From a virus, in the IMG/VR virus record IMGVR_UViG_3300020442_000006, positions 123,494 through 187,493 of that record: 64,000 bases of DNA. The stretch is one strand, 5' to 3'. Positions 1 to 64,000 of the stretch are shown here, one piece after another. Each line of letters opens with the position of its first letter. The stretch's first letter is position 1. The translations under genes were made by a program, and so were the position numbers. The notes under the pieces were generated by a model. It made no database searches. It saw only the letters and a list, made by a program, of their open reading frames with translations, and was not told where the DNA came from.

Positions 1-317
1 GTAGTGAGATGGAGTGATAAAATTTCTCGTCTGAATCTAGACTTACCGAGTCGCTTAATATCATCAGTAAGTTCAGGGCACGATCCGTAGTATTTTTTCC
101 AGTCGCTTTCAGATGTAACTCTCCTAGACTTACCTCTAGGTTTTCGTTTTTGCCAAAAGTATTTTCTTCCGATGTACTCTCTCCCCGATTCGAGATTTGT
201 AATCCGATAGACAAAACCGAAATAAGAGTTAATGTCCTCAGATAGAAAAGGGGATCCGTTATAAATCCAGGGGTTTTCATAGTCAATCGCAGATTCCTTC
301 TTCGTCGTTGATGTCAC
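1..317 (-). CDS. GIY-YIG-like protein, C-terminus outside window
   Basis: Reading the minus strand from about 317 to the window edge gives an open frame of at least 105 codons. The frame contains GFVYRITN, then SGREYIGRKYF, which matches the two halves of the GIY-YIG nuclease signature. A basic stretch (KRKPRGKSRR) and a WKKYYGS segment follow. GIY-YIG proteins in T4-like phages include homing and repair endonucleases, so DNA cleavage is possible, but the catalytic Arg and Glu cannot be confirmed because the C-terminus lies before base 1. The start is uncertain: the GTG at 315-317 is the last plausible one before the conserved part, and it overlaps the preceding small gene. The gene continues outside the window. 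Confidence 0.6.
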   Translation of the reverse strand, partial: MTSTTKKESAIDYENPWIYNGSPFLSEDINSYFGFVYRITNLESGREYIGRKYFWQKRKPRGKSRRVTSESDWKKYYGSCPELTDDIKRLGKSRFRREILSLHLT

Positions 318-450
318 GGTAGGTAGTAGTCCTGTCAGTGTCACCATTAGTTATACGATACGCTGCAGCGTCTGCGTAAACTTCTGATTTTAGTTCTGCT
401 AATGCTTTTTCTATGTCAGCAATGAGAACCTTTAGGTTTCTTTTTTTCAT
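283..450 (-). CDS. conserved small cyanophage protein downstream of talC
   Basis: This 55-residue protein begins MKKRNLKVLIADIEKAL and ends with an acidic tail (DINDEEGICD). It has a predicted N-terminal amphipathic helix and no recognised domain. The ATG at 448-450 is preferred over an upstream TTG at 480 because the usual small-protein form begins at MKKRN. It lies after talC and a 60-residue gene in the same direction and overlaps the start region of the GIY-YIG-like gene. I recall similar short proteins near talC in cyanomyoviruses. Function unknown. Confidence 0.6.
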   Translation of the reverse strand: MKKRNLKVLIADIEKALAELKSEVYADAAAYRITNGDTDRTTTYRDINDEEGICD

Positions 451-513
451 AGTGTTTGTGAGGATAGACCCCAGTAGCAAAAGTAAGCGATGAGTGAGAA
501 TAAGACAAGTGCC

Positions 514-696
514 TTAAGATAGATCATCAGGTACAACTTCTTCGGGTGCACCTATCATATCAAACTTTTTGACTCCGTGGTCAAATTTGAGGATACGCTC
601 AATATGTCCTTTAACTTCCCAAGGAAATTTGGTCTCCGCTTCCACGAAGACCTCACCAACCTCAGGAATGTTTACCTTCTGTCTCCAAAGTTTCAT
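514..696 (-). CDS. hypothetical protein co-translated with talC
   Basis: A 60-residue protein beginning MKLWRQKVNIPEVGEVF. Its ATG overlaps the talC stop codon (ATGA), which strongly suggests translational coupling. The sequence is rich in beta-prone and charged residues, with no signal peptide, membrane segment or cysteine motif. I do not recognise a named family. Its position in a talC operon could mean a host-metabolism role, but that is inference only. Confidence 0.65.
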   Translation of the reverse strand: MKLWRQKVNIPEVGEVFVEAETKFPWEVKGHIERILKFDHGVKKFDMIGAPEEVVPDDLS

Positions 697-1361
697 TCGT
701 CTATGTGCAGTTCCTCTTGAAGTTTTGCCCAGTCGTTTTCAAACCTCTCAAGACCATTGTCTGTGAGGATATGTTTGTACATTTTATTGAAGACTTCGTA
801 TGGCATAGTCACAATGTCTGCCCCTGCATCAAAGCAACGTGCGACGTGGTGCACTTCGCGTACAGATGCAGCAAGGATCTCTGTCTCTACATCGTGCATA
901 CGATATACTCTAGAGATTGCTTGGACTAATGAAATACCTGAGAAAGAATTGTCGTTCAGTCTGCCAACAAAAGGAGACATCATAGATGCTCCTGCCTTTG
1001 CAGCGAGGATTGCTTGTGCGACTGAAAAGATTAACGTTACGTTTGTACTGATACCATCTGCTGATAGATCACTACAAGCAATCAAACCTTCACGTGTACA
1101 GGGTAGTTTGATTGTGACGTTGGGTGCGATACTATAGTATTCGTTTGCTGCTTCAAGCATTTCTTCAGCAGTATCACCCATAACCTCTGCTGAAATTGAA
1201 GCATCCCAAGAGAACAGATCACTGATTTCCTGTATAACATCTCTTGGATTTCTACCTGCCTTCAACATAAGAGAAGGGTTAGTAGTAACACCATCGATTA
1301 GAGAAGTCTCCATCGCGTGTTGGATAAGTTCGGGGTCCGAACAATCGAGAAAGATTTTCAT
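693..1361 (-). CDS. talC: transaldolase-like protein TalC
   Basis: Transaldolase of the short TalC/FSA-like type, 222 residues, the size usual in cyanophages and much smaller than the roughly 330-390-residue host TalB. It opens with MKIFLDCSD, followed by DGVTTNPSLMLKAG, the conserved N-terminal strand and TTNPS motif. The stretch NVTIKLPCT holds the catalytic Schiff-base lysine. GADIVTMPYEVF near the C-terminus is also typical. The enzyme transfers a dihydroxyacetone unit between sugar phosphates in the pentose phosphate pathway. In infected cyanobacteria this is thought to shift carbon away from the Calvin cycle toward NADPH and ribose. An AGAGG ribosome site precedes the ATG. A terminator and a possible -10 lie just upstream, so it probably begins its own transcript. 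Confidence 0.95.
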   Translation of the reverse strand: MKIFLDCSDPELIQHAMETSLIDGVTTNPSLMLKAGRNPRDVIQEISDLFSWDASISAEVMGDTAEEMLEAANEYYSIAPNVTIKLPCTREGLIACSDLSADGISTNVTLIFSVAQAILAAKAGASMMSPFVGRLNDNSFSGISLVQAISRVYRMHDVETEILAASVREVHHVARCFDAGADIVTMPYEVFNKMYKHILTDNGLERFENDWAKLQEELHIDE

Positions 1362-1385
1362 TCGGCAATACCTCTATCATCTTGT

Positions 1386-1391
1386 ATTATA
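1386..1391 (-). promoter_or_regulatory. possible -10 element of a talC promoter
   Basis: The minus strand reads TATAAT about 25 bases before the talC ATG and just after a terminator. The -35 region is T-rich and does not resemble TTGACA, so only the -10 supports it. Confidence 0.35.
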
Positions 1392-1402
1392 TATCTTAGC
1401 AT

Positions 1403-1428
1403 AAAAAAAACACCCTGTGAAGGGTGTT
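1403..1428 (-). terminator. rho-independent terminator
   Basis: On the minus strand AACACCCT and AGGGTGTT form an 8-bp stem around a 4-base loop, followed by a run of eight T. It ends the transcript of the small genes at 1453-1809 and separates it from talC. Confidence 0.85.
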
Positions 1429-1452
1429 CGTTTCACGAAGTTATATCTAAGA

Positions 1453-1596
1453 TTAACTCTTAGATGCGAACTTACGCTCAACCTTGATGCCTCTGTACAT
1501 CATTTCGTGGTTACGATTTGATTGTGCTTCGGCGAGTACCTTTGCTTTGTACTCTTTAGCGTTGTACTTAACGCCTCTGTAAGTAATTAGTTCCAT
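1453..1596 (-). CDS. small DUF4278-like YRG protein
   Basis: A 47-residue protein containing two copies of a short motif, ITYRGVKYN at the start and MMYRGIKVE in the second half. The YRG motif resembles DUF4278, a small-protein family known from cyanobacteria and their phages; the family name is from memory. The ATG at 1594-1596 is preceded by AGGAG at ideal spacing, which makes expression likely. It sits between the terminator at 1403-1428 and a 56-residue gene. Function unknown. Confidence 0.7.
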   Translation of the reverse strand: MELITYRGVKYNAKEYKAKVLAEAQSNRNHEMMYRGIKVERKFASKS

Positions 1597-1638
1597 TGAA
1601 ATACTCCTAAAGTAGTTGGATGTTTTAAGTCCGTTCCT

Positions 1639-1809
1639 TTAGTCGTTTGCGTCCCACGGACATTCAGGAGTTGCCTCTTGAATGACTTGAACCAACTCGA
1701 TCTTCTCCCCAGGGGAGAGTTGTTCGTGCCCCTGTACGTTTTGGATAAACCTCAACGCATCGTGACACTGAATATCGGTGTACATTAACAGCAACAAGTG
1801 CATTAACAT
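1639..1809 (-). CDS. small peptide downstream of riboswitch, ends ECPWDAND
   Basis: An open frame of up to 56 residues ending in ATPECPWDAND, with the core CHDALRFIQNV and LSPGEKIELVQVI. I recall similar short proteins ending CPWDAND in other cyanophages. The start is uncertain: ATG at 1807-1809, at 1801-1803, or at 1783-1785 (MYTDIQ). None has a strong ribosome site, which would fit translation controlled by the RNA element just upstream (about 1830-1880). It is the first gene after that putative glutamine riboswitch, the arrangement that gave the downstream-peptide RNA class its name. Confidence 0.65.
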   Translation of the reverse strand: MLMHLLLLMYTDIQCHDALRFIQNVQGHEQLSPGEKIELVQVIQEATPECPWDAND

Positions 1810-1829
1810 AGTTGTTCAAGCATAGGGAT

Positions 1830-1880
1830 GAACGCTCCGTTCCGCGACTTACTTGCGTCCTCCAAGGAGGATGAACGTAT
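1830..1880 (-). ncRNA. downstream-peptide type glutamine riboswitch, probable
   Basis: On the minus strand the region reads CGTTCATCC, a TCC-TTGG-GGA hairpin, then GGACGCAAGTAAGT and CGGAACG. This order of conserved elements (CGUUCAUCC, hairpin, GGACG.AAGUA.G, GGAACG) matches my memory of the glnA/downstream-peptide RNA family, which binds L-glutamine and is common in Synechococcus, Prochlorococcus and their phages. It directly follows a promoter and precedes a short peptide gene. A second GTTCATCC just after the core (about 1826-1833) might take part in an alternative pairing. The call rests on remembered consensus and needs a covariance search. Confidence 0.75.
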
Positions 1881-1884
1881 GGAT

Positions 1885-1913
1885 ATGATAACATACCCTG
1901 TATTATTTAGCAA
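1885..1913 (-). promoter_or_regulatory. promoter for riboswitch transcript (sigma70-like, overlapping late-type motif)
   Basis: The minus strand has TTGCTA (1908-1913), a 17-base spacer and TATCAT (1885-1890), which would start transcription near 1879, right at the riboswitch. The same bases contain GCTAAATA (1904-1911), identical to the late-type octamer before the plus-strand island at 25465. Early or late use cannot be decided from sequence. Confidence 0.55.
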
Positions 1914-1952
1914 CATCTTTCTTTTTGTAACGTTTTCTATTCCTACGGATAC

Positions 1953-2582
1953 CTATACCTTTATCTCGTTTAAGATCCCGCTTAAGTTGCCTGAGGAACT
2001 TAAGATGTAGTTTAAGTTGATTATGCATCGATAGTCATTGTACTGCGGATTACTGCTCGCGTGAAAGTTATGACCATCGAAGATAATAAACCTACCTTGA
2101 CGTGGTTCGATCTTAGTTTTCAGCGTCAGTTTCTTACGTGATCCATCGTACATTTCATTGAAGAAGAACGTAGGACCATCTGAATCGTTCACATAATACA
2201 GCAACGTCATATGTGGAAAATCATAATCCACGTGTGGTGTATGGTATAGATGCTTCGATTCTTTCTTAGTTAATAGATTGATTTTGATACGTCTGAACTT
2301 TTCAAAGTCTCCTAGTTCGTCAGCGAAGTTCTCAGAAATATATTTCCACAGTGGTTCCACCACAATATCCCAAGCGTGTTGGGAAGAAATTTCTCCGTGG
2401 TTGTTTACAACTGTGTGCTGAAACTGGGGATCCTCCCCCGACAATTCATCGGGGATAGAATCATTGAACTTAGGGTCATACCCAGTTGTTTCAGTAATCA
2501 TATACCAAGGCCAATACGGACTATTCAATAGTCTTGCCTTGATGGGTTCCGACACAGTGGTCGGGACTTCACCAATAAACAT
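1953..2582 (-). CDS. 2OG-Fe(II) oxygenase, prolyl-hydroxylase-like
   Basis: A 209-residue protein with the double-stranded beta-helix signature of 2-oxoglutarate and Fe(II)-dependent oxygenases. HTPHVDYDF supplies the HxD iron ligands, FDGHNFHAS the distal His, and YRCIINLN the Arg that would bind 2-oxoglutarate. It resembles P4H/PKHD-type phage hydroxylases. The substrate is unknown; hydroxylation of a host or phage protein, or of a nucleobase, are possibilities. It follows nrdB by 2 bases in the same operon, so it is co-expressed with early nucleotide-metabolism genes. It is one of at least six such oxygenases in the window. Confidence 0.85.
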   Translation of the reverse strand: MFIGEVPTTVSEPIKARLLNSPYWPWYMITETTGYDPKFNDSIPDELSGEDPQFQHTVVNNHGEISSQHAWDIVVEPLWKYISENFADELGDFEKFRRIKINLLTKKESKHLYHTPHVDYDFPHMTLLYYVNDSDGPTFFFNEMYDGSRKKLTLKTKIEPRQGRFIIFDGHNFHASSNPQYNDYRCIINLNYILSSSGNLSGILNEIKV

Positions 2583-2584
2583 AG

Positions 2585-3775
2585 TTAAAGTTTGAAACCA
2601 GAGAACGTATCTTTTTTAATGTCTTGTTTGATTGCTCCTACAACATAGGATTCAATCTCTGTTTCCTGTGGTGCATTCTGTTGACCTTTAGAGTTCAACC
2701 AATGATTTGTCCAAGGAAGTGGATTGTTTCTAGCAGGAATATCGTAGATAGGATCGATGCCGATCGCTTTCATTCTACGGTTAGCAGTCCACTCAACATA
2801 TTGTCCGAGAAGTTTAGCATTGAGTCCGATCATTGAACCATCTTTGAACAGATACTCTGCCCAGTCCTTCTCTTCTTCTACACAACGTTGGAACATTTCA
2901 ACAACGTTGTCTTTTTCCTCTTTGATGATGTCGATCATATCAGGATCGTCACCGTCTGCCCACTTGTTAAGAATGTTCTGAGTGATTACGAGGTGCTGTG
3001 ATTCATCACGTGCAATAAGTGAAATGATCTTAGCAGATCCTTCCATCTTTTTAAGTTCACCGAATCCAAAAGAACAAGCGAATGAAACATAGAAGCGAAT
3101 ACCCTCAAGGATATTCACATTCATAACTGCTCTATAGAGTCTACGCTTAAGTTCTTTCTTCTCCCAGTAAGCAGAAGGAGAATCTTTCCAGTCCTTCTTC
3201 CACCAGTTACCTTGTCCCCATTCCTGTGCGTAGTTGATGAACTCATCATACGCTTCAGTCACAGACTTAGCACGTGCAATAATTCTTTCGTCGTCAAGAA
3301 TCGTATCGAAAACCTCTTCTGGATTTGAGTAAACGTTCTTGATGATGTATGTGTAAGAGCGACTATGGATCATCTCCATAAACTCCCACGCAATCATCGC
3401 AGACTCAAGTTCAGGTAGTGAGCAATATGGAATGAATGCCATCCCAGGACCACGACCTTGTACAGAGTCAAGGAGGATCTGGTACCGTAGATTGCTCGTA
3501 AAGATGTGCTTTTGTGCATCAGTTAATTCTTGAAAGTCAGAACGATCCTTTTGGAGAGACACCTCTTCGGGTCTCCAGAAGAATCCTAATTGTGAATTGG
3601 TTAGTCTATCAAAGACAGGATACTTAAAACCATCGTATCTCTGGACACCAAGTGGTTGTCCAAAGAACATAGGTTGTTTCTTAGTATCGTGTTGTGTTTG
3701 ATTAAATACTGTAATTTTATCGATGCCTGTTTTTTTATTGTCTTCGGATGAGACCTTAAACTTTGCAACTGTCAC
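2585..3775 (-). CDS. nrdB: ribonucleotide reductase beta subunit, class Ia
   Basis: A 396-residue small subunit of aerobic ribonucleotide reductase. It carries the diiron/tyrosyl-radical helix-bundle features: FWRPEEVSLQKD near the N-terminus, WEFMEMIHSRSYTYI with iron-ligand Glu/His, EGIRFYVSFACSF, and ARDESQHL as the second ExxH-type site. With NrdA it reduces ribonucleoside diphosphates to deoxyribonucleotides for phage DNA synthesis. Translation starts at a GTG (3773-3775) inside the end of nrdA, preceded by AGAGGA within the nrdA coding sequence. The two genes overlap by 20 bases, so they should be coupled. Confidence 0.95.
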   Translation of the reverse strand: MTVAKFKVSSEDNKKTGIDKITVFNQTQHDTKKQPMFFGQPLGVQRYDGFKYPVFDRLTNSQLGFFWRPEEVSLQKDRSDFQELTDAQKHIFTSNLRYQILLDSVQGRGPGMAFIPYCSLPELESAMIAWEFMEMIHSRSYTYIIKNVYSNPEEVFDTILDDERIIARAKSVTEAYDEFINYAQEWGQGNWWKKDWKDSPSAYWEKKELKRRLYRAVMNVNILEGIRFYVSFACSFGFGELKKMEGSAKIISLIARDESQHLVITQNILNKWADGDDPDMIDIIKEEKDNVVEMFQRCVEEEKDWAEYLFKDGSMIGLNAKLLGQYVEWTANRRMKAIGIDPIYDIPARNNPLPWTNHWLNSKGQQNAPQETEIESYVVGAIKQDIKKDTFSGFKL

Positions 3776-6059
3776 AGTCTTCCTCTGCCTCCAAAAGTTC
3801 GTTTACTAGTTGATCAACGCTTTGCGTTAGTTGTACGGTTGGTTCTTCTTCACCATCTTTCTTATTGTCATAAGTGTTATGATAGTAACTTGTCTTCCAA
3901 CCGTACTTGTAAGTAGTCAATAGGTCCATTGCCATAACGGAAGAGGGGACTTCGTTGTTTTCATAATTGCCTGGATTATAACTCCAGTTGCCACTGATTG
4001 CTTGGTCGAAGAACTTTTGCATCACAGCGACAATTTTAATATAACCTTCGTTGGAAGGCATATCCCATAGTAGGGTGTATTTATTTTTTAAGTATGGAAA
4101 ACCTGGAACAATCTGCTTAAGAGGTCCTTTCTTTGATTTCTTAATGGACAAGTAGTCTCTAGGCGGTTCGATTCCATTGGTAGCGTTTGACACAACGGAA
4201 CTAGATTCCGATGGCATTTGTGCGGACAGAGTGCTGTGCCTGAGTCCGAACTCTTTGATAGAAGACCTAAGACTATCCCAATCATAAGCAAGATCTACGT
4301 TTGTAATTTCATCTACCTCACTCTTATATGTATCGATAGGAAGAATTCCATCTGCATACTTTGTGTGTTGGAATCCATCACACGCACCCTTCTCCATTGC
4401 CAGAGCATTTGATGCCTTGAGCAAGTTGAATTGGAATGACTCAGTTAGTTGATGAACGATGTCATATGCACCCTGATCATCATACTTGAAACCATTCTTA
4501 GCAAGGTAATGTGCAAGACCAATGTAACCAATACCAAGTGAACGACGTGCAAGAGTAGAACGTTCTGCTGCCTTCACAGGATACTTCTGATAGTCAATCA
4601 GTTCTTCCAGACCACGGACTGCAAGGTCACATAGTTCCTCCATCTCATTGAGGTTACGAAGTTTACCTACGTTGATAGCAGAGAGAATACACAATGCAAT
4701 CTCACCACCATCATCATCAATGTGAGAGATAGGATCTGTGGGAAGAGTAATCTCTTGACAAAGGTTAGACATATTAACCTTGTCTTTGAATGAGGAGTGA
4801 GAGTTACAGTGATCGATATTCATAATGTAAATACGACCAGTCTCTGCTCTCTCTTTCAAAAGTGAGAGAATGATTTGGTTGGCGGGGACAGTCCGTCTAG
4901 CAATTTTCTCGTCCTGTTCGTACTTGGTGTAAAGATCGTCAAACAGATCAGTCCCAAAAGCATCATATAGACCAGGCACATCGTGAGGGGAGAATAGGGA
5001 GATGTCTTCACCTTGAATAAACCTTTCGTAGAATAGTTTAGAGATCTGAATACTATAGTCAAGTTTCCTGACTCTGTTGTCTTCAGTACCCTTGTTGTTT
5101 TTAAGAACAAGAATATCTTCTATCTCTTGGTGCCAGATAGGAAAGTGAACTGTAGCAGAACCACCTCTGATACCGTTTTGCGTACAGCATCTGACAGTTG
5201 CTTCAAACTTTTTGAGGAAGGGGACAACACCTGTGTGTTGTACCTCTCCGCCTCTGATTTTAGAGTTGATCCCACGGATCCTGCCTGCGTTAATGCCGAT
5301 ACCAGCACGTTGTGCGACGTATTTACCAATAGCCATATCACTGCTAAAGATACCATCGAGGGTGTCATCAACATCAACGAGAACACAAGATGCAAATTGA
5401 CGCATTGGTGTCCGAACCCCCGCGAGGACTGGTGTTGGGAGGTTGATTTTTCCTTTGGAGGTTGCTGTGTAGTAGCGTTGTACATACTCTAGACGACTGT
5501 TTTTAGGATAGTCTTGGAAGAGTGTTGCCGCAACCATAATGTACATATACTGAGGAGTCTCATATAGAATCCCAGTGCTTCTATCCTGTACTAGATACTT
5601 ATCTACAATCTGTCTCAACCCTGCATAGGTGAAACCCATACAACGTTCGTGATCAATATAACTGTTAAGGCAATCCCACTCTACAGGACTGTACTTATTT
5701 AGAATGTCACCATCGTACACACCTGCCTCTACGCAACGTTGTACGTGGTCGTGAAGATGTGGGTAACCAACTTCGTCTGCCCACTCAGGGAACACCTGCT
5801 TCCTCACATCAAACAGAAGAAGACGAGCAGCAACGTACTGATAGTTAGGAGACTCCATATCAATCAGATCACTAGCAGACCTGATCAGAATCTCTTGGAT
5901 TTCTTTTGTCTTAATGCCATCAAAGAATTGAATGTTGGCATTCATTTCCACTTGTGACTCACTTACACCAGTGAGACCTTCACACGCTAACTCAACCATC
6001 TTGTGTACCTTGTCGAGGTTGAGAGGGACGGGAGTACCGTCTCTTTTAATTACGTTCAT
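3756..6059 (-). CDS. nrdA: ribonucleotide reductase alpha subunit, class Ia
   Basis: Large catalytic subunit, 767 residues. It begins MNVIKRDGTPVPLNLDKV, typical of the N-terminal ATP-cone region. It contains the ASCVLVDVDDTLDGIF segment with an active-site Cys, a NLCQEITLPT block, and the C-terminal shuttle pair CDSCKV. This arrangement is class Ia. The ATG at 6057-6059 overlaps the primase stop (ATGA) and has GGAAGA upstream, so it is preferred over an ATG four codons earlier. Adjacent primase, nrdA and nrdB form one operon that links dNTP supply to replication. Confidence 0.95.
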   Translation of the reverse strand: MNVIKRDGTPVPLNLDKVHKMVELACEGLTGVSESQVEMNANIQFFDGIKTKEIQEILIRSASDLIDMESPNYQYVAARLLLFDVRKQVFPEWADEVGYPHLHDHVQRCVEAGVYDGDILNKYSPVEWDCLNSYIDHERCMGFTYAGLRQIVDKYLVQDRSTGILYETPQYMYIMVAATLFQDYPKNSRLEYVQRYYTATSKGKINLPTPVLAGVRTPMRQFASCVLVDVDDTLDGIFSSDMAIGKYVAQRAGIGINAGRIRGINSKIRGGEVQHTGVVPFLKKFEATVRCCTQNGIRGGSATVHFPIWHQEIEDILVLKNNKGTEDNRVRKLDYSIQISKLFYERFIQGEDISLFSPHDVPGLYDAFGTDLFDDLYTKYEQDEKIARRTVPANQIILSLLKERAETGRIYIMNIDHCNSHSSFKDKVNMSNLCQEITLPTDPISHIDDDGGEIALCILSAINVGKLRNLNEMEELCDLAVRGLEELIDYQKYPVKAAERSTLARRSLGIGYIGLAHYLAKNGFKYDDQGAYDIVHQLTESFQFNLLKASNALAMEKGACDGFQHTKYADGILPIDTYKSEVDEITNVDLAYDWDSLRSSIKEFGLRHSTLSAQMPSESSSVVSNATNGIEPPRDYLSIKKSKKGPLKQIVPGFPYLKNKYTLLWDMPSNEGYIKIVAVMQKFFDQAISGNWSYNPGNYENNEVPSSVMAMDLLTTYKYGWKTSYYHNTYDNKKDGEEEPTVQLTQSVDQLVNELLEAEEDCDSCKV

Positions 6060-7054
6060 ACTTTCTTCCATTGAGATAGTTTTAGTTTTGCTTCTAATCC
6101 TGAGTAGGTATTTGATTCTACCAGGTTTTGTACGTTGTGTCCTGCAAGAACCATATCATTAAGGTCCTTTTGTTGTATTCCTGACGGAAAGATTACTACT
6201 TTGTAACCTCTACCGATGGTGGCGGCGATCCTGTCGGTAATCTCTTTATTCCTTGGTTCGTTATCAAAAACAAAAACACAATCGCTCCAACCAAGCGACC
6301 TAGGATCAAGATCGGACCCACACATAGCAGCACCGTTTTCCAAGAAGAGGGAATCAAACGGTCCTTCCACGAGGTAGACGGTCCGTCCACTGTCCAGTCG
6401 GTCCTGCCCGAATACTTTTGTCTTAGTTTCATCGTATAGAATAGTAATGTAACGGAGACGAGAATTTGGCATTAGGGATCTACCCTGCACACCAAACCAT
6501 TTTCCGTCTTTATCAATCAGAGGAATGATGATACGGGGTCGATCATTCTGGAGGTTGTCAAATGTATGTTTCTGCGAATTGACATACTCTTTGAACTTTT
6601 CTGCATAGTATATAAGGTCAAGTTTTGACCCTGTAATGCCACGTTGTTCAAGGTATTGTCTTGCGGGATGTTCTGTATTTAGACTAGAAATAGTTGGGAG
6701 GTTAGTCCCTGTATTAAATACTGGTTTTGCTTTGAACACATCAGATTTTGGGTTAGCAACCCTTGTCCTTTTGCCTGTCAAACCATCCTTGTATCGCTCT
6801 AAAACGTACTGATCATATATGTCTCGTGCTTGGTCTTTTAAGAAGTTGCCAAGAGTTCTCCCTACCCCACAGTTATGACACTTAAAGATGATGTCATTCT
6901 GTTTAGTAAAGAAATACCCTCTCGCTTTCGATGCCTGCTTCTGGGAGTCTCCACAGTAGGGACATCTAAAGTTGTAGAGGGTAGATTTTTTTTCTTTGAA
7001 CTTATCAAGTCTGCTCCCGACAATGCGAGCATACTTGATGTCAATGAAACTCAT
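6056..7054 (-). CDS. 61: DNA primase gp61
   Basis: A 332-residue primase like T4 gp61. An N-terminal zinc ribbon is visible as CPYCGDS and CHNCGVG (about residues 31-62). The TOPRIM core follows, with VEGPFDSLF (about 233-241) and VFDNEPRNKE (about 264-273) supplying the metal-binding acidic residues. It makes RNA primers for lagging-strand synthesis with helicase gp41. It overlaps nrdA by ATGA and lies 8 bases after a membrane-anchored coiled-coil gene, so it is probably expressed with the reductase genes. Confidence 0.92.
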   Translation of the reverse strand: MSFIDIKYARIVGSRLDKFKEKKSTLYNFRCPYCGDSQKQASKARGYFFTKQNDIIFKCHNCGVGRTLGNFLKDQARDIYDQYVLERYKDGLTGKRTRVANPKSDVFKAKPVFNTGTNLPTISSLNTEHPARQYLEQRGITGSKLDLIYYAEKFKEYVNSQKHTFDNLQNDRPRIIIPLIDKDGKWFGVQGRSLMPNSRLRYITILYDETKTKVFGQDRLDSGRTVYLVEGPFDSLFLENGAAMCGSDLDPRSLGWSDCVFVFDNEPRNKEITDRIAATIGRGYKVVIFPSGIQQKDLNDMVLAGHNVQNLVESNTYSGLEAKLKLSQWKKV

Positions 7055-7062
7055 TCAACTTT

Positions 7063-7443
7063 TTATTCGACGCTTCTAATGATACTTGATTGATTGCTTC
7101 CTGTCAACATAGGTCCGATAACTCTCTGTCCTATGGGTGAGAGGATAAAACTGATGACTGTAAGAGCACCTGCGATAGTCCACATCTTTTTCTCTATCAT
7201 ACGGAGTCTTTCATCTACCAGACGGATGTCTCTCTCACATCCTTTCTTGATTGCATCTGTCTCTCTGGTGATGTCTTGATGTATTCTGTCAACTTTTTCA
7301 AACAAAATGTTATCTATCTCGTCTTGTTTGCTTAGTTTTTCATTGTGTACAGCAAGAAGTTGACCCATCTTTACAGAGTTCTCCTGTAATGAATCAACTA
7401 CTCGTTCGAGTCTCTCAATTATAGCGGTGTTAATATCAGACAT
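7063..7443 (-). CDS. coiled-coil protein with C-terminal membrane helix (XhlA/holin-like topology)
   Basis: A 126-residue protein starting at the ATG 7441-7443, which overlaps the stop of the preceding DUF3008-type gene. An N-terminal charged coiled coil (about residues 1-85, e.g. ERLERVVDSLQENSVKMGQ) is followed by one hydrophobic helix (MWTIAGALTVISFILSPIG). This layout recalls XhlA-like proteins that act with holins, and phage membrane spanins or anchors. There is no enzymatic motif. It ends the late 7-10 kb block. A lysis or membrane-anchoring role is only a guess. Confidence 0.65.
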   Translation of the reverse strand: MSDINTAIIERLERVVDSLQENSVKMGQLLAVHNEKLSKQDEIDNILFEKVDRIHQDITRETDAIKKGCERDIRLVDERLRMIEKKMWTIAGALTVISFILSPIGQRVIGPMLTGSNQSSIIRSVE

Positions 7444-9284
7444 TACATTGCTGCCTGGCGTTTCTCCCAATAATAGTGCATCACTTGAGCAGGAAGCATC
7501 CGAGTAATCTTAATACCTTTCAACCTCTCTGGTCTATAAATTTTACGAAGTCTTATCTTGACATCAGCAGGTGACTTACCTTGGAATATAAATTCAACGT
7601 CATCCATCTGCACAAGGAAAGATAGGTATCTTGCCTCGGTAGATTCACATATTTTATTTATGCCATCAGGAGATTTCTTACACTTTGCTTTCTTCTTTGT
7701 TAACTTTGGACCCTTACCTTTCAACTTGGCAGTACCACCCAACGGTTGATCCATACCTGCGGTTGGTCCGTTCTCATCAGCATCAGAGGAGAATCCTGCT
7801 GCACTAGCATTAGATCCTGTACTCATAGTAGGTGCACCTTCCTCGTGCACAAACTTCATACCCTTGATTGCTTTATCCTTAAGTGCCTGACGTTTCTTAG
7901 GATCCATATTCTTTTCGTAGTCTGCTAGTTTAGCAGCAAACTTTCTGTTATCCATCTTCTTGATAACTGCTCTGTCTTTCTTGTCAGGTCCTGTGTATGC
8001 TGCTTCATCAACAAACTTGACAGGCATTGATACTGTTCCTTTTCCTGGAACATACTTTGTAGTTCTAGGTTTCTTAGGATCATCACTCTTGAAGTCCCTA
8101 TGAATCTTAGCGTATTCCTTTTTGGTCATCTTCAATTCTTCTTTCTGGACCTTCTTCTTATCAAACTTCTTACCGATCTTACCACCAATCTTAGATCCAA
8201 CAACACCACCTACCACATCACCTACAGGTAGAGGACCGTCAAGTGCACCAAGAGCAAGTGCTCCACCGATACCACCTACAACAGAACCAATTCTCTCACC
8301 CTTACCAACCTTCTTATCTGCTGCCATCTTATTGATACGCTTCTTAGTGACAGCACTGAACTTCTCCAGTTGCATCTCTTCCTTCACGCCCTTAGTTTTT
8401 ACACCACGCTTTTCCTTGTGTGCTTTGTGTCTCTTATCCATTGCCACAAGTCTCTCAGCAGGATCAGCAGCGTTACCACCTTCACCTGTATGTCTTACGT
8501 TCCTGATAGATGCTTTACCATAGTTAGAACGACCACGTTCCTGACTTAATCTTTGACCGTCACTATCCTTTTGTCTTTCAAGAATAACCTCTTCGTTCTT
8601 TGGTTCTTCTTTTTTCTTTTTCTTTGATGCCAACTTACCACCTGCAATAGCACCTGCAGCACCACCTACACCGTGACCGATTGCTTTACCAACCTGTTTA
8701 CCAATGGCACCACCAACAAGAGGAACAGTTCCTGATCCTACTGCTTGACCAACAGCACCACCAATCTTTCTACCAACTGTAGAACCTACTGCATATCCTG
8801 CACCTGAACCAACTGCCTTACGAACTCTATTACCTTTCTTTGCAGTCAATGCTCCTGCAGTACCTGCCGCTGCTGTTCCTACGAACTCTTTAATATCTTC
8901 TTTCTTTTTCTTCTTACTAATACTTCCCTGTCTGGTGTTGCTATGATCTGCCCCACCTGGAACCACAGTCATTGCTTGTACTGCGTATGCTTCCTTATGT
9001 GTTTTGCCTGGCATTATTGTACCATCAGGCATCTTATGTGCATTCTTCTTAGGACCATAGGTGATACAAGGATCTTTACCACACCCACAGTTCTTTGGTT
9101 TTTTCTCTTCCCCAATCTTCTGAGGTAAATTCTTTTCTTTTGTTTTAGCAAACTTATTAACTGCCTTCGCCCCCATATCTTTTGCAGCACGTTTCAGTTC
9201 GGGCGATGGATCTTTCATCTCTCCCTTCTGGGTGGCACGAACCATTCCCATAAATTTACGTTGTGCTACGGATTTTGCAGGCAT
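7443..9284 (-). CDS. large Lys/Gly-rich DUF3008-type protein, probable virion protein
   Basis: A 613-residue protein opening MPAKSVAQRKFMGMVRA, the signature of DUF3008. It continues with a Cys cluster (NCGCGKDPC), then alternating low-complexity Gly/Ala/Val segments (IGGAVGQAVGSGTVPLVGG) and basic segments (KKKKKEE). The glycine-zipper-like segments near residues 135-215 and 330-365 could insert in membranes or pack together. A compact C-terminal domain begins near ARYLSFLVQMDDVEFIFQG. It lies in an operon with a late promoter at 10489 and an Ig-like virion protein, so virion association is likely. Biochemical role unknown. Confidence 0.65.
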   Translation of the reverse strand: MPAKSVAQRKFMGMVRATQKGEMKDPSPELKRAAKDMGAKAVNKFAKTKEKNLPQKIGEEKKPKNCGCGKDPCITYGPKKNAHKMPDGTIMPGKTHKEAYAVQAMTVVPGGADHSNTRQGSISKKKKKEDIKEFVGTAAAGTAGALTAKKGNRVRKAVGSGAGYAVGSTVGRKIGGAVGQAVGSGTVPLVGGAIGKQVGKAIGHGVGGAAGAIAGGKLASKKKKKEEPKNEEVILERQKDSDGQRLSQERGRSNYGKASIRNVRHTGEGGNAADPAERLVAMDKRHKAHKEKRGVKTKGVKEEMQLEKFSAVTKKRINKMAADKKVGKGERIGSVVGGIGGALALGALDGPLPVGDVVGGVVGSKIGGKIGKKFDKKKVQKEELKMTKKEYAKIHRDFKSDDPKKPRTTKYVPGKGTVSMPVKFVDEAAYTGPDKKDRAVIKKMDNRKFAAKLADYEKNMDPKKRQALKDKAIKGMKFVHEEGAPTMSTGSNASAAGFSSDADENGPTAGMDQPLGGTAKLKGKGPKLTKKKAKCKKSPDGINKICESTEARYLSFLVQMDDVEFIFQGKSPADVKIRLRKIYRPERLKGIKITRMLPAQVMHYYWEKRQAAM

Positions 9285-9655
9285 CAGAGGTCACTCAACT
9301 GTTTACTTACGGATGCATCAATCTCAACATAATCTAAGGTCCCGCATCCTGTCTCGGGGTATCTATTTAGATAGAGTAAATATGTTTTAAGGATGTCCCA
9401 ATACTGTTTGTCAACCTTGAAGACTAACAAAGGTATGGCAGCATCACCAAATACATTGAATAGTACGATCAAATGATTCAGAATCAAATGGTTACGAAGA
9501 ACCCCAGTCTTTATGTATCTCCCGAAGAGACGCTTCAAATATTTGAAGCGCATCATATCTTCAAGAAAATCATCATAAGTAACTGACTGGGGATTATCGT
9601 AGTGTTTCATAGCGAACATCATAAAGTTGTCCGCTGTGAGTATATCAAATTGCAT
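9284..9655 (-). CDS. conserved cyanophage protein (DUF7207-like)
   Basis: A 123-residue protein, MQFDILTADNFMMFAMKHYDNP, with a helical core (RFKYLKRLFGRYIKTG, RNHLILNHLIVLFNVFG) and the terminal YVEIDASVS. I recall the same protein in most T4-like cyanophages next to structural genes; the DUF7207 name is from memory. It starts 18 bases after the Ig-like protein gene and overlaps the end of the DUF3008-type gene by one base. No catalytic motif is visible. A part in morphogenesis is inferred from the operon. Confidence 0.65.
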   Translation of the reverse strand: MQFDILTADNFMMFAMKHYDNPQSVTYDDFLEDMMRFKYLKRLFGRYIKTGVLRNHLILNHLIVLFNVFGDAAIPLLVFKVDKQYWDILKTYLLYLNRYPETGCGTLDYVEIDASVSKQLSDL

Positions 9656-9672
9656 TACAAAGAAAGGTTTAA

Positions 9673-10458
9673 TTAACTAACGAAACTTAAAGTAGCGACA
9701 CTACTTACAACTTCTGCGGCACCCTTACTGGTGTTAATTTTAACTCTGTACTGGTTACCATCATTTGCTTCAGTCTGACCTGTCAATGCAAGAGATGCAC
9801 TGGTTGCACCAGATACATTACTGAATCTTCCAGAGGAAGATGTTCTCTTCTGCCACTGATAGGTGATAGTACCTGACTGATCCACAGTTGCTGCAACACT
9901 GAAGGTTGCTGCACCAGAAGATGTGTTTTGGTTAGCAGGTTGAGTACCAATAGTAATGGTCTCAAGCACGTCTGCTGCCACTGTATCATCAGCGTCGTCA
10001 CCAGATACGTTTGCTGCAACTCTAAGTGCTGCAAGTTTTTCTGCCTTGTGACGTGTAGTTCCACCTGCTGTGTTGTATGTTCTATACAACCACCAACCAG
10101 GTCCGTCAATACCACGAGTCTTGTTAGATGCGATACCATCTTCAGTCTCATCAACGAAGATAAGTTGATAGTCTGTGATGCTGTCGCCACCTTTAACTAC
10201 ATACTCAGCAACTGCCTTAGGAGGAGTTCTCCTTACAGCACCAGACAAACCTGCGTTTGTTGAACCTGCATATGCTTTGTGCAATTCGATTGCAGTTGTA
10301 CTTGTAACTTGTTTGACGATGTAAGCGACGTTTGCCAATTCTAGAACATCTCCGACAACAACGGTGTCGGCGGCATTCTTAGTAACTGTTGCGTCACCAT
10401 TTGTGACCGCGACATTATTGGAGAACGTTGCTGCGTCGATTTTGCCCAGAATGGCCAT
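9673..10458 (-). CDS. virion surface protein with C-terminal Ig-like domain
   Basis: A 261-residue protein. The N-terminal part (MAILGKIDAATFSNNVAV, then beta-rich repeats and RRTPPKAVAEYVVKGGD) resembles small capsid or baseplate-associated proteins of cyanophages. The C-terminal 90 residues, from TITIGTQPANQNT through ITYQWQKRTSS and DGNQYRVKINTS to SSVATLSF, form an Ig-like beta sandwich with the typical YQW and DGxQYRVxI strands but no disulphide Cys. Such domains decorate phage capsids and bind carbohydrates weakly. A perfect late promoter TATAAATA lies 31 bases before the ATG, supporting late, high expression. Confidence 0.75.
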   Translation of the reverse strand: MAILGKIDAATFSNNVAVTNGDATVTKNAADTVVVGDVLELANVAYIVKQVTSTTAIELHKAYAGSTNAGLSGAVRRTPPKAVAEYVVKGGDSITDYQLIFVDETEDGIASNKTRGIDGPGWWLYRTYNTAGGTTRHKAEKLAALRVAANVSGDDADDTVAADVLETITIGTQPANQNTSSGAATFSVAATVDQSGTITYQWQKRTSSSGRFSNVSGATSASLALTGQTEANDGNQYRVKINTSKGAAEVVSSVATLSFVS

Positions 10459-10488
10459 CTTGATTTACTCCGAATGTTTCCTATATTT

Positions 10489-10496
10489 TATTTATA
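10489..10496 (-). promoter_or_regulatory. T4-type late promoter TATAAATA
   Basis: An exact TATAAATA octamer on the minus strand 31 bases before the Ig-like protein ATG. T4-like late promoters are read by the gp55 sigma factor, which is encoded in this window. It should drive the 10458 to 7063 operon. Confidence 0.85.
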
Positions 10497-10501
10497 CAAA
10501 C

Positions 10502-10524
10502 ACGAAAGGGACCCGAAGGTCCCT
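10502..10524 (-). terminator. terminator with UUCG tetraloop
   Basis: The minus strand reads AGGGACC-TTCG-GGTCCCT followed by a short T-rich stretch. The C(UUCG)G loop is exceptionally stable. The same loop occurs in the terminators at 24676-24698 and 47272-47299. It ends the 14911 to 10538 transcript. Confidence 0.8.
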
Positions 10525-10537
10525 AGTGCCTGTGAGA

Positions 10538-10732
10538 CTACCCCTCTACAGGGAATAGTGCCTTCTCAAGTGCCTCAACTAGTTGGTCATCAACAGTGTT
10601 GTCAGTTCTTGAGACTGCTTTCTTTGCTAGAGATACAATAAACTTCTTGATTAGATCGTCTAGATTGTCTGGAATTTTATCAACTGCTGCGTCGATAATT
10701 TTAATTGCGAAAGGTAGAAGAAATTTTGTCAT
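10538..10732 (-). CDS. small conserved protein with hydrophobic N-terminus
   Basis: A 64-residue protein, MTKFLLPFAIKIIDAAVDKI, with two helical segments and an acidic/hydrophobic C-terminus (DDQLVEALEKALFPVEG). It is the last gene before a UUCG terminator and follows the basic protein at 10769. No family is recognised. The N-terminus is amphipathic rather than a clear membrane span. Being last in the late operon, it may be a minor virion or lysis-related peptide, but nothing shows this directly. Confidence 0.6.
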   Translation of the reverse strand: MTKFLLPFAIKIIDAAVDKIPDNLDDLIKKFIVSLAKKAVSRTDNTVDDQLVEALEKALFPVEG

Positions 10733-10768
10733 AATTAATAAACAGAAACCTACTCTATATAGGTGCTG

Positions 10769-11176
10769 TTATGATCCTAAACCACGTCCTTTGTCGTAGT
10801 TATCTTTACCACCGTAACGTGCCATAGTGTTCACGTAATCTTTAGTAGTTTTGAAACCACGTTTCTTAGCATCTGCAGCAGTGGTATCTTTTTGACTCTT
10901 GCGCCTGTCTGCCATTGACTTGTACTTGCCAGTACCTACATCTGACTTAGCACCTTTCTTCTTCTTGATCTGACCAACCTCTTTGCCACCCTGCATATTG
11001 CGTACCATCCGCTTGACGCTTGCAATAGCAGAGTTCTTACCTGCACCACCTTTTTGAGTAGGTGTGCCTGCGGCAGGAGTATTGATACCAGTACGACCAG
11101 AAACTCTGCCAGTGGACTTACCAGTTTCTTTCTCGTACCGATTCAATTCGTTAAGGTATTCTCCGAAAGATTTCAT
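10769..11176 (-). CDS. small basic protein, conserved late-block gene
   Basis: A 135-residue, very basic protein beginning MKSFGEYLNELNRYEKETG, an opening shared by several cyanophage virion-associated proteins. The body is Lys/Arg/Gly rich (GQIKKKKGAKSDVGTG, SMADRRKSQKD) and likely disordered, ending GGKDNYDKGRGLGS. It overlaps the end of the 11176-11625 gene by one base. The high positive charge suggests binding of nucleic acid or of acidic capsid surfaces. No domain is recognised. Confidence 0.65.
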   Translation of the reverse strand: MKSFGEYLNELNRYEKETGKSTGRVSGRTGINTPAAGTPTQKGGAGKNSAIASVKRMVRNMQGGKEVGQIKKKKGAKSDVGTGKYKSMADRRKSQKDTTAADAKKRGFKTTKDYVNTMARYGGKDNYDKGRGLGS

Positions 11177-11625
11177 TAGTGATTGTGCGATTCAACAATA
11201 ACCATTTCGAGTTCACTAGCAGGGACTTGACTGTACATTTGCTCTGCCTCATCTACGATGTCGTAGTGAGTGACCTCGTGAGTATGTCCATACTCATCAG
11301 GTTCTGCCATCTCTACCAAAGTATGTGCCTCTGGAATTGTATAGCACAAACCATACTCAGCGTGCTCAACATACTTAGCACACAGATGGGTTTTCTTTCC
11401 CATCGCTTTGGCAACAGTCTTTCTACGATTGATCAGATACTTATCTGACTTATCGTGGTCTCCGTCGTTGTCAATATCCTTGTCTTCTTTACCGACAGGA
11501 TCAAGTCTTGATTTTTTAGATGCTTCTTTGAGGTCAGATAGTTCTGCCTGAAGAAGTGCGCGGATGGATTCCTTCATTAGATCTTCCTTTTTAGGGTTAA
11601 TAATAACTTTTGTTTTTTTGCCCAT
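11176..11625 (-). CDS. late-block protein with EF-hand-like DxDxDGD loop
   Basis: A 149-residue protein starting MGKKTKVIINPKKEDLM. It contains DIDNDGDHDKSDKYL, a dockerin/EF-hand-like calcium-binding loop, followed by a basic NRRKTVAKAMGKK. A His-rich C-terminus (GHTHEVTHYD and ESHNH) and two Cys may bind metal. The ATG at 11623-11625 is preferred over a GTG four codons upstream; no strong ribosome site is present for either. It overlaps the end of the 701-residue structural gene. I infer a virion-associated role from the neighbourhood. Confidence 0.6.
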   Translation of the reverse strand: MGKKTKVIINPKKEDLMKESIRALLQAELSDLKEASKKSRLDPVGKEDKDIDNDGDHDKSDKYLINRRKTVAKAMGKKTHLCAKYVEHAEYGLCYTIPEAHTLVEMAEPDEYGHTHEVTHYDIVDEAEQMYSQVPASELEMVIVESHNH

Positions 11626-11626
11626 A

Positions 11627-13732
11627 CTATTTACCAAAGTTCGGGAAGTTCTTCTTGAATAGTTCAGATGCTTCCTTGTGCTTTCCTTTGTTAGTGAGGT
11701 CCTTAGTTTGTTTTAGAACTTCACGCTTCTTCAACTGCTCTGGCGTTGGTTGTTCAGCAATGTACTTGCTGTATGCAAGACGCTCTCTCCAAGAATCAGC
11801 ATCAGGGTTACGTGCCTGTGCGATGTCGTGTTCGAAAGTTTCTTGTGCTAGTGCAAGGCGTCTTACCTTGTCCACTCTTGATTCTGTCATAGTCTCTTCT
11901 CCGAGTTTTCTTGCTAATTTATCAGACCCTTTAGAGATTGCTCTTGAGGTTTTACCAATAACTTTTTTACCAAGATTACCCGCTGCTTGACCAGTCTTCT
12001 TAACAGCACCGCCGACAGCACTACCTGTCTTCTTAACAGCACTACCTGCAGCACTAGCAGTTTTACCAACTACCTTAGCACCTGCCTTAGCAGTGCCTAC
12101 TGCTGCTTTACCACCTGCCTTAGCGACAGAACCTGCTGCTTGTGCAGTTTTACCAACCGCTTTGCCTGCAAGTTTAGCACCACCAACTGCAGTTTTACCT
12201 GCAACTTTAGCGGTACCTACTGCTGCTTTACCTGCAACTTTAGCAGTACCTACTGCTGCCTTACCTGCAAGTTTTGCTCCACCGACTGCCACTTTACCTG
12301 CTGCCTTAGCACCTGCTCCGACTGCCTTTCTAAGTCCTCTGCCGACTGCACCTGCAGCACGACTGAGAAGACCTGGACCTGCCTTCTTCTTAGGAGCGGA
12401 TGAACCACCACCTGACTGAGGTTGTGGTCTGGAGTCTCCACCTGTGGATACTGGTCTGTTGTTTGAGGAAGAGGATCCACCACCACCTGATGATGAACCA
12501 CCTGATGAACCTGATGAACCACCAAGTCCACGCTGTCTGCCTTGAGAGAATTCTCTCTTAGCAGCAGAACCTGCACGTTGTGCAAGACCTGATGCATAAC
12601 CTGCACCACGAACTGCACCTTTTGCACCTGCTTTGGCACCTGCCTTAGCAGCACGTCCTGCCATCCCAAGTCCTTTCTTAACGATAGAACCTGCTTTAGA
12701 TGCAGCGCCTTTCAATCTCTCTGCTCTCTTACCTCTATTGATGCGTGCGGCAGCATCCTTAGATGATTTGACTGCAGAGTCGTAATACTTATCTGATTCA
12801 ACAAGTAGTTCGAATCCATCCAAGATGTCAAGTGCTTCAGATAGATACTGTTCTGATTCGAAATCTAGAAGCGCCTCTACAACAACATCTTGTAGATCCT
12901 GATCTGTAAGGATGTCAAACTCTTCACCGAGTTCGTCTACAACATCCCATACCCATTCCTCGTTAGCGGGTACACAGTTAGGAACGTCCTTACCGTTCTT
13001 TTTCTTGGTACCTTTAGCAACGTAACCGTCCCAACACTTGTCAGCGCCGACGTTCTTACGTGCTTGTTTAAGTCCTTCTTCAACCTGAGTCTTAGGAGTC
13101 GAACCTTTTGCTTTGATTGATCTTTGATTCTCGCATTGAGGATCAACGGTTGACTGCTTTTCCTTAGGTGTATCAATCTTAGGAGATGCAGCACTTGGTT
13201 TGTTGTTCAGTGTTGCTGCATTAGAAGTTTCCTCCTTGATCTTTGCACGCTTTGCCTTTGTCTTGGCAAGGATTCTATCGCGTGCTTCAGATGCTGCCTT
13301 GTTAGGACCATCATATGCCATCGCACCTTTCTGCATTCTTGGTGCTCTGATCTTATCTACACCATCACCTTTGTAGATACCATAGGCACTACCTTCGGTG
13401 ACATCATCTTCGACATCGTGCTCAATAACTTTACCGTTCTCATCCTTCTCGTGATGCTCAACGTTGAGTGTCTTAGGATAATCCTTATCACCTTTCTTTG
13501 CAGGTGCTTCTCCACGCTTTCTCTTAGCGTGAATGTTATCCCATAAACCTTTCTTACCTTCGATGATAACTTCAGCGATTGCCTTCTCTGTTGGAGTGAC
13601 AAGACGCTCCTCAAGATAAGCATAGCGTGCTTCACCAGTGAAGTTATGCTCTGCGTATTCAATAACGTAGGTAACTGATTGTACGTCCGAAGGTGAATAC
13701 TTCAGAAGTTTCGAAGTAATTTCTAAATCCAT
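11627..13732 (-). CDS. large Ala/Lys/Gly-rich virion-associated protein
   Basis: A 701-residue protein. The N-terminal 150 residues are folded-looking (MDLEITSKLLKYSPSDVQSV, EERLVTPTEKAIAEVIIEG). Near residue 230 is CWDGYVAKGTKKKNGKDVPNC, a motif I recall in several cyanophage structural proteins. An acidic helical region is followed by a long low-complexity part (about 340-620) made of repeated AGKAAVGTAKV-like units and a Ser/Gly run. The C-terminus is again charged and helical. An ACTAAATA late-type box at 13755 lies 23 bases before its start. Likely an internal or capsid-associated virion protein; it carries no enzyme motif. Confidence 0.65.
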   Translation of the reverse strand: MDLEITSKLLKYSPSDVQSVTYVIEYAEHNFTGEARYAYLEERLVTPTEKAIAEVIIEGKKGLWDNIHAKRKRGEAPAKKGDKDYPKTLNVEHHEKDENGKVIEHDVEDDVTEGSAYGIYKGDGVDKIRAPRMQKGAMAYDGPNKAASEARDRILAKTKAKRAKIKEETSNAATLNNKPSAASPKIDTPKEKQSTVDPQCENQRSIKAKGSTPKTQVEEGLKQARKNVGADKCWDGYVAKGTKKKNGKDVPNCVPANEEWVWDVVDELGEEFDILTDQDLQDVVVEALLDFESEQYLSEALDILDGFELLVESDKYYDSAVKSSKDAAARINRGKRAERLKGAASKAGSIVKKGLGMAGRAAKAGAKAGAKGAVRGAGYASGLAQRAGSAAKREFSQGRQRGLGGSSGSSGGSSSGGGGSSSSNNRPVSTGGDSRPQPQSGGGSSAPKKKAGPGLLSRAAGAVGRGLRKAVGAGAKAAGKVAVGGAKLAGKAAVGTAKVAGKAAVGTAKVAGKTAVGGAKLAGKAVGKTAQAAGSVAKAGGKAAVGTAKAGAKVVGKTASAAGSAVKKTGSAVGGAVKKTGQAAGNLGKKVIGKTSRAISKGSDKLARKLGEETMTESRVDKVRRLALAQETFEHDIAQARNPDADSWRERLAYSKYIAEQPTPEQLKKREVLKQTKDLTNKGKHKEASELFKKNFPNFGK
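12075..12340 (-). repeat. in-gene repeats encoding (A/V)GKAAVGTAKV-type units
   Basis: The plus strand shows repeated phrases such as cctactgctgctttacctgc. They encode consecutive GTAKVAGKAAV and GGAKLAGKAAV units within the 701-residue protein. The region is likely prone to slippage and length variation. Confidence 0.75.
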
Positions 13733-13753
13733 CTGTCGAAAATTTGCGTAATA

Positions 13754-14911
13754 CTATTTAGTTGACCCTGTTTTTCTGAAGTCACTGAATTTTTTGACCA
13801 ACTGTCCAGGTGTCATCGCTTGGACTGCGTGTCTATATGTATCAGTGCCGACCTTCCAGGTGTTTCCACTGCCATCGTCTGCTGACTTATGCAGTTCTTT
13901 TACTTCCATAATAGAAGTTAACCAGACATTGAATTTCCAATTCTCTGGTGTCTCAAAGATTACATAATTAGTTCCTCTTCTGATGACCGTACCTCTTACA
14001 CCTGTGTCTAGGTGTTCGACAATACAACCAAGTGGGAATACTCTATCTTCGAAGAACGCTTCACGAAGATTCTCTGAATCAAGTTTAGGAGCGATGTCCC
14101 AAAGTTCAGCAACCTCTTCCTGTTCCTGTTCAACGATACCCATACCTGCACGAACTTCCATCATTAGTTGTTCAGCAAGTTTGATGTCACCACCAGGGAC
14201 ACCTTGGGCAAAACCTTCTAAGTCACCCGCCGCTGCCATTGCTCGCAACTTGGATGCACTCATACCTTCTACACCTTCAGCATCAGGATCTCTTTCTCCT
14301 GCACTGATCACATTGAGTTCTTCAAATTCATATGCCTGACCGTTATACTTCTCAAGTAATGACTTGAATTCTGATACACGATCAGAACCAACAACCATAG
14401 TTACACCTGAGTAACCCTCTTGGTTGAGGTTGGAAAGTACATTGAAGATGTTAGACATATCACCATCGTTGACGATAGCGTCAGCGTGATTAGGGAACAT
14501 CTTTTGCATAAAATCAATCTTAACATCAGGTTCTAGTGGGTTCTTTTTAGGATCCACAGTACGTGATGGATAGATTCTATAGTTATCAGCACCCTGTTCA
14601 GATACAGTGTTCAGTAGTTTCTCGTGACCAACAGTAGGAGGATTAAAACGTCCAAAGGTTAGAGCGATAGTACCCAGACCTTCACCACTATTAATATGCT
14701 CGTCTTCTGCTGCTCCTTGATTGGAGTTCATCTGTGCTTGTTCTGCCTCTTTACCATCGACAGGCACCAGACGATTACCTCCTTCAGACTTAGCAACGAT
14801 GTTACCCTGCCTATCAGCATAGTAACCGTGACCTGCGTGTTGGAGACCTCTCTTAGCAGCAACCTCACCTGCAGCGGTGCGTGCTTCAGTTATAAACTGA
14901 CTGAACTTCAT
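13754..14911 (-). CDS. nucleotidyltransferase-domain protein of the late block (NMNAT-like motifs)
   Basis: A 385-residue protein starting MKFSQFITEARTA. A central Rossmann-like domain is evident: LTFGRFNPPTVGHEKLL carries the HxGH-type signature (here TVGH) of adenylyl/cytidylyltransferases. DNYRIYPSRTVD, VTMVVGSDRVSEF and MSASKLRAMAAAGD (the ISSTxIR-type motif) follow in the order known from NadD/CoaD/CCT enzymes. This fold transfers AMP or CMP to a phosphorylated substrate. The last 100 residues (VFPLGCIVEHLDTGVRGTVIRRG) look like a separate beta domain. The start at 14911 is chosen because the GATAAATA late promoter at 14936 leaves little leader for the upstream ATG at 14932. Substrate unknown. 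Confidence 0.7.
   Translation of the reverse strand: MKFSQFITEARTAAGEVAAKRGLQHAGHGYYADRQGNIVAKSEGGNRLVPVDGKEAEQAQMNSNQGAAEDEHINSGEGLGTIALTFGRFNPPTVGHEKLLNTVSEQGADNYRIYPSRTVDPKKNPLEPDVKIDFMQKMFPNHADAIVNDGDMSNIFNVLSNLNQEGYSGVTMVVGSDRVSEFKSLLEKYNGQAYEFEELNVISAGERDPDAEGVEGMSASKLRAMAAAGDLEGFAQGVPGGDIKLAEQLMMEVRAGMGIVEQEQEEVAELWDIAPKLDSENLREAFFEDRVFPLGCIVEHLDTGVRGTVIRRGTNYVIFETPENWKFNVWLTSIMEVKELHKSADDGSGNTWKVGTDTYRHAVQAMTPGQLVKKFSDFRKTGSTK
13755..13762 (-). promoter_or_regulatory. late-type promoter variant ACTAAATA
   Basis: ACTAAATA on the minus strand, 23 bases before the ATG of the 701-residue protein. It differs from the T4 late box by C in the second position, as do 50624, 55819 and 63099. 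Confidence 0.5.
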
Positions 14912-14935
14912 TGATATACTGGTGTTTTCCATATC

Positions 14936-14943
14936 TATTTATC
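14936..14943 (-). promoter_or_regulatory. late promoter GATAAATA
   Basis: Matches NATAAATA on the minus strand. It lies 25 bases before the ATG at 14911 and only 4 before an in-frame ATG at 14932. It overlaps the stop of the ligase-like gene (14942). Confidence 0.65.
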
Positions 14944-16135
14944 ACCCCCAATTTTTTTCTACTGTGAAGTTCGCTCTAGAGAACTCCAAACGATCCACAA
15001 GTTTGAGGGCAGAACCTGATTTGATCGCTACAAAACCCTCTGGTGCAGTAACTCTGTAACCATTGGGTGTCTTAATATATGTACCGATGTCTTGAACCTT
15101 TCCTAGTTGTCTGACAACTACAGTCTTAGCAGCGATCAAATTCATATAGGATGCGACAGTCATATAGACAGCACGTGAATTTGACTTCAAGAACTTCAAA
15201 CCATTTGCTTTGATGGTCTGATATTTTTTCTTGGTTGCTTCTTGTTTCTTAGACTGGATCTCTTTGTCTAGTGCTGCTGAATAGAATGCAGCAAATCCTG
15301 CTGCAACTCTCTGTGCATTGACAATAGGTTTACCAGTACGAATGAATGAGTTGAAATAAACTTTGAACATAGCAGAGAGCATAAACTTACCCTCTCCTTG
15401 ATCCTGTAGGATGTCCAAGAATCTAGATGCTTGCTTAAGAGAACCTTCAGCACGGTTGACTAGCAGATCATACTTACCTCTCTCTGCAGCATTAAACCTA
15501 GATGCATCTGTAGCATCTGTAAAGTCTGAACTAAACACTGCAACGTTGGGTGTTGCCTGCATTCTTTTTACATCAACACCAAACCCAGGTTTCATATCTC
15601 TGAGTGTAGGACCACCAGTATATGTGGTATGAAATACAATACCAAGTTGACTGGTTGCTACCTTCTTACCCATAGGTGTGTTGGTAGGTACAGCATATGT
15701 GATGGTGTTTGGCATAAAAGTATGACACTTCTGACCATTCATCTTCTTTGTTGTCACATCACCTTTGGTGAACAACAAATCACCCTGCAGTACACCATTC
15801 ATAGGTACCTGAGGAAGGAGACGCAAGCACATCTTTAGTTTCTTTGCCAGTTCTCCACTATAGAATCTATCTACATCTTCATCATTCATACAAAGTTTTG
15901 GCATCTTAGCAAAGACACCCTTAGTACCAACAAAAAACCTACCAGTTGAGGGATGCTTGCCACAAATAACAGCAGGAGCACCGTCCCATTTGGTAGTAAC
16001 ACCGACACCTGACACAGGTTCGGTGAGCATCTTGCCAAGTTCCCTTAGGAATGCGATAGCGTTACGTCCTCCGTTCGAACCTTGGTTTAGGATGTCATCT
16101 TCAAGGTGTTCGAGGTGGGTATTTTGCTTTGCCAT
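14942..16135 (-). CDS. putative ATP-dependent ligase-fold nucleotidyltransferase (DUF6267-like)
   Basis: A 397-residue protein starting MAKQNTHLEHLEDDIL. It shows an ordered set of motifs like those of DNA/RNA ligases and capping enzymes. TTKWDGAPA (Lys about residue 49) fits motif I, KxDG. VLQGDLLFTKGD (about 116-126) fits motif III. LGIVFHTTY (about 164-172) fits motif IV, and DVKRM or VAIKSG could supply the motif V lysine. If correct, it would form a covalent AMP-lysine intermediate. I recall the protein as an unnamed conserved family (DUF6267). It lies 7 bases after a nuclease-like gene, which suggests a cut-and-seal pair. Activity is inferred from motif order only. Confidence 0.6.
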   Translation of the reverse strand: MAKQNTHLEHLEDDILNQGSNGGRNAIAFLRELGKMLTEPVSGVGVTTKWDGAPAVICGKHPSTGRFFVGTKGVFAKMPKLCMNDEDVDRFYSGELAKKLKMCLRLLPQVPMNGVLQGDLLFTKGDVTTKKMNGQKCHTFMPNTITYAVPTNTPMGKKVATSQLGIVFHTTYTGGPTLRDMKPGFGVDVKRMQATPNVAVFSSDFTDATDASRFNAAERGKYDLLVNRAEGSLKQASRFLDILQDQGEGKFMLSAMFKVYFNSFIRTGKPIVNAQRVAAGFAAFYSAALDKEIQSKKQEATKKKYQTIKANGLKFLKSNSRAVYMTVASYMNLIAAKTVVVRQLGKVQDIGTYIKTPNGYRVTAPEGFVAIKSGSALKLVDRLEFSRANFTVEKNWG

Positions 16136-16142
16136 ACCTTTA

Positions 16143-16976
16143 TTATACCTCGTATCGGACCACAATGGCATTTTGACGGACACCTGTAATTTTGTCCTTA
16201 CCCCTGCCCTTCAATGCCATCCTGACACCTGCCTGTTTCATCACACCTCTGACTACTTTCTCATCAATTTCTTTCACACCATCCTCAGTGAGGATATGAG
16301 ACGCTGCTCTGTCATCATTGTTGAATAACATAGCACCTGTCATACACTCGTGTGTAAGATTATACTTGAAGCAATCATATGCAGCAGCACCATCAGGTTT
16401 TGATTTCGAACCTAGCACTTCTTGCAACTGTTCATTCAATCCACCTGCCTTCTTTATATCTGAAAGGATTCTTTTTGCTGTTGGTTGATCAACAGTTCCC
16501 TTTGCGTTCTCACATTTATTACCAATCTGCTCAAGGATCAACTGTAAGTAACCAAGTGTCTGTGCGTTAGTAGATCCACCACCACAATCCTTAGCAGTCT
16601 TTGCTAATACTTTTTGGAATACTGCTACAGACTTATCAATGCCTGCAGATGTCAACTGATATGACTTGCCCCATTTCATAGAGCATTTGTATGTCACACC
16701 ACCTGACTTAAACATAATGTCTGTCTTTGGTTCTTCTCCACCACCAGACATCTTTTGGAATGACTTATAATATTTCTGCCTTGCTTCTATATTATTACCA
16801 GTAGGTGCCATAGACTCAACAATTCTATCTGCAGCAGACTTTATATCATTTGGGATAGCACCAATACGTCCTGATGCATCCTCAAAATCTTTCTGGTTTT
16901 GCGAACTCTTATTAATAATACGACTCGTTGCCGAGTACATCACAGCGTGTTCAAATTGCAATCCTTTGTTTGCCAT
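16143..16976 (-). CDS. putative PD-(D/E)xK-like nuclease
   Basis: A 277-residue protein, MANKGLQFEHAVMYSATSR. The segment PKTDIMFKSGGVTYKCSMKWGKSYQLTSAG (written here in pieces: KTDIMF, then YKCSMKWG and SYQL) fits the PD-(D/E)xK pattern: an Asp, about 13 residues, then a beta strand ending SxK, followed by a Gln. An N-terminal Glu (QFEHAV) could be the fourth residue. Such folds act in restriction, repair and packaging. The C-terminal half is helical with Cys residues of unknown use. It is directly followed by the ligase-like gene. No overall homologue is recognised. Confidence 0.5.
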   Translation of the reverse strand: MANKGLQFEHAVMYSATSRIINKSSQNQKDFEDASGRIGAIPNDIKSAADRIVESMAPTGNNIEARQKYYKSFQKMSGGGEEPKTDIMFKSGGVTYKCSMKWGKSYQLTSAGIDKSVAVFQKVLAKTAKDCGGGSTNAQTLGYLQLILEQIGNKCENAKGTVDQPTAKRILSDIKKAGGLNEQLQEVLGSKSKPDGAAAYDCFKYNLTHECMTGAMLFNNDDRAASHILTEDGVKEIDEKVVRGVMKQAGVRMALKGRGKDKITGVRQNAIVVRYEV

Positions 16977-16997
16977 TGCACTAAACTTTTTAAGTAT

Positions 16998-17528
16998 TTA
17001 TGAAACCCAATCTGGTTTACGTTCTGGCAAACGGAGATAGTTATCTTTGACCCAAGGTTTTGAAGCGATATACCTTTTATATGCTGTGAATGTATCTATT
17101 GACTGGTCGTGTTTGAATTCATCGTACATTGCTCTGGCAAAGGGTGTAGGATGCTTCCCGCTCCTGCCAGTAGGATCGCCAGTAGGAAATATTTTACGTG
17201 CGTGTTCAAGAGTGAATTGACACGAGTGAACTTTGCCATAGCGAAGAGTGTATTCATTGCAGAGTGCAAGACCGTGAGTGATTAACCATCGCCAGTTGAG
17301 CACAAAACTGTTTGCCCATACTGTACAGGGATGATTACGAAAGGCACCCTTGTCTGTCTTGTAAGGAGTACCGTCAAGTTTTGGTAGGTCACCGAAACCG
17401 TGACCCCACTTTTCTGATGCGACAATAGAAAGCATCTGACAGGTTTCAAGTGGCATTTTGACAATGTGCTTGTCAGGTAGACTTCTGGCAGATGCTATTG
17501 GATCAGGATCAGTAACGAAGATATTCAT
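16998..17528 (-). CDS. conserved phage protein MNIFVTDPDP, function unknown
   Basis: A 176-residue protein starting MNIFVTDPDPIASARSLPDKH, followed by VKMPLETCQMLS, HPCTVWANSFVLNWRWL and a C-terminal YLRLPERKPDWVS. I recall this family as widespread in phages, including T4-like cyanophages, but know no tested function. The ATG at 17526-17528 was chosen over an in-frame extension, which would read through a structured leader. Conserved Asp, Lys-His and Trp residues suggest an enzyme rather than a structural part. A strong sigma70-like promoter lies about 220 bases upstream. Confidence 0.65.
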   Translation of the reverse strand: MNIFVTDPDPIASARSLPDKHIVKMPLETCQMLSIVASEKWGHGFGDLPKLDGTPYKTDKGAFRNHPCTVWANSFVLNWRWLITHGLALCNEYTLRYGKVHSCQFTLEHARKIFPTGDPTGRSGKHPTPFARAMYDEFKHDQSIDTFTAYKRYIASKPWVKDNYLRLPERKPDWVS

Positions 17529-17739
17529 AAACCTGATTATGTAATGGTGTGTGGGAGGTAGGAATACATTATACCTACAAGTTATGGGAATCGCTAGTGC
17601 GAAAATTAGTACATAACAACAACAGTCATCCTGGTAAGGACTTCTCCGAAGAGCGGGCACCACCCCTGACCGTTTACATTACCCCGCCTAATTCCAACAG
17701 GGTTATTCAGTCACTCCCGTGTCGGTTGATCGGTCCGAC
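17529..17739 (-). other. long structured 5' leader before the 16998-17528 gene
   Basis: About 210 bases lie between a predicted transcription start (near 17739) and the ATG at 17528, with no good open frame. On the minus strand a hairpin GTCGG...CCGAC lies right at the 5' end, a GCGGG...CCCGC pairing spans about 17663-17700, CTC-TTCG-GAG forms a small UUCG hairpin, and GTAGG...CCTAC pairs at 17557-17577. It may be a regulatory RNA or ncRNA. No known family was recognised, and no tRNA cloverleaf fits. Confidence 0.45.
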
Positions 17740-17745
17740 TCCTAT

Positions 17746-17774
17746 AATATAACCGACTTACTTTCTTTTGTCAA
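17746..17774 (-). promoter_or_regulatory. strong sigma70-like early promoter
   Basis: TTGACA (17769-17774), a 17-base spacer and TATATT (17746-17751) on the minus strand. The -35 lies inside the last codons of the 57-residue gene. It should transcribe the structured leader and the 16998-17528 gene with host RNA polymerase. Confidence 0.75.
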
Positions 17775-17931
17775 CCCCGAATCTCTTATCCATTTTTAGT
17801 TTGAGATAATACATCCCAAGAATCCATAGAGAGAAAAGAAATCCCTCTCCATATGACATAGAGTTCCAAGCACTGACTGCTCCACCGAGCATAGCAAGTG
17901 TTGTCTTTGCTGCAAGCATTTCTGCACCCAT
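17758..17931 (-). CDS. small membrane protein
   Basis: A 57-residue protein, MGAEMLAAKTTLAMLGGAVS, with a hydrophobic helix (FLFSLWILGMYYL) followed by a basic tail (KLKMDKRFGVDKRK). The ATG overlaps the last base of the MazG-like gene stop codon, indicating coupling. It has one or two membrane spans with the positive end inside. No family is recognised. The end of the gene contains the -35 of the promoter for the next gene. Confidence 0.6.
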   Translation of the reverse strand: MGAEMLAAKTTLAMLGGAVSAWNSMSYGEGFLFSLWILGMYYLKLKMDKRFGVDKRK

Positions 17932-18497
17932 TATCTGTCCCCCTTCTTACGGTTTTCAGACCTGACGACAGTGAACTGACCCTCAGGATAACGTGTGGTC
18001 AGTTTAACTGTGTTACGGAAGACAACTTCATCGATACCTACACCAAGTGCCATACACGCTTGGGCGACATACCACATAACATCACCAAGTTCAATGATGA
18101 GATGCTCTTTGTTGTCATCATTCCAGGGTTTGCCTTGGAACTTAAGTTTCTTGACAATCTCCATAAACTCACCACCCTCAGCAACAAGACCAGAGGCAGC
18201 AGTGTCAAGACGTTCGATGTCACACCCTTCTCCCTTGAGAGTTTCATAGCGTTCCATCAGTGTGTCAAAATCTTTTGACTCTTTGCTAGTAGTTTGATTT
18301 ACAAACTTCAGATAGTTAGCAAGATCGACTGTGAATGGTTCTTTCTTCTTGGCATTCTTGTTACGCTTTTCGTAAACTTCTTTGCCTTTGAATCCCTGCG
18401 GTCCCTTAAATTCTTTAGGGATGCGATCAGCAGGGTTGTCCATAGATTCGGGTTCTGTGTTCACAGATTCCCGAAACTCTGCTTTGTCCTCAGTCAT
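17931..18497 (-). CDS. mazG: MazG-like nucleotide pyrophosphohydrolase
   Basis: A 188-residue protein. The MazG fold is in the C-terminal 130 residues: VAEGGEFMEIVKKL gives the EExxE-type metal site, and IIELGDVMWYVAQACMAL gives the second ExxxD helix. MazG enzymes hydrolyse dNTPs or (p)ppGpp-like nucleotides. In cyanophages MazG has been proposed to alter the host stress nucleotide pool or to recycle host dNTPs. The first 60 residues are charged and probably disordered (KGKEVYEKRNKNAKKKE), which is unusual for the family. It lies 2 bases after gp41 and so is expressed with the replisome. Confidence 0.8.
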   Translation of the reverse strand: MTEDKAEFRESVNTEPESMDNPADRIPKEFKGPQGFKGKEVYEKRNKNAKKKEPFTVDLANYLKFVNQTTSKESKDFDTLMERYETLKGEGCDIERLDTAASGLVAEGGEFMEIVKKLKFQGKPWNDDNKEHLIIELGDVMWYVAQACMALGVGIDEVVFRNTVKLTTRYPEGQFTVVRSENRKKGDR

Positions 18498-18499
18498 AA

Positions 18500-19876
18500 T
18501 TAAATTTTGAAATCGTTAAAGTTTTGTTTAGAGAAGGTTAGGATGTCAGATGCATCAATCGTTTCCTCTTGTCCAGAGTCCACGATCTTCTTTTGTTCTT
18601 CACAATCATACAGACGCATCTTCGCTCTGTCAATACCCACAACAAATCGTTTGTTTACTGTGGGATCATTGTATCTATTCTTGAGTTGCTTCACCATAAT
18701 TTGATTCAACTCTTCCATCTCCTCAGTAGAGATCAGAGCAACCATAAAGTCTGCAGTAGCAGGAAGTCCAAATGACTCCGAAGTATCTGTCAGGTCAACA
18801 TCACTGTTGCCATAACCACTACGAGTAGTTTGAGTAGCGGATACGATAGGAACATTATGTTCACCTGCAAGTCCACGTAATTCTTCAGCAATGGATTTAA
18901 CAAATGTGTATGAGTTAACTATAGCACCTTTGTATCGTGATGAACTACAAATGTTAAGGTAGTCAACATAAATGATGTCTGGTACAAATGCTTTCTTGAT
19001 AGAAAGTTCTTGCAACAATGCCTTGAAGTGTCCTACGTGTGCTGATGCAGTAGGATATTCCTTAATCAAGAGACGACCCTGTGTTTTGTTTTGAACCTTT
19101 TCGATCTTAGAATCGAACATTGGTTTAGGTAGTGTCTCTAGTTTCTGAACTGGAATGTTCATCAAGTTAGCATCAATACGCTCAGCAATCTTTTCTTCTG
19201 CCATTTCCAACGTGATGTATAGCACGTTATATCCTGCAGCAAGATTAGCAGCAGCACAGTGACACATAAACAAACTCTTACCAACACCTGTACCTGCAAG
19301 TGCTACGTTCAATGTCTTCTTAGATAGACCACCCTTGGTAACTTTGTTGAGTAATTCAATATCAAACGGAACCTTTTCTTCTACCCTGTGATAGAACTGG
19401 TAACGTTGATCAGCATCATCAAGATAGTCGTGACCAACAGAATTATCGAAACTAACAGATAAAGCATTGGAGAGAATAGAAGGGATAGCATCACGTCCCA
19501 TTGTCTCAGACTTACCATCAGCAATCTGGATAGACTCTAGGAGTGCATTGTAGATAGCACGATCACGACACCACTTTTCTGAGGTGTGTACCAACCAGTC
19601 GATTTCGTGTGGTTCTTCAGTGGCAAAATCAAGTGTTTGTTTTACGTCAGTGAATGTAGTTTCATTTAGATCATCACGTGACTCAATCTCAATACGCAAT
19701 GCTTCCTTTGTAGGGAGACTATCGTACTGAGTAAAATAAGAAGACAGTTCCTCAAAGATTACCTTGTTATTGTAGTTCTCAAAGTAATCTGTTTTGATGT
19801 GAGGAAGAGTCTTCCTAGTGAAGTCTGTATTGTGCAACAGAGATGCAACAACCAGATCCTCTACAGAATTAGACAT
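18500..19876 (-). CDS. 41: replicative DNA helicase gp41
   Basis: A 458-residue DnaB/gp41-type helicase. The N-terminal domain starts [14 protein letters not shown]. The RecA-like core has Walker A GTGVGKSLF (about residue 200), the YITLEMAEEKIAERI block, IIYVDYLN as Walker B, and VSATQTTRSGYGNSD as the sensor/H4 region. It unwinds the replication fork 5' to 3' as a hexamer and recruits primase gp61. The ATG at 19874-19876 overlaps the end of the oxygenase gene by 8 bases. An upstream in-frame extension has no support. Confidence 0.95.
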   Translation of the reverse strand: MSNSVEDLVVASLLHNTDFTRKTLPHIKTDYFENYNNKVIFEELSSYFTQYDSLPTKEALRIEIESRDDLNETTFTDVKQTLDFATEEPHEIDWLVHTSEKWCRDRAIYNALLESIQIADGKSETMGRDAIPSILSNALSVSFDNSVGHDYLDDADQRYQFYHRVEEKVPFDIELLNKVTKGGLSKKTLNVALAGTGVGKSLFMCHCAAANLAAGYNVLYITLEMAEEKIAERIDANLMNIPVQKLETLPKPMFDSKIEKVQNKTQGRLLIKEYPTASAHVGHFKALLQELSIKKAFVPDIIYVDYLNICSSSRYKGAIVNSYTFVKSIAEELRGLAGEHNVPIVSATQTTRSGYGNSDVDLTDTSESFGLPATADFMVALISTEEMEELNQIMVKQLKNRYNDPTVNKRFVVGIDRAKMRLYDCEEQKKIVDSGQEETIDASDILTFSKQNFNDFKI

Positions 19877-20426
19877 AATGAATGTAAGTTCCCGCGATGT
19901 ATTTTGCGTTAGAGATTGCAGGTAGTCCTGCGTGAGGGTATGTCCACGTGGGAGGGAACACCAATAGTCTACCACACTTAGGAGTAACTTTCATATGTTT
20001 GAATTCAGTTTCTCCACCCTCTTCGACATCATTTAGATACCAGAACAGTACAAGCATTCTCTTAGCAGACTCGTGGTCACCCACATCAACGTGCCATTTG
20101 AATTCATCGTCTGTATCTGGTTTGTATCTCTTGATTCTAAACTGTTCAAGTGATGTCTTCATTGGAAAGTATTGTCTGCAGTCACAGTCATCCATATATT
20201 TTTGGATGTAATCGTGTGCAGACCTGATGAGTTCTGACTGGATAATATCCCAGTCTTTGTTCTCAGTTTTTTCTATCTTCTCAGTGATGTTGAACTGTGC
20301 AAACGTAGGACGACCGTCTCTATCCCAGACATCGAGTTCTTCTTCCTCGAATAATCTGATTGCATTAGTACAAACTTCCTTGGGCAGGGCATCATCATAG
20401 ACCCTGATGAAATGATTAGGATCCAT
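19869..20426 (-). CDS. 2OG-Fe(II) oxygenase, prolyl 4-hydroxylase-like
   Basis: A 185-residue protein, [31 protein letters not shown] gives the HxD iron ligands, TYPHAGLPA the distal His, and [10 protein letters not shown] the 2OG-binding Lys in the usual Arg/Lys place. [18 protein letters not shown] is characteristic of the P4H family. Substrate unknown. It sits between uvsX and gp41, overlapping both by 8-11 bases, so it is expressed with early replication genes. This might point to modification of a replication or host protein, but that is a guess. Confidence 0.88.
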
Positions 20427-21438
20427 ATGCGAATTCCTGTTTCGCTGCCTCCTCAAGTTTTGCCATTATTTCCTCTGTGAAATATTTCTCAGGAGAGGCA
20501 AGAACCACAGAAGGAAAAGCGGAAGATTCACCAATAGTAACCCTATTCCCCCTCCTCTCGAAGACTCCATATTTCTCACCCAGTTCCAATAGTCCATAAT
20601 ACTTGTCCAATCCCCTTGCGTCATAGAATAACCTCGTCTCTACTTTTGAATTTTCTTTTGTAAAGCGTGACTTTGCAGTCGTACACTTGATAATATTACC
20701 AACAATCTCCTTTTTGGAGTCACGTTCCTTAGACTTGCTTAGGAAAATAATTGTGCTTGCGGCATACTTAAGACCCGATCCTCCACCCATCTCTTTGGTT
20801 GGAACGTATGCACCTACTACATCATATGTATGGTTGGTGACGATCAGAGGTACATTGCAGCGACCAAGTTCTAGAGTCAGTACACGGAAGATTGCCTTTA
20901 CAACCTGTGCACGTGTCATATCTCTAGTCTCTTTACCTTCTTCGCTGTCAGATACTTCTTTACTGGTAGAAAGCATACCAAGTGAGTCAAGACAGAACAT
21001 CATAGGTTTACGTTCTGACTCATCCATCTTGGAATAGTTCTTCAGAGTCTTGAGTGCTTGTGTTCTGAACTCCTGCACAGTTGTGACAGGTACAACAGCA
21101 ACACGATTAGCATCGATACCTCTGCTCTCTAGCATATCTTTGGAGACAGCAGATTCAGATTCAAAGTATAGTACAATACCATCAGGATTAGAATCCAAGA
21201 AACTCCGAACGACACTAAGAGTAAAAAAAGTTTTCCCAGTGCTGCTCTCTCCTGCAATAGCGGTGATCTTGTTTGAAGGCAGACCTCCATAAATCGAACC
21301 ACTAACAAGGGCATTGAAAATATAAGACCCAGTGTCAACAAAAGAAGACACGTCGCCTGCAGCGACCCCATCGCTAACGACTGAAGCATAGTCATTGCCG
21401 ATGTCTTTAATAATGTCTTTTAGAAAGGATGTAGTCAT
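20416..21438 (-). CDS. uvsX: RecA-like recombinase UvsX
   Basis: A 340-residue strand-exchange protein. Walker A is [10 protein letters not shown] (about residue 65); [10 protein letters not shown] is Walker [13 protein letters not shown] and [11 protein letters not shown] match the DNA-binding loops of T4 UvsX. It forms filaments on single-stranded DNA for recombination-dependent replication and repair, helped by UvsY (46051-46473). It begins ATGA-overlapped with the end of DNA polymerase and runs into an oxygenase gene. Length and motif order are normal for cyanophage UvsX. Confidence 0.95.
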
Positions 21439-23915
21439 AGGAAAAATTCGTCTAGGTTAGCAATCTTCTCTGCTTTCCAGTTGATAGTATCCATAATAAC
21501 CTGTAATGGGTCAAGGAAACTCTTCTGGAATTGTAGGTCATAATCTATGGACTTGTCAAGACCAAATTCTTTCGGCAGAGTCTGAAAGAAACTTACAACG
21601 TTCTCTTGGATTTTGTTTGGGGTCTTCAAGTAGAGGAACTTGACCTTCTCACCCTCTTGGATCAGAGGAAACTTGTGAGATAGTTTGTTCTTCTTGATAT
21701 AGAAATTGTATAGGAGTGCTCCTCTCACGTGGATAGGAGTTCCCTTTGAGTATATTGTAGCAGGATTTGAGAACTTTGACAGACCATTACATCCACGTGG
21801 GAATGCAATCTCTTCTGCTGATAGTTTCTCGAACTTGTCTCTGAAGTTTGAAATGAATTCTTGGGTATCCTCTTCGGTACCATTCATAATCACCTTCATA
21901 GCATCCTTAATTGCTGTCCTGCAGGCAGCAGGTGTGGATGATTTAACTGCCTCAATACCCATCATCTTAAGTTTAGGGTCAGCAAACCTGACTCCTTCGA
22001 TGTCATAAGCATTGAGAATGTATCTTTTCTTGGCAGTCCATATACCTTTGTTGGCAATGGTCTCCCTCTTCATTTTCATTTTTTGGTCATACGCCGATAC
22101 ATACGTCGCGAGGTCCGCGTAAGACTTATCAATGTAGGGTTCAATCTTTTCTTGGCAGATCTTGTCAAGTATCCCCACAACTGCTGCTTTATCGCCAGAC
22201 TTACTATTAAAAAATTTATCAACAAGAGGTCCAAGGTTAAGATAGATTGAGTCAGTGTCAGATGCAATGACATAATCCTCCTTTTCCGTGTTGAGTAAGT
22301 TATTTAGGTAGTCGTTCATACGGTTTTCAATCCAACGGATAGAAACCTGACCAGAAAGAGTGATTGCTTCAGCGTTCGCTAGGTTATAATACCTAAAGTA
22401 TTGGTTACCGATAGCACCATATGCAGAGTTCAACTGGATCTTTCGCGCCATCTGTATATTATTGAAGGCAGAAATATCATCTTGTAACTTTTTGTTACCA
22501 GTCTTCTCATATTCTTTCTTCGCCTTGATCATCTTCTTCTTATAGATCACACGTTCATCGTAGATCTTTTGCATCATTTCGGGGAGAAACCCTTGTATGT
22601 CTTTCCTATACTGTGCTCCGTTGGCGCACACACAGTAATCTCCACTCCCGATTGATACTTTTTGATTGAGCAATCCATCAACACTGGCGGTGGGGTGACG
22701 CTTGTCGAGGAGGGTTTCAGGCGAAATATTATACTGCATAATGAGATGAGGGTACAGAGAGTTAAGGTCAAACGAAACCACCCAATCGTATAGTCCTGGT
22801 TTTGGTTCTTTGACGTATGCTCCTGCGTACTTGTCGTTCTTGTTGCTCTCTTGTCTCGGAGGGACACAGATTTTACGCTCCTTCAGATAGTTGTAGATGA
22901 GTGTATCCCACATACGAACCTGTGAGTAAACATCCTCGAAGTTTACTTTGGCATCGTATGCCATAACCACAGCGAGTTCTAGTAGTTTCATCTTGTGCTC
23001 AAGACGATCTACTAGTTCAACGTCGTGGATGTTGTATTCAACAAACTTCTGCCAGTCCTCAGTATAGAACGCTTTGAAGTTTTCAAACTCGCTATGATCT
23101 AACTTACGTTCATCTAGTTCGACAAACGCAATGTGGTCAAGGCGATATGATTCCTGATTGGTATATGTAAACTTGCGGTATAGATCAAGGTAATCCAGAA
23201 TACTGACACCAAGAATATTGTAAGAAAGATTCTTGCGTCCCTTGATGAATACCTCACGCATATTGACCTTGTTCCAAGGTGATAGTGATTTCTGCCACTT
23301 CTCACCTAGCACACGTTCAATACGACGACAGATATAGGGGATGTCGTACAGATTACAGTTCCAACCAGTGACCACATCTGGAGTGTTCTCTACCCACCAA
23401 GTATGGAAGTTAGACAACATCTCCTGTTCAGTAAAGAAGACACGATACTCTGTGTCAATCTTTGCCTCACGTGTACCCCAAGTGATGTACTTGCCACTAC
23501 TAAGATCTTTAATAGTGATCAGCAGCATCTCTTCTTGACACGCTTCAGTGTCAGGGAAACCATTCTCACAGGCAACCTCGATGTCAATCGTATAGATCTT
23601 CATCTGCTCTAGGTTTGCCCTCATATCCTGAGGGTATTTCTCTGAGATCCACTGATATACAAATCTCTCGTAACCGTGCACCTCAAACCCTTCAACACCT
23701 TTGTACTTCTCGATGAACTCACGAGCACGTTTAGCACCGTCTTGTTTGACAGGTGCCATCTTCTCGCCATCAAGAGTCTTCCACTTACCTTTCGGTGATG
23801 GAACATACAGTGTAGGTTTGATGATCTCCTTATAGGAAATAGGGACACCATCCTCATATCCACGACAGAGGATAGCGTCACCTAGCAATGTTACGTTTGT
23901 ATAAACTGAACTCAA
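21435..23915 (-). CDS. 43: DNA polymerase gp43, family B
   Basis: An 826-residue family B polymerase. The N-terminal exonuclease shows YTIDIEVA (Exo I) and [11 protein letters not shown] (Exo II). The polymerase shows [14 protein letters not shown] (motif A), [17 protein letters not shown] (motif B) and [11 protein letters not shown] (motif C). The start is a TTG at 23913-23915 that overlaps the preceding stop as TTGA, with AGAAGG upstream. Without it the usual FYTNV-like N-terminus would be lost, so the rare start is convincing. It replicates the phage genome with clamp gp45 and loader gp44/62. T4 gp43 is about 70 residues longer. Confidence 0.95.
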
Positions 23916-24148
23916 AGTGCCTTCTTGTAGTTGGTAATGGTCTCTTCAGACGGTTCAACTATAGTCAAAACTACGTCAGAAGTCAAGAAGATGTCACGTT
24001 GATTCGTGTAGAAGGGATACCTCTTGTATTCTCCTTCTTCGATTTTCATACAGTCAGAGATAAGGTAAGAGGGTTCCTCATCTAGTTCTGTGACTGCACC
24101 CATTAGGTGCGTATGATCCTTAAGAAGGATTATCTTTAGTGGTGTCAT
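23912..24148 (-). CDS. small Lsm/SH3-like phage protein
   Basis: A 78-residue protein, MTPLKIILLKDHTHLMGAVTEL. Its short beta strands and IEEGEYKRYPFYTNQ..IFLTSDVVLTIVEPSEE pattern resemble the small Sm-like barrel proteins seen twice more in this window (24120 and 44152). Such barrels bind RNA or form rings. Its stop is overlapped by the TTG start of gp43, which suggests that translation of polymerase is coupled to it. The fold assignment is by pattern only. Confidence 0.6.
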   Translation of the reverse strand: MTPLKIILLKDHTHLMGAVTELDEEPSYLISDCMKIEEGEYKRYPFYTNQRDIFLTSDVVLTIVEPSEETITNYKKAL

Positions 24149-24470
24149 TACCTTTGATACAAGTTTTCCATTTTGATTCCACCTCAGGGTGTGGATTGTA
24201 GATTGTAGCGACGTTGCTCAATACTACTAGTGTAGCATTATTCGAAGACAATGGGATCCAAGGGAATAGTTCCAAGTTCAGATCGTTGATCTTTTGTGGT
24301 GTCTCCTGTGTCCCTTCGAATAGCATTTCTGCTGCAGCGTGCAGGTTTACCTGATAGGGATCCTTCATAAAATATCCAATAGGAGAGTAAGAATCCTTCT
24401 CGGGATACGCTTCTTGCACATCAGCGATTACGTCTTCTCCGTTGATCATTCTTACGATTTTTACGGTCAT
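24120..24470 (-). CDS. Lsm-like phage protein
   Basis: A 116-residue protein, MTVKIVRMINGEDVIADVQEAY, followed by ..GYFMKDPYQVNLH.. and ..LELFPWIPLSSNN.. The G-E-D-V/L-I-(G/A)-x-V opening and the hydrophobic late strand WIPLSSN are typical of Sm-like small beta barrels in T4-like cyanophages. It overlaps the start of the 23912 gene by 29 bases and the end of the 24421 gene by 50 bases. RNA binding is possible but not shown. Confidence 0.6.
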   Translation of the reverse strand: MTVKIVRMINGEDVIADVQEAYPEKDSYSPIGYFMKDPYQVNLHAAAEMLFEGTQETPQKINDLNLELFPWIPLSSNNATLVVLSNVATIYNPHPEVESKWKTCIKGNDTTKDNPS

Positions 24471-24660
24471 AATTTTCTGTTAGGTTATTGTAAACACCAC
24501 GAACGATGTCTGCGAATGCTCTTCTTGCACTCACGTTATGTTCATCGGCAAGGGTCCTAGCGTATTGTAGCACCTCATCAACATTTTGGGAAGGAACATC
24601 TAGCGTGATCGATTCATAGTCAGTGCTCCCCCTTGGAGCACAGTTCACATAGTGATTCAT
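24421..24660 (-). CDS. small basic-tailed protein
   Basis: A 79-residue protein, MNHYVNCAPRGSTDYESITLDV. The N-terminal half has a beta-like segment, the middle is helical (NVDEVLQYARTLADEH), and the tail is strongly basic (RKNRKNDQRRRRNR). The ATG at 24658-24660 was chosen because the longer frame runs into a terminator. It overlaps the next gene by 50 bases in another frame. The arginine tail suggests nucleic-acid contact. Family not recognised. Confidence 0.5.
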   Translation of the reverse strand: MNHYVNCAPRGSTDYESITLDVPSQNVDEVLQYARTLADEHNVSARRAFADIVRGVYNNLTENYDRKNRKNDQRRRRNR

Positions 24661-24675
24661 TAAAAAAACTCCATA

Positions 24676-24698
24676 GAAAAAGAGACCCGAAGGTCTCT
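24676..24698 (-). terminator. terminator with UUCG tetraloop
   Basis: Minus strand AGAGACC-TTCG-GGTCTCT followed by TTTTTC. It closes the short transcript of the 24719-24889 gene. Confidence 0.85.
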
Positions 24699-24718
24699 TC
24701 TGTTGTACATTATGTAGG

Positions 24719-24889
24719 TTAGTAATCATCCTGTGTTTGTGACTCTACCCACTCAGCATTGTTTCGACAATATGAGTGAACATCTATCTCCATCTTATGA
24801 TGAGCACGAGTATGAATCACTTGTATCATACCGACTGTTCCCACTATCAACAGATTCAAAACTGTCAGTGGATGAGTGACATATTTCAC
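24719..24889 (-). CDS. small membrane protein in its own early transcription unit
   Basis: A 56-residue frame from GTG (24887-24889): VKYVTHPLTVLNLLIVGTVG, with one hydrophobic helix at residues 7-24, then a charged tail (TRAHHKMEIDVHS) ending SQTQDDY. A consensus sigma70 promoter (24911-24939) lies 15-20 bases upstream and a strong terminator immediately downstream, so this is a one-gene transcript. That pattern is typical of early host-takeover genes. The start codon is GTG without a clear ribosome site, so the exact start is uncertain. Confidence 0.55.
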   Translation of the reverse strand: MKYVTHPLTVLNLLIVGTVGMIQVIHTRAHHKMEIDVHSYCRNNAEWVESQTQDDY

Positions 24890-24901
24890 TGGAATTTGGT
24901 A

Positions 24902-25342
24902 TCAGTCTATATTATATACCTTTCTCTTGTGACTGTCAGGTACGATTTTGTTAAGTTCAATGGTCAAAAGACCATCTTGGTAATCAACACTGCCAATCTT
25001 TACGTCATCTGAGAGTGTGAATGTCCTAGCAAAGGTACGTTTCGCTACACCTTTGTGTAGGTATCCTCTGTGGTCATCGTTCTTCTCTTTGACTGTCCTG
25101 ATTGATAGGACGTTAGTTTCTGTTGCGACCTCGAACTCTTCCTTCTTGAATCCTGCTAGTGCTACTTCGATCTTCCATTTAGTTTCTGATTCTTTGATCA
25201 GATTGTATGGAGGATAGGATGTTTTCTCGTGATCCGCTAGTGCTCGTGCCTCTAGTCTGTGGAAGATGTTGTCGAGTCCGACTGAGTATGACCTAGATGC
25301 CTGTAGGATTTTATCTAGATCACTTGATGTGAAATGGTTCAT
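24902..25342 (-). CDS. hsp20: small heat shock protein Hsp20
   Basis: A 146-residue alpha-crystallin-type chaperone. After an N-terminal arm (MNHFTSSDLDKILQASRSY), the crystallin domain shows YPPYNLIKESETKWKIEVALAGF, then VLSIRTVKEK, AKRTFARTFTLSDDVKI and YQDGLLTIELNKIVPDS with the conserved GLLTIEL strand. A C-terminal KRKVYNID replaces the classic IxI motif. Hsp20 is part of the T4-like cyanophage core and is thought to stabilise host membranes or assist virion assembly. A perfect late promoter TATAAATA lies 56-63 bases before the ATG, consistent with late expression. The ribosome site AGGAG is good. Confidence 0.95.
   Translation of the reverse strand: MNHFTSSDLDKILQASRSYSVGLDNIFHRLEARALADHEKTSYPPYNLIKESETKWKIEVALAGFKKEEFEVATETNVLSIRTVKEKNDDHRGYLHKGVAKRTFARTFTLSDDVKIGSVDYQDGLLTIELNKIVPDSHKRKVYNID
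24911..24939 (-). promoter_or_regulatory. sigma70-like promoter inside the hsp20 3' end
   Basis: CTGACA (24934-24939), 17-base spacer, TATAAT (24911-24916) on the minus strand. It lies within the last codons of hsp20 and drives the 56-residue membrane protein gene. Confidence 0.75.
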
Positions 25343-25397
25343 TTGTACTGCTCCTTAAAAGCGAGAGTTTATGTGTTGTCCCTTTCGGCGACATCAA

Positions 25398-25405
25398 TAT
25401 TTATA
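25398..25405 (-). promoter_or_regulatory. late promoter TATAAATA for hsp20
   Basis: Exact T4 late octamer on the minus strand, about 56 bases upstream of the hsp20 ATG, in the 161-base divergent region between hsp20 and the plus-strand island. Confidence 0.8.
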
Positions 25406-25464
25406 ATGATAGCAATGGATTTGGGGTTCGGTTAAAACGGTATCATATGTACAGTTTATACGAC

Positions 25465-25472
25465 GCTAAATA
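25465..25472 (+). promoter_or_regulatory. late-type promoter variant GCTAAATA for the plus-strand island
   Basis: GCTAAATA on the plus strand, 32 bases before the ATG at 25504, at the spacing seen for other late promoters here. The octamer is identical to those at 1904 and 63099 on the minus strand. Confidence 0.55.
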
Positions 25473-25503
25473 GGCTTACATAGACCTCGTATTTTAGAGC
25501 AAA

Positions 25504-26007
25504 ATGAAAAGAGCAGCGATGCTTTTTGTTATGAGTTTGATGACGGCACCTGCATATGCCGATGTTACACATAAATTATCTTCTTCAGTACAACTTACTG
25601 TGGACGCGGCAGCAACAAATGTACAGCGTGTCGGTACAACCTACAGTGTAAGTGGTAACAACGTGACTACACAATACACACCTAGTGGTGGTTCTGCTAC
25701 GTCATCTATTGGTTCCCTTACTGTCAGTTCAGGCGTTGGAGCAATTCCATCATTGACAGCGACCCAAGCAACTGCAGGGGAAAGTTTCAGTTTTACTCAG
25801 TCATTCTATCAAGGTGACGCCATAAGCACTAGCGCACCCAGTTTAGGTGCTGTTGGTAACTACTCCAACCAGACTTCAACTGCTGCAGGTACAAAAGACA
25901 CATTAGCAGGTACCATCGATACCTCAGGAACGATGGCACTAACAGCAGGTGGTGCAGGTACCAGTGCTGTGGGTCAATTTGTCTCCGAGATTACTATCGG
26001 AAACTGA
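25504..26007 (+). CDS. exported Ser/Thr-rich protein A, plus-strand island
   Basis: A 167-residue protein with a clear signal peptide (MKRAAMLFVMSLMTAPAYA, cleavage after AYA). The mature part is low in charge and rich in Ser, Thr, Gly and Ala, with beta-type repeats (TTYSVSGNNVTTQYTPSG). It shares the YSVSGxNV motif with the next protein (26007), so the two are probable paralogues. Export of a phage protein to the periplasm is unusual for a virion part; it could modify the envelope, act in lysis, or be surface-displayed. The stop overlaps the next ATG (TGATG). Confidence 0.75.
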   Translation: MKRAAMLFVMSLMTAPAYADVTHKLSSSVQLTVDAAATNVQRVGTTYSVSGNNVTTQYTPSGGSATSSIGSLTVSSGVGAIPSLTATQATAGESFSFTQSFYQGDAISTSAPSLGAVGNYSNQTSTAAGTKDTLAGTIDTSGTMALTAGGAGTSAVGQFVSEITIGN

Positions 26008-26438
26008 TGAAAAAACTTGTCATCCTGGCACTGTTCACATTCGCTGGAACTCCAGTGATAGCAGTGCCTGTGGTGCCAAATTTTACACAGGGCAGTATGA
26101 CTAGCCACACGGAAACGACTTCCAAGGTGACGGAGACCATAAATTCTATGGACTACGCTACAGGGTGGGTTTATTCGGTAAGTGGTACAAACGTAAAACA
26201 CGATGGTGCATCTATGACACCAGGTGTTCAAAGTGAAAATCAAACTATTGATGGTGTGACTTCAAAATGGACAGGATTAAACGTAAATCAAAAACCAAAC
26301 TGGACACAGAACAATGTGGGTCAGGCATTCCAGTTCACAGAAACCTATTCAGGACCTGGTTTGCAAAATCAAACAATTATTCAGAGAGTGACGGAGGTTA
26401 CAAGCGTAACCGACACTACAAGTATCTTCCAACAGTAG
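26007..26438 (+). CDS. exported protein B, paralogue of A
   Basis: A 143-residue protein with a signal peptide (MKKLVILALFTFAGTPVIA). The mature part has Thr-rich beta repeats (SHTETTSKVTETINSM), the shared WVYSVSGTNVKHDG motif, and FQFTETYSGPG which parallels FSFTQSFYQGD in protein A. It is translationally coupled to A. Function unknown. Its last 170 bases overlap the start of the third frame in another phase. Confidence 0.7.
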   Translation: MKKLVILALFTFAGTPVIAVPVVPNFTQGSMTSHTETTSKVTETINSMDYATGWVYSVSGTNVKHDGASMTPGVQSENQTIDGVTSKWTGLNVNQKPNWTQNNVGQAFQFTETYSGPGLQNQTIIQRVTEVTSVTDTTSIFQQ

Positions 26439-27286
26439 GAGCAGTTGCTCTATCTCTATTGTCAACACCACTACGTGCAGAGACTGTTGGTGGTGTATCT
26501 GCTACTGCAGCGCCCATCGCAAATAGCAGTGGCTCAGTGACTAATCAGGCAATTCAGGTGTTACAAGGACCATATATTACCAACACTTATGGTAATGGTA
26601 TTCAGTGTCAAGGTAGTACACTTAACATAACACCATTTGTCACTGGTAGTGCATCTGGACAAAAACCTTGGGAAGATCAGTGGTGGGATAATGTATATGA
26701 TATGCGAGATCTAAATGACGATGGAGCACCAGACAATCCTGGGTCTGTGTTATATCAAGTTCCCGTAAGGACAGGACAGAAAGATACATATAACCTATCT
26801 CTTGGTGTAAGTGCTACGTGGTCTATTCCACTTGACAAGAAAGCACAAGATCAATGTAAGAGAGCAGCGACTACACAGAATGATATGCAGAGACAACTAA
26901 TTGCTAACAAGCGATTAGATTTTGAGATCGCGAGACTCAAGAATTGTGGAGAATTGATGAAGGCAGGAATTATGTTCAAACCTGGGTCGAAATATTATGC
27001 TGTATGCTCCGATGTATTGGTTATGAATGTGAATCATATACCACAACATAACCACTTACTTCAACAGTTGCCTACCTCTTCTTCATCTTCCGAAGTTCTC
27101 GAAGTGCCCGAGTCCTCATCCTCTGGTGATCTTGACGGTCCCGAAGTGACTGAAGTTTCGGAACCCGTCCAAACGCAATCCCAATCTTCTGAACCGTCTT
27201 CTTCACAGCAGGTTTCACCACTTTCAGAAGAAGATCGGCAAGCGGTTTTGCGAGCAGTGCAGAGGTGGCAGCAACTGCGGCGATAG
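26267..27286 (+). CDS. exported protein C with Ser/Glu-rich tail
   Basis: Up to 339 residues from ATG 26267, but the signal-like segment (YLPTVGAVALSLLSTPLRAE) lies about 50-70 residues in, so the true start may be later or non-canonical. The mature part contains GPYITNTYGNGIQCQGSTLNI, WEDQWWDNVYD, an acidic DLNDDGAPDN loop, and two further Cys (KRLDFEIARLKNCGELMKAG and YAVCSDV). The tail is a Ser/Glu/Pro-rich run ending QAVLRAVQRWQQLRR. The 5' part overlaps gene B by 172 bases, and the 3' part runs antisense to the 27072-27839 gene for 215 bases. Likely envelope-targeted. Function unknown. Confidence 0.65.
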   Translation: MDRIKRKSKTKLDTEQCGSGIPVHRNLFRTWFAKSNNYSESDGGYKRNRHYKYLPTVGAVALSLLSTPLRAETVGGVSATAAPIANSSGSVTNQAIQVLQGPYITNTYGNGIQCQGSTLNITPFVTGSASGQKPWEDQWWDNVYDMRDLNDDGAPDNPGSVLYQVPVRTGQKDTYNLSLGVSATWSIPLDKKAQDQCKRAATTQNDMQRQLIANKRLDFEIARLKNCGELMKAGIMFKPGSKYYAVCSDVLVMNVNHIPQHNHLLQQLPTSSSSSEVLEVPESSSSGDLDGPEVTEVSEPVQTQSQSSEPSSSQQVSPLSEEDRQAVLRAVQRWQQLRR

Positions 27287-27839
27287 ATCCTGTAGTAACT
27301 ACTAACCCTGCTGAAGGGATGTTTTCTACAATCTGTTGTTGAAGATTAAGTTTCTCTGTTACTTCAATACATTCTTTGCCTACGAGTTCGTAAGCAACAA
27401 TCTTTTTATTACCCTCTAGGATCTTTCCTATGGGGTTTTTTAATTCTTGTGCCCTAGTAGGACATTTTGGAATCTCTGTCTTAGGGATTTTTGTCTCAGG
27501 AACATTTAATTCTGGTTTCTGATTCTCAAACTTAGGTGGTTCTACTGGTGGTCCAGAGAGTGTCAACCCTTCAGGACTATAGTCAAGAGGATTGAACGAA
27601 GGAGTTGATGCATCACAATACACCCTCGTTCCTTTAGGGTCATCCTCTGTGAGGTTTTTATTCTTACCATCATCTGCTTCGTGTGCCTCTACACATCCAG
27701 GGATGTTGATGATAGGCACACCAACCTGTGTAGTAACAGGAGGGTAGATCGGTATTGCCTGTGGTGGATTGTTTAACCAGTCAAACGTCCTAATGGGAGG
27801 TATGTCTAGGTTTCTCACACCGATCTCAGGGATTTCCAT
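27072..27839 (-). CDS. proline-rich protein with C-terminal membrane segment and basic tail
   Basis: A 255-residue protein. The N-terminal half is Pro/Ile-rich (MEIPEIGVRNLDIPPIRTFDW, IPIYPPVTTQVGVPIINIP) with Cys at CVEAHEADD and VYCDAS. A membrane segment follows (GLVVTTGSIAAVAATSALLA), then a basic helical tail (VVKPAVKKTVQKIG and LRELRKMKKR). I recall similar proteins in cyanophages near the plus-strand island. The last 215 bases are antisense to protein C. The basic tail suggests a cytoplasmic membrane-bound anchor. No enzyme motif. Confidence 0.65.
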   Translation of the reverse strand: MEIPEIGVRNLDIPPIRTFDWLNNPPQAIPIYPPVTTQVGVPIINIPGCVEAHEADDGKNKNLTEDDPKGTRVYCDASTPSFNPLDYSPEGLTLSGPPVEPPKFENQKPELNVPETKIPKTEIPKCPTRAQELKNPIGKILEGNKKIVAYELVGKECIEVTEKLNLQQQIVENIPSAGLVVTTGSIAAVAATSALLAKPLADLLLKVVKPAVKKTVQKIGIAFGRVPKLQSLRDRQDHQRMRTRALRELRKMKKR

Positions 27840-27841
27840 AA

Positions 27842-28393
27842 TTACTCAAGCATTTCTTCTTCGCAATCTGCTAATTGTTGTGCGATTTCTCCACCGATGT
27901 CACCACCTTTGTTACCTGCAAAGAGAGCAACACCACCTGCTAGGACTGGACCTACAAATGGGATACCTGATAAAGCGGGAGCAGCAGCAGTTCCGATACT
28001 AGCGCCGATCACTGCACCTGTCTGTTCTCCACCACCTGCCGCCTTGATACACTCGATCTTTTTGGCAGTTAGGACCGACTTTCCCACAGCACCTCCACCC
28101 GTATGGCGAGCACCATCCATTGTGTACTGGTTCTCTTTTCTGATTGTAGATTCACCACCGATACCAAAGAATCCGTTGGTCTTATCAATGAACGTATTCT
28201 CTGCCATCACCTTTGGATCGTTACCTTTGTAGGTTATGCGATACCCATCCTTCTTAACCTCAGCACTGTAGGAACTATAAGGACCTACAGGTGGGTTAAG
28301 AGTTGGAAGAGTTGATTTGTTCGCTATGATACCGATCATTCCTAGATGTGAAATACCTAAGATAACACCTGCACTAGCGTAAAACCATTTCAT
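27842..28393 (-). CDS. membrane protein with glycine-zipper segment
   Basis: A 183-residue protein. The N-terminus is a signal or membrane anchor (MKWFYASAGVILGISHLGMIG). The middle is soluble (YSAEVKKDGYRITYKGNDP and ENTFIDKTNGFFG). The C-terminal third is a glycine-zipper-like hydrophobic region (GAVIGASIGTAAAPALSG and VGPVLAGGVALFAG) that could span or perforate a membrane. It overlaps its upstream neighbour by 4 bases. The glycine-zipper layout is seen in pore and outer-membrane proteins; a lysis or DNA-entry role is only a possibility. Confidence 0.6.
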   Translation of the reverse strand: MKWFYASAGVILGISHLGMIGIIANKSTLPTLNPPVGPYSSYSAEVKKDGYRITYKGNDPKVMAENTFIDKTNGFFGIGGESTIRKENQYTMDGARHTGGGAVGKSVLTAKKIECIKAAGGGEQTGAVIGASIGTAAAPALSGIPFVGPVLAGGVALFAGNKGGDIGGEIAQQLADCEEEMLE

Positions 28394-28644
28394 TTTCCTA
28401 GAGGATTAGAGGGAGCGGGTAGACCAACAGGAGGAATAGCAGGACCACCGATGTTAGGGATCTTAGAATCAACAAGACCAGGGACCATACTGCCCACTGC
28501 TTCAGCGACAAAACCTGCAAGTCTTTCTCTTGATCTTTCTGCAAGTGCTTCTCTATTCACCCAAGTGTAAACACTTACACCAGTGATAGTACCTGCAAAA
28601 ACAAAGTTGAACACAACGAATGTGTTAATTACTTTTTGGAACAT
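28390..28644 (-). CDS. small single-span membrane protein
   Basis: An 84-residue protein, MFQKVINTFVVFNFVFAGTITG, with one membrane helix at residues 6-28, then a charged linker (NREALAERSRERLAG) and a Pro/Gly-rich tail (IPNIGGPAIPPVGLPAP). The Pro-rich tail resembles that of the 27072 protein. It is coupled to the next gene by a 4-base overlap. Function unknown. Confidence 0.6.
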   Translation of the reverse strand: MFQKVINTFVVFNFVFAGTITGVSVYTWVNREALAERSRERLAGFVAEAVGSMVPGLVDSKIPNIGGPAIPPVGLPAPSNPLGK

Positions 28645-28646
28645 AA

Positions 28647-29090
28647 TTACATCTCATACTTTTTAGGGTCAGTTTCGGTTGTTATTTTCAAAGGTGCTTG
28701 TTCGACACGGATGATCTGTGCAGGAGCAGTTTGTGATGCTGCCTGAATCAATCTTTCCATATCTGCCTTTGTGATGCCCCCACCGTTCGGAGCATCTTTC
28801 CCATTACCATTGTTCTTCTTGGCGGTCTGGACCCCGAAAGTCGCTAAAACCCCAGTGAAGACGCTGGCTATGAAAGTTGGATCGAGATCCTGTTCGGGAA
28901 AGTTGAGTGCCTTTGGCAAGTCAACGTACGCTAAAGTGAGGATACCACCAGACCATACAAGAATACCAAGTCTCACGAAAGTAGATAGAATCGCGAGTTG
29001 TTCTTCCTTATCTTCTGATGCCTCCTTCAAGCGACCAAAGAAACCTTTGGGTTTCTCCTCAGGTTGAGGTTTTTTCTTTTCCTCTGCCAT
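28647..29090 (-). CDS. two-span membrane protein, holin-like topology
   Basis: A 147-residue protein with a charged cytoplasmic N-terminus (MAEEKKKPQPEEKPKGFFG), two hydrophobic spans (LSTFVRLGILVWSGGILTLA and PTFIASVFTGVLATFGV), and a polar C-terminus with an NGNGKDAPNGGG linker and a helix. Two spans with charged ends is a layout shared with class II holins, but many phage membrane proteins look alike. It heads the four-gene membrane cluster opposite the exported island. Conserved in cyanophages as I recall it. Function unknown. Confidence 0.6.
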   Translation of the reverse strand: MAEEKKKPQPEEKPKGFFGRLKEASEDKEEQLAILSTFVRLGILVWSGGILTLAYVDLPKALNFPEQDLDPTFIASVFTGVLATFGVQTAKKNNGNGKDAPNGGGITKADMERLIQAASQTAPAQIIRVEQAPLKITTETDPKKYEM

Positions 29091-29121
29091 AGGTACTACT
29101 TTTGGAACTAACTATATATAT

Positions 29122-29544
29122 CTACTCAGCGACCGTACGTTTCTTCCCGATATTATATTTCGACTCTAGGATCCACTCACCCTTGTCCTTGTAAGAGATA
29201 ACCTTGATCTGGTTTAGTGGTGCAAGTTCACCGATCTCTTCTTCAACAATATCTACAAGTCCCCAATCGGATAGTAGTTTAGTAATTCTGTTGCGACGTT
29301 CTACGTCATTAGAAGTTAAGTTCGCGTGCTTTCCATCCAACGCAAACAACTCCTTAAAATGTACAATATAATACTTACCCTTCTTATGAAGAATATGACA
29401 ACTCTGAAATAATTTCTTTTCCTTTCTTGATGCTACACCGATTCTAGTAAGTGTCTCTCTGACTTTCAAGAAGTCGTCAGGTTGTTTGAGACTAACCTCA
29501 ACCATCATATCGGGGGACCAAGAAATCTCGATCTCACCTGCCAT
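29122..29544 (-). CDS. regA: translational repressor RegA
   Basis: A 140-residue homologue of T4 RegA. VSLKQPDDFLKVRETLTRIG, LFQSCHILHKKGKYYIVHFKE and LLSDWGLVDIVEE match the T4 protein almost position by position, and WILESKYNIGKKR ends it as in T4. RegA binds start regions of many early phage mRNAs and blocks their translation, including replisome genes. The first 12 residues (MAGEIEISWSPD) are extra compared with T4, but the ATG has a good GGAGG site. It lies directly after gp62, as in T4. Confidence 0.93.
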   Translation of the reverse strand: MAGEIEISWSPDMMVEVSLKQPDDFLKVRETLTRIGVASRKEKKLFQSCHILHKKGKYYIVHFKELFALDGKHANLTSNDVERRNRITKLLSDWGLVDIVEEEIGELAPLNQIKVISYKDKGEWILESKYNIGKKRTVAE

Positions 29545-29944
29545 TGGTTTTACCTCCAGTATTCATTTTTAATTTAATCAATTCAATCTGATCCTTAGTC
29601 AGAATCCTAAGTGCATCCCGTGCTTTTTCATCTGAATACTTGAAGTATTTTTTGATGAGGTCAAGGTTTTCAATCTTGTCCTTACGTTGCCAGGGAGAGA
29701 AACGACGTTTCTTTCTCAGACTATTTAGATAAAATGAATATTGAAGATCGTTATCAAGTTGGTGAAACTCATTGAGAGCATTGGCATATAGAACTGTCTC
29801 TTTGAATCCGCTAAAACATTTGTTGACGATGAATGGAGGATACTTCTTCATCCAATCATCACCACGCTCACGAAGATCCTCTTTAGTATGGTTAATACTA
29901 TTGAGGTAATCAGTTAAAGGGTAGTCCTTGTGGTGCTTTGACAT
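29534..29944 (-). CDS. 62: clamp loader small subunit gp62
   Basis: A 136-residue protein. PPFIVNKCFSGFKETVLYAN and YSFYLNSLRKKRRFSPWQRK are typical of T4-like gp62. It forms the loader with gp44 (32222-33163), which loads clamp gp45 on DNA. The T4 protein is longer (187 residues), but shorter versions are usual in cyanophages. It overlaps regA by 11 bases and the dam gene by 35 bases. In T4 gp62 and gp44 are adjacent; here they are separated by dam, an oxygenase and a methyltransferase. Confidence 0.88.
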   Translation of the reverse strand: MSKHHKDYPLTDYLNSINHTKEDLRERGDDWMKKYPPFIVNKCFSGFKETVLYANALNEFHQLDNDLQYSFYLNSLRKKRRFSPWQRKDKIENLDLIKKYFKYSDEKARDALRILTKDQIELIKLKMNTGGKTNGR

Positions 29945-30749
29945 AGTTCGTGATGAGAAGTTCTTTACGTTTAGATTGTTCTTTGTTGTAGTTGCCTGTA
30001 GATCTCATTGTATATGTGAGATCCCATTCTGTTTGATTATAACCTGTAAACAGACCACGAGTGTTCTCGTTTGAGTTGTACGTGATCATCCAGTTACAGG
30101 TGGACTCATCACATACACGTGCGAAACGTTTGTGATCGAATCCTTTGTGCATAGAACCCTTGGTTCCATACAGAAAATCTTTGATGTCGTAAGGAGGATC
30201 TAGGAAACAGAATACATCCCTATCATCAGTCATCAATTCTTCATAGTCATTGTTAGTGATCTCCCAATGCTCAATGATCTGACCATAGTGTGCTAGTTTC
30301 TTGATACCTTTCTTACTGAAGTTTGATACTGATGCCTGCTTAGAAAATGAACTGTTCTCTGTCAGTCCAGAGAATGAACACTTATTAAGAATGTAAAAGT
30401 AAACTGCTTGTTGATACTCAGGTACCTTGTCGATGTCCTCTCTACATTTGAGGAATAGATCTTTCGCTTTCTCTTCTGTATCGTGAGCATTCTTGATACC
30501 CATCAGAGTATCACTCAAATCATATCCACGATCTTGTAGTACAACCCAGAAGTTATACAGATAATAATAAGTATCATTCACCCATACAGGTGTGTCTGGA
30601 TTGCACTTAGAGAAATGAATTGCCATAGAACCACCACCGAGGAATGGTTCACGAAACTCTTTGATATGGTCAGGAAACTTAGGATACAGTTTTGCAGCAG
30701 CACGTGACTTACCACCAGGATAACGCAGCGGTGTTTTGTACGATTTCAT
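29910..30749 (-). CDS. dam: D12-class DNA N6-adenine methyltransferase (Dam)
   Basis: A 279-residue protein starting MKSYKTPLRYPGGKSRAA. The D12 signatures are complete: PLRYPGGKSR and EPFLGGGSMAIHF (SAM binding), NKCSFSGLT, and FLDPPYDIKD with the catalytic DPPY. Such enzymes methylate adenine, usually in GATC, and may protect phage DNA or mark it for packaging. GATC is common in this window, in contrast to CATG. The ATG lies 1 base after the stop of the 56-residue gene. Confidence 0.92.
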   Translation of the reverse strand: MKSYKTPLRYPGGKSRAAAKLYPKFPDHIKEFREPFLGGGSMAIHFSKCNPDTPVWVNDTYYYLYNFWVVLQDRGYDLSDTLMGIKNAHDTEEKAKDLFLKCREDIDKVPEYQQAVYFYILNKCSFSGLTENSSFSKQASVSNFSKKGIKKLAHYGQIIEHWEITNNDYEELMTDDRDVFCFLDPPYDIKDFLYGTKGSMHKGFDHKRFARVCDESTCNWMITYNSNENTRGLFTGYNQTEWDLTYTMRSTGNYNKEQSKRKELLITNYVKAPQGLPFN

Positions 30750-30750
30750 A

Positions 30751-30921
30751 CTACTGGGTGACATCATATTCAATAGTAATTACTTTAGAAGACCGTCCGT
30801 TGGATTCAACTCGACGACTTCTAGTCATCTTACCACCGATTCGCTGTGCTGCATACTCTAGATCTGCAAGGATTTCCTTTTCAAGATCTTCGTATGGATC
30901 ATAAAACCTGTCAACTTTCAT
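30751..30921 (-). CDS. small charged protein
   Basis: A 56-residue protein, MKVDRFYDPYEDLEKEILADL, then AAQRIGGKMTRSRRVESNG and ending VITIEYDVTQ. It overlaps the end of the 30911 gene by 11 bases and ends just before dam, so it is in the operon. No domain recognised. Confidence 0.6.
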   Translation of the reverse strand: MKVDRFYDPYEDLEKEILADLEYAAQRIGGKMTRSRRVESNGRSSKVITIEYDVTQ

Positions 30922-31561
30922 CTGGGTTTGGTTGCATAATAGGATCGTCTTTGATCAACTTGATGTTGGTCATATTTTGACCGTAAGGACCGAAGTTAAT
31001 AGGACCTGTAGGTAGTGCATTGAATGCAATGTTTGCACGGTATTCATCACCCACGTGCGGTGTTGAGAAGTGAATTAACCAACTCGGCCAGACCACCAGT
31101 GTCCCTGGACGCCACTCAGGGGCGCTACAAGCGTTCTTATACGCTGATGAGACTACTTCCATCTGATTGAAGGAACGGACCCAACAGGGGTCCTGGAACT
31201 GCGTAGGGTGTCCTGCAGTAAGATTGAAGACACCTGACCAGTATGACAGAGGGTGTCTGTGTGGTTGATGCATCCCTTCAGAGTGTGGCATCGATACGTT
31301 GCCCCACATCATAGAGACCTCAAACTTCCCCCACATCTCAAACTCTTGATCAACCTTAATCTCTTCCAGACATTCTTCAATCCAATCTGTAAGTGGTTGA
31401 AATGAAGGAAGGTTTTGAAGGTTACCTTTAGTAGACTGTACAGGATGTGGAAAGTTAAACATACCACGTTCAATAGGATCAAGAGCATCCAAGATAGGAT
31501 CTACAAGATCAGGTCTTTCAAAGGTAAAGATCTCAACAGGAAAGATGTGGTGCTTTTTCAT
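30911..31561 (-). CDS. 2OG-Fe(II) oxygenase-like protein
   Basis: A 216-residue protein. QPHRHPLSYWSGVFNLTAG gives the first His ligands in the context H-x-(H)...SGVxxL. WPSWLIHFSTPHVGDEYRANIAFNAL supplies the distal His and the Arg used for 2-oxoglutarate. This resembles the 2OG-FeII_Oxy_5-type family common in cyanophages. The substrate is unknown. The ATG overlaps the stop of a 27-residue membrane peptide (ATGA). It belongs to the regA-gp62-dam-gp44-gp45 operon. Confidence 0.75.
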   Translation of the reverse strand: MKKHHIFPVEIFTFERPDLVDPILDALDPIERGMFNFPHPVQSTKGNLQNLPSFQPLTDWIEECLEEIKVDQEFEMWGKFEVSMMWGNVSMPHSEGMHQPHRHPLSYWSGVFNLTAGHPTQFQDPCWVRSFNQMEVVSSAYKNACSAPEWRPGTLVVWPSWLIHFSTPHVGDEYRANIAFNALPTGPINFGPYGQNMTNIKLIKDDPIMQPNPDES

Positions 31562-31641
31562 TTCTTGAACACTCCGAGTCTAGCGAAAAGATAGACTGTA
31601 AGTGTTGTCCAAAAAACAATTTCTAATCCAATGTGATTCAT
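31558..31641 (-). CDS. 27-residue membrane micropeptide
   Basis: MNHIGLEIVFWTTLTVYLFA, then RLGVFKK. A single hydrophobic helix with a basic end. Its ATG overlaps the stop of the methyltransferase (ATGA), and its TGA overlaps the ATG of the oxygenase (ATGA). Two such overlaps make translation likely, despite its size. Function unknown. Confidence 0.6.
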   Translation of the reverse strand: MNHIGLEIVFWTTLTVYLFARLGVFKK

Positions 31642-32225
31642 TTTCTCCAAGCGAACATAGAATCATACGTTGCCATATGACTGTTAATTTCATTTATATC
31701 TCTGAACTCTGCTACAGCAACATTCACTGCTTCAGCGTTGTAATCGTGACCGATGCATAGACCACCCTTTTTAATTTTAGGATACCAATCATTCAGTTCA
31801 CGTTTTACTTGTTCGTAATCCAACCAAGCATCAAAGAAAATAAAGTCGAATGTCTCATCGTCACACCTTTCATAAAGGGTATCTGTATTACCCTTCCAAA
31901 GTTCAGAACGTTCAGAGCAACCAGACCATTTGATATGGTGCTTAGCGATCCATTCGTGTGTCTCCATCTGTGCAGGAGAGGTAGAGTTCAAAGGACCATC
32001 ACCGTTAGGATTCATATAATCCGTGTATGGTTCCCAGTTATCAATACCATACAACTTCTTCACGTTAGGACAGTTCTGCAAAATAGTCAGGTGACTTTCT
32101 GCACGAAAGACTCCAAGTTCTAGACCAATAAGATCTTTACCGTGGAGTCCGATCAACAGGATTGCTGATCTAATATCTGTCAGAGCATCTACAAAGTTGT
32201 ACTCTTTTGGATAACGAAGTTTCAT
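31638..32225 (-). CDS. class I SAM-dependent methyltransferase
   Basis: A 195-residue protein starting MKLRYPKEYNFVDALTD. GLELGVFRAESHLTIL is motif I of a Rossmann methyltransferase. KLYGIDNWEPY is the acidic end of strand 2, and FIFFDAWLDYEQVKRELN and IKKGGLCIGHDY match the Methyltransf_24-type core. These proteins often act on small molecules, sugars or lipopolysaccharide, so it may not be a DNA methylase. The ATG overlaps the stop of gp44 by ATGA. Substrate unknown. Confidence 0.8.
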   Translation of the reverse strand: MKLRYPKEYNFVDALTDIRSAILLIGLHGKDLIGLELGVFRAESHLTILQNCPNVKKLYGIDNWEPYTDYMNPNGDGPLNSTSPAQMETHEWIAKHHIKWSGCSERSELWKGNTDTLYERCDDETFDFIFFDAWLDYEQVKRELNDWYPKIKKGGLCIGHDYNAEAVNVAVAEFRDINEINSHMATYDSMFAWRK

Positions 32226-33163
32226 TTGAACTGGCACCTCATCATAAGTTCAGTAAGGAAAGCAACCAAGTTAATCTCTTGGTCAGCAACAAATGCTGCC
32301 TTGTATTGATACTCACCTATCAGTAGGACTGCCTCAGGAATAGACTGAGGTTGAAAGTGTGTGTAGAGACTGTCGTAAACATTCCTAATGATCTGTGTAG
32401 GTTCATTGTCCAGATTCTGAACAACCCACTTCTTCATCTTAGTAAACTCTTTCTCCTTGAGAAACTTTACTAGGTCGTCAAGTTTAGTATCAGATACAGC
32501 AGCAAGAACACCAGTGTCAATCTTACCAATGGAAGAATAACGTTGGAGTTCATTGAGAGTCCTCCTAAAGTCAGGGAAATATTTTTGTACTAGCGCCGCC
32601 AGAACGCGAGGTTCTGAAGTGACCTTGTTTTCGTCAAGGATGGACTGGATGCGCTTGAAAAACTCTGCTGCGAGTTGTTGCTTTTCTTTTCCTGTGATGG
32701 AGAAGTCAACAACTGAGCAGCGAGAATGGAGGGGTGCGATGATTTTGTTTTTGTAGTTGCAAGTGAAGATGAATCTACAGTTGCCACTAAACTCTTCAAT
32801 GCTTGCCCGTAGGAGGAGTTGAACATCAGGGGTTGTGTTATCTGCCTCGTCAATGATGATGACTTTGTGTTTAGCAGTTGCAGTAAGCGATACGGTCGAA
32901 GCGAAATTCTTCGCATTGTTTCTGACTGTATCGAGAAACCTTCCTTCGTCTGATCCGTTGATGACATAATAGTCTGCCTCTAACTGTTCGCACAATGCTT
33001 TTGCTACTGTTGTCTTGCCAATACCAGGAGGTCCAGACAGCAGCAGATTGGGAATCTCACCCTTCTCCACAAATTTGTTTAGTACACTCTTGATATTCTC
33101 AGGCAGGATGCAATCGTCAATCTTACGAGGACGATATTGTTCACACCAAAGAAAATCACTCAT
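32222..33163 (-). CDS. 44: clamp loader large subunit gp44
   Basis: A 313-residue AAA+ ATPase. EQYRPRKIDDCILPE is the N-terminal RFC box. Walker A is LLSGPPGIGKTTVAKAL (about residue 40), Walker B VIIIDEADNTT, and SRCSVVDF provides the arginine-finger SRC motif. FTCNYKNKI is sensor 1. With gp62 it loads the gp45 sliding clamp. It is directly followed by a methyltransferase gene and preceded by an oxygenase, each with a 4-base overlap. Confidence 0.96.
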   Translation of the reverse strand: MSDFLWCEQYRPRKIDDCILPENIKSVLNKFVEKGEIPNLLLSGPPGIGKTTVAKALCEQLEADYYVINGSDEGRFLDTVRNNAKNFASTVSLTATAKHKVIIIDEADNTTPDVQLLLRASIEEFSGNCRFIFTCNYKNKIIAPLHSRCSVVDFSITGKEKQQLAAEFFKRIQSILDENKVTSEPRVLAALVQKYFPDFRRTLNELQRYSSIGKIDTGVLAAVSDTKLDDLVKFLKEKEFTKMKKWVVQNLDNEPTQIIRNVYDSLYTHFQPQSIPEAVLLIGEYQYKAAFVADQEINLVAFLTELMMRCQFK

Positions 33164-33732
33164 AATGAAATAGTATCTCCAGAGAGATGTAGATTAAATG
33201 AAAAGATAATCTTATCCTCATATGCACGATGTGGTTGTGACTGGTGGATAAGATAGGATGGGAAGAAAATTATATCACCTTCCCTACATTCTGGTTCAAT
33301 CGATTCGATTTGTCCAGACCACGGATCAATCAACGGTGAGAAGAATGATGTGGGTTTGTGTGCTCTGCCCAGTTGAGCATAGAACACAGCGGAGTATCCA
33401 ACTGCACCGTGATTGTGTGCAGCGTGACAGGTGTTAGCGGGATACTTTTGGCACCACGCATTAGACACAAATGCTCCTGGGTTCATACTAGCAAACTCTT
33501 GAAGCGGTTCGTGCAAGATTGTCATCAATTCTTCATAGTATTCTGGGTTGCGTCCTTGAGCATAATACTTGTGGAAATCGCTATACCCACCATTGAGATA
33601 ATCATCTTGCATCAAATCCTGACACTCTGGATCGTTCCAGTTAATCTTGTTCAAGAAATACATCTTGATAGTTTCCCAGTCACGAACTGAGTGGATATAA
33701 ACTGGAACTTTGAAGAGGTCAGTTTGCTTCAT
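33160..33732 (-). CDS. 2OG-Fe(II) oxygenase-like protein
   Basis: A 190-residue protein. HAAHNHGAVGYSAVFYAQL provides the first His pair, FFPSYLIHQSQPHRAYEDKIIFSFNLHL the distal His and a basic residue. REGDIIFFPSYLIHQS is very characteristic of the cyanophage 2OG oxygenase group. It lies between gp44 and gp45 with 4-base overlaps on both sides, so it must be made with the clamp and loader. Substrate unknown. Confidence 0.78.
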   Translation of the reverse strand: MKQTDLFKVPVYIHSVRDWETIKMYFLNKINWNDPECQDLMQDDYLNGGYSDFHKYYAQGRNPEYYEELMTILHEPLQEFASMNPGAFVSNAWCQKYPANTCHAAHNHGAVGYSAVFYAQLGRAHKPTSFFSPLIDPWSGQIESIEPECREGDIIFFPSYLIHQSQPHRAYEDKIIFSFNLHLSGDTISL

Positions 33733-34412
33733 TTGCCTTTGGGTTCTAGAGCGATGTAGTATTCAAGCGGTGTGCCAGTAGATTGGAAGTGTCCGATCTT
33801 GTTCTTAGCAATACGAACTTTGTAATCACCTGGGAGGAGTCTGAGGTTCTCAACCTTGAAACAATAACAGAACTCATCGTCAGGATCTTTGAGAGTACCT
33901 ACAGGAACACTGAATGTGTTGCTAGTCTCGTTCTTCTTGTCGCATACCATCAGGTTAATGTTCCCACCACCATTGTACAGACATAGATCAGGCACTTGGT
34001 AGACGGAAGCAGCACGGAGAAGGTCAGCAAGAGTATCAGTACGAAGATTAAATTCAACATCTACCCCAGGGATGTCCAGTTCCTTGGACGGAGGTTTCGT
34101 GATGATGTCAGGGTCCGAGTAGTAATACTGCGTCCTCGCTTGGTGGATCTCGTCTTTGATCTCAAGTTTCTGAGGGTCACTGAAGTCAAAAATTGGACTC
34201 TCAAACAACGAGAGACCAGAGAGGAACAGACCCAAGTCATAAATCGGGACCTGCTGAGGGAACTTTTCAGCAACTTCGACAGAAGCATAAATGTTGCGGT
34301 TGACAGAGATCGTACGGATTCTACTGCCAGGATCGATAACGATCGACTTATTGATAGTAGCAAAGTTTTTGAGGATTGATTGAGTTTTTTTAGAGATCTT
34401 GACTGTGCTCAT
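33729..34412 (-). CDS. 45: sliding clamp gp45
   Basis: A 227-residue DNA clamp. It shows the T4 gp45 features: MSTVKISKKTQSILKNFATIN, PIYDLGLFLSGLSLFE, and the C-terminal GHFQSTGTPLEYYIALEPK. It forms a trimeric ring that tethers polymerase gp43 and, with gp55, activates late transcription in T4. Length is normal for the family. It overlaps its neighbours by 4 bases. Confidence 0.95.
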   Translation of the reverse strand: MSTVKISKKTQSILKNFATINKSIVIDPGSRIRTISVNRNIYASVEVAEKFPQQVPIYDLGLFLSGLSLFESPIFDFSDPQKLEIKDEIHQARTQYYYSDPDIITKPPSKELDIPGVDVEFNLRTDTLADLLRAASVYQVPDLCLYNGGGNINLMVCDKKNETSNTFSVPVGTLKDPDDEFCYCFKVENLRLLPGDYKVRIAKNKIGHFQSTGTPLEYYIALEPKGK

Positions 34413-34702
34413 TGAGGATACTGTTCAGTGATTTTTTCTTTTTGGGAGAAGTGATATAGAAGGACTGCGTAATGCATCACCTTGAGGAGATCCATTTTAG
34501 AGGATCCCTTCTTATCATAACGAGAGGCATACTTAAGGATGTTGCTCCTACAGAATGCCTCGGCATCACCACACGCTTCAATTAGATCAAGTGTTTGAAT
34601 CTGATCATTGCCTGCTGAATAGTGACCTTGATATGTTCCTGAGATGTAGTCTTTCAAAGTGGTGATAGTTTCACCTTCTTCATACTTAAACGACATAACC
34701 AT
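34409..34702 (-). CDS. DUF3310-type protein
   Basis: A 97-residue protein, MVMSFKYEEGETITTLKDYIS (or starting at the second Met, 34696). DAEAFCRSNILKYASRYDKKG and DLLKVMHYAVLLYHF match DUF3310, a small helical family often near nucleotide-metabolism genes in phages. A nucleotide-kinase-like label is sometimes used but I do not know of evidence for it. It overlaps the 54-residue gene at 34686 and is coupled to gp45 by ATGA. Confidence 0.75.
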   Translation of the reverse strand: MVMSFKYEEGETITTLKDYISGTYQGHYSAGNDQIQTLDLIEACGDAEAFCRSNILKYASRYDKKGSSKMDLLKVMHYAVLLYHFSQKEKITEQYPQ

Positions 34703-34850
34703 ACTGTTCGCGTAGAATTTTTTTGTAAGGTTTACCCAATGCTCTTAGTTCAGTAACAAGTTTGAGTTTGTTGTGAAGAGCGGTGTCGCCACCCAGTTTA
34801 AGGGCAGCGACAACAGTGAGGAGTTCCTCATCATTAATTGGGAGGTCCAT
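34686..34850 (-). CDS. small hypothetical protein
   Basis: A 54-residue protein, MDLPINDEELLTVVAALKLGG, then LHNKLKLVTELRALGKPYKKI. Helical, charged, no motif. The ATG is followed by the DUF3310 gene with a 17-base overlap. It starts 26 bases after the cobS-like gene. Similar short proteins occur at this site in cyanophages as I recall. Confidence 0.6.
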   Translation of the reverse strand: MDLPINDEELLTVVAALKLGGDTALHNKLKLVTELRALGKPYKKILREQYGYVV

Positions 34851-34876
34851 AGAATACCTTTAGTTTAACAGATTGA

Positions 34877-35968
34877 TCACCCCAAGTCAACATCAGTACC
34901 ACTTAGAGGTACAACTTTGTCACCTTCGGGTGCGAAGTCCGCGTCAATCTTATCATAGAGTTCAAAGAATGCTTGCTTAGTTTCCTCATCGAAACGATTG
35001 ATGGAGAACTTGATAGCATCTTCCTTGGAACCGAAGATATTGAATGCCTTGGCAATGTGAACCAAACGACGAGTAGAGATCAACTCATCGATACCACCCT
35101 CAGCAAAAGTCCTGCGGATGATGGATGCCCAGTCAGCAAGACGCTTGCAGAAGTCAGCATCATCACAGATACCTTTAAGGATTTTAGTTTCAGTAACTAC
35201 AGATGGGTAGTCCTGTTCGAGGGTAATAGCAAAACGCTCTAGGAATGCTTCATTGAGAACATTGGTTCCAACAAAGCGACCGTCATCGCTGCCTTTACCT
35301 TTAGTATTTGCAGTTGCAATAACATTGAATCCAGGGGCGGGTTTTACATAGCGACCAATCTTCTTAAGGAATACACCTTTGCCTTCAAGGACAGACTGGA
35401 GACAGAGAATCTTGTTTGATGCAAGGTCTACTTCGTCTAGAAGCAGCACAGTTCCTTTCTCCAGAGCATCGATGACTGGTCCATTGTGCCAGACAGTATT
35501 ACCATCAACAAGACGAAACCCACCAATAAGATCATCTTCGTCGGTTTCAATCGTGATGTTAACGCGAATCAACTCCCTATTTAGAGAAGCACACGCTTGC
35601 TCGACACCAAGTGTCTTACCATTTCCTGACAATCCTTGGATGTAGGTAGGGTAGAACGCTTTGCTTTTGATAACTTTTTTGATTGTGCTGTAGTTACCGA
35701 AAGGAACGTAGTTAGGATCTGATGCAGGAACAAGAGATACTGATGGAGCAACTGATGCCTCGAACTGCTTACGTGCTTCAGCAACTGTGAGTTGCCATTT
35801 GTTGTATCCAGTTTTGTACTGCTTCATACGCTTCTTGACAGTAGCAAGAGAGCATCCGAAGTGATCAGAAGCAGAGAGAAGGTTAGGAACAGAAACTTCT
35901 GGTCCGAAGTTCTCTACAAGATAGTTGAAGAAGTCTTCGGTTGTGTAAGGGATGGGATCGAAAGGCAT
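34877..35968 (-). CDS. cobS: CobS-like MoxR-family AAA+ ATPase
   Basis: A 363-residue protein. A helical N-terminal domain (MPFDPIPYTTEDFFNYLVENF) precedes the AAA+ core: QGLSGNGKTLGVEQA (Walker A, about residue 112), TVLLLDEVDLASNKIL (Walker B), FNVIATANTKGKG (sensor 1) and NEAFLERFAITLE (arginine finger region). It resembles CobS, the chelatase ATPase of the cobalt-insertion complex, and the wider MoxR group that remodels proteins with VWA partners. A CobT-like VWA protein is encoded just upstream. Many cyanophages carry this pair without other cobalamin genes. An actual cobalt-chelatase role is uncertain. Confidence 0.88.
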   Translation of the reverse strand: MPFDPIPYTTEDFFNYLVENFGPEVSVPNLLSASDHFGCSLATVKKRMKQYKTGYNKWQLTVAEARKQFEASVAPSVSLVPASDPNYVPFGNYSTIKKVIKSKAFYPTYIQGLSGNGKTLGVEQACASLNRELIRVNITIETDEDDLIGGFRLVDGNTVWHNGPVIDALEKGTVLLLDEVDLASNKILCLQSVLEGKGVFLKKIGRYVKPAPGFNVIATANTKGKGSDDGRFVGTNVLNEAFLERFAITLEQDYPSVVTETKILKGICDDADFCKRLADWASIIRRTFAEGGIDELISTRRLVHIAKAFNIFGSKEDAIKFSINRFDEETKQAFFELYDKIDADFAPEGDKVVPLSGTDVDLG

Positions 35969-36007
35969 TTGTTTTAGTGTGTTTGTTTGTATGAATTAAG
36001 TATAGGG

Positions 36008-36024
36008 CATCTGTGGCACAGATG
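36008..36024. repeat. perfect inverted repeat between the cobS- and cobT-like genes
   Basis: CATCTGTG-G-CACAGATG, an 8-bp perfect palindrome with a single central base. It has no T-tract, so it is more like an operator or processing site than a terminator. Confidence 0.65.
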
Positions 36025-36041
36025 GTAGGTCAGTGTGCCAC

Positions 36042-38222
36042 TTATGCGATTGTCTTACTAAGAGAAGAAAGCATTTTCTTGTTGCTGTTCTTGCCTTTGT
36101 AAAGTTTCTTGAAGGCGGCACGGATCTGCTTGAGTTCTGCACCATCAACAACATCGATAGACTCAGACTCCTCCAGATTGTTTGTAGGCATAACATAGAG
36201 TACATCGTACTTGGACTCATCGATCTGCACGAACTTCTCCTTCTTGAACTTTTCGTGAGCAAGGTCAACCCTCTTGAGGCAACCCATATAACCTAGTTGA
36301 CGAAGGTAAGATGCTGTGTCACGAGGAGAGATAAGACGGAAACCGATAGTAGTTACCTCAGGGAATCTGTCCTTAAGGTTCTCAAGGAAGACGTTGAGTT
36401 GGTAAGAAGGATGATCTTCTTTCTCATAGATCTTGCCGATCTTACGGTCACGAAGTTGGCACCTACGTCCGTATGTATTCTCGAACAACCTTCCAGAGAA
36501 GAGGTTGGTACGCTCAGCGAAGTAGGATGCAGGACCAGACTCACCATCAGTCAAGACTGAGAGAGATACTTTCTGAGCACCAGTCTCCTTCTTGAACTGA
36601 GGGATGACAGAATGCATTGCAGAGATTGCCTCAAGGAGAGGTGTGCCACTAAGACCAAGACCAGGGAGGTGAGGGAAGTTGTAGTGACGACCATACCAGT
36701 GACCGTTGCCGCTGCAGTTAGATGCAACGTTTCTCCAGAATGTCAAGCAAGAACGCTCGAAGTCTTTCTTCTTCTTTGCTTCAGAGGAAAGCATTTCTAC
36801 AAGGCAGAATCCGTTAGCGAATGAGATGTCACCGTACTGTGGTTTGAAACGCTCATCCTGAGGAAGTTCCTGATTGTGGAATGCATTCCAAGCATAGTTG
36901 AAAGCATAGCAACGGAATGGGATGTTGATCTTCCTGCAGAAGTGTGCAAGTTGTAGGACTTGCTTAGCAGTATCGAACAAGCAACCTGCCATAGAACCTG
37001 ACCAGTCAAGAAGAAAGATCATACCGTGGTTCTTACCATCAGGTACAACAGTCACACGCTTGAAGATGTCATCGTTGTACTTGTACTGGTGCAACACAGT
37101 AGTGTTAAGAACACCAGTCTTAGATGTAAGTGAACGTGCATAGGAGTCTGCTGCTTTTCTGCACTCGAACTCCTTGATGAGGAAGTTGATTTCTTTCTGA
37201 GACTTTTTGATGAACTCGTTGTACTCAGTTACAGACTTAGCAAGATCTGCTTTCTCGTGCTCACACTCAGTAGCATTCCAGAAGTCTTCAGACTTTTGAA
37301 CAACTGTCTCCCAACCAACAACAAGTTTGTTGCAGTCAACTTGAGGAATCTGAATGTACTCAGAGTCGTATGTGCTGTCTACAAGTTCCTTGACTGCTTC
37401 CTGGAATGCTTTGTCAGTCAATGCTTCCATAGGATCTGGTGTGTAGTTCTCATCAGAACCTTCGTTTGAAGCACCAGTTGGTTGCTGTGGTGTTTGTGAT
37501 TCACCTTGCTTTACCTCAGAGTCTTCTTGAGGAGCATCGATGTCTGCTTTAGGATCGATGTCTTCTTGGAACTTTTCCTGATCATTGTTAGATGGATCAG
37601 CAGGGATGAAGTCACCTGATGGTGCACCTGACTCAGCACCTTGCTTAGGTGCAGGAGCAGAGACTGTTTCCATCTCTTCTTGCTTCTCCTTCATAAACTT
37701 GAAGATCTCGTTAGCAACGTCACACGCTTCTTGGAAGGTCTCAGCGTCACCAGTCTTCTTTACGAATACCTGCTCTTCAGAAGTGAAAGGAATATTTCTG
37801 TAGTTACCGATCTTGAACTGAAGATTGATACGGTCGATAAGGTTTAGTTTCTCTGGTTCAGATGCTTGGAAGAAATCTTGAGCATCTAGTTCAGCGTATC
37901 CTCTGTAGAAAGTTTTTGGAAGACCTGCATACTTACGCTTCATCAACTTCTCGATACGAGCATCTTCAGTAACGTTGACGTATGACTGAGGGCATTTGAA
38001 CTGGTGCTCTGTCCACTCAGAAGGTGTGAATAGAGCGTGTCCTACCTCGTGAGATACGAGCAAGTCATATACAGTCTCACTTGCTTTGTCCCAGATAGGA
38101 AGAGTTAGAACTCTACGCTTGACATCGAATGATGCTGTCTGGCAGTTCTTGTGCTCGATGATAAGGTCTTCAGTTGCGAGCAACTTAGCGAGTGTACCTT
38201 TGACTCCTGTGTTTACGGTCAT
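36042..38222 (-). CDS. cobT: CobT-like protein with HExxH-type site and VWA domain
   Basis: A 726-residue protein. LLVSHEVGHALFTPSEW (about residues 55-71) is an HExxH-like zinc site (HEVGH). An acidic/Gln-rich linker spans about residues 180-260. FLLDWSGSMAGCLFDT gives the MIDAS DxSxS motif of a von Willebrand A domain, and VLTDGESGPAS a later MIDAS Asp. CobT-like and BatA-like proteins partner MoxR ATPases, here the CobS-like 34877 gene. The zinc-peptidase-like motif hints at protein cleavage rather than metal insertion. It begins after a terminator/promoter region and seems to head a cobT-cobS-gp45 transcript. Confidence 0.85.
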   Translation of the reverse strand: MTVNTGVKGTLAKLLATEDLIIEHKNCQTASFDVKRRVLTLPIWDKASETVYDLLVSHEVGHALFTPSEWTEHQFKCPQSYVNVTEDARIEKLMKRKYAGLPKTFYRGYAELDAQDFFQASEPEKLNLIDRINLQFKIGNYRNIPFTSEEQVFVKKTGDAETFQEACDVANEIFKFMKEKQEEMETVSAPAPKQGAESGAPSGDFIPADPSNNDQEKFQEDIDPKADIDAPQEDSEVKQGESQTPQQPTGASNEGSDENYTPDPMEALTDKAFQEAVKELVDSTYDSEYIQIPQVDCNKLVVGWETVVQKSEDFWNATECEHEKADLAKSVTEYNEFIKKSQKEINFLIKEFECRKAADSYARSLTSKTGVLNTTVLHQYKYNDDIFKRVTVVPDGKNHGMIFLLDWSGSMAGCLFDTAKQVLQLAHFCRKINIPFRCYAFNYAWNAFHNQELPQDERFKPQYGDISFANGFCLVEMLSSEAKKKKDFERSCLTFWRNVASNCSGNGHWYGRHYNFPHLPGLGLSGTPLLEAISAMHSVIPQFKKETGAQKVSLSVLTDGESGPASYFAERTNLFSGRLFENTYGRRCQLRDRKIGKIYEKEDHPSYQLNVFLENLKDRFPEVTTIGFRLISPRDTASYLRQLGYMGCLKRVDLAHEKFKKEKFVQIDESKYDVLYVMPTNNLEESESIDVVDGAELKQIRAAFKKLYKGKNSNKKMLSSLSKTIA

Positions 38223-38244
38223 TTGTTTCCTTGTCTATGTACAC

Positions 38245-38250
38245 ATTATA
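38245..38250 (-). promoter_or_regulatory. possible -10 element of a cobT-like gene promoter
   Basis: TATAAT on the minus strand 22 bases before the ATG at 38222. The -35 position lies in the terminator stem and is poor. Confidence 0.35.
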
Positions 38251-38278
38251 AAACCCCTACGTGGTTGCGTAAGGGTTA
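38251..38278 (-). terminator. hairpin terminator after the 2OG oxygenase pair
   Basis: Minus strand AACCCTTACG-CAACCA-CGTAGGGGTT forms a 10-bp stem (one G-U) followed by TTATAATG. The T-tract is short, so termination may be partial. Confidence 0.6.
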
Positions 38279-38299
38279 AGTGGACACTTTATTAACTGT

Positions 38300-38935
38300 C
38301 TACTTCGCGTTGAATGCTATAGAAGTTCGTGGCATATTAGATCTGTTCTCAGATGTTTTATGTTCCAACCAAGATGGAAACAAAACTAAAGTATTGGGTG
38401 TAGCAGGAAAGAACCTGCCCTCCTCAGTACCCCACATTGCCATCTTGGAGAATGGATTTGGATTCATAAAGACGATGCCACCCATCTCTGGTGTGGTCTC
38501 GTGATAATAAACTCCAGATACAACAGAGTTCGCGTGAGTATGAACTGCTTGCTTAGATCCCTTAGGTAATCTATTTATCCAAGACTGAAAAATTTGTGCT
38601 TCTGGATATACTTGTTCCAAACAGTTGAGTACGAATTGGTGGAAGGATGATAGTTCATATCTTTTGAATAGTTGAAGACCATACATCCCGTTGTGGGATC
38701 CTTCGATAATACTTGGTTTTGCACCTGGTGAGAGGTGGGATAGAACCTCAGGATCGTCAGGTATTGAATCAATCTCTTTGATAATCGATGGGTTCTGATG
38801 AGAGAAAACATATAGAGTGGTTGGGAATAACTCTGTCTTGCAATGCTGCAAGGGGTTTAGGAAGTCTTGGGTAAACTTGGAAATCTTACTTCTCGGACTT
38901 TCTGGGGTATTTTCAATGTGAAACTGATTGACCAT
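38300..38935 (-). CDS. 2OG-Fe(II) oxygenase-like protein
   Basis: A 211-residue protein, MVNQFHIENTPESPRS. VHTHANSVVSGVYYHETTPE is the His-rich first iron-ligand strand. VLFPSWLEHKTSENRSNM and RTSIAFNAK give the distal His and the Arg. This is the family 2OG-FeII_Oxy_5 as known from cyanophages. It overlaps the next oxygenase by 79 bases in another frame. Function unknown. Confidence 0.78.
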   Translation of the reverse strand: MVNQFHIENTPESPRSKISKFTQDFLNPLQHCKTELFPTTLYVFSHQNPSIIKEIDSIPDDPEVLSHLSPGAKPSIIEGSHNGMYGLQLFKRYELSSFHQFVLNCLEQVYPEAQIFQSWINRLPKGSKQAVHTHANSVVSGVYYHETTPEMGGIVFMNPNPFSKMAMWGTEEGRFFPATPNTLVLFPSWLEHKTSENRSNMPRTSIAFNAK

Positions 38936-39435
38936 CGTTCTTGGTTCTCATAATTTTGTCTGACCTCGTGGTCGTTATAACCTGGCCAGAAGTATAAGTC
39001 ACGCTCTCTTGGGATTTGACAGTGTGTGTATGCCCAATAAGGTTGTACTCTATTTAACGCTTCGACAGAGTGGTTGGGATGATAGAAATATATGTCCCCA
39101 GTGTCGCCTGGTGGTACCTTGAGGTAGTAAGTTCCTGCCATATCCGTATCTGCGTGGTTGTGACGCATTTGGAACCCACCTTTAGGATTGACGTTGACCC
39201 ACATCTGGTAAATCTGGAGTTCTTCATCAAACCCTTGGATATTCGAGAGTACCCAATCTGCAAAGTCTGGATACAATAGATGATATTCAGCGTTAGAATG
39301 AATAGTTGAGTACCCAGTGCCATAGAAAATATTAAAATCTTGACAGATCTTGTCACGATTTTCTAGAAGATCAAACTTCAACTCATCGTGCTTGGCGTAC
39401 CCATTGTTACTAGTGAAAAATGGATGACTAAACAT
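38857..39435 (-). CDS. 2OG-Fe(II) oxygenase-like protein
   Basis: A 192-residue protein, MFSHPFFTSNNGYAKHDEL. MRHNHADTDMAGTYYLKVP holds the first His pair, YFWPGYNDHEVRQNYENQ the distal His, and RWSISFTLKIP the Arg. It resembles the neighbour at 38300 in layout but not closely in sequence, so the pair may be a diverged duplication. The C-terminal 26 codons overlap the start of that neighbour. It shares an end with gp46. Substrate unknown. Confidence 0.75.
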   Translation of the reverse strand: MFSHPFFTSNNGYAKHDELKFDLLENRDKICQDFNIFYGTGYSTIHSNAEYHLLYPDFADWVLSNIQGFDEELQIYQMWVNVNPKGGFQMRHNHADTDMAGTYYLKVPPGDTGDIYFYHPNHSVEALNRVQPYWAYTHCQIPRERDLYFWPGYNDHEVRQNYENQERWSISFTLKIPQKVREVRFPSLPKTS

Positions 39436-41153
39436 TATTCGTAATTGAATGATTTACTAAAACCGTTGATCTTTTCAAAACGGATTTGCTTTTCAAACTT
39501 ATCTTGAAGAACCTCACCCTTATGTGAGATAACAAAGAAGTTTGTTTCGTTGCCTAGACTCTTAAGAATTTTTAAGAGTTCATCAGTTGCTTGATTATCT
39601 AGGGATGAATCAAACACCTCATCTAGGATGAGGAGATTAGTGGCAACAGAGTTTTTTAGTTTCGCGATGTATCTCCAAGTGAATAGGAGTGACAGATCGA
39701 TTTTCTGCTTTTCGCCTTCAGAGAATGAGGCATAGGAGAACTTGTCGCGATGACGAGACTTTATCACCTCACTAAACTCTTCGTCAAGGGTAAAATTCAC
39801 GAAGGTATCCATATCACCTAGGTACTTATTGATCCTTTGATTGATGATAGGAATATACTTTGAGATAATCTTTGCCTTAATACCACCATCCTTGAGGAGG
39901 GTACCAACTAGTTTATAATCCAAGGTTTCTTTTGTAACTTTAGAACAAGATTCTTCTTTCTCGTCATAAGTTTGTTGGAGAATAACTAGTTGATCTCTCT
40001 CCTTCTTGATGTCAGGCAATGTATTTAGACGTTGAACGTGAGATAAGATCTCACTGTTCTCCTTCATCAGATTCTTTTCTTCATTATACAGACGGCGGAT
40101 CTCAAATTGATCTTCCGTAAGTTTATCGGTCTTCTCTTTTATGCTAGTTACTAGTGACATAGTATCTGCAATCTGTGTGTCAAGTTCAGATACTGCACTA
40201 CGCATCTCTTCGTATTTCTTGGAATAGATAGAAACCTTCATATTTCTAAATGATTCTTCAATATCCTGAGAGCAGGTAGGACAAGTTGAGTTCTTCTCAA
40301 AGAATGTTTGATCTTTCTTATACTTCTTACCTTTGTCCTGTAGTTTAGATTTGATTTTATTTTGTTTCGTGCAAAGACCTTCGTGTCTAAACAACTCTTC
40401 TTGCATAGACTTGAGTTCTACTACACGAGATTCAACGATGGAGATCTCTTCTTTGATCACCAACATCCTATCTTCGTTCTCTTTGAACTTAACTTGCTGT
40501 CTAGTAATACGTTCATCATTTACTGCTGACAACTTATCAACAGTTCTCTTCTGAGAATTGATTGCTTGTTCTGCAAGTTGTAACTGATGCTCACACTCTT
40601 TCAGTTGTTCTTTGTTATCTTTCATACGCTCCTTGAGGAGCATATTCATTTGCGAGAAGATCTGAATGTCCAGTAGATCTTCGATAACCTCCCTTCGATG
40701 AGGTGCAGACAACTGCATAAAAGGAACAAAAGTTGAACTTCCAAGTATAACAACCTGAGTGAAAGACTTGAAGTTAAGTTTAAGTATTGATTGTTCAAGG
40801 TATTTTTGATAGTCTCGATTCGCAGCGTCTTGATCCACGAGGGAACCATTCCTCCAAATCTCAAATACATTGGGTTTCATTCCTCGTACGACTTTGTACG
40901 AAACAGATCCAATACTAAAGTCTATCTCAACGAGGGTATCTCTTTCGTTAATAGTATTTACCAACTGTGATTTGGACACCTTACGAAAAGGTCTATTGAA
41001 CAATCCAAAACACAAAGCATCCAACATCGTGGACTTACCTGCACCGTTAGGACCAACAACAAGAGTTGAGGAAGTATCGATGAGATCTAGTTCAGTAAAA
41101 TTATTTCCAGTAGATAAAAAATTTCTCCATCGAAGTTTCTCAAATACAATCAT
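39435..41153 (-). CDS. 46: recombination endonuclease subunit gp46 (Rad50/SbcC-like)
   Basis: A 572-residue SMC-type ATPase. Walker A is GPNGAGKSTMLDALC (about residue 35), followed by a long coiled coil (residues 150-450) with a zinc hook TCPTCSQD near residue 296. The ABC signature is YASFSEGEKQKIDLS, and LLILDEVFDSSLD is Walker B. With gp47 it resects DNA ends for UvsX-dependent recombination and degrades host DNA. Length is normal for cyanophages. Confidence 0.95.
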   Translation of the reverse strand: MIVFEKLRWRNFLSTGNNFTELDLIDTSSTLVVGPNGAGKSTMLDALCFGLFNRPFRKVSKSQLVNTINERDTLVEIDFSIGSVSYKVVRGMKPNVFEIWRNGSLVDQDAANRDYQKYLEQSILKLNFKSFTQVVILGSSTFVPFMQLSAPHRREVIEDLLDIQIFSQMNMLLKERMKDNKEQLKECEHQLQLAEQAINSQKRTVDKLSAVNDERITRQQVKFKENEDRMLVIKEEISIVESRVVELKSMQEELFRHEGLCTKQNKIKSKLQDKGKKYKKDQTFFEKNSTCPTCSQDIEESFRNMKVSIYSKKYEEMRSAVSELDTQIADTMSLVTSIKEKTDKLTEDQFEIRRLYNEEKNLMKENSEILSHVQRLNTLPDIKKERDQLVILQQTYDEKEESCSKVTKETLDYKLVGTLLKDGGIKAKIISKYIPIINQRINKYLGDMDTFVNFTLDEEFSEVIKSRHRDKFSYASFSEGEKQKIDLSLLFTWRYIAKLKNSVATNLLILDEVFDSSLDNQATDELLKILKSLGNETNFFVISHKGEVLQDKFEKQIRFEKINGFSKSFNYE

Positions 41154-41155
41154 AG

Positions 41156-41428
41156 TTAATCGTCTTCGGGTGGTACCACTACCTGATTAGGTTTTACAAT
41201 AACGTAGTCATAACGATGAGCAAGACAGTTCTGTACTACGAGATCGAAGTCAACCTCAAGGACATCTAACTTACGAGAATAATCGTTTGCCTCTAGCATT
41301 AAATTATAACGTACTGCATCGTCCTTGTCAACAAAAATTTGCACTGCTTTTGGACCCTTAGGATTTTGTTTTCCTTTAGGGGTTACAGCATACACACCTC
41401 CAGTTGAAGCATCAGAGAGAATGAACAT
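41156..41428 (-). CDS. small conserved protein between gp46 and gp47
   Basis: A 90-residue protein, MFILSDASTGGVYAVTPKGK, with a mixed alpha/beta pattern (AVQIFVDKDDAVRYNLMLEA, YDYVIVKPNQVVVPPEDD). It starts at the last base of gp47 and ends 2 bases before gp46. Such a small gene between 46 and 47 is common in cyanophages as I recall, and could be a nuclease partner or inhibitor. No known domain. Confidence 0.65.
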   Translation of the reverse strand: MFILSDASTGGVYAVTPKGKQNPKGPKAVQIFVDKDDAVRYNLMLEANDYSRKLDVLEVDFDLVVQNCLAHRYDYVIVKPNQVVVPPEDD

Positions 41429-42474
41429 TATAGATTGAGAGACTCCACGTATAAGGACTTCAGAATGTTAACGACGTTTTTCTTATCAACAGATTCTTCC
41501 AAGTCCATAACGTAAGTTTCTAGGATACTCATCGTATCTTCCATCTTCACGTCTTCTTTAACATCGGGTGCATCTAGTGTCAGATCCTCAATAATTTTTA
41601 GATCTGCTACATCTGCCTGTTGAATTGCTTTAATCATACGATCAAACCACTTTTGATTAGATCGATTCTGAACGATTAGTTTGACGAATGCTCCTTTGAG
41701 TGGAGACAAGTCTGGAATATCATCGTAATCATTTCTAGAATCGTCATAATATAACTTACAGAATATATCGTATGGATTTTTAACAAACGTTAACTTTAAT
41801 GTATCAGTATTTAGGATATGGAACCCACGCTTCTGACCGTAATCATTCCAGTAGAGTTGGTACGGGTTACCGAGGTATTGAATGTTACCTCTCCTAGATT
41901 TCATATGATAGTGACCAGTACAGACTAGAGGGAACCTTTCATATCTTGCAGGATCCTCACCGTGTTCCATCACGTGCCCTGGGACTGCTTCAAATCCATT
42001 GAGTTCCAAGTGTCCAAGAACAATGTCTGCCTTAGAGTTATCAATGATAGCATCACTGGTATCCTTATTGTCAGGACAGATCCAAGGTAGGAATAGGACT
42101 TTCTTATCTGCGAACGTCAGTTCTGTTGGTGTCTCAATGACAGTAATATTATCGTACTCACCCAGTAGATGATTGGGTGCATTCACACGTAGAGTATTCT
42201 TGTAATAGATGTCGTGATTACCGATAAGCATAATCATTTTTACACCCATCTCTTTGAGCGGGTCAAACCACATCTCCTTTGCAGCATCTAGAGATGCAAA
42301 GTTGATAGACTTACGTTTGTCGAATGTATCACCCAGACAAAACACTGTCTTGATTTTATGCTTCTTGATATATGGAACTACAGTATTCGTATAGAACTCT
42401 CTGTACTTCTCTAGGAAGACAGGATGATCGTTACGAACACCGAAGTGTTGGTCAGTAATCAGGAGAACCTTCAC
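41428..42474 (-). CDS. 47: recombination endonuclease subunit gp47 (Mre11/SbcD-like)
   Basis: A 348-residue metallophosphoesterase. VLLITDQHFGVR (motif I, DxH), FCLGDTFDKR (GD motif), LIGNHDIYYKN (GNHD) and VLGHLEL and CTGHYHMKS (GH...GHxH) are the phosphodiesterase motifs. It cuts DNA with gp46. The start is a GTG (42472-42474) that overlaps the previous TGA (GTGA) with GGAG upstream. The alternative GTG at 42483 has its ribosome site too close. Confidence 0.93.
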   Translation of the reverse strand: MKVLLITDQHFGVRNDHPVFLEKYREFYTNTVVPYIKKHKIKTVFCLGDTFDKRKSINFASLDAAKEMWFDPLKEMGVKMIMLIGNHDIYYKNTLRVNAPNHLLGEYDNITVIETPTELTFADKKVLFLPWICPDNKDTSDAIIDNSKADIVLGHLELNGFEAVPGHVMEHGEDPARYERFPLVCTGHYHMKSRRGNIQYLGNPYQLYWNDYGQKRGFHILNTDTLKLTFVKNPYDIFCKLYYDDSRNDYDDIPDLSPLKGAFVKLIVQNRSNQKWFDRMIKAIQQADVADLKIIEDLTLDAPDVKEDVKMEDTMSILETYVMDLEESVDKKNVVNILKSLYVESLNL

Positions 42475-42695
42475 TTCTTCCACTCCTTCTTTTCATAATC
42501 ATAGTTGGGATGTGGTGCAGCAGGCACCCAAGGTTTCTTGGATCTATTGTTTATTACAATAAACTTATCAGCAGCAAACGTCCCTGCCACATTAACTTCT
42601 ATCTCATCACCATCTTGCCAGTTAACAGTGCCATCCTTTTTAGTGTGACGCATTGCTTCTTGGATCTTCTCGATAATTTCAGTTGTTAATTCCAT
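42471..42695 (-). CDS. small hypothetical protein upstream of gp47
   Basis: A 74-residue protein, MELTTEIIEKIQEAMRHTKKD, followed by a beta-rich part with WQDGDEIEVNVAGTF and a Trp/Pro-rich tail ending YDYEKKEWKK. It looks folded, not low-complexity. Coupled to gp47 by GTGA. Family unknown. Confidence 0.6.
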   Translation of the reverse strand: MELTTEIIEKIQEAMRHTKKDGTVNWQDGDEIEVNVAGTFAADKFIVINNRSKKPWVPAAPHPNYDYEKKEWKK

Positions 42696-42876
42696 AGGGT
42701 GTTAAGTCGTATTCTACGAGGGTAATACCTTCGTGGTGTTCTCTGATTGGTTCACCAACCTTTTCTACAAGACGTTTAAGAATATCCTTCTTAGTAATAT
42801 TGTAGGGTGCAGGTGCGTTGCCTACACATATACGAAGACATTGAAGTTCTTCGTCATCAAAAGATAGGTCAGTCAT
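42679..42876 (-). CDS. small hypothetical protein
   Basis: A 65-residue protein, MTDLSFDDEELQCLRICVGNA, helical start and an EHHEGITLVEYDLTPYG end. Two Cys are close (CLRIC). It overlaps the 42471 gene by 17 bases and pcyA by 4. No domain recognised. Confidence 0.6.
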   Translation of the reverse strand: MTDLSFDDEELQCLRICVGNAPAPYNITKKDILKRLVEKVGEPIREHHEGITLVEYDLTPYGINN

Positions 42877-43544
42877 TTGAGTTTAGGTGTATCGAAGAGC
42901 ATCTTATCGATGTAGTCCTCTGCAAACTCTTTACCAAACCACTGGGTCAGAACTGCGAGAGTCTTCTTGTTTTGTTTCTGGGATTTACAGTACCAGATCT
43001 GATCATCCAATCTTAGCATATTATTCACCCATCTGTCATCCCTTTTAGATCTCTTCACCCAGTCACAATATATTAGGAGAATGTTATTGACCAAGTTGAC
43101 AAAATCTTTTTGCTCATTCTCAAGATGCAATCTCTGGAACTTACAGAATGGAGAGAAGATCTCACCCCATAGTGGTAGTGGTCTCTTGTGTGTAAAATGA
43201 TATGAGTTTGCTAGTGGTGCTATACTATAATAAATGTTACCAGTATTATGTACAGGAGATACATCTACAATAGCAGCAGTGACTGTATTCCTAGTTGCAA
43301 TAATGTCTGCACCAAAAATAGGTATAGGGTACTCGAAGTCTGGAAAGAACACACAGTGGAGTACATCTAAATTATTTGTCTTTGCTATTTCAAGGTGTAA
43401 CTTACGAAGACCTTCACACTTGTAGATCTCATTGTGTATGACAAGATCATCTTTGATAATTTCTTCGTGATCTGTTTCAACTTGTTCAGCATCTAGATCT
43501 TCAATCGCAAAACGAATGACAGATGCAAGTTGATCGATAATCAT
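42873..43544 (-). CDS. pcyA: phycocyanobilin:ferredoxin oxidoreductase-like bilin reductase
   Basis: A 223-residue ferredoxin-dependent bilin reductase. EGLRKLHLEIAKT holds the Glu equivalent of PcyA Glu76. LHCVFFPDFEYPIPIFGADIIA carries the conserved His and Asp (His88 and Asp105 in PcyA), shown here in shorter form as HCVFFPDF and IFGADI. AAIVDVSPV is also diagnostic. The ending YIDKMLFDTPKLK matches the family. The enzyme reduces biliverdin to a phycobilin, using reduced ferredoxin. Phage versions include PcyA, PebS and PcyX; motifs here favour PcyA. It may keep light harvesting going or alter bilin signalling. It is in an operon with gp55 and gp47. Confidence 0.88.
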   Translation of the reverse strand: MIIDQLASVIRFAIEDLDAEQVETDHEEIIKDDLVIHNEIYKCEGLRKLHLEIAKTNNLDVLHCVFFPDFEYPIPIFGADIIATRNTVTAAIVDVSPVHNTGNIYYSIAPLANSYHFTHKRPLPLWGEIFSPFCKFQRLHLENEQKDFVNLVNNILLIYCDWVKRSKRDDRWVNNMLRLDDQIWYCKSQKQNKKTLAVLTQWFGKEFAEDYIDKMLFDTPKLK

Positions 43545-44026
43545 TAGTAACGATTGTTCATCTCAATACGGGACTTGATACTATTCAGTTGTGCAGTATC
43601 TCCATCACCATCAGAGTGGAACACCTGATCAAAACCTGACTTCTCAATGATCTTATCTTTAATATCCATCTGTCTCTTCTCTTTAGCAATTCTTCTTAGG
43701 AATGCATAGTAAACGATTTGAGTAAAATATGCAAAAGGATTCCTGCTTTTAGCAGGATCGAAATTGTCAATATACTGAACACAATTCTCAATGCCATCAC
43801 TAATCATATCCTCCTTGTACATATAGTTGATGAAGTTAGGTCTATATGAAAGGTGGGTGGCAATCTTTAGAAAACACTCTCCAATATATTCGTTGATCCT
43901 AGGTTTGGGTTTCTCTTTAATCTTAGCGATCTCTACACGGTCACGATAATCCACGATAGCAGCAAGGAACTTCTGGTTATCTACATAGTGCTGATTTTTA
44001 GTTCTCCGTGCTGCCATTAATGCCAT
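43544..44026 (-). CDS. 55: late sigma factor gp55
   Basis: A 160-residue sigma-like protein. YIGECFLKIATHLSYRPNF and EDMISDGIENCVQYIDNFD are region 2-like and match T4 gp55. NPFAYFTQIVYYAFLRRIAKEKRQ is the region that recognises the -10 box TATAAATA. It directs host RNA polymerase to late promoters such as those listed here. A sigma70-type promoter (44050-44078) precedes it, so gp55 itself is made early. The start may be the ATG at 44024-44026 or three codons later. Confidence 0.92.
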   Translation of the reverse strand: MALMAARRTKNQHYVDNQKFLAAIVDYRDRVEIAKIKEKPKPRINEYIGECFLKIATHLSYRPNFINYMYKEDMISDGIENCVQYIDNFDPAKSRNPFAYFTQIVYYAFLRRIAKEKRQMDIKDKIIEKSGFDQVFHSDGDGDTAQLNSIKSRIEMNNRY

Positions 44027-44049
44027 CGGTAGGTTTAATTCATATTGAA

Positions 44050-44078
44050 ATCATAACAGAGAACAGGGTTTTCGTCAA
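44050..44078 (-). promoter_or_regulatory. sigma70-like early promoter for gp55
   Basis: TTGACG (44073-44078), 17-base spacer, TATGAT (44050-44055) with a TGT just before it (extended -10), on the minus strand, 24 bases before the ATG. Confidence 0.75.
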
Positions 44079-44151
44079 TGGATATTGATACCCTTGACAA
44101 CACTCTCTGAAACAATTATGATCAACACTGTCAGGGTTGCAAAGGATATTC

Positions 44152-44589
44152 TTAGCTATTACCATTAAACAGTTGTTCAAGTTTCTTTCTTGCTTCTTCT
44201 AATGTACCGATAAGTCCCATTTCGTGAGTGAGTTCAACACTCGAATCAGGGAGATCATCGGGAGATTTTTTTAACTCTTGTTTTACAAAGAACTTATACA
44301 TCATTACTGCATCCTGCGACATCGGCGCGATCGTAATGATTCTCTCTTCAGGAATAATAAAGAAATCTTCATCAGAGAAAACCATCCATCTCTTGAGTCC
44401 TACTGCGACCGCCCGTTTCTCGTCAATAATTTTATCAGTAGCGTGCACCTTGGCGGGGTCTTGAATGAATGCACAGTAGAAACCTTTATGCTCCTCTACC
44501 ACAACAATACGTCCAAGCAGTTCCTCTCCAGATGTAAGTTTCATACATCCAAAGAATTCTTCGTCAGGTTTGATGTAATTTAGAGACAT
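44152..44589 (-). CDS. Lsm-like protein with C-terminal helix
   Basis: A 145-residue protein, MSLNYIKPDEEFFGCMKLTSG. KLTSGEELLGRIVVVEEHKG is the Sm1-like first strand pair, and MVFSDEDFFIIPEERIITIAPM a later strand. The C-terminal part is an added helix (KFFVKQELKKSPDD, LEEARKKLEQLF). It is the third Lsm-like protein of the window, with 23912 and 24120. It lies between gp55 and uvsW. RNA binding or ring assembly is a hypothesis. Confidence 0.65.
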   Translation of the reverse strand: MSLNYIKPDEEFFGCMKLTSGEELLGRIVVVEEHKGFYCAFIQDPAKVHATDKIIDEKRAVAVGLKRWMVFSDEDFFIIPEERIITIAPMSQDAVMMYKFFVKQELKKSPDDLPDSSVELTHEMGLIGTLEEARKKLEQLFNGNS

Positions 44590-44590
44590 A

Positions 44591-46051
44591 CTATTCTCCT
44601 AGTTTGATCTTTGTGATTGAATAGTCGAACTTCTCATCCTTATAAGTACGAATACGTTCAACTAAATGGTTCAAGGTTGCATTATTAAAATGACCATTGC
44701 TTATATCATCAGCAAAATCATATAGAGTTGCTTGACCTTTCGAGTCGTGCTTCCGTAATGCTCTACCAATAGACTGAAGATTGCGAATCCTAGACTTTGA
44801 TGGAGATGCAAATATTACATTATGTAAGTTTTTTATATTGATACCAGTTGAGAACGTCCCGTACGATGCAAGGATGATTGCATTGTCTGTGTTCTCACAA
44901 ATCTGGCGTGCTTCTTCTCTTTCGTCTGTCGGAACCTTTCCGTGTATAAAGAAGATACGCTTATCTCCTCCCTTGCTATTTATCATTTCGTAAAGAGGTT
45001 CTCCGTGTTTCTCCACGTAGTTGAATAGAACCAGAGTATTCCCAGGTAAGTCTCGCGCAAGACCAGTAATAATTTTATTTCGTTTCTCGTGAGTTATGAT
45101 ATAATTAATCTCATCTTGATAGTCAGCGAAGCGAGTATAATTATGCTTACACAACAGGATGTTTATCTTCAGTTCAGTCAGATGTCCTTTCTTCTGCAGA
45201 TCCTTTGTGCGTATAGCATTATTCACCTTGCCAAACATACCTTCCAGTTGCAGTTGATGACACTGCATACCGTCAAGGGTGCCAGTCAATCCAATTCTGT
45301 ACTTGGCATTGTGGCATTTATTGAGGATTCCTGTTAGCGACTTTGCTTTGTAGAGGTGCGCTTCATCACCGATAACAACATCAAACCTATTAAAGTAATT
45401 TTTAGACTCCTTGTAGATAGATTGCCACGTAGATATGACGACAGGACTCTCTGTATAACGTTCTCTTCCTCCGTAGATCTTGTGAATGGTGTCGCGAGCG
45501 TAGAATCCATACTGTTCAATGTCTTTATAAAGTTGTTCAACCAGTGAGGTTGTGGGTACGATAATTAATATCTCTCTCTTATATTGCAGATGCCACCTGA
45601 GAAGACAATAGATTATGAAGGATTTTCCAGATCCAGTGGGAGAGAGTAATAGTCTACGGTTGTGCCGAAGTGCTGAATAAACACTTTGGAGTTGGTAATC
45701 TCTCGCCTTGAAAGGAGTACCCAGAGATCTAACAAAACCATTAACTGCCTCGGGTGTGATAAGTGTGTTGACTTCACCTGGTGTACCGCAGAATTTGTTG
45801 TCTTCTATTGTATAAGTATATTGCTTTTTCTGTAACCATTCTTCAAGATAGTGGAACAAACCTAAAGGTAGTTCTCCAGTCCCAGGAGAGTATAGACGGA
45901 TTCTTCCGTCCCAATACTTGTATCTCTTTTGGGTTTTAAGGAACTTTGCATCAGGGACCTCAAATGTGAAGTAGTCAGACAACTCCTTATGTACACTGAG
46001 TTCCGCCCTGATTTTCAGGAACGCTTCATTCTTCTTTTCAATGGTTACCAT
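44591..46051 (-). CDS. uvsW: RNA/DNA helicase UvsW
   Basis: A 486-residue superfamily 2 helicase. An N-terminal domain is followed by LLSPTGSGKSFIIYCLL (motif I), VVIGDEAHLYKAKS (motif II, DEAH), GLTGTLDG (motif III), TFSTGINIKNLHNVIFA and QSIGRALRKHDSKG (motif VI). It unwinds branched DNA and R-loops and helps switch from origin-dependent to recombination-dependent replication. It lies directly after uvsY, as in other cyanophages, with a 1-base overlap. Confidence 0.95.
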   Translation of the reverse strand: MVTIEKKNEAFLKIRAELSVHKELSDYFTFEVPDAKFLKTQKRYKYWDGRIRLYSPGTGELPLGLFHYLEEWLQKKQYTYTIEDNKFCGTPGEVNTLITPEAVNGFVRSLGTPFKARDYQLQSVYSALRHNRRLLLSPTGSGKSFIIYCLLRWHLQYKREILIIVPTTSLVEQLYKDIEQYGFYARDTIHKIYGGRERYTESPVVISTWQSIYKESKNYFNRFDVVIGDEAHLYKAKSLTGILNKCHNAKYRIGLTGTLDGMQCHQLQLEGMFGKVNNAIRTKDLQKKGHLTELKINILLCKHNYTRFADYQDEINYIITHEKRNKIITGLARDLPGNTLVLFNYVEKHGEPLYEMINSKGGDKRIFFIHGKVPTDEREEARQICENTDNAIILASYGTFSTGINIKNLHNVIFASPSKSRIRNLQSIGRALRKHDSKGQATLYDFADDISNGHFNNATLNHLVERIRTYKDEKFDYSITKIKLGE

Positions 46052-46473
46052 TAGACAGGGAATTCAAACCGCTTTGCATCAATCGCATTCTTCACTTGGA
46101 ATCCGCGATTGTTAATCATCTTTAAGATGTTCTCAATATAATTTATACAGGTTTCGAAATAAGTTACTCTGAGTGATTGCTTCTGAATCTCTTCATCAGA
46201 ATCTAGGAAGGTGCTTAGATCTCCCTTGAGTACCTTAAGGTCAAAGACCTGTCCCTTGTCATCAGGTTTCTTACCGCTGTACCATAACCACTTCTCACGG
46301 TAAACTCTCTTGAGTTTGAGTTTCTCATCCTCAAGGATTAGTTTGTATTTGTTGTAGTAGATGTGATACTTTTGATGTAGACTTGGTATAACCAGTGACT
46401 CGTTGCCCAAATCCGCCTCATTAAAAATAGAGTCCTTAGACCAGGACTCCTGCAACTCTTCAAGTAGCGCCAT
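46051..46473 (-). CDS. uvsY: recombination mediator UvsY
   Basis: A 140-residue helical protein near the T4 length (137). KYYLHIYYNKYKL-type N-terminal helices (here SLHQKYHIYYNKYKLILEDE) and LRVTYFETCINYIENILKMI at the C-terminus match T4 UvsY. It loads UvsX on SSB-coated DNA. It precedes uvsW by a 1-base overlap. Confidence 0.9.
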   Translation of the reverse strand: MALLEELQESWSKDSIFNEADLGNESLVIPSLHQKYHIYYNKYKLILEDEKLKLKRVYREKWLWYSGKKPDDKGQVFDLKVLKGDLSTFLDSDEEIQKQSLRVTYFETCINYIENILKMINNRGFQVKNAIDAKRFEFPV

Positions 46474-46476
46474 AAT

Positions 46477-47040
46477 TTACTTTAAGTTTTTCTTCCTAGT
46501 ACCTTCGAGACTTTGGATCTCATAGGATAGGTAATCAAATGAACAAATTGCTTGGAAATATTCTTGGTCACTGAGAGTGCCATCAAATTCTAATGTGCTA
46601 AGTTCTACAGGTTTCAAGTTCTTGAAGAGAACATTGTATATTGGTTGGAAATTAGAATTCAAGACAGTCAGTGTACCGTCTGCGAAGATTAGATCTTGTC
46701 CTAATGACTTTGCTTTTGACTTTGTGTCTGTTGCATCGATGAACTCTTGACGCTCCTCGAATCTTTCAGGAACACCAAGACCACGGATCCAGTTATGTAG
46801 GATAAGATAGTTCTCCATATCTTCATCTACAAGAAACTGTAGATTAAAACGACCGTAGTCTATAGTACCCTCAATGTAGGTATCTCTATATGGAGTAGGT
46901 TGCTCAACCAAACTTAAAGAGATGTTTGGTATGTTTGCCATTTGTGCCAAGTAACTAACCTTAGGATACTTAGCAAGTGTAAAGCGAAACCCACCTGGTG
47001 AGAGGAAATTCCTATTGCTTATTTGCGTTTGAAAAGACAT
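46477..47040 (-). CDS. tail protein, gp3-like or tail-tube-fold
   Basis: A 187-residue protein, MSFQTQISNRNFLSPGGFRFT. PKVSYLAQMANIPNISL and YGRFNLQFLVDEDMENYLILHNWIRGLG match a beta-barrel tail-tube fold. In cyanophages this position (between gp23 and uvsY) is usually given to gp3, tail completion and sheath stabiliser. I am more certain of the tail location than of the number. A late promoter AATAAATA lies 29 bases before the ATG. Confidence 0.65.
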   Translation of the reverse strand: MSFQTQISNRNFLSPGGFRFTLAKYPKVSYLAQMANIPNISLSLVEQPTPYRDTYIEGTIDYGRFNLQFLVDEDMENYLILHNWIRGLGVPERFEERQEFIDATDTKSKAKSLGQDLIFADGTLTVLNSNFQPIYNVLFKNLKPVELSTLEFDGTLSDQEYFQAICSFDYLSYEIQSLEGTRKKNLK

Positions 47041-47068
47041 TATCTATTTTGTGGTGTTTCGCCAATTC

Positions 47069-47076
47069 TATTTATT
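47069..47076 (-). promoter_or_regulatory. late promoter AATAAATA, containing the stop of the upstream gene
   Basis: GAATAAATAG on the minus strand. The TAA stop of the 55-residue gene (47072-47074) lies inside the octamer, and the next gene starts 29 bases downstream. Confidence 0.7.
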
Positions 47077-47239
47077 CACGATATTCTTGGAGTATATGAA
47101 GGACACGATTAAGCATAAAGTGGGCACCATCTTCCCAGTCCTTAGACGCTCCGTGATAAGTCCCATTAAAAATTTCTGTTTTTAGTTTGAGAACCTTGAC
47201 GTTCATCTCATCTTTTGTCACGTAGTTACGCCCTGACAT
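47072..47239 (-). CDS. small conserved cyanophage protein
   Basis: A 55-residue protein, MSGRNYVTKDEMNVKVLKLK, then EIFNGTYHGASKDWEDGAHFM and ending VLHILQEYRE. Predicted helical. I recall a homologous short protein beside gp23 in many cyanophages. It follows the gp23 terminator by about 30 bases. Function unknown. Confidence 0.65.
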   Translation of the reverse strand: MSGRNYVTKDEMNVKVLKLKTEIFNGTYHGASKDWEDGAHFMLNRVLHILQEYRE

Positions 47240-47271
47240 ATGATACAGTATCTTAATTATACAGTATTTAA

Positions 47272-47299
47272 TAAAAAAAGGACCCCGAAGGATCCTTTT
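47272..47299 (-). terminator. terminator after gp23 with UUCG tetraloop
   Basis: Minus strand AAAGGATCC-TTCG-GGGTCCTTT followed by a run of T. A 9-bp stem with one G-U pair; same loop as 10502 and 24676. Confidence 0.85.
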
Positions 47300-47322
47300 G
47301 ATGACTGAATATAAGCGATCGC

Positions 47323-48690
47323 TTACATAAGGTTGTCAACCAAACTACGTCTGTAGTAACGGTTAGCGTTAGCAGTAAGAGCGCCACTACCCTGAGTTGT
47401 ACCTTCAGCAAATGGGTTTGCAACAAGACCGTATCTTGTCTTAAATCCGATTTTTGGTTGGAAGGTGTCCTGACCAACGGCTCTAACCATTTGGAGAGGA
47501 ACATAAGGACAGTAGAACAGACCTGCATCATATGCAGAACTACCCTTGTAACCTGCGACATAGAAGTGTCTGTCGCTGATGTTAGCAGAATAAGGATCAA
47601 CATAAACCTTGATTCTACCGTTAAGAGTACCAGCAAGTGTGCTGGAGTTGTCATCAGGAAGAAGGTTGCTGTTGCCTGAAAGTGCGGGTGTGTAGTCAAG
47701 AACGCCTGCCATTGACAATGCAGATGCAACGTCAGCAGAACAGATCAGGATGTTACCCTTACCGCGTCTTGTCTCGTGCCCGATGGCATTCATATCTCTT
47801 TCGATGTTGAAGAGAAGACCTTTGAACTTCTCAACTGACCATCTACCGTTGGAGTCAACGTCAAGATCGAAAATACCTGCAGTTGCTGTGTTTGACTGAG
47901 AACCAGGTCTTGCAACCTTGTACACAGTTCTAACAACTTCACGGTTGATCTCAGCAAGAACCTCAGTAGACAAGATGTTTGCCAACTCAGATTCAGCGTC
48001 AAGTCCGTGAACTGCCTTAAGATCTTGAGCAAGTTCCAAACTGTACTCTGCCTTGAGTGCTCTGGACTTCGCAGTCACAGTAACTTTCTCAATGCTGAAG
48101 TTCATTTCAGCGAAGGCATTAGAACCAGTACCGAGAGTCTCAGACTCATCAGTTCTCATTCCTGTACCGTTGGTGTATGTACCAGAGTCATTAAGAAGAC
48201 CTGGGTTTGATCCTGCCTGAGCAGAACCTGCAGAACCGAAACCGCTAGTTCCTGCGGCGTCAGTACCTGTGAATTGTGAATCTGCTTCGTTGAAGAATGC
48301 TTCGTCACCAGATGCTCTGTTAGTACCGTATCTAGATCTCATTGCGAAGATCAGACCAGTAGGACCAGTCATAGGTTGAACGCCTGCAATGTCATAAGCA
48401 ATAAGCTTAGGCATTGAACGTCTGATCAAGGAGATCAGAACAGGGTCGAAACCTGCAACAGGACCAGTTGCTGTAGCGTCAGCAGAGAAACCTGCTGCAC
48501 TGCTTGAAGAACCTGTAGAGTTAGTAGGTGCTGCCTCAGTAAGGATGCCTCTTTCTTCCTTCAGGAATGATTCTTGGTTTTCGAGCAGGATTGCGGTGAC
48601 CGCCTTTTTGTAGTTGTCCTTGATGGAATCAAGACCCTCACAATTAAGAACGGGTGACCACTTCTCCTGCAGATGCTCGGATTTGAACAT
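47323..48690 (-). CDS. 23: major capsid protein gp23
   Basis: A 455-residue HK97-fold capsid protein. It starts MFKSEHLQEKWSPVLNCEGL. The PVAGFDPVLISLIRRSMPKLIAYD segment, in the two parts PVAGFDPVLI and MPKLIAYDIAGVQPM, and GLIFAMRSRYG match T4-like gp23. LYNIERDMNAIG-like (LLFNIERDMNAIGHETRR) and PYVPLQMVRAVGQDTFQPK occur further on. The N-terminal part is removed by prohead protease gp21. It is the most abundant virion protein and is followed by a strong terminator. Confidence 0.97.
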   Translation of the reverse strand: MFKSEHLQEKWSPVLNCEGLDSIKDNYKKAVTAILLENQESFLKEERGILTEAAPTNSTGSSSSAAGFSADATATGPVAGFDPVLISLIRRSMPKLIAYDIAGVQPMTGPTGLIFAMRSRYGTNRASGDEAFFNEADSQFTGTDAAGTSGFGSAGSAQAGSNPGLLNDSGTYTNGTGMRTDESETLGTGSNAFAEMNFSIEKVTVTAKSRALKAEYSLELAQDLKAVHGLDAESELANILSTEVLAEINREVVRTVYKVARPGSQSNTATAGIFDLDVDSNGRWSVEKFKGLLFNIERDMNAIGHETRRGKGNILICSADVASALSMAGVLDYTPALSGNSNLLPDDNSSTLAGTLNGRIKVYVDPYSANISDRHFYVAGYKGSSAYDAGLFYCPYVPLQMVRAVGQDTFQPKIGFKTRYGLVANPFAEGTTQGSGALTANANRYYRRSLVDNLM

Positions 48691-48741
48691 TTGCTTTATA
48701 CCTCTTTGGGTTTATAGGGAAAAATAGTTTTAATGACTAAA

Positions 48742-49734
48742 TCACTTAGTCCAACGACGGAGTGCATCAACGTACTTAGACATTGAATCCGTCATCTCTG
48801 TATCCACAACAGGTTGTACATCCTCAGCGATCGTTTCTGCTGCAACGCTAGGTTTGCCGCTGAAGTACGACTCTCTAAGAGTCTCGATTTTGCTGCGGAA
48901 TGACTCTTCATCTTCAAACTCAACACCTTCAGAGAGACCTTGGAGTTTCTCTTTCTCGGTAGATGCGAGACCTTCTGCGATCTCACTCACGATCCCATTC
49001 TTAGCGAACGATGCAACTTCATTTGTAAGTGCAATGTTCTTATCAATTTGTTCGTTGAGTTTTGCTTCCATCTCATCTAGTTCAGTCACCATATCGGTAA
49101 TGATGTCTGCTTTTTCTTCGGGAACTTCAATGTGGTTCTCGATGAAAACTTGTTTAAGTCCACTAACTACGCTCTCTGCGATCTCTGCTTTGAGACCAGT
49201 TTCAACAGCGAGTTGGTTAGCATCGATCCATTGCTGACAAGCATATGTAAGATACTCATCTACCTGCTCAGCAAGGGAAGACTTAATGCTTTCGACTTCC
49301 TCTGAAAGAGTAGCAGCATATTCAGTGTGAACACGCTCTAGTTCTTCATTCAGTCTTGATACGACAGCAGCTTCAAAGATAGTTGCTGCTTTTGTTTTGA
49401 ACTCTTCAGAAAGATCTTCGCCTTCTGTAAGAGCAGCAACATCCTGAGAGACATCGATCTCAATAAGATCTTCGCCTTCAGCATTTTCTGCTTCCACTGA
49501 TTCGTGCTTCTTAGGTGAAGCATCGGAAGGTTTTGTCTTTGGTGATGCTGCCTGTGTTTGTGATGGAGTCTTCAGTTTGTTTGACTCATCATCAGGTTTT
49601 GAGTTCTGAGGTGTAGGACCTCCGAGATTCTCAACGCCACCCAAAGAAGAACCGTCAGCAACAGCACCGTCGAATTTTGCTTCGGTGACTTCCTGCTTTT
49701 CTTCGGATGCCATTACTTCATTCTCTTGTGACAT
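48742..49734 (-). CDS. 22: prohead core scaffold gp22
   Basis: A 330-residue acidic, coiled-coil-rich protein. A disordered N-terminus (Ser/Pro/Lys-rich, to about residue 85) precedes long helices (EEVESIKSSLAEQVDEYL, EAKLNEQIDKNIALTNEV). It fits gp22, the internal scaffold cut by gp21 during maturation. It sits between gp21 and gp23, as in T4, and has an exact late promoter 40 bases before its ATG. Confidence 0.9.
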   Translation of the reverse strand: MSQENEVMASEEKQEVTEAKFDGAVADGSSLGGVENLGGPTPQNSKPDDESNKLKTPSQTQAASPKTKPSDASPKKHESVEAENAEGEDLIEIDVSQDVAALTEGEDLSEEFKTKAATIFEAAVVSRLNEELERVHTEYAATLSEEVESIKSSLAEQVDEYLTYACQQWIDANQLAVETGLKAEIAESVVSGLKQVFIENHIEVPEEKADIITDMVTELDEMEAKLNEQIDKNIALTNEVASFAKNGIVSEIAEGLASTEKEKLQGLSEGVEFEDEESFRSKIETLRESYFSGKPSVAAETIAEDVQPVVDTEMTDSMSKYVDALRRWTK

Positions 49735-49773
49735 TAGAGTTGTCTCCTTAGTAGTCTTTGCTATTCGTAAAAA

Positions 49774-49781
49774 TATTTATA
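49774..49781 (-). promoter_or_regulatory. late promoter TATAAATA for gp22/gp23
   Basis: Exact T4 late octamer on the minus strand, 40 bases before the gp22 start, adjacent to the gp21 stop codon. Confidence 0.8.
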
Positions 49782-49782
49782 C

Positions 49783-50433
49783 TCACAGGGAGTTTAAGAA
49801 TTTTGAAAACGCGGAAATCTTCCGCTCTTCAAGAATCTTGCTACTGGCAGCATTGTCAATTTGCCTCTTCATATGGTTAATTTCAGACTCTTGAATGATT
49901 CCGTTATTCCAGATCCATTCTTTGCCTTCCATAATTCCATTGACAAAAGCATCGGGTGCTGAAGGATCAGCAACAATGTCTGCTGCGGTTGCCAACATAA
50001 AATCATCAGCAACTACTTTTGCTCCGTCACGAGTTTCTTGGAGTGAACCAATTCCACGTGATGAAACACCTAGTTTCACGCCTTCACCCAAAAGGTTCTT
50101 AGCGATGTTACCCATAGGAGTATCTAGGATTCTTGCTCTTCCTCTGAAGTTGTTACCTTCTTGGACTAGCGATGTGATCAAATGTGATACACGGTCGAGG
50201 TTAACTGTTGGTCCATCAGGATGTCCCAGTTCGCCGAGGGCGCGACCATTTTTAACAAAAGATTCATTGTATTTATCAACTTCTCTACGGAGTGTGTTGA
50301 TAGGGTACATTCTTCCATTGCGATTTTTGATCTCGCCTTGTAGGAATGTTCCTTCTATGTATAGATTTTTCTTACCGTTCTTCTCCTCAGAAAGGATCTG
50401 AACGTCTTCAATCTGTTCCGTAATCAGTTTCAT
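49783..50433 (-). CDS. 21: prohead core protease gp21
   Basis: A 216-residue serine-type maturation protease. It starts at MKLITEQIEDVQ, chosen over a longer frame because AGAGGA precedes this ATG. GEIKNRNGRMYPINTL and ALGELGHPDGPTVNLDRVSHLI hold the catalytic His (GHP), and LGVSSRGIGSL the catalytic Ser. It cleaves gp22, gp23 and itself in the prohead. The first bases overlap the 64-residue core gene. Confidence 0.93.
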   Translation of the reverse strand: MKLITEQIEDVQILSEEKNGKKNLYIEGTFLQGEIKNRNGRMYPINTLRREVDKYNESFVKNGRALGELGHPDGPTVNLDRVSHLITSLVQEGNNFRGRARILDTPMGNIAKNLLGEGVKLGVSSRGIGSLQETRDGAKVVADDFMLATAADIVADPSAPDAFVNGIMEGKEWIWNNGIIQESEINHMKRQIDNAASSKILEERKISAFSKFLNSL

Positions 50434-50602
50434 TTGGTTCCTCTTGAGTTTCAGGTTGCATCCAGTCACCTGCAATTTCCTTTTTCTTTGCTTCTAGAGC
50501 ATCGGCGGTAATTGCTTTCATCGCATCATCAACTTCACTACTGAGATCTTTCGATCCCGAAAAGATTTTGTTGACGATTTCTTTCGCTTGAATTGATGGC
50601 AT
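50408..50602 (-). CDS. small prohead-core position protein (gp67/68 place)
   Basis: A 64-residue protein, MPSIQAKEIVNKIFSGSKDLS, with a helical core (EVDDAMKAITADALEAKKKE) and a polar tail ending ETDYGTD. It lies between gp20 and gp21, where T4 has gp67 and gp68, which build the prohead core. Its size and helical nature fit, but sequence similarity is too low to name it. It overlaps gp21 by 26 bases. Confidence 0.6.
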   Translation of the reverse strand: MPSIQAKEIVNKIFSGSKDLSSEVDDAMKAITADALEAKKKEIAGDWMQPETQEEPNETDYGTD

Positions 50603-50623
50603 AATAAATGTCCTCGTACTTAA

Positions 50624-50631
50624 TATTTAGA
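50624..50631 (-). promoter_or_regulatory. late-type promoter variant TCTAAATA
   Basis: On the minus strand 22 bases before the 64-residue gene, overlapping the gp20 stop codon. Confidence 0.45.
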
Positions 50632-52252
50632 ATTCTCCGCGTTTATAGTCTGCAGGAGGAATAGACTCAACACCTGTTGGACCCTCTTCTTCCATCTCTT
50701 CTCCCTCCATTCCTTCTGCTCCAGGTGCCATAGGTTCACCTGTCATAGGATCAATAGAGGCAGGATCAGGGATCTTACCCTCTTCAATTTCCTTCTCAAT
50801 CTGATCATCGATCTCATTCATTTCCGCATCAGTATGCTTAAGAATTTGACGACGAATATATTCAGCAGAGAAGTATCTACCAACGAAAGGATCCATTGTC
50901 TGAACTAGGTTTAGACGCTCTGTAAGGATCTCTTTCTCTTTAAGTTCAGAGAAATAGTTGTCAGCAACATAGTCATACTGAATATGCTCTGCCATATCAT
51001 CCCACTCTTCAATGCTGATAACACCTTTCAGAATGAGTTGTGTCTTGAGTAGATCGTGAAGCAGTTCAGAGAACTTCTTACGCAGACGAGTTACGAACTT
51101 TTGGAACTTAATCTCGTCACGTGTGATCTCTGCTGCGCGACCTAGGTTAAAGGTTGACTCTGATTCCAGACGTGACTCAGGTACATTTAATGCACGGTAG
51201 AGTTTCTTCTGGAAGTATTTGACATCCTCAAGTTCTCCAAGATTCTGTCCACCTGGGAGCGTAGTGATTTCAGTTCCTCTACCGCCTTCCCTTCTGGGTA
51301 ACCAGAAATCTTCGAGCATCGACATAAATTTTCTGTCATCTCTGATCTCTCCTGTGTCTGCGTTATAAACCAACTTGTTTCTATAACGAGACATAACCTC
51401 GCGGAGATATTGTTCTGCCTTTTGCTTAGGAAGATTACCAACATCAATATAGAAAATACGACGCTCAGGTGCTCTTGACAGTCTGTAGATAACAAGACTA
51501 TCTTCGATCATCCTCAGTTGGTTGAGTGCCTTGATTGCTTTATGAAGATGTGACATAATCACATTCTTATTCATATCTTTCAAACCACTGTGGGCGAAAG
51601 CGATTGCATCAGGGGCAACCTTGATACCTGCAGTCTCCATTCCTCGGAGACCTTTAGGGTTGTAAACGTAATACTCTGCGGACTTAGGAGCAATCTGTGC
51701 TTCCATTGTCCTTGGGTCAACAAAGGTCTTATCTTTAGGACGCTCTAGTTCAATTACTTTTCTGATCTTTCTAGGATCAATGTATCTGAGTTCTGTGATA
51801 CCACCTCTAGGGTTCTTGGTATCAATCATCTTGTGATAGTAAATCTTTCCGTCAATATACCAACGACGGAAGATGTCGTATGCCTTCTTATCAAAGTCAA
51901 GAAGACGGAGAATATTAAAGAACTCCTCTCTAATTTTCTTCTTAATACCTGCACTGACCTTGAGGTTAGACAACTCAACATCCACAGGAGTGTCATCTAA
52001 CTCACCTGCGATTGCTTCATTAACCACATCATCGATAGCACGATCACACTCAGGGTGGATCGACATTGCGCGGTATCGACGAATCAGGTCGTTTTCATCT
52101 TTGTATGTTCCATCAAGATCGATGGCGGTACCAAAATAACCACCACCTGCAACGGGGGTCGCTGCATCATCTGACTCTTTACGCACGAAAGAAGGACCCT
52201 TCGCAGAGTCCTTCTTGGCACGTTCAAGAGAATAACCAAAAAGTTGGGACAT
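50627..52252 (-). CDS. 20: portal vertex protein gp20
   Basis: A 541-residue portal. It starts MSQLFGYSLERAKKD. Typical portal segments include YRAMSIHPECDRAIDDVVNEA, RRWYIDGKIYYHKMID, LRYIDPRKIRKV, IYRLSRAPERRIFYIDVGNLPK and LPGGQNLGELEDVKYFQKKLYRALN (the last two given in short form). The C-terminus is acidic and Met/Gly-rich (AEGMEGEEMEEEG). It forms the dodecameric DNA-entry ring bound by terminase gp17. A late promoter TATAAATA lies 26-33 bases before the ATG. Confidence 0.95.
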   Translation of the reverse strand: MSQLFGYSLERAKKDSAKGPSFVRKESDDAATPVAGGGYFGTAIDLDGTYKDENDLIRRYRAMSIHPECDRAIDDVVNEAIAGELDDTPVDVELSNLKVSAGIKKKIREEFFNILRLLDFDKKAYDIFRRWYIDGKIYYHKMIDTKNPRGGITELRYIDPRKIRKVIELERPKDKTFVDPRTMEAQIAPKSAEYYVYNPKGLRGMETAGIKVAPDAIAFAHSGLKDMNKNVIMSHLHKAIKALNQLRMIEDSLVIYRLSRAPERRIFYIDVGNLPKQKAEQYLREVMSRYRNKLVYNADTGEIRDDRKFMSMLEDFWLPRREGGRGTEITTLPGGQNLGELEDVKYFQKKLYRALNVPESRLESESTFNLGRAAEITRDEIKFQKFVTRLRKKFSELLHDLLKTQLILKGVISIEEWDDMAEHIQYDYVADNYFSELKEKEILTERLNLVQTMDPFVGRYFSAEYIRRQILKHTDAEMNEIDDQIEKEIEEGKIPDPASIDPMTGEPMAPGAEGMEGEEMEEEGPTGVESIPPADYKRGEF

Positions 52253-52277
52253 CTAATTATTAGAATTTTCTTCCCAA

Positions 52278-52285
52278 CTATTTAT
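52278..52285 (-). promoter_or_regulatory. late promoter TATAAATA for gp20
   Basis: Exact octamer on the minus strand in the 44-base gap between gp19 and gp20. Confidence 0.8.
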
Positions 52286-52296
52286 ACGGTTTCAAA

Positions 52297-52971
52297 TTAA
52301 CCGCCTGAGTTACCAGTGTTGATGTCTGTGTCGTAGGTCCAGTATTGTACTTGGAATTCAACGGTGTACTCTTCAGGAGTATCGTTGGTTCCCCAGTCAA
52401 GATCGATTGCAGAAATGTTAGATGGCCAGATACCTTCGAACTTGTAAGTACGAATGATCTTACCTTTTCTATCCATCTGTCTAACCTTTGCTGTCGCTTG
52501 ATAATCAGCGATAGTGTTAGCGTTCTGGAAGTTCTGCTGCAGTGCTTGAATGTTGGTTGACCAAGATTCGAAGAATGCTCTGAACTTGAAGGACTGGTCA
52601 TTAAGAACAGTCACTGTCCAAGGTTCAAAGGTTCTGTCGCCTGCTACCTTGAGGATTCTTCCTCTGTAAGGTACTTCAACAACACCCACTGTAGATGCAG
52701 GGATGTTTGCTGCCTTCACAAGGAAGGTACCGAAAGCGGATGCTTCGGATGCGTTGAGTTGAGATCCACCTGCAGAGTTCTCGGAAGCATCTGCTGATGA
52801 TCCTGCAACACCACCTGATTGAGGTGATACTCCATCCTGAAGGATTGGAGGTGCATAGATTTCTACTTGGAATAGATTAGGACGTGCAAAGTCCTTAACT
52901 TGATCTCGGAAGGAAAAGATGGGAGCGCGGATTGCGCTCTGCTCCACCTGTCCTGGTTGTGATTCTGCCAT
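52297..52971 (-). CDS. 19: tail tube protein gp19
   Basis: A 224-residue tube monomer. FARPNLFQVEIYAPPIL at the N-terminus, VEVPYRGRILKVAGDRTFEPWTV and KGKIIRTYKFEGIWPSNIS match T4 gp19. Compared with T4 (163 residues) it has an extra Ser/Ala/Gly-rich segment near residues 45-80 (SPQSGGVAGSSADASENS). It polymerises into the inner tail tube. It lies 28 bases after gp18. Confidence 0.92.
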   Translation of the reverse strand: MAESQPGQVEQSAIRAPIFSFRDQVKDFARPNLFQVEIYAPPILQDGVSPQSGGVAGSSADASENSAGGSQLNASEASAFGTFLVKAANIPASTVGVVEVPYRGRILKVAGDRTFEPWTVTVLNDQSFKFRAFFESWSTNIQALQQNFQNANTIADYQATAKVRQMDRKGKIIRTYKFEGIWPSNISAIDLDWGTNDTPEEYTVEFQVQYWTYDTDINTGNSGG

Positions 52972-52999
52972 TGTTTGTCTCCTAGGTTAGTCTCTTGAA

Positions 53000-55780
53000 T
53001 CAGGAAGTAACTTCAGCGAAACTAGAACCAGTTCTAGTTGCAGTGAATGTAAGAGTGATGTAGTTGATAGAACGTGTAGGTTTCACGAAGATCTCCGCGA
53101 AGAACTCTCCTCTATCAATCGCCTCAGGTGGGTTGTTGCTGCTGTCGCAGACAACCAAGAAATCGATAATGCCACGACGTGACTGAACCGAACGGAGGAA
53201 CGGTTCCACGATGTTCTTGAAGGAAGCGCGAGTAAACTCGTCGTTCAATTCGAACAGTTGAGTCTTTGCTGCTTCTGAGATTGCATCTTCAAGTACCAAG
53301 AACAAGCGACGAACGTTAATTCTGTCGAATGCTGATTGATATGAAAGTGCAGTCTTGTCTCCGAAGAGGACAATACCTTGTCCAGGGAATGCAACCACAG
53401 GGTTGACACGAGCAGCGTACAGTCTGTCTCTATGATCCTTCAGAGGTGAGTAAGCAAGTTTGATTGCGTTTCTCAACTGTCCTCTGTTGAATCCTGCAGG
53501 AGAGAACCACGCTTCTGAATTCAGAGTTGCGCTAAGTGTTAGACCTGCAAGGTCAGCGTTACAAGGAAGGTAACGATACTTATCGTTGTACTTGTCGTAG
53601 ATGTACTTGTAGTTGTTATCAAAGACAGCGTATGATGTGCTAGACAGTTTATTGAAGTAATCAATAGTTCTGTTAACAATCACGTTGGTATCGCTAAGAC
53701 CAATCACGTCATTACGTGGAGGTGAAACGAATGCCAAGCAATCCTTACGGGTTGCAGCGATGTCAATGATCTTTTGTGCTTTAGCGATTGTGTCGCTAGT
53801 GTCTGCCATCGAAGGACCCATCAAGATGTAATCAATATCAATGGTTTCCTTGTCAGCGATGAGGTCGTATGAACCGAGGATCTCAGATCTTGAAAGTGTG
53901 TAACCATCAGTACCGCCTTGGAGGTGGTATCTAACAGTAGAACCTTTTGAAGTTCCGATGATCTCGCGACCGAGTGCAGTTTCGGTAGTCTTGATTGCAG
54001 CAGTCTGCTTGATCAAGTCAAAGTGTCTTGAAACTCCAGATGCACCGAAGTCACCGTTAGCACCAGTATCAACATCAAAGATGCTTCCAGTCTCGTGTGC
54101 ACCCCAGTAGATATATTGTGAGATGTTCTTAATAACGTCTCTGTAGAAGATGGTCTCGCCTTGAACGCCTTTAGCATCCATTGACTTAGACACGAAGAGG
54201 AACTTCTCAAGAACCGCACCAGGTGTACCAGTGAGTTTGCCATCTCCATCAAGGACGAGGATGTGCATTTGGTCCTTAGAACCACCACGGTCTTCAACCC
54301 AAGGTGATGTGCCAGGTCTAGGAGCAACGTTTGCCCACTTCTGATTGCCGCCGAAATATCTTTCGTCGTATTCTGATCTTACAGAAGCAACGTTCACGTT
54401 AGGTGAACCTGAAGCGTTGTCGTCTGAGATAGTGTAGTTTGCTTCGAATCTTTCTTGTGATGCGTTAGTGATTGTAAGAAGTTGTCTTTCAACTGCTTCA
54501 ACCTTACCCTTGTCACCAGTTCTAGATCCACCAGTCTCTGCACTCCAGAGAGCGATTACATCGCCAACCTCAAGAACATCAGATGAGAGTGAGTAGTTAA
54601 CATCAATCTCGATCTTTCTTGTAAGAGGATCGTATGCAACCACTTGACCTTGAACAGGAATACTTACAGGGGAAGAAGCGTCTGTTTCTCCTCTCCAGTA
54701 TTGTCCGCTTTCAAAGTCTCCTGCGATGGATGCGGAATCCATTGTGACCACGATTCTATAACCGAAGATCTTACCGCCTGCGTTAGCACCGCTATAAGTT
54801 ACGTCAGTTGTAGTTTCGAATTCCCACTCAGCAGTGGTAGGTTGTGAAAGTGAAAGGATCTGGTCAGCACCCGCGTCGGTCATTACGATGCGGAGGGAGT
54901 TACCATAAAGACCAGGGTGTCTAGCAGCAAACTTCCAAGAGTTAGAAGCGCCTTCAACGTTGCCTTCATACTCTTCGAGATTTCTAACAAGAGGAGCACT
55001 AACACCAGTTGATGTTTGTTCGTTGATTGTTGTCTTACCTGCAGTAACAACCAAACGCTTAATGGACTGACCATCAGTCTGTGCAGCAGCAGTTGTTTCC
55101 AACTGACCACGCTCAACAGTCAGATCATTACCTGCAATAGCAGTCACCTTAAGAATCTCGTCAGAGATCAAGATGTGATCGTTTAGTGCGACAGCAAGAG
55201 AAGCAACAGAAGTAACCGTCAGTGTTGTACCACCTGCAGCAAGCGTACCTCCTTGGTTCATCGTTGTGCTATTACCTGAGTCTTCGATCAGAGTAATAGA
55301 TGCACCTGCTGCGTGTGAAGTTGCTGCAGTTGCAAGTTGACCACGTTGAACAGTAAGGTCGTTACCTGAGACGTTAGTCACTCTAAGAATTTCAGCGTCG
55401 ATCAGAATCAAATCGCTTGTGGCGAAGTCTGTCGCTGCTGTAACTGTAAGAGTTGTGTCTGCACCAGAGAAAGTAGTGACAACAGTCTGTGCTGTGTCAA
55501 TAGCGTTCTTAAGTGAAGAACTGTTTGTACGGATAACTTTTAGTGTACCACCGTACAACAGGAATTGTGCTGCTGAATACCAGTATTCGTAGTTGTAATC
55601 GTTAGGGCGACCGAAGACAGCAAGAAGTTCTTTCTCGCTAGTTACGTCTACAATCTTATTAACGGGACCCTTTTCAAAGGAACCGACTATCACTGCAACA
55701 TTATCTAGAGTCGCGTTAGCAACCGTAGTCAGATCCTTTTCAAGAACAACGACCCCTGGTGAAAGTTGGGTAGATGCCAT
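53000..55780 (-). CDS. 18: tail sheath protein gp18, enlarged
   Basis: A 926-residue sheath protein, much longer than T4 gp18 (659). SPGVVVLEKDLTT at the N-terminus and the C-terminal part (RDRLYAARVNPVVAFPGQGIVLFGDKTAL, in short VVAFPGQGIVLFGDKT, and RSINYITLTFTATRTG) are classic. A tandem pair of beta repeats is inserted near residues 106-241, and there is a large variable middle domain (about 240-500). It forms the contractile outer tail. A CCTAAATA late-type box lies 39 bases before the start. Confidence 0.95.
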   Translation of the reverse strand: MASTQLSPGVVVLEKDLTTVANATLDNVAVIVGSFEKGPVNKIVDVTSEKELLAVFGRPNDYNYEYWYSAAQFLLYGGTLKVIRTNSSSLKNAIDTAQTVVTTFSGADTTLTVTAATDFATSDLILIDAEILRVTNVSGNDLTVQRGQLATAATSHAAGASITLIEDSGNSTTMNQGGTLAAGGTTLTVTSVASLAVALNDHILISDEILKVTAIAGNDLTVERGQLETTAAAQTDGQSIKRLVVTAGKTTINEQTSTGVSAPLVRNLEEYEGNVEGASNSWKFAARHPGLYGNSLRIVMTDAGADQILSLSQPTTAEWEFETTTDVTYSGANAGGKIFGYRIVVTMDSASIAGDFESGQYWRGETDASSPVSIPVQGQVVAYDPLTRKIEIDVNYSLSSDVLEVGDVIALWSAETGGSRTGDKGKVEAVERQLLTITNASQERFEANYTISDDNASGSPNVNVASVRSEYDERYFGGNQKWANVAPRPGTSPWVEDRGGSKDQMHILVLDGDGKLTGTPGAVLEKFLFVSKSMDAKGVQGETIFYRDVIKNISQYIYWGAHETGSIFDVDTGANGDFGASGVSRHFDLIKQTAAIKTTETALGREIIGTSKGSTVRYHLQGGTDGYTLSRSEILGSYDLIADKETIDIDYILMGPSMADTSDTIAKAQKIIDIAATRKDCLAFVSPPRNDVIGLSDTNVIVNRTIDYFNKLSSTSYAVFDNNYKYIYDKYNDKYRYLPCNADLAGLTLSATLNSEAWFSPAGFNRGQLRNAIKLAYSPLKDHRDRLYAARVNPVVAFPGQGIVLFGDKTALSYQSAFDRINVRRLFLVLEDAISEAAKTQLFELNDEFTRASFKNIVEPFLRSVQSRRGIIDFLVVCDSSNNPPEAIDRGEFFAEIFVKPTRSINYITLTFTATRTGSSFAEVTS
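55058..55465 (-). repeat. tandem duplicated domain inside gp18
   Basis: Residues about 106-163 and 181-241 are two related units, each with TTLTVT...(D)HILI.(D/A)EILKVT..GNDLTV.RGQL.T.A. The central NDLTVQRGQLAT and NDLTVERGQLET copies are clearly homologous. At DNA level the two are diverged. Confidence 0.85.
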
Positions 55781-55818
55781 TGGTTAGCTCCTTGAAAATC
55801 TCAATCTATTGCTGAAAT

Positions 55819-55826
55819 TATTTAGG
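55819..55826 (-). promoter_or_regulatory. late-type promoter variant CCTAAATA for gp18
   Basis: On the minus strand 39 bases before the gp18 ATG, the usual distance for late promoters here. Confidence 0.5.
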
Positions 55827-55864
55827 AAAAGGTATTGTTCAAGCGGGGAAACGGAACGTGAACA

Positions 55865-56098
55865 TTACCAATCAGGATATGAAGATTCCTTTCGTGGTTT
55901 GGGTTTTTGCTTTCTTGTCTTACTCACTCTTTTCTTCGTACAGTATTTGCACTCATATGAATATGCAGAGGGATTTTGTCCTCTGTCTTTACGTGTCTTA
56001 TAAAAATTATCAGTGAGTGATAGAGTTCTCAAACATTTCCTACACTGTCTATCTACGAATAGGAATGCCTCTAGACTCAGTTCATCTTCAAGACTCAT
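55865..56098 (-). CDS. small zinc-ribbon-like protein
   Basis: A 77-residue protein, MSLEDELSLEAFLFVDRQCRKC, with CRKC and, 27 residues later, CKYC, which could bind one zinc. A very basic tail follows (KKRVSKTRKQKPKPRKESS). It resembles the small zinc-ribbon proteins near terminase genes in cyanophages. Nucleic-acid binding is likely from charge. It overlaps the next gene by 11 bases. Confidence 0.65.
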   Translation of the reverse strand: MSLEDELSLEAFLFVDRQCRKCLRTLSLTDNFYKTRKDRGQNPSAYSYECKYCTKKRVSKTRKQKPKPRKESSYPDW

Positions 56099-56273
56099 CT
56101 GCTCGTTCCAGTTCTTCTATTGCATTGACTGGTACCTCGTGTCCACCGACACTATACCAATGCTCTCCTTCCCTAACACCTAAGTATGCTAGATCGCTGA
56201 AGGTATTTTCTCTGAGCATTGCTTGGAGGCGATAATGAATCAAATCACTCTTCTTCACTTTTCCTCGCTGCAT
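56088..56273 (-). CDS. small conserved protein
   Basis: A 61-residue protein, MQRGKVKKSDLIHYRLQAMLR, then FSDLAYLGVREGEHWYSVGG and an acidic end. Folded-looking, no motif. It overlaps the 37-residue membrane gene by 29 bases and the zinc-ribbon gene by 11. I recall similar proteins next to gp17 in cyanophages. Confidence 0.6.
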   Translation of the reverse strand: MQRGKVKKSDLIHYRLQAMLRENTFSDLAYLGVREGEHWYSVGGHEVPVNAIEELERADES

Positions 56274-56358
56274 AACCCATTACGAATCCAAACGAAAACA
56301 ACACTAATATGAATAGTGTCGTTGCCATCGACCCTAACAGTGTTTCTACTTCAATCAT
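56245..56358 (-). CDS. 37-residue membrane micropeptide
   Basis: MIEVETLLGSMATTLFILVL, then FSFGFVMGYAARKSEEE. A single hydrophobic span with an acidic N-terminus and charged C-terminus. Its ATG overlaps the gp17 stop (ATGA), so translation is likely. Function unknown. Confidence 0.55.
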   Translation of the reverse strand: MIEVETLLGSMATTLFILVLFSFGFVMGYAARKSEEE

Positions 56359-58001
56359 CGATACTCCCACATATAAGAGCGATCACCATATTCATCGGTA
56401 TGCCAGACCTGTCCTTCTGGATCTACGATGACATCATCATTGAGTCCATCATCCATAAATCCGAACGGTGCCATATCCGCTTCAATCGCTTCGCGTTGTT
56501 CTTGATACATTCTAGCACGAATATCGTTATCGTGGAGTTCCTTAAAATAATCCTGAACTGCCAACCACGAGAACATAACCAGACACATAGCAAGGTCATC
56601 GTGGCAACCTTCTTCTGCCTGCCAGGACTGACCCTTCTGAATGAATGTAGTTAGTTCTGCAATGATGTCATAGTCAGTCAACAATAGTTTGTCATCTTCA
56701 ATCAGTGCTTTCATATTGGAGCAACCAACCTTCTTAACTGCGGTTGACATCTTGACACCAAGTTGTACCTTACCACCAGAGAATCCTTGACCAACAACCT
56801 GTCCTGCTCTACCACGCATTGCTGCCATCAGTAGATTGTCATACTCAAGATCATACTGTATAATATCTGCAACCTGACCACCGATGTCATTTACTTCTAC
56901 AAGAATGTATGCGTGGTTATATGCTCTTCCAACCTGACAAATAATATCGGGGAACAGTAATGGTTTTATTTCGTTATTTCTATACTTCGCTACTAATTTA
57001 TATGGTACTGTTGTCGTATCAAATACAGTAAACGCTGAGTAGTCTCCATCAATACCTCTTGCTACGTCCACTGTCATAGTATAATTATGTCCTTCTTCTG
57101 GTTTCTGAAATACATCGAGACCATTCTGTCTTTCAATAGGATCTTCGTAGGTCATCACTCTCAACTTACTTGGAGAGATCAAAGTATCAACAGAGCCCAG
57201 GAACTCACATTCGAACTCAACACGGAATTGTTGTTCACTTGTGTTACGGATAGTCTGTGCTTTCCATTCAGCATCTCTTCCTGGAACCTCAGACCAATGT
57301 ACCTCTGTTGGGATATATTCATTCGTACCACGCTCTGCATCGTGCCAGAGTTTGTAGTACATATTCATCCCGTGTGGAGTAGAGATGATAATAACTTTGG
57401 TAGACTTACCAGATGAGATAGTAGGATAAACAGAACTAAAAAACTGATCTGCAATGTTGTTCGGAACGAACGCGAATTCGTCCAGAAATATGACGTTAAA
57501 AGACATACCCCTGACAGCACTAGCACTAGTAGATGCAGCAAGGAGTTTACTTCCGTTCTCCAGTTCCACTGACCCTTTGTTCCAGCCAATAATACCTTGC
57601 TGCATCCATTTAGGAAGGTTCTCGTAACTGAGTTGTAAACGTCCCAACATCTCTCGGGCAGTCGCTGCTTTGTTTGCGAGGATTGCGACATTGACGTTAT
57701 CGTTAAAGATTACATACCATAGAAGATATGCAGTAACAACGGTTGACTTTCCAGACTGTCTTGGTAGTTTTGCAATATTAAATCTATTCTCGTGAAACCT
57801 GTTGACCATCGTTTCCTGAAAGTCATACAAGTTAAATGGAATGACACCCTCATCCAAAGACACGATCTTAATGTACTTCTTGATAAAGTAAATAGGATCC
57901 TCCGCACACTTGATAAACTCTTTAACCTGTTTAGGTGTGAAGTTAGTATGTACGTTTGCCTTTTTTAGATTGGGATTGCCTAGATACGCATCAAGACTCA
58001 T
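56355..58001 (-). CDS. 17: terminase large subunit gp17
   Basis: A 548-residue packaging motor. The N-terminal ATPase has FNIAKLPRQSGKSTVVTAYLL (Walker A, RQSGKS) and NVIFLDEFAFVP (Walker B with catalytic Glu), then IISTPHGMN (motif III). The C-terminal RNase-H-like nuclease has MTVDVARGIDGDYSAFTVF and GCHDDLAMCLVM, whose Asp residues bind metal. It cuts concatemers and drives DNA into the prohead through gp20. Length matches other cyanophages. Confidence 0.96.
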   Translation of the reverse strand: MSLDAYLGNPNLKKANVHTNFTPKQVKEFIKCAEDPIYFIKKYIKIVSLDEGVIPFNLYDFQETMVNRFHENRFNIAKLPRQSGKSTVVTAYLLWYVIFNDNVNVAILANKAATAREMLGRLQLSYENLPKWMQQGIIGWNKGSVELENGSKLLAASTSASAVRGMSFNVIFLDEFAFVPNNIADQFFSSVYPTISSGKSTKVIIISTPHGMNMYYKLWHDAERGTNEYIPTEVHWSEVPGRDAEWKAQTIRNTSEQQFRVEFECEFLGSVDTLISPSKLRVMTYEDPIERQNGLDVFQKPEEGHNYTMTVDVARGIDGDYSAFTVFDTTTVPYKLVAKYRNNEIKPLLFPDIICQVGRAYNHAYILVEVNDIGGQVADIIQYDLEYDNLLMAAMRGRAGQVVGQGFSGGKVQLGVKMSTAVKKVGCSNMKALIEDDKLLLTDYDIIAELTTFIQKGQSWQAEEGCHDDLAMCLVMFSWLAVQDYFKELHDNDIRARMYQEQREAIEADMAPFGFMDDGLNDDVIVDPEGQVWHTDEYGDRSYMWEYR

Positions 58002-58266
58002 CTGCTTCTTTCCGTTTCAAACTATCTATACGTTCTCTTAATTCTTGATACCCTTCATACTCCTCGTTACTAACCTCGATCTCCCTGAATCTTACAGACA
58101 TTAGTTTCTCTCCACCCTTGAGTTCATCTATCTCAGGGTGTCCTGTCTTAGGTCTTTTTGAGTAACCGCCAAACTCTTTGATTATAAGCAATGCTTGCAG
58201 TGCTAAAGAGACAGCGATTCCCAGTAGAATAAACCAGAATTCTACTGGGAGTGGATATGGTTCCAT
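57991..58266 (-). CDS. membrane protein upstream of gp17
   Basis: A 91-residue protein with one membrane span (FWFILLGIAVSLALQALLII, residues 10-29), then a charged part and a coiled coil at the end (YQELRERIDSLKRKEADES). Its end overlaps the start of gp17 by 11 bases. A membrane-anchored coiled coil would be unexpected for packaging, so its role is unclear. Confidence 0.6.
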   Translation of the reverse strand: MEPYPLPVEFWFILLGIAVSLALQALLIIKEFGGYSKRPKTGHPEIDELKGGEKLMSVRFREIEVSNEEYEGYQELRERIDSLKRKEADES

Positions 58267-58470
58267 TTATTTTTCGATGTATTTTTCTAGTACCTCTAGT
58301 TGATCGTGGAAGTGTGAGATCTGATCCAACTCACTTTCAATCGCTGCCATAATATCAGGATGCTCTCCGATACCGACAGGATTGGCAAGATAAACCTCGA
58401 TGTTCATCTTATGCTTTTCAATATTACCCAAGGCGTGAAGTTTAACTGCCTCGATAAGTTCCTTTCTCAT
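58267..58470 (-). CDS. small helical protein
   Basis: A 67-residue protein, MRKELIEAVKLHALGNIEKHK, with NPVGIGEHPDIMAAIESEL and a C-terminal helix. His residues are frequent. It is 4 bases overlapped with the nuclease gene and adjoins the 57991 gene. I recall it as a common cyanophage protein next to gp17. Function unknown. Confidence 0.65.
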   Translation of the reverse strand: MRKELIEAVKLHALGNIEKHKMNIEVYLANPVGIGEHPDIMAAIESELDQISHFHDQLEVLEKYIEK

Positions 58471-58928
58471 TCTACTAAAGTTCCATAAGATCTACGGATT
58501 TCTCTGAGTTCTTCGAAATCCTTTTGTTTTGTACCTCCGTCATATGCCCAAGCATATCCTTCAGTAATCATTTGCTCATTAAGGGACACATCTGAATCCC
58601 CGATGTATAACCAACCGAGTAAGCGACCATACTTACCGACACCACCAACAAGTTCAGTCCGAATAGACAACTCATCATCACCAGAGAGAGTTGATTCCAA
58701 CTTTTCTTTGAGCCAGTTTGTTGCATCGATTCCAAGTTCTTTCTCTTCTAAATTACGAGTTCTCTTCTCAGGAGTGTCAACACCTGCGATTCTTACTCGC
58801 TCTTTTTTATATAGATCGAAACCAAGATCGATTGTTACATCAATCGTATCTCCGTCAAGAACTTTGTTTATCTCGGTCACTCGGAAGTTGTAACAACTCT
58901 TCCGACTCGGGGGGATCATTGCTCCCAT
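58467..58928 (-). CDS. staphylococcal-nuclease-like endonuclease
   Basis: A 153-residue SNase (thermonuclease) fold protein. VLDGDTIDVTIDLGFD holds the first Asp pair, RVRIAGVDTPEKRT the catalytic Arg and Asp (VRIAGxDTPE), GKYGRLLGWLYIG the second Arg region, and NEQMITEGYAWAY the C-terminal motif. It cuts DNA or RNA with calcium. It could degrade host DNA. The first part overlaps a membrane protein gene by 74 bases; the start may instead be at 58919. Confidence 0.85.
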   Translation of the reverse strand: MGAMIPPSRKSCYNFRVTEINKVLDGDTIDVTIDLGFDLYKKERVRIAGVDTPEKRTRNLEEKELGIDATNWLKEKLESTLSGDDELSIRTELVGGVGKYGRLLGWLYIGDSDVSLNEQMITEGYAWAYDGGTKQKDFEELREIRRSYGTLVE

Positions 58929-59064
58929 CTTCCAGTTCCTTAAATGATTCTTTTAGTATATAGACGATATACCAAGTGACAATTATGAGGAGTATTAGAA
59001 GCATAATAATAACTCCCCACACAGGATCACCGTAGTCTTCGTGAGTCCTGAGAACTAGATTCAT
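58855..59064 (-). CDS. small membrane protein
   Basis: A 69-residue protein, MNLVLRTHEDYGDPVWGVII, with a strong hydrophobic helix (IIMLLILLIIVTWYIVYIL, residues 19-37) and an acidic tail (LEDGSNDPPESEELL). The ATG overlaps the zwf stop (ATGA). The tail overlaps the nuclease gene in another frame. Function unknown. Confidence 0.6.
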   Translation of the reverse strand: MNLVLRTHEDYGDPVWGVIIMLLILLIIVTWYIVYILKESFKELEDGSNDPPESEELLQLPSDRDKQSS

Positions 59065-60410
59065 TGTGGATAATCCCAGTTAGTAATAAACTCTGTCTTA
59101 TGCTGTGGACCCCAAGAACCCTGATGATAGATGTAAGGTGTAGTACGGATAGGACATTTGTCACCAGTACAAATCAAATCATCCACAATACGCCAAGACT
59201 CAATGATCTCCTCTGCGTGTACAAAGTGTGATTGATTGCCATTGATTGCTTCAAACAACAATCTCTCATATCCATCAATAGAGTTCTCTGTTGGATATGG
59301 ATGAGTCAGTGTAGCAGTCTCAACTCCTTCACCCAAACCTGGTGCTTTCATATCCATACGAATATCCAAGTGTGGTGTTGGTTGTAGTCTGATTACAATA
59401 CGATCATTAAATTTATGTCCTTCAAATAGAACCTGAGGTGGTTCCTTTAGTTTGATAACGATCTCTACACACTGATAAGGCATCTTCTTACCAGTCATAA
59501 AGTAAAAGGGTACGCCCTGCCATCTCCAGTTATCGATGTAAATATCACCAGAGGCAAACGTTGGAGTCTTAGTGTGTTGTGCAACACCCTCTTCTTCTTG
59601 GTATCCAATGTATTGACCAAGAACCAACTTCTTTCCAAGACGTGCAGCAGCAAGAACTTTTGTTTTCTCTCTACGAATCTCCTTAGAAGTCAAACGACAA
59701 GGAGGTTCCATTGCAATTAGAGCAAGTAACTGCATCATATGATTCTGCAGCATATCTCTAACAGCACCTGCTGTGTCATAATATTGTGCACGACCATCAC
59801 AACCGATAGTTTCAGTTGCAAAGATCTGTACCTCTTCTATGTAATTACGGTTCCAAAGTGGTTCCAGAAGTATATTGCTGAATCGAGTAGCAAGTATATT
59901 GTTAACAGTATCTTTCCCAAGATAATGATCAATGCGATAGACTTGCTTTTCGCGTAAACATCGCTCCACCACTGACTGTAGACGATCAGCAGATTTATAA
60001 TCGTGCCCAAAGGGTTTCTCGATAACCAATCTAGTTTGATCGGGGTCTTCAAGAAGACCAGAATCTTTGAGATTAACGATTGCACTAGCGTAACGCTCTG
60101 GTGGTACAGAAAGGAAGTACGTGTTATCATCTAGGTAACTTGGTAATTTTTGTAAAGAATCAACGTGCTCCAGATCACACGATTGGTAGTCCAACATCCT
60201 GCAGAACTCTTCTGGATATTCCATACCCAGACTTTCAATCCATTGTTGAGTTGTCCTTTCCCTTCGTGCTGCACCAGTGATAACAAAGTGATCTGGCAGC
60301 AATTCTTTTTCCCAAAGTTTGTAGAGTGCGGGAATTAATTTTTTCTTACAGAGGTCTCCAGTGGCACCAAAAATTACAATGCCTTTAGTGAGCGGTTCCG
60401 TTTCCTTCAT
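59061..60410 (-). CDS. zwf: glucose-6-phosphate dehydrogenase
   Basis: A 449-residue NADP-dependent enzyme. GIVIFGATGDLCKKKLIPALY is the nucleotide-binding GxxGDLAxxK motif. YRIDHYLGKDTVNNILATRF is the active-site RIDHYLGK segment with catalytic His. It begins the oxidative pentose phosphate pathway, making NADPH. The ATG at 60408-60410 is used because the upstream frame from a GTG at 60503 has no family match. In cyanophages zwf often pairs with gnd, here 60513. Confidence 0.95.
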   Translation of the reverse strand: MKETEPLTKGIVIFGATGDLCKKKLIPALYKLWEKELLPDHFVITGAARRERTTQQWIESLGMEYPEEFCRMLDYQSCDLEHVDSLQKLPSYLDDNTYFLSVPPERYASAIVNLKDSGLLEDPDQTRLVIEKPFGHDYKSADRLQSVVERCLREKQVYRIDHYLGKDTVNNILATRFSNILLEPLWNRNYIEEVQIFATETIGCDGRAQYYDTAGAVRDMLQNHMMQLLALIAMEPPCRLTSKEIRREKTKVLAAARLGKKLVLGQYIGYQEEEGVAQHTKTPTFASGDIYIDNWRWQGVPFYFMTGKKMPYQCVEIVIKLKEPPQVLFEGHKFNDRIVIRLQPTPHLDIRMDMKAPGLGEGVETATLTHPYPTENSIDGYERLLFEAINGNQSHFVHAEEIIESWRIVDDLICTGDKCPIRTTPYIYHQGSWGPQHKTEFITNWDYPQ

Positions 60411-60512
60411 AGTCTGATGATTCGTAGTACGATATTTCACCCTTAAATCTTGCAAATGCGAATGTGGCACATACAAAGGGTAATGATGTCCAAAGTAAGA
60501 CACTGTGTAATG

Positions 60513-61535
60513 TCATCTAACGTTGTGTCCTCCAAACATATATCTCATACCATTTAGGCATCTATTAGCAAAGTCATTTAACTTTCTTGACGAGAACCTT
60601 TCAAAGAGTGCTGTACTGATAGTAGGAGTGGGTACCCCCAAATCCACAGCAGCGTGAACAGTCCAACGCCCTTCACCAGAGTCTGATACTCCACCATCGA
60701 ATTTGCTAAGTTCGTGATCGCCGCGTAGTACATCAGCGGTAAGGTCAAGTAACCAAGAACCAACCACACTACCACGACGCCATAACTCAGCGACCTCAGC
60801 AACATCAATGTCATAGCAATAATCTTCTGGATGCTCCATAGGAGCGACCTCAGCATCACCTTCCTTGACATACTTAGTACCTGCATTTGCTTCGTGAAGA
60901 ATATTAAATCCTTCAGCGTATGCCTGCATCATTGCATACTCAACACCATTGTGAACCATCTTCACAAAGTGACCTGCGCCAGGAGGTCCACAATGTAACC
61001 AACCGAATTCTGGACTGGTTGCCTTAGACCATTTATCTGTTCTGGGCGCAGCGGACATTCCTGGTGAAAGAGCACGGAAAATGGGGGAGCACACAGATAC
61101 TGCTGTAGTTGAACCACCAACCATAAGACAGTATCCACGCTCCAAACCAAAGACACCGCCACTAGTACCACAGTCAATATATTGGATGCCCAAACGCTCC
61201 AAATATTCTGCCCTTTTCCGACTGTCCTTAAAATTACTATTGCCGTGATCAATAATAATATCTCCCTCACGACAAACCCGTAGTAACTCATTAATTGTTT
61301 CCTCAACGTTTTCAGCAGGGACTACCATCATAAAGATGCCAGGTTTTCCTCCTTGTTTTACTTGTGATGCAAGAGATTTAATATCGACACAGACACCATC
61401 CACGTATCCTTTTTCATACGCTTCTTGTGCCTTCTCATAGTTACGTCTGTAACCCCAAACCTCAATACCATCTTTCATCATACGACGAGACATACCCTCG
61501 CCCATACGACCCAAACCAATTAGACCTACTCTCAT
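60513..61535 (-). CDS. gnd: 6-phosphogluconate dehydrogenase, decarboxylating (short type)
   Basis: A 340-residue enzyme of the shorter bacterial YqeC-like form. GLIGLGRMGEGMSRRMMKDG is the NAD(P) site; IIDHGNSNFKDSRKRAEYL and YIDCGTSGGVFGLERGYCLMVGG are typical. GAGHFVKMVHNGVEYAMMQAYAEG carries the catalytic Lys and Asn (KMVHNG). It oxidises 6-phosphogluconate to ribulose 5-phosphate with NADPH and CO2. It overlaps the PTOX stop by ATGA. Its reading frame has no CATG by eye, unlike the next gene. Confidence 0.95.
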   Translation of the reverse strand: MRVGLIGLGRMGEGMSRRMMKDGIEVWGYRRNYEKAQEAYEKGYVDGVCVDIKSLASQVKQGGKPGIFMMVVPAENVEETINELLRVCREGDIIIDHGNSNFKDSRKRAEYLERLGIQYIDCGTSGGVFGLERGYCLMVGGSTTAVSVCSPIFRALSPGMSAAPRTDKWSKATSPEFGWLHCGPPGAGHFVKMVHNGVEYAMMQAYAEGFNILHEANAGTKYVKEGDAEVAPMEHPEDYCYDIDVAEVAELWRRGSVVGSWLLDLTADVLRGDHELSKFDGGVSDSGEGRWTVHAAVDLGVPTPTISTALFERFSSRKLNDFANRCLNGMRYMFGGHNVR

Positions 61536-62038
61536 TTGATCATCTCCATAGCTTTACGTAGTTCTTCAGCATGATTAATTTCATCCTCCATAATTTCATA
61601 GATTTTTTTATCGTCTTTATCTACATGTTGCAGATAATCGCTGTAAGTTTTTGCAGCGTGTTCCTCTACTTCTAAACTTAAATGATAAGCATATTTGGGA
61701 AAAATAAAATAGTAAATTACATTAACCCAATAGTAGATAAGTACGAGGTGTCTAGCAAAGAAGCGATCAATCCAATAATCATTACCACCCTTGCTTTCCA
61801 TATAAACAAGATGTTCTGTTTCATTTACAGATTGTCCAAAGTGTTCTTCCATTAAGTATAGATGATCAGGACCTCGTAATCCCATACTCTCTCTTAAATG
61901 TAAGACGCTTAAAAAAGCAAAATAAGGTGCCCGAGCTATTTCCTCAAGCACCCAGAATCTTTGATAGTGTCTTCCTTTGTAAAGGAAGTCAATGATTGCA
62001 ACAGTGATGTTTAAAACAACAGTGTTGATTGTTTTCAT
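61532..62038 (-). CDS. PTOX: plastoquinol terminal oxidase
   Basis: A 168-residue diiron oxidase of the AOX/PTOX family. EEIARAPYFAFLSVLHLRES provides the first Glu; EEHFGQSVNETEHLVYM the ExxH; LEVEEHAAKTYSDYLQ and DEINHAEELRKAM the remaining Glu and His. A hydrophobic region (LVLIYYWVNVIYYFIFPKYA) associates it with the thylakoid membrane. It reduces oxygen with plastoquinol electrons, relieving over-reduction of the photosynthetic chain. It is shorter than host enzymes, as usual for phage PTOX. It is coupled to gnd and plastocyanin. Confidence 0.9.
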   Translation of the reverse strand: MKTINTVVLNITVAIIDFLYKGRHYQRFWVLEEIARAPYFAFLSVLHLRESMGLRGPDHLYLMEEHFGQSVNETEHLVYMESKGGNDYWIDRFFARHLVLIYYWVNVIYYFIFPKYAYHLSLEVEEHAAKTYSDYLQHVDKDDKKIYEIMEDEINHAEELRKAMEMIK

Positions 62039-62358
62039 TTTACGTGTACTGTACCGATCATACCAGCACCTTTATGAGGACCACAGTAGAATGTGTAGTC
62101 TCCTGCTTCAGGAAACTCAACATCAAACTCTTCACCAGGCATCATAGCAAGTGCATCGTGTCCTAACTCATCATGATCTTCTACAAGAACATTATGAGGA
62201 GGTAGCATGTTGTTTACAAAGTGGATAGATTCACCTGCATTAATTGTAACTTCAGAAGGTTCAAAGACTAAACCTCCATCATATCCCATTTGAACATCCA
62301 CTGCCCATGCAGGTAAGGCAAGGAATAATGTAGCTAGAAATGCAAAAATAAATTTCAT
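62035..62358 (-). CDS. petE: plastocyanin
   Basis: A 107-residue blue copper protein with a signal peptide (MKFIFAFLATLFLALPAWA). All four copper ligands are present: His in MLPPHNVLVE, and Cys, His and Met in FYCGPHKGAGMIGT. It carries electrons from cytochrome b6f to photosystem I. It is coupled to PTOX (4-base overlap). This matches the idea that phages keep photosynthetic electron flow going during infection. Confidence 0.95.
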   Translation of the reverse strand: MKFIFAFLATLFLALPAWAVDVQMGYDGGLVFEPSEVTINAGESIHFVNNMLPPHNVLVEDHDELGHDALAMMPGEEFDVEFPEAGDYTFYCGPHKGAGMIGTVHVK

Positions 62359-62525
62359 ACTCGTTTTCTTTTTCTTCTAGAAGAGATAAGGTAAATAATG
62401 CCAATAGTAACACCCACTGTCGTACCAAATGTAACTAACAATGTCGGGTCAAATACTATATCTGGTTGGGGTTCCCATGTGCCAGGTAATGTATACACCG
62501 ATGGGTGTGACGCAAATAAATTCAT
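62355..62525 (-). CDS. small membrane protein upstream of petE
   Basis: A 56-residue protein, MNLFASHPSVYTLPGTWEPQ, with a hydrophobic segment (LLVTFGTTVGVTIGIIYLI) and a basic end (SSRRKRKRV). It overlaps the plastocyanin ATG (ATGA), so it is expressed with it. The basic end after the span suggests a cytoplasmic C-terminus. Function unknown. Confidence 0.6.
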   Translation of the reverse strand: MNLFASHPSVYTLPGTWEPQPDIVFDPTLLVTFGTTVGVTIGIIYLISSRRKRKRV

Positions 62526-62528
62526 AAC

Positions 62529-62693
62529 TTAATCCGTTGAATACTGATCTTGATAAACCTTGAGTTTATTGATCAAAGCTTCGTATTGTTCCCACATCCA
62601 TTCACTACCTGTCTGATCTTGGTAGACCCTACAGGCAGTAATACAACGTAGTATGTCGCTCTCATTTAGACGCATATCAATATCAAAACTCAT
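62529..62693 (-). CDS. small hypothetical protein
   Basis: A 54-residue protein, MSFDIDMRLNESDILRCITAC, followed by QDQTGSEWMWEQYEALINKL. Helical with an acidic N-terminus. It leads the small gene-petE-PTOX-gnd-zwf operon. A TATAAT sits 7 bases upstream of its ATG, which is too close to serve as the -10, so its promoter is unclear. No family recognised. Confidence 0.6.
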   Translation of the reverse strand: MSFDIDMRLNESDILRCITACRVYQDQTGSEWMWEQYEALINKLKVYQDQYSTD

Positions 62694-62755
62694 ATACTAA
62701 TTATACTTACTTTAGTATTCAATAAGTTATTTTTATAATGTTTTTATAAGTTATG

Positions 62756-63070
62756 TTAGCAATTCCACGCACGTAGTGATTTGTTAATCCTGCTATCAGG
62801 ATCGCTGGCAGTTTTCTTGGAGGTCAACTTCTTCTTCATACCTTTCATTCTAGCGCAGAACGATGCCCTACGGGGATTTCCAACCTTCTTGCTTGGAGCT
62901 TTAAGGTCGCTTCCAGGATTTTCTCTCTCGTAAGATTTTCTGCCTTTCTCGTTAAGACCTCCAGACTTTGACTTGCCAGCCTTCTTTGTCCAGGCTGCAC
63001 CTTCTAAAATTCCGTTATCCTGCTCACTGGCAGACTCAGCGAGTCTTTTAAATTCTTTGTAATTTATCAT
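62756..63070 (-). CDS. DUF6321-type protein
   Basis: A 104-residue protein, MINYKEFKRLAESASEQDN. The family core AAWTKKAGKSKSGGLNEKGR and NPRRASFCARMKGMKKKLTS, then ASDPDSRINKSLRAWNC, match a protein I recall from many cyanophages as DUF6321. It is basic and ends in a conserved Trp-Asn-Cys. Possibly a packaging or virion-assembly factor since it lies beside gp16. A GCTAAATA late-type box is 28 bases before the ATG. Confidence 0.8.
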   Translation of the reverse strand: MINYKEFKRLAESASEQDNGILEGAAWTKKAGKSKSGGLNEKGRKSYERENPGSDLKAPSKKVGNPRRASFCARMKGMKKKLTSKKTASDPDSRINKSLRAWNC

Positions 63071-63098
63071 AAAGATACCATGTCAGGGTATACGAATC

Positions 63099-63106
63099 TA
63101 TTTAGC
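63099..63106 (-). promoter_or_regulatory. late-type promoter variant GCTAAATA
   Basis: On the minus strand, 28 bases before the DUF6321 gene, overlapping the gp16 stop. Same octamer as at 1904 and 25465. Confidence 0.5.
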
Positions 63107-63509
63107 GTTTTCCTCCACCCATTTGCTTTAACATCTTCTGCAATTCTGCTGTACTACCAACAAACATAGCGTTATTAGTGACTTTTGAAGGACCTTTCTT
63201 TTCTTCATCTAGGTCTTTCATATTCTTATGTAATGCTTGTAATTTCTCTGTCATGTCTGCAACGTGCTTCATTGCTGCTACAGCAACTTCATACGCTCTA
63301 GGGTGCCCACTTTCCTGTGCCACCTCTAAGGCACCTCTGACCGCCTCCTGACCCTGATCTATGAGTGAGTATAATTCACCACGAGTATACTCATAGTCTT
63401 TCTGTTGATCATCTTTATCTGTTCTAGGACCTGCTGGTTTAACTGGTTCAGATGGAGCATCAACACTGATGTTCAACATCTCTTCCATGTTATCTTCTAG
63501 GCTACTCAT
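63102..63509 (-). CDS. 16: terminase small subunit gp16
   Basis: A 135-residue protein, MSSLEDNMEEMLNISVDAP. DYEYTRGELYSLIDQGQEAVRG and ALEVAQESGHPRAYEVAVA are the coiled-coil core of gp16; TAELQKMLKQMGGG ends it. It binds DNA and stimulates the gp17 motor. It is separated from gp17 by about 5 kb containing zwf, gnd, PTOX and petE, whereas T4 has 16 and 17 adjacent. It overlaps gp15 by 4 bases. Confidence 0.88.
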   Translation of the reverse strand: MSSLEDNMEEMLNISVDAPSEPVKPAGPRTDKDDQQKDYEYTRGELYSLIDQGQEAVRGALEVAQESGHPRAYEVAVAAMKHVADMTEKLQALHKNMKDLDEEKKGPSKVTNNAMFVGSTAELQKMLKQMGGGKR

Positions 63510-64000
63510 AAGAATTCAATTCCTTCATTAAATCCAAAGTCATCACCAGCATCCACTAATGCATCATCATTTACATCAATGACACCATCAGTGTTGATAT
63601 CAGTTTTTGCTTTGGGTGTATATGTTCTAGTAATAGTTCTACGATTGACTGCTCTATCACCAAGTGTCTCATGTATGATTGCCTTCTTAATAACATCAGA
63701 TGTGTTGTAAGGACCGTATAGATAAGACTTCATTGTGAAGTTTAGAGTGTAGATAATATATCTACGCTCATAAAAACTATCGTCCCACTCATCTTCATAT
63801 CCAACATTATTCAGAACTACAGCAACATCTCTCTTCTCATTCATGTCTGGAATCATGTTGAGAGTGATACTGAATGATGGTTGGAAGTATGGTAATATCT
63901 GCTCAGTAATTTGTAGAGCATCGTCTTGTGACTTAGCAATTACACCAAGTTCAAATGATAGATTGTATGGTACAGGAACATACTGTACTCTTACCTCACC
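63506..64000 (-). CDS. 15: tail sheath stabiliser gp15, N-terminus outside window
   Basis: The visible part is about 165 codons. It reads VQYVPVPYNLSFELGVIAKS, ALQITEQILPYFQPSFSITL, MIPDMNEKRDVAVVLNNVGY and IYTLNFTMKSYLYGP, then an acidic end. This matches the C-terminal part of cyanophage gp15, which joins the tail to the head. The frame is open to base 64000, so the gene is cut by the window edge. In T4, gp15 also precedes gp16. Confidence 0.88.
   Translation of the reverse strand, partial: GEVRVQYVPVPYNLSFELGVIAKSQDDALQITEQILPYFQPSFSITLNMIPDMNEKRDVAVVLNNVGYEDEWDDSFYERRYIIYTLNFTMKSYLYGPYNTSDVIKKAIIHETLGDRAVNRRTITRTYTPKAKTDINTDGVIDVNDDALVDAGDDFGFNEGIEFL

Follow-up and report, generated by a model that had tools for sequence, protein, structure and literature searches.

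What do a nuclease-like, a ligase-like and a nucleotidyltransferase-like gene do side by side in a phage? The window, that is, the whole 64,000-nucleotide stretch of DNA that was analysed, comes from a T4-like virus of marine cyanobacteria, and the three-gene row that an earlier note had read from it consists of real open reading frames, all on the minus strand, which encode, in transcription order, a nuclease-like, a ligase-like and an NMNAT-like protein (Table 1). Conservation of the three genes as a block is supported. The three enzyme classes proposed in the note hold at the level of motifs, the KWDG lysine, the nuclease D and K and the HIGH-type motifs all being invariant in the homologues checked, but the PD-(D/E)xK and ligase folds have no significant match in the PDB, and the structural matches are weak.

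Table 1 Features of the three-gene locus, in window coordinates.
Feature	Position	Strand	Remark
NMNAT-like HIGH nucleotidyltransferase gene, T4-GC190 ('cytitidyltransferase')	13754..14932	minus	phrog_395, 2.5e-87
Capsid-targeting-like N-terminus MKFSQFITEA, putative gp21-type cleavage between ITE and A	14882..14911	minus	GC190
Late-promoter-like GATAAATA before NMNAT-like gene	14936-14943	minus	
Ligase-like gene, DUF6267, 397 aa, T4-GC71	14942..16135	minus	PF19782, E 1.8e-128
Motif IV-V region of ligase-like protein (EGFVAIKSGSALKLVDR)	14990..15040	minus	E362, G363, K374 invariant
KWDG lysine codon (residue 49), putative nucleotidyl-lysine	15989..15991	minus	K in 106/106
Nuclease-like slot gene, 277 aa, phrog_22045	16143..16976	minus	Orthologue of S-SM1 T4-GC1453
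Putative catalytic motif D86 ... S99-x-K101 of slot nuclease	16674..16721	minus	
Late-promoter-like CATAAATA before slot nuclease gene	16995-17002	minus	

The ligase-like protein scores 429.5 bits over the whole PF19782 profile, above the curated cut-off of 27. Its gene starts at ATG 16135, which is preceded by an AAAGG ribosome-binding site and was preferred to GTG 16183; the nuclease stop ends at 16143, and the two genes do not overlap. With this start, the KWDG lysine does fall at residue 49, as first reported. Among 106 non-redundant DUF6267 proteins, K45, D47, G48, K68, Q113, D115, H165, E362, G363 and K374 are 100% invariant (adding 4 gives the numbering of the full-length protein), and H and E/D residues at the very N-terminal end are invariant as well. 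The ATP-dependent ligase-type motif set claimed in the note is largely borne out as a superfamily signature (KxDG lysine, QGD, EG and motif-V lysine), and by these motifs DUF6267 would belong to the covalent nucleotidyltransferase superfamily of DNA and RNA ligases and capping enzymes. GIVFH, which had been taken for one of the ligase motifs, is indeed a conserved strand, but it is EGFV (residues 362-365) that forms motif IV, with motif V, LKLVDR, after it. The S-H34 protein keeps the motifs as KIDG, QGD, EGFV and KLVDR.

Foldseek searches of the PDB with the nuclease and ligase models, as the note had suggested, gave no significant match; the weak hits of DUF6267 include NAD+-dependent LigA chains, at E 1.6 or worse. 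Its first named BFVD neighbours outside the family are RNA ligases, with weak matches (phage Atu_ph07, E 4e-3, prob 0.90, TM ~0.2). In a comparison with T4 Rnl1, the motif IV-V region was the best local piece (EGYVAVMKDGSHFKI in T4 Rnl1 vs EGFVAIKSGSALKL), not significant. Alignment of DUF6267 with T4 Rnl2 and Rnl1 by hhalign was not significant; since even Rnl1 and Rnl2 fail to match each other in this way, we discarded the comparison as a test. In one public collection, 468 phage records, most of them cyanophages, contain a DUF6267 match; no match was found in plasmids, and no paper of the literature searched names the family. No other recognisable DNA or RNA ligase was found in this phage or in seven cyanophage genomes. 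In S-PM2, the ligase-like and NMNAT-like proteins are fused.

For a PD-(D/E)xK nuclease, we looked for a conserved acid with [D/E/S]xK on the strand that follows it, to which a glutamate from an upstream helix is often added; some of these nucleases are known to have SxK where others have ExK. The slot protein has this arrangement. In its own family (20 relatives), G5, E9, K84, D86, S99, K101, Q107 and S110 are invariant, so that the motif set named in the note (D86 and S99-x-K101) stands, joined by E9, and a predicted structure (pLDDT 87) places these residues on adjacent strands. By motif, the protein appears restriction-endonuclease-like. We stop short of claiming the fold, because the Foldseek search with this model yielded no significant match. 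PADLOC profiles gave no homology between the window's own slot family and known type II restriction enzymes.

Directly upstream of DUF6267 lies a slot that is hypervariable yet filled in 343 of 361 loci. The 12 families found there are unrelated by BLAST and have essentially only D...[S/E]xK in common: its D and K are the only invariant columns across 36 proteins of the 12 families, and the pattern arises, per family, in <0.3% of column shuffles. Pfam and NCBIfam searches of the slot proteins gave no match, and PDB profile searches with the slot families gave chance matches only, or none. Database homology to restriction enzymes is limited to family 2, which matches type II enzymes (PADLOC REase_II, E 6.5e-11 to 9e-14). 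In two contigs, the flanks are 96-98% identical while the slot genes are unrelated, the exchange lying almost exactly at the gene ends, and slot genes travel with very different DUF6267 backgrounds. Among the genes adjoining the slot, no cognate methyltransferase was seen, and none varies with the slot, which leaves self-protection unexplained.

These results bear on the proposal that the three enzymes cut, adenylylate and seal. The nuclease can be exchanged as an allele of a hypervariable position, which argues for a conflict function rather than for plain repair. A closed reaction on a single substrate is not supported: nothing ties the nuclease and the ligase to the same ends, and in S-H34, S-PM2 and P-SSM2 the ligase-like gene is present with no nuclease beside it. 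The neighbour in S-H34 is a non-nuclease, and we rejected the idea that every DUF6267 locus requires a nuclease.

The third protein does carry the HxGH/ISSTxIR-type nucleotidyltransferase motifs first described: GRFNPxxxGH and SASxxR are invariant in GC190 relatives, and TIGR00125 is matched in 31 of 32. The best specific models are NadD (28/32) and NadR (21/32), both below their curated cut-offs, for which reason we call GC190 NMNAT-like only. It resembles an NMN adenylyltransferase rather than an enzyme that modifies ends. Searches found no Nudix or kinase domain in GC190, which has an additional module at its C-terminus besides the capsid tag; the functional protein probably begins at the ATG at 14911.

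A late-promoter-like sequence does lie before the last gene, as announced, and a second candidate precedes the slot gene (Table 1). The window contains 12 copies of ATAAATA, every one of them on the coding (minus) strand; across loci, ATAAATA is found upstream of the NMNAT-like gene in 27/101 (3 expected) and near the slot gene start in 89/219 (12 expected). The N-terminus of GC190 has the same pattern as MKTYQEFIAEA of T4 IPII/IPIII, and a capsid-targeting pattern with an [LI]xE site is present in 103 of 129 long-N GC190 homologues. Orthologues of GC190 have been detected in the virions of S-SM1 and S-CREM2 by mass spectrometry (PMC3037559, PMC10665884), so the packaging that the note held possible is supported for the last gene product. 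The nuclease and DUF6267 of the window's lineage have no N-terminal capsid tag, and the virion proteome of S-CREM2 lists none of the upstream-side neighbours of ORF154, which counts against a head cargo of all three. In DLP6-like (non-cyanobacterial) loci, the tag is found on DUF6267 in 60/80 and on the slot protein in 35/80, and one locus, L381, has T4-like capsid tags on all three proteins.

The reading that we prefer, and to which we would give an even chance, is that the trio is a late-expressed head-cargo kit of T4 type, made up of an interchangeable restriction-type nuclease and a conserved DUF6267/NMNAT-like pair. The products would be made late and enter the prohead via T4-style capsid-targeting N-termini; in this phage the tag is visible only on the NMNAT-like protein, and the nuclease and ligase would ride along. 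A gp21-type protease would trim after [LI]xE, and the cargo would be injected with the genome. The nuclease would then cut host or rival DNA at sites differing between phages, and these proposed differences would explain the fast turnover of the slot. The ligase-like protein may limit or repair damage suffered on entry by the phage's own nucleic acid, perhaps with NAD or nucleotide support from the NMNAT-like protein. We infer here the activity and specificity of the nuclease, the ligase activity, the co-injection of all three proteins in this lineage and the purpose of the whole. The filled slot, the D...[S/E]xK pattern, the restriction-enzyme homology of family 2 and the near-gene-exact swap speak for this reading, as do the invariant ligase residues, the weak RNA-ligase neighbours, the NMNAT-like models and the S-PM2 fusion, and also the capsid tags, the GC190 orthologues in virions and the late-promoter cores. 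It is weakened by the lack of a PDB fold match and of a nuclease or ligase tag in this lineage, by DUF6267 loci lacking a nuclease neighbour, by the missing methyltransferase and by restriction homology in one family only.

We suggest tentatively a bolder form, a weapon of 'restriction without modification', in which swapped site-specific nucleases would be packed in the head and injected and the ligase-like/NAD-related pair would serve as antidote for the phage DNA. If true, phages would carry a counterpart of polymorphic toxin systems, directed against hosts or co-infecting phages.

The ligase-like and NMNAT-like genes might also form an entry-repair and counter-defence kit, DUF6267 acting as a virion-borne RNA or DNA ligase that reseals tRNAs or genomes broken by host defences and the NMNAT-like protein restoring NADase-depleted NAD+, with the nucleases as separate takeover or counter-defence genes that share the slot. 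The persistence of the pair without an adjoining nuclease, its fusion in S-PM2, RNA ligases as the first named structural neighbours, the lack of another recognisable ligase in seven cyanophage genomes, the NMNAT-like best models and the known NAD+ salvage of phages (PMC9503650) would all fit. We nevertheless consider it unlikely, as it leaves unexplained why a nuclease-type gene lies directly upstream in most loci and why the nuclease travels as an allele of one position.

Near-gene-exact replacement between conserved flanks recalls selfish homing-type nucleases, of which T4 and cyanophages have free-standing examples (PMC3037559); they would cut genomes with another allele, and DUF6267 and the NMNAT-like gene would be unrelated neighbours giving recombination arms. 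This seems improbable: homing endonucleases are optional insertions with frequent empty alleles, whereas this slot is almost never empty. Moreover, the slot gene comes with a late promoter core of its own and moves with very different DUF6267 backgrounds, one slot family is akin to type II restriction enzymes, and the capsid tags on DLP6-like slot proteins would be pointless for homing.

Very doubtful is an NAD+-dependent ligation cycle, with DUF6267 as a divergent NAD+-dependent DNA ligase whose released NMN the NMNAT-like partner recycles to NAD+. The models for GC190, the S-PM2 fusion, the LigA chains among the weak PDB hits and the invariant N-terminal H and E/D residues would agree with it, but the LigA hits are not significant and the viral structural neighbours are RNA ligases. 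Motif IV is EG in ATP-dependent ligases and T4 Rnl1 and DG in LigA, and DUF6267 has EG. Least credible of all, and by a wide measure improbable, is that the three are non-enzymatic internal head proteins with enzyme folds kept only as packing modules, which would suit the late promoter cores, head tags and internal-head-protein-like neighbours, but not catalytic residues that stay completely invariant while the remainder diverges.

The head-cargo reading would unite scattered hypothetical genes in a single system open to test, in which an interchangeable nuclease stands beside a ligase-like/NMNAT-like pair, all three tagged in some relatives, and in which the 'cytidyltransferase' partner of DUF6267 is a virion protein without demonstrated function. 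It bears on host-DNA degradation or rival exclusion by T4-like phages, and the locus is a large natural source of undescribed restriction-type nucleases, to which a divergent ligase family is added.

Several known systems share parts of it. Chloroviruses package restriction endonucleases in their virions without methyltransferases, and the early breakdown of host DNA is attributed to these enzymes (PMC7019647). Particle-borne restriction-type nucleases delivered with the genome are what we propose for this phage, but chloroviruses have eukaryotic algal hosts, their nucleases are linked to methyltransferase genes, and the same review describes no ligase-like or NMNAT-like partners, swapping slot or T4-type capsid tag. 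DUF6267 shares with T4 Rnl1/Rnl2 and the DNA ligase gp30 the KxDG lysine and the sequence in which motifs I, III, IV and V follow one another, but no significant sequence or profile similarity; unlike them, it has virion tags in relatives and, in its long form, a long helical stretch inserted between motifs III and IV. GC190 shares a HIGH-family NMN adenylyltransferase-type domain with phage NadM/NadR, but differs in having a capsid tag and a C-terminal module and no Nudix or kinase domain, and surveys of NAD+ salvage (PMC9503650) do not treat it together with DUF6267. In T4-like intronless homing endonucleases (SegF, SegG, cyanophage T4-GC228/282), a nuclease gene is likewise exchanged between conserved flanks; unlike these, the slot is nearly always filled, with its own late promoter core, head tags on relatives and restriction-enzyme kinship in one family.

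Similar in delivery are the T4 proteins IPI, IPII, IPIII and Alt, also products of late genes with a gp21-cleaved N-terminal capsid-targeting sequence, injected and variable between related phages, of which IPI acts in restriction conflict (PMC9026906). They are, however, small basic proteins or an ADP-ribosyltransferase, not nuclease, ligase or NMNAT-like, and their variation is not described as allele swapping beside a conserved enzyme pair. The genes adjoining the trio also resemble internal head proteins.

The record holding the window is 187,493 bp long and comes from a T4-like cyanomyovirus. The three enzyme-like genes (see table) are preceded on the same strand by uvsX, gp41, mazG, a 2OG-Fe(II) oxygenase gene and a denV-like gene, in an arrangement much like that of S-SM1, whose counterparts of the three genes are T4-GC1453, GC71 and GC190. 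The 701-aa protein encoded directly downstream matches phrog_764, which is labelled 'cytidyltransferase', but no such motif is present in its sequence.

Table Features of the gene block in the window.
Feature	Position	Strand	Remark
Nuclease-like gene (slot gene)	16976-16143	minus	
Ligase-like gene (DUF6267)	16135-14942	minus	Starts at ATG 16135, 7 bp past the nuclease-gene stop
Nucleotidyltransferase-like gene (NMNAT-like, GC190)	14932-13754	minus	
701-aa Lys/Ala/Gly-rich protein	11627-13732	minus	Directly downstream of the NMNAT-like gene; probably virion-associated
Protein with a capsid-targeting-like N-terminus (MKSFGEYLNELN)	10769-11176	minus	Second in the window and the only other one by the pattern used; likely another internal head protein
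613-aa protein, Lys/Ala/Gly-rich like the 701-aa one	7443-9284	minus	Same block; possibly another internal head protein

The ligase-like gene belongs to the Pfam family DUF6267 (1.8e-128). The key lysine and acidic residues highlighted in an earlier note are kept in its homologues: 106 non-redundant relatives show no change at K, D and G in KxDG, Q and D in QGD, E and G in EGFV, or K in LKLVDR, and this succession is the motif order I, III, IV, V of the ligase/capping superfamily. The structure predicted by AlphaFold (pLDDT 83.7) had no significant match in the PDB, with LigA chains among the weak hits only; against viral models, RNA ligases were among the first functionally named matches beyond its own family (best match E 4e-3, probability 0.90, but TM about 0.2). 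Profile comparison with T4 Rnl1 and Rnl2 was not significant and decides nothing, because Rnl1 against Rnl2 fails the identical test. By the Pfam families tried, seven cyanophage genomes including this one contain no further recognisable ligase for DNA or RNA, whereas T4 does. A short DUF6267 form of about 300 aa (loci L113, L115 and L201-L280) lacks the greater part of the helical insert that separates motifs III and IV; both forms are accompanied by the same slot-gene families.

The nucleotidyltransferase class proposed for the last gene was borne out, as 31 of 32 GC190 relatives match the adenylyltransferase/cytidyltransferase superfamily model TIGR00125 and the GRFNPxxxGH and SASxxR motifs do not vary. 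Among the specific models, those for NMN/NaMN adenylyltransferases score best (NadD in 28 and NadR in 21 of the 32), every match lying under the curated cut-offs. That GC190 is a virion protein and an NMNAT homologue is already in print (PMC3037559, PMC10665884). Its C-terminal module (residues about 283-386, window 13777-14086; GxxVxxxxTGxxGxxxRxGxNY...WL) also occurs in other phage protein families of unknown function (phrog_22379, phrog_4808).

The slot protein of the window gave a confident predicted model and no fold match; its reading as a putative nuclease rests on E9, D86, S99 and K101, invariant among its relatives, and on a motif shared by slot families. DUF6267 loci were gathered from viral contigs, genomes and named phages; of the 361 with room for an upstream gene, 343 have one of 150 aa or more in the directly adjoining position, and these genes form 33 BLAST-unrelated families. 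The pattern D-x(12-24)-SxK is conserved in five of the seven largest, where fewer than 0.3% of column shuffles produce it in each case; the largest family has the same D...SxK with a 53-residue spacing, and family 8 carries a classical PD...ExK. When 36 proteins from 12 families were aligned together, no columns were invariant except the D and K of the motif, and the S reaches at least 90%. Profiles link families 2 and 7 (95%), 2 and 10 (82%) and 5 and 8 (76%), and family 2 has matches to the type II restriction enzymes of PADLOC (6.5e-11 to 9e-14) over a region covering the motif. By our own count, about 199 of 239 non-redundant loci hold a motif-bearing family, sampling having been guided by few query proteins, and such slot percentages are not population frequencies.

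The slot turns over quickly. Among DUF6267 pairs at 60-70% identity, the slot genes are still detectably related in only 28%, and the downstream NMNAT-like genes have a median identity of 69%. Loci L208 and L210 hold unrelated slot genes between flanks that are 96.3% (upstream) and 97.8% (downstream) identical in DNA, and the breakpoints lie no further than about 25 bp from the slot-gene ends. Loci L077 and L273 have a common slot gene (79% DNA identity), yet their DUF6267 proteins are 37% identical. Hence the nuclease gene moves as one unit, bordered on one side by a left flank and on the other by the conserved pair of ligase-like and NMNAT-like genes.

Of 219 loci, 89 have the late-promoter core ATAAATA ahead of the slot gene, against 12 expected. 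Ahead of the NMNAT-like gene it is present in 27 of 101 loci, against 3 expected, whereas only 2 of 239 loci have it before the ligase-like gene, against 8.4 expected. This placement suggests two late transcription starts, one serving the nuclease and ligase-like genes and the other the NMNAT-like gene. When both strands of the window were scanned, 12 of 12 ATAAATA motifs were on the minus strand, suggesting that many are real late promoters.

The window's NMNAT-like protein begins with MKFSQFITEA, and T4 IPII/IPIII with MKTYQEFIAEA. The latter is a capsid-targeting sequence for which the residues needed for targeting and for cleavage are known (PMC9026906). This tag pattern, with a putative gp21-type cleavage site after [LI]xE, occurs in 103 of 129 long-N NMNAT-like homologues and in 6.1% of all ORFs of the loci (0.055% when shuffled). 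Proteomics detected GC190 in S-SM1 virions (PMC3037559) and a cytidylyltransferase in virions of S-CREM2, which is grouped in one cluster with S-H34 (PMC10665884); the S-H34 NMNAT-like protein bears the tag MKGFSNFLIEA. In S-PM2, the GC190 protein is fused to DUF6267 and has no tag; according to PMC3037559, which cites Clokie 2008 on this point, it is not among the proteins detected in S-PM2 virions. Of 80 DLP6-like, non-cyanobacterial loci, 60 have the tag on DUF6267 and 35 have it on the slot protein, against a rate of 0.04% after shuffling, and at L381 all three proteins carry it. Only the NMNAT-like protein is tagged in the window's lineage, so that packaging of its nuclease and ligase-like protein is an extrapolation.

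The earlier note had envisaged a three-gene system. The enzyme block is there, but some genomes speak against a strict three-part machine: in S-H34, DUF6267 is distant from the NMNAT-like gene and adjoins a non-nuclease gene, and S-PM2 and P-SSM2 are without the slot nuclease. We therefore regard the ligase-like/NMNAT-like pair as the core, to which the nuclease is often added as an exchangeable module. The combination of late synthesis and head tags with one variable, restriction-type member and two conserved enzymes of nucleotidyl transfer fits a head-packaged kit acting at entry, in which self-protection or repair could fall to the conserved pair. A literature search, run without preprints and most subscription journals, found no paper that places DUF6267 in the ligase superfamily, describes the restriction-type slot with its swapped genes or notes capsid tags on all three members. 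The nearest functional parallel to this kit is the chlorovirus virion, which contains restriction enzymes without their methyltransferases and whose host has its DNA degraded within minutes (PMC7019647).

The S-PM2 reference record (L114, NC_006820, 7971-9768) breaks the DUF6267-NMNAT fusion across two frames. The BFVD entry A0A0M6VVW4 (S-PM2, 591 aa) matches DUF6267 over its whole length; the split may therefore be a sequencing or strain difference.

Follow-up and report, generated by a model that had tools for sequence, protein, structure and literature searches.

The stretch of DNA analyzed here, referred to below as the window, comprises 64,000 nucleotides of a 187-kb T4-like marine cyanophage record (IMG/VR IMGVR_UViG_3300020442_000006, positions 123,494 to 187,493). 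It contains three adjacent genes, A, B and C, that form an island on the plus strand, while the other confident genes nearby lie on the minus strand, as an earlier note made from the letters of this DNA had described. The same note took all three products to be exported and reported a same-strand overlap of B and C; we find export features in the sequences of A, B and C, and the overlap measures exactly 172 nt. Genes A and B meet in an ATGA junction. The features discussed in the text are the following (all coordinates refer to the window):

24902-25342, minus strand: hsp20, which flanks the A-B-C island on one side
25466-25472, plus strand: CTAAATA, a late promoter motif of T4 type, ahead of A
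25504-26007, plus strand: gene A, predicted exported beta-rich protein with a signal peptide to about Ala19 (phrog_564; T4-GC 237)
26007-26438, plus strand: gene B, predicted exported protein with the signal peptide MKKLVILALFTFAGTPVIA (DUF6322 / phrog_650)
26253-26259, plus strand: putative ribosome-binding site of C within B, GGTGTGA in the window and GGAGTGA in most relatives
26267-27286, plus strand: gene C, predicted exported protein (phrog_848/1755; T4-GC 235), with its ATG at 26267 inside B
26267-26438, plus strand: dual-coding overlap of B and C (172 nt), C being read in the -1 frame, one base behind B
26267-26425, plus strand: N-terminal segment of C, basic and hydrophilic, 53 residues, absent in loci with the order B-endonuclease-C
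26426-26479, plus strand: signal-peptide core and c-region of C (LPTVGAVALSLLSTPLRA), spanning the stop codon of B, with predicted cleavage between A71 and E72
26480-27283, plus strand: mature C, with four cysteines and the near-invariant N-terminal block GGVSATA-P-ANSSGSVTNQAIQVLQGPYITN-YG-G-I-CQG
27072-27839, minus strand: gene D, convergent with C (phrog_570; T4-GC 234), its 3' end overlapping the tail of C by 215 nt

DNA matching this region is present in 400 public phage records and C is encoded in 441, and the records with either are all named as Synechococcus, Prochlorococcus, cyanophage, marine or uncultured phages. A scan of GTDB returned eight further loci with C (L389-L396) in bacterial or archaeal assemblies (Formosa, Nonlabens, Lewinella, an archaeal MAG and others). 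These are probably cyanophage-like contigs, that is, mis-binned or contaminating phage DNA in MAGs, single cells and assemblies, and we rejected them as host homologs of C. Among six records that we examined in detail, S-RSM4 lacks an annotated C, and S-SM2 and S-8S55 lack an annotated B.

For the comparative analysis, we collected ~390 loci, extracted B and C, and codon-aligned B. Loci at <90% identity were retained as 130 representatives; these share ancestry, and counts over them are not counts of independent events. At one locus (L190), the end of B appears to shift frame by one base, so that B runs into the region of C; this is likely a sequencing or assembly error.

Families and neighborhood of the three genes

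B is a full member of the DUF6322 family (PF19847), with an E-value of 2e-43 and 147.3 bits against a gathering cut-off of 30.6, whereas A reaches 16.3 bits and stays below this cut-off. The motif YSVSGxNV, previously pointed out as shared by A and B, is indeed found in both, and the two proteins are homologous over 57 columns around it (profile-profile probability 90%, E 1.5e-6); phrog_564, the family of A, also matches B (E 2.6e-4). Profile-profile comparison related C to neither of them, and the suggestion that the island encodes exported paralogs thus stands for A and B and fails for C. DUF6322 and PHROGs 564, 650, 848 and 1755 are all descriptive families with no assigned function, of which phrog_848 takes in the segment of C encoded by the overlap and phrog_1755 does not. 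Homologs of A are labeled "OMP1 protein" in some records.

The arrangement of these genes is well conserved. A immediately precedes B, in the same orientation, in 118/118 loci, and D follows C on the opposite strand in 116 of 119, while hsp20 is a neighbor in only 21 of 101. As A, B, C and the convergent D are constant and the hsp20 neighbor is not, the unit appears to move as a block. Sullivan et al. (2010; PMC3037559) describe a five-gene mobile cassette (T4-GC 218, 219, 234, 235 and 237) present in 15 of 16 cyanophages and absent from S-PM2, and propose that its genes are functionally linked. These are the same genes, since in S-SM2 records the labels are GC 237 for A, GC 235 for C and GC 234 for D; besides A and D, the window also contains a phrog_568 "plasmid stability" gene, and a gene of this kind often accompanies the cassette. 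The antisense overlap between the tail of C and D occurs in 100 of 121 loci, with modes at ~110 and 215-230 nt. In the window, the part of C that overlaps D (27072-27286) is rich in Ser, Pro and Gln.

Upstream of A, the late promoter motif CTAAATA or NATAAATA is found 20-38 nt before the ATG in 94 of 107 relatives, against 5.0 expected from shuffling. Late T4-type genes are characterized by a TATAAATA-like promoter at a fixed distance before the operon, and the motif ahead of A agrees with this in most relatives. The three genes would then make up a late operon encoding secreted proteins, with expression presumably late in infection. Two other elements were noted in the window: the exact late-promoter sequence TATAAATA upstream of hsp20 (25398-25405, minus strand) and a manA RNA motif (17548-17740, minus strand; Rfam RF01745, 123 bits).

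The start codon of C and the dual-coding overlap

C had been said to lack a good start codon near its signal segment. This is literally true, and in the window the only in-frame ATG lies 53 codons ahead of the hydrophobic segment. Throughout the relatives, C frames open with M(D/E) where B reads x-W-(T/N). In representatives with this common motif, the B codon before the Trp ends in A in 100/100, which preserves the ATG of C. This codon may be TCA (39/39), ACA (41/41), CAA (12/12) or AAA (8/8); the residue of B thus varies and the third base never does, pointing to the ATG of C as what is being kept. GG is found at -14/-13 relative to this ATG in all 100 representatives, and the Val codon of B is GTG in 99 of them, with a third base that is synonymous in B. 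GG(A)GTGA, 8-14 nt upstream of the ATG, is thus a candidate Shine-Dalgarno-like site of C, embedded in B. A point against it is that the GGTGTGA of the window is weaker than the common GGAGTGA.

The frame of C is free of stop codons through the overlap in all 130 representatives; the other alternative frame, by contrast, contains 4.6 stops on average and is open in a single representative (1/130). Given the residues of B and its codon usage, the median probability of an open overlap is ~0.05 per sequence, and we rejected chance openness on the basis of both this synonymous-codon model and the other alternative frame. The onset of the constraint can be located from at-risk sites, the third positions of B where a T creates a stop in the frame of C: T is present at 440 of 1,220 such sites upstream of the ATG versus 0 of 924 from the ATG on. 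The switch coincides with the ATG of C, and the closest upstream stop in this frame mostly lies 6-11 codons before it. Within the overlap, wobble positions show greater conservation than they do upstream. In addition, the part of C that is encoded by the last 22 codons of B has a net charge of +3.8, versus +0.25 in synonymous shuffles that preserve the open frame.

A group of 28 representatives related to S-SM2 lacks the usual Trp. In this group the frame of C begins 36 codons earlier, at the Trp in TG-W of B, and the Gly codon before this Trp is GGA in 28 of 28, versus only 1 of 15 in other lineages that have the same Trp. The at-risk sites follow the same displacement, with T at 76/200 upstream and 0/513 downstream of the moved start. 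The S-SM2 type is an independent replicate, in which the start has moved upstream and the constraint with it. A weak point is that no clear Shine-Dalgarno site is visible at the start of the S-SM2 type.

These observations also bear on the possibility that C has no start of its own and that ribosomes translating B slip by -1 within the overlap to produce a B-C fusion. The whole overlap is open in the frame of C, which is the -1 frame of B, in agreement with slippage; however, slippage needs neither an invariant ATG, nor an embedded ribosome-binding site, nor a switch in constraint at that ATG. Programmed -1 frameshifting is recognized by a conserved slippery site, a fusion product and the lack of an independent start, whereas here an independent ATG and ribosome-binding site are kept and inspection by eye of the codon-aligned overlaps revealed no conserved X_XXY_YYZ heptamer. 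Moreover, C is encoded apart from B in the loci where an endonuclease gene lies between the two (see below). We consider slippage extremely improbable.

The signal peptide of C and the loci with a homing endonuclease

In our own scan, all 130 representatives of C have a hydrophobic core followed by a small or aliphatic residue at -3 and Ala at -1 before E(T)VGG, in keeping with the pattern of Sec/SPase I exported proteins (basic n-region, hydrophobic core, small residues at -3/-1). Four cysteines are present in 129 of 130. The h-region starts 49-62 residues past the Met (92-102 for representatives of the S-SM2 type), and it is a point against this assignment that 50-100 residues ahead of a signal-peptide core are unusual. 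The long basic N-terminal segment would nonetheless lead into a Sec signal peptide cleaved at the conserved site between A and E(T)VGG, and we infer that C is translated, exported and cleaved. The first ~40 residues of mature C (26480-26610) are almost invariant, while over the whole protein relatives are only 51-93% identical to the C of the window.

In a few loci, B and C are separated. In L049 and L247 (which are on the same contig), L142 and L373, an endonuclease gene on the opposite strand sits between them; the end of B is intact and C has a short n-region, for example MYLLKIFIHNKSYKYLLAVILGLTPNASLA/ETVGG (the slash marks the predicted cleavage). The isolate RB11-B has the same B-endonuclease-C order, and its C starts with MTLRKLFSLNRYFITLFLICQHANPSLA/ETVGG, a classical signal peptide of 28 residues. 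The inserts of L049 and L142 are alike and may derive from one shared event, while the insertion in L373 looks separate. Pfam did not recognize the endonuclease of the L049 insert. An intron was considered for this locus and rejected, as no Rfam intron was found and the insert is an opposite-strand endonuclease gene.

Homologs in which C starts cleanly after B, which the earlier note had named as evidence against its proposal for how C begins, therefore do exist, in these three metagenomic loci (L049 and L247 counted once) and in RB11-B. As far as can be read from the sequences, they show that C can do without the long N-terminal segment and keeps its signal peptide; they do not speak against a real overlap elsewhere.

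These loci are also relevant to the idea that C begins near its signal segment, either from a rare start codon or by re-initiation past the stop of B, with the upstream open frame being incidental. A short n-region is conventional and is what the endonuclease loci possess, and in many loci the n-region immediately ahead of the core is basic. On the other hand, inspection by eye found no conserved start-like codon in the ~25 codons leading up to the core, the stop of B falls within the hydrophobic core, and this idea leaves unexplained the ATG itself, its ribosome-binding site and the avoidance of stops from the upstream ATG onward. It is thus very unlikely.

We conclude that C is in all probability translated from the ordinary ATG at 26267 with its own ribosome-binding site, both buried in B, and that the overlap is read in two frames. 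The re-initiation, frameshifting or rare start proposed previously for C give way to an ordinary ATG that is kept in 100 of 100 representatives with the common motif and is shifted yet kept in 28 of 28 of the S-SM2 type. Taken with the ribosome-binding site, the onset of constraint at the ATG and the endonuclease-separated loci, this invariant and movable start makes all three mechanisms unlikely origins of C.

An embedded ATG of C may also explain why the overlap is so long. The last ~55 codons of B (as many as ~95 in one clade) would be read twice, once for the C-terminus of B and once for the long basic N-terminal segment of C. In the frame of C, an ATG requires a codon of B ending in A followed by one starting with TG (Trp or Cys), and the conserved end of B (TEVTSVTDTTSIFxQ) offers no Trp or Cys site for it. 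The start would thus be trapped at the nearest suitable upstream Trp, and selection from start to core would act only for a frame that is open, basic and poor in acidic residues. Where a homing endonuclease splits B from C, C would gain an ordinary short signal peptide. We infer that the overlap results from this constraint on where an ATG can arise, an explanation with which the longer form of the S-SM2 type and the short forms of the endonuclease loci both agree. The long N-terminal segment of C looks like a passenger of the overlap, held open and basic.

Possible roles at the host envelope

The late motif, secretion, the linkage of the genes and the absence of the cassette from S-PM2 favor an accessory late role at the envelope, perhaps in lysis. 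We tentatively propose that late in infection A, B and C work in the periplasm or outer membrane, where they may most likely remodel the envelope or help the cell to open.

Several genes beside D (27842-29090, minus strand) look membrane-associated. A phrog_605 gene near D has an N-terminal hydrophobic segment and a Gly/Ala-rich stretch, the phrog_568 "plasmid stability" gene has one hydrophobic segment, and a DUF6450 protein has holin-like hydrophobic segments. Together with A-D, these neighbors possibly constitute a lysis or envelope cassette.

Superinfection-exclusion genes are often secreted, accessory and located in mobile cassettes. A, B and C share these traits, being predicted to be secreted, missing from S-PM2 and part of a mobile cassette, and could constitute an early exclusion or envelope-masking system. 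Yet the T4-type late motif ahead of A in the great majority of relatives does not suit an early function, and no known exclusion family was matched by A, B or C in PHROG and Pfam searches; we regard this role as unlikely.

The three proteins could also help to build or decorate the virion, or an extracellular structure formed after export. The late motif agrees with this, as do weak similarities of the B model to collar/tail proteins of phages and to the long beta-hairpins of pore-forming proteins, but the corresponding Z values (~3-4) are below a meaningful level. To our knowledge, virion proteins of tailed phages assemble in the cytoplasm and have no Sec signals, whereas A, B and C carry predicted ones. 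A structural role of this kind is, in our view, rather doubtful.

The B model comes from AlphaFold2 predictions made on alignments from which rows of annotated phage records were left out. For B the pLDDT was 73, one of the five models scoring well above the rest, and for mature C it was 58, which gives no usable fold. The model of C is least confident over the near-invariant first ~40 mature residues. Matches in the PDB are weak (best Foldseek E 0.018; VIA Z <=4.5), and the best BFVD matches are uncharacterized phage proteins, mostly from cyanophages. Matches of B to designed WRAP-T proteins among PDB sequences were judged to be due to chance.

A close known parallel in gene architecture is provided by the overlapped two-component spanins of P2, T5 and Jersey, neighboring exported proteins whose genes overlap out of frame by ~70-155 bp (PMC6139136). 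B and C are likewise neighboring genes for predicted exported proteins with an out-of-frame overlap, and A-C could be a spanin-like system that disrupts the outer membrane. The late motif, the export features, and the predicted long helix and four cysteines of C are all compatible with this, and a homing endonuclease splits the pair in some relatives, as it splits an overlapped spanin pair in relatives of the T5 family (PMC6139136). The likeness extends to annotation, as gene callers miss one gene of overlapped spanin pairs (PMC6139136) and existing annotations miss B or C in some records. However, the lipobox [LVI][ASTVI][GAS]C expected of an o-spanin is absent from C in 127 of 130 representatives and from B in 129 of 130, and neither the signal peptides of A and B in the window nor the signal core of C contain a Cys. 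Unlike spanins, A-C have no lipobox and no demonstrated i-spanin topology in the inner membrane, comprise three genes and match no spanin family; moreover, the B-C overlap encodes the long n-region of C, whereas in spanins it encodes a periplasmic domain. A-C thus fall outside the two-component spanins by the lipobox criterion, and a spanin-like system is improbable.

More speculatively, the A-C genes of most marine T4-like cyanophages might encode a new, non-spanin module for lysis or envelope opening, made late and directed at the cyanobacterial outer envelope, in which A and B would form beta-rich oligomers and C a disulfide-bonded helical partner, with the supply of C tied to that of B through the buried start. 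We see this detailed version as a fairly long shot.

The accessible part of Sullivan et al. (2010; PMC3037559) presents the cassette with no mention of export, the B-C overlap, the embedded start, a late promoter or endonuclease-separated forms, and our search of the open-access literature found no report of the overlap, the embedded start or the separated forms. With B and C, a long dual-coding overlap can be followed clearly by comparison in very abundant viruses of the ocean: the start codon, the ribosome-binding site and the frame constraint are resolved at the level of single codons, one lineage has moved both the start and the constraint, and at least two forms have been released from the overlap. 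The analysis also corrects the annotation of B and C in cyanophage records. Finally, it turns a near-universal and ignored cyanophage cassette into a testable candidate for a secreted system of late infection, in a group of phages with poorly known lysis genes.
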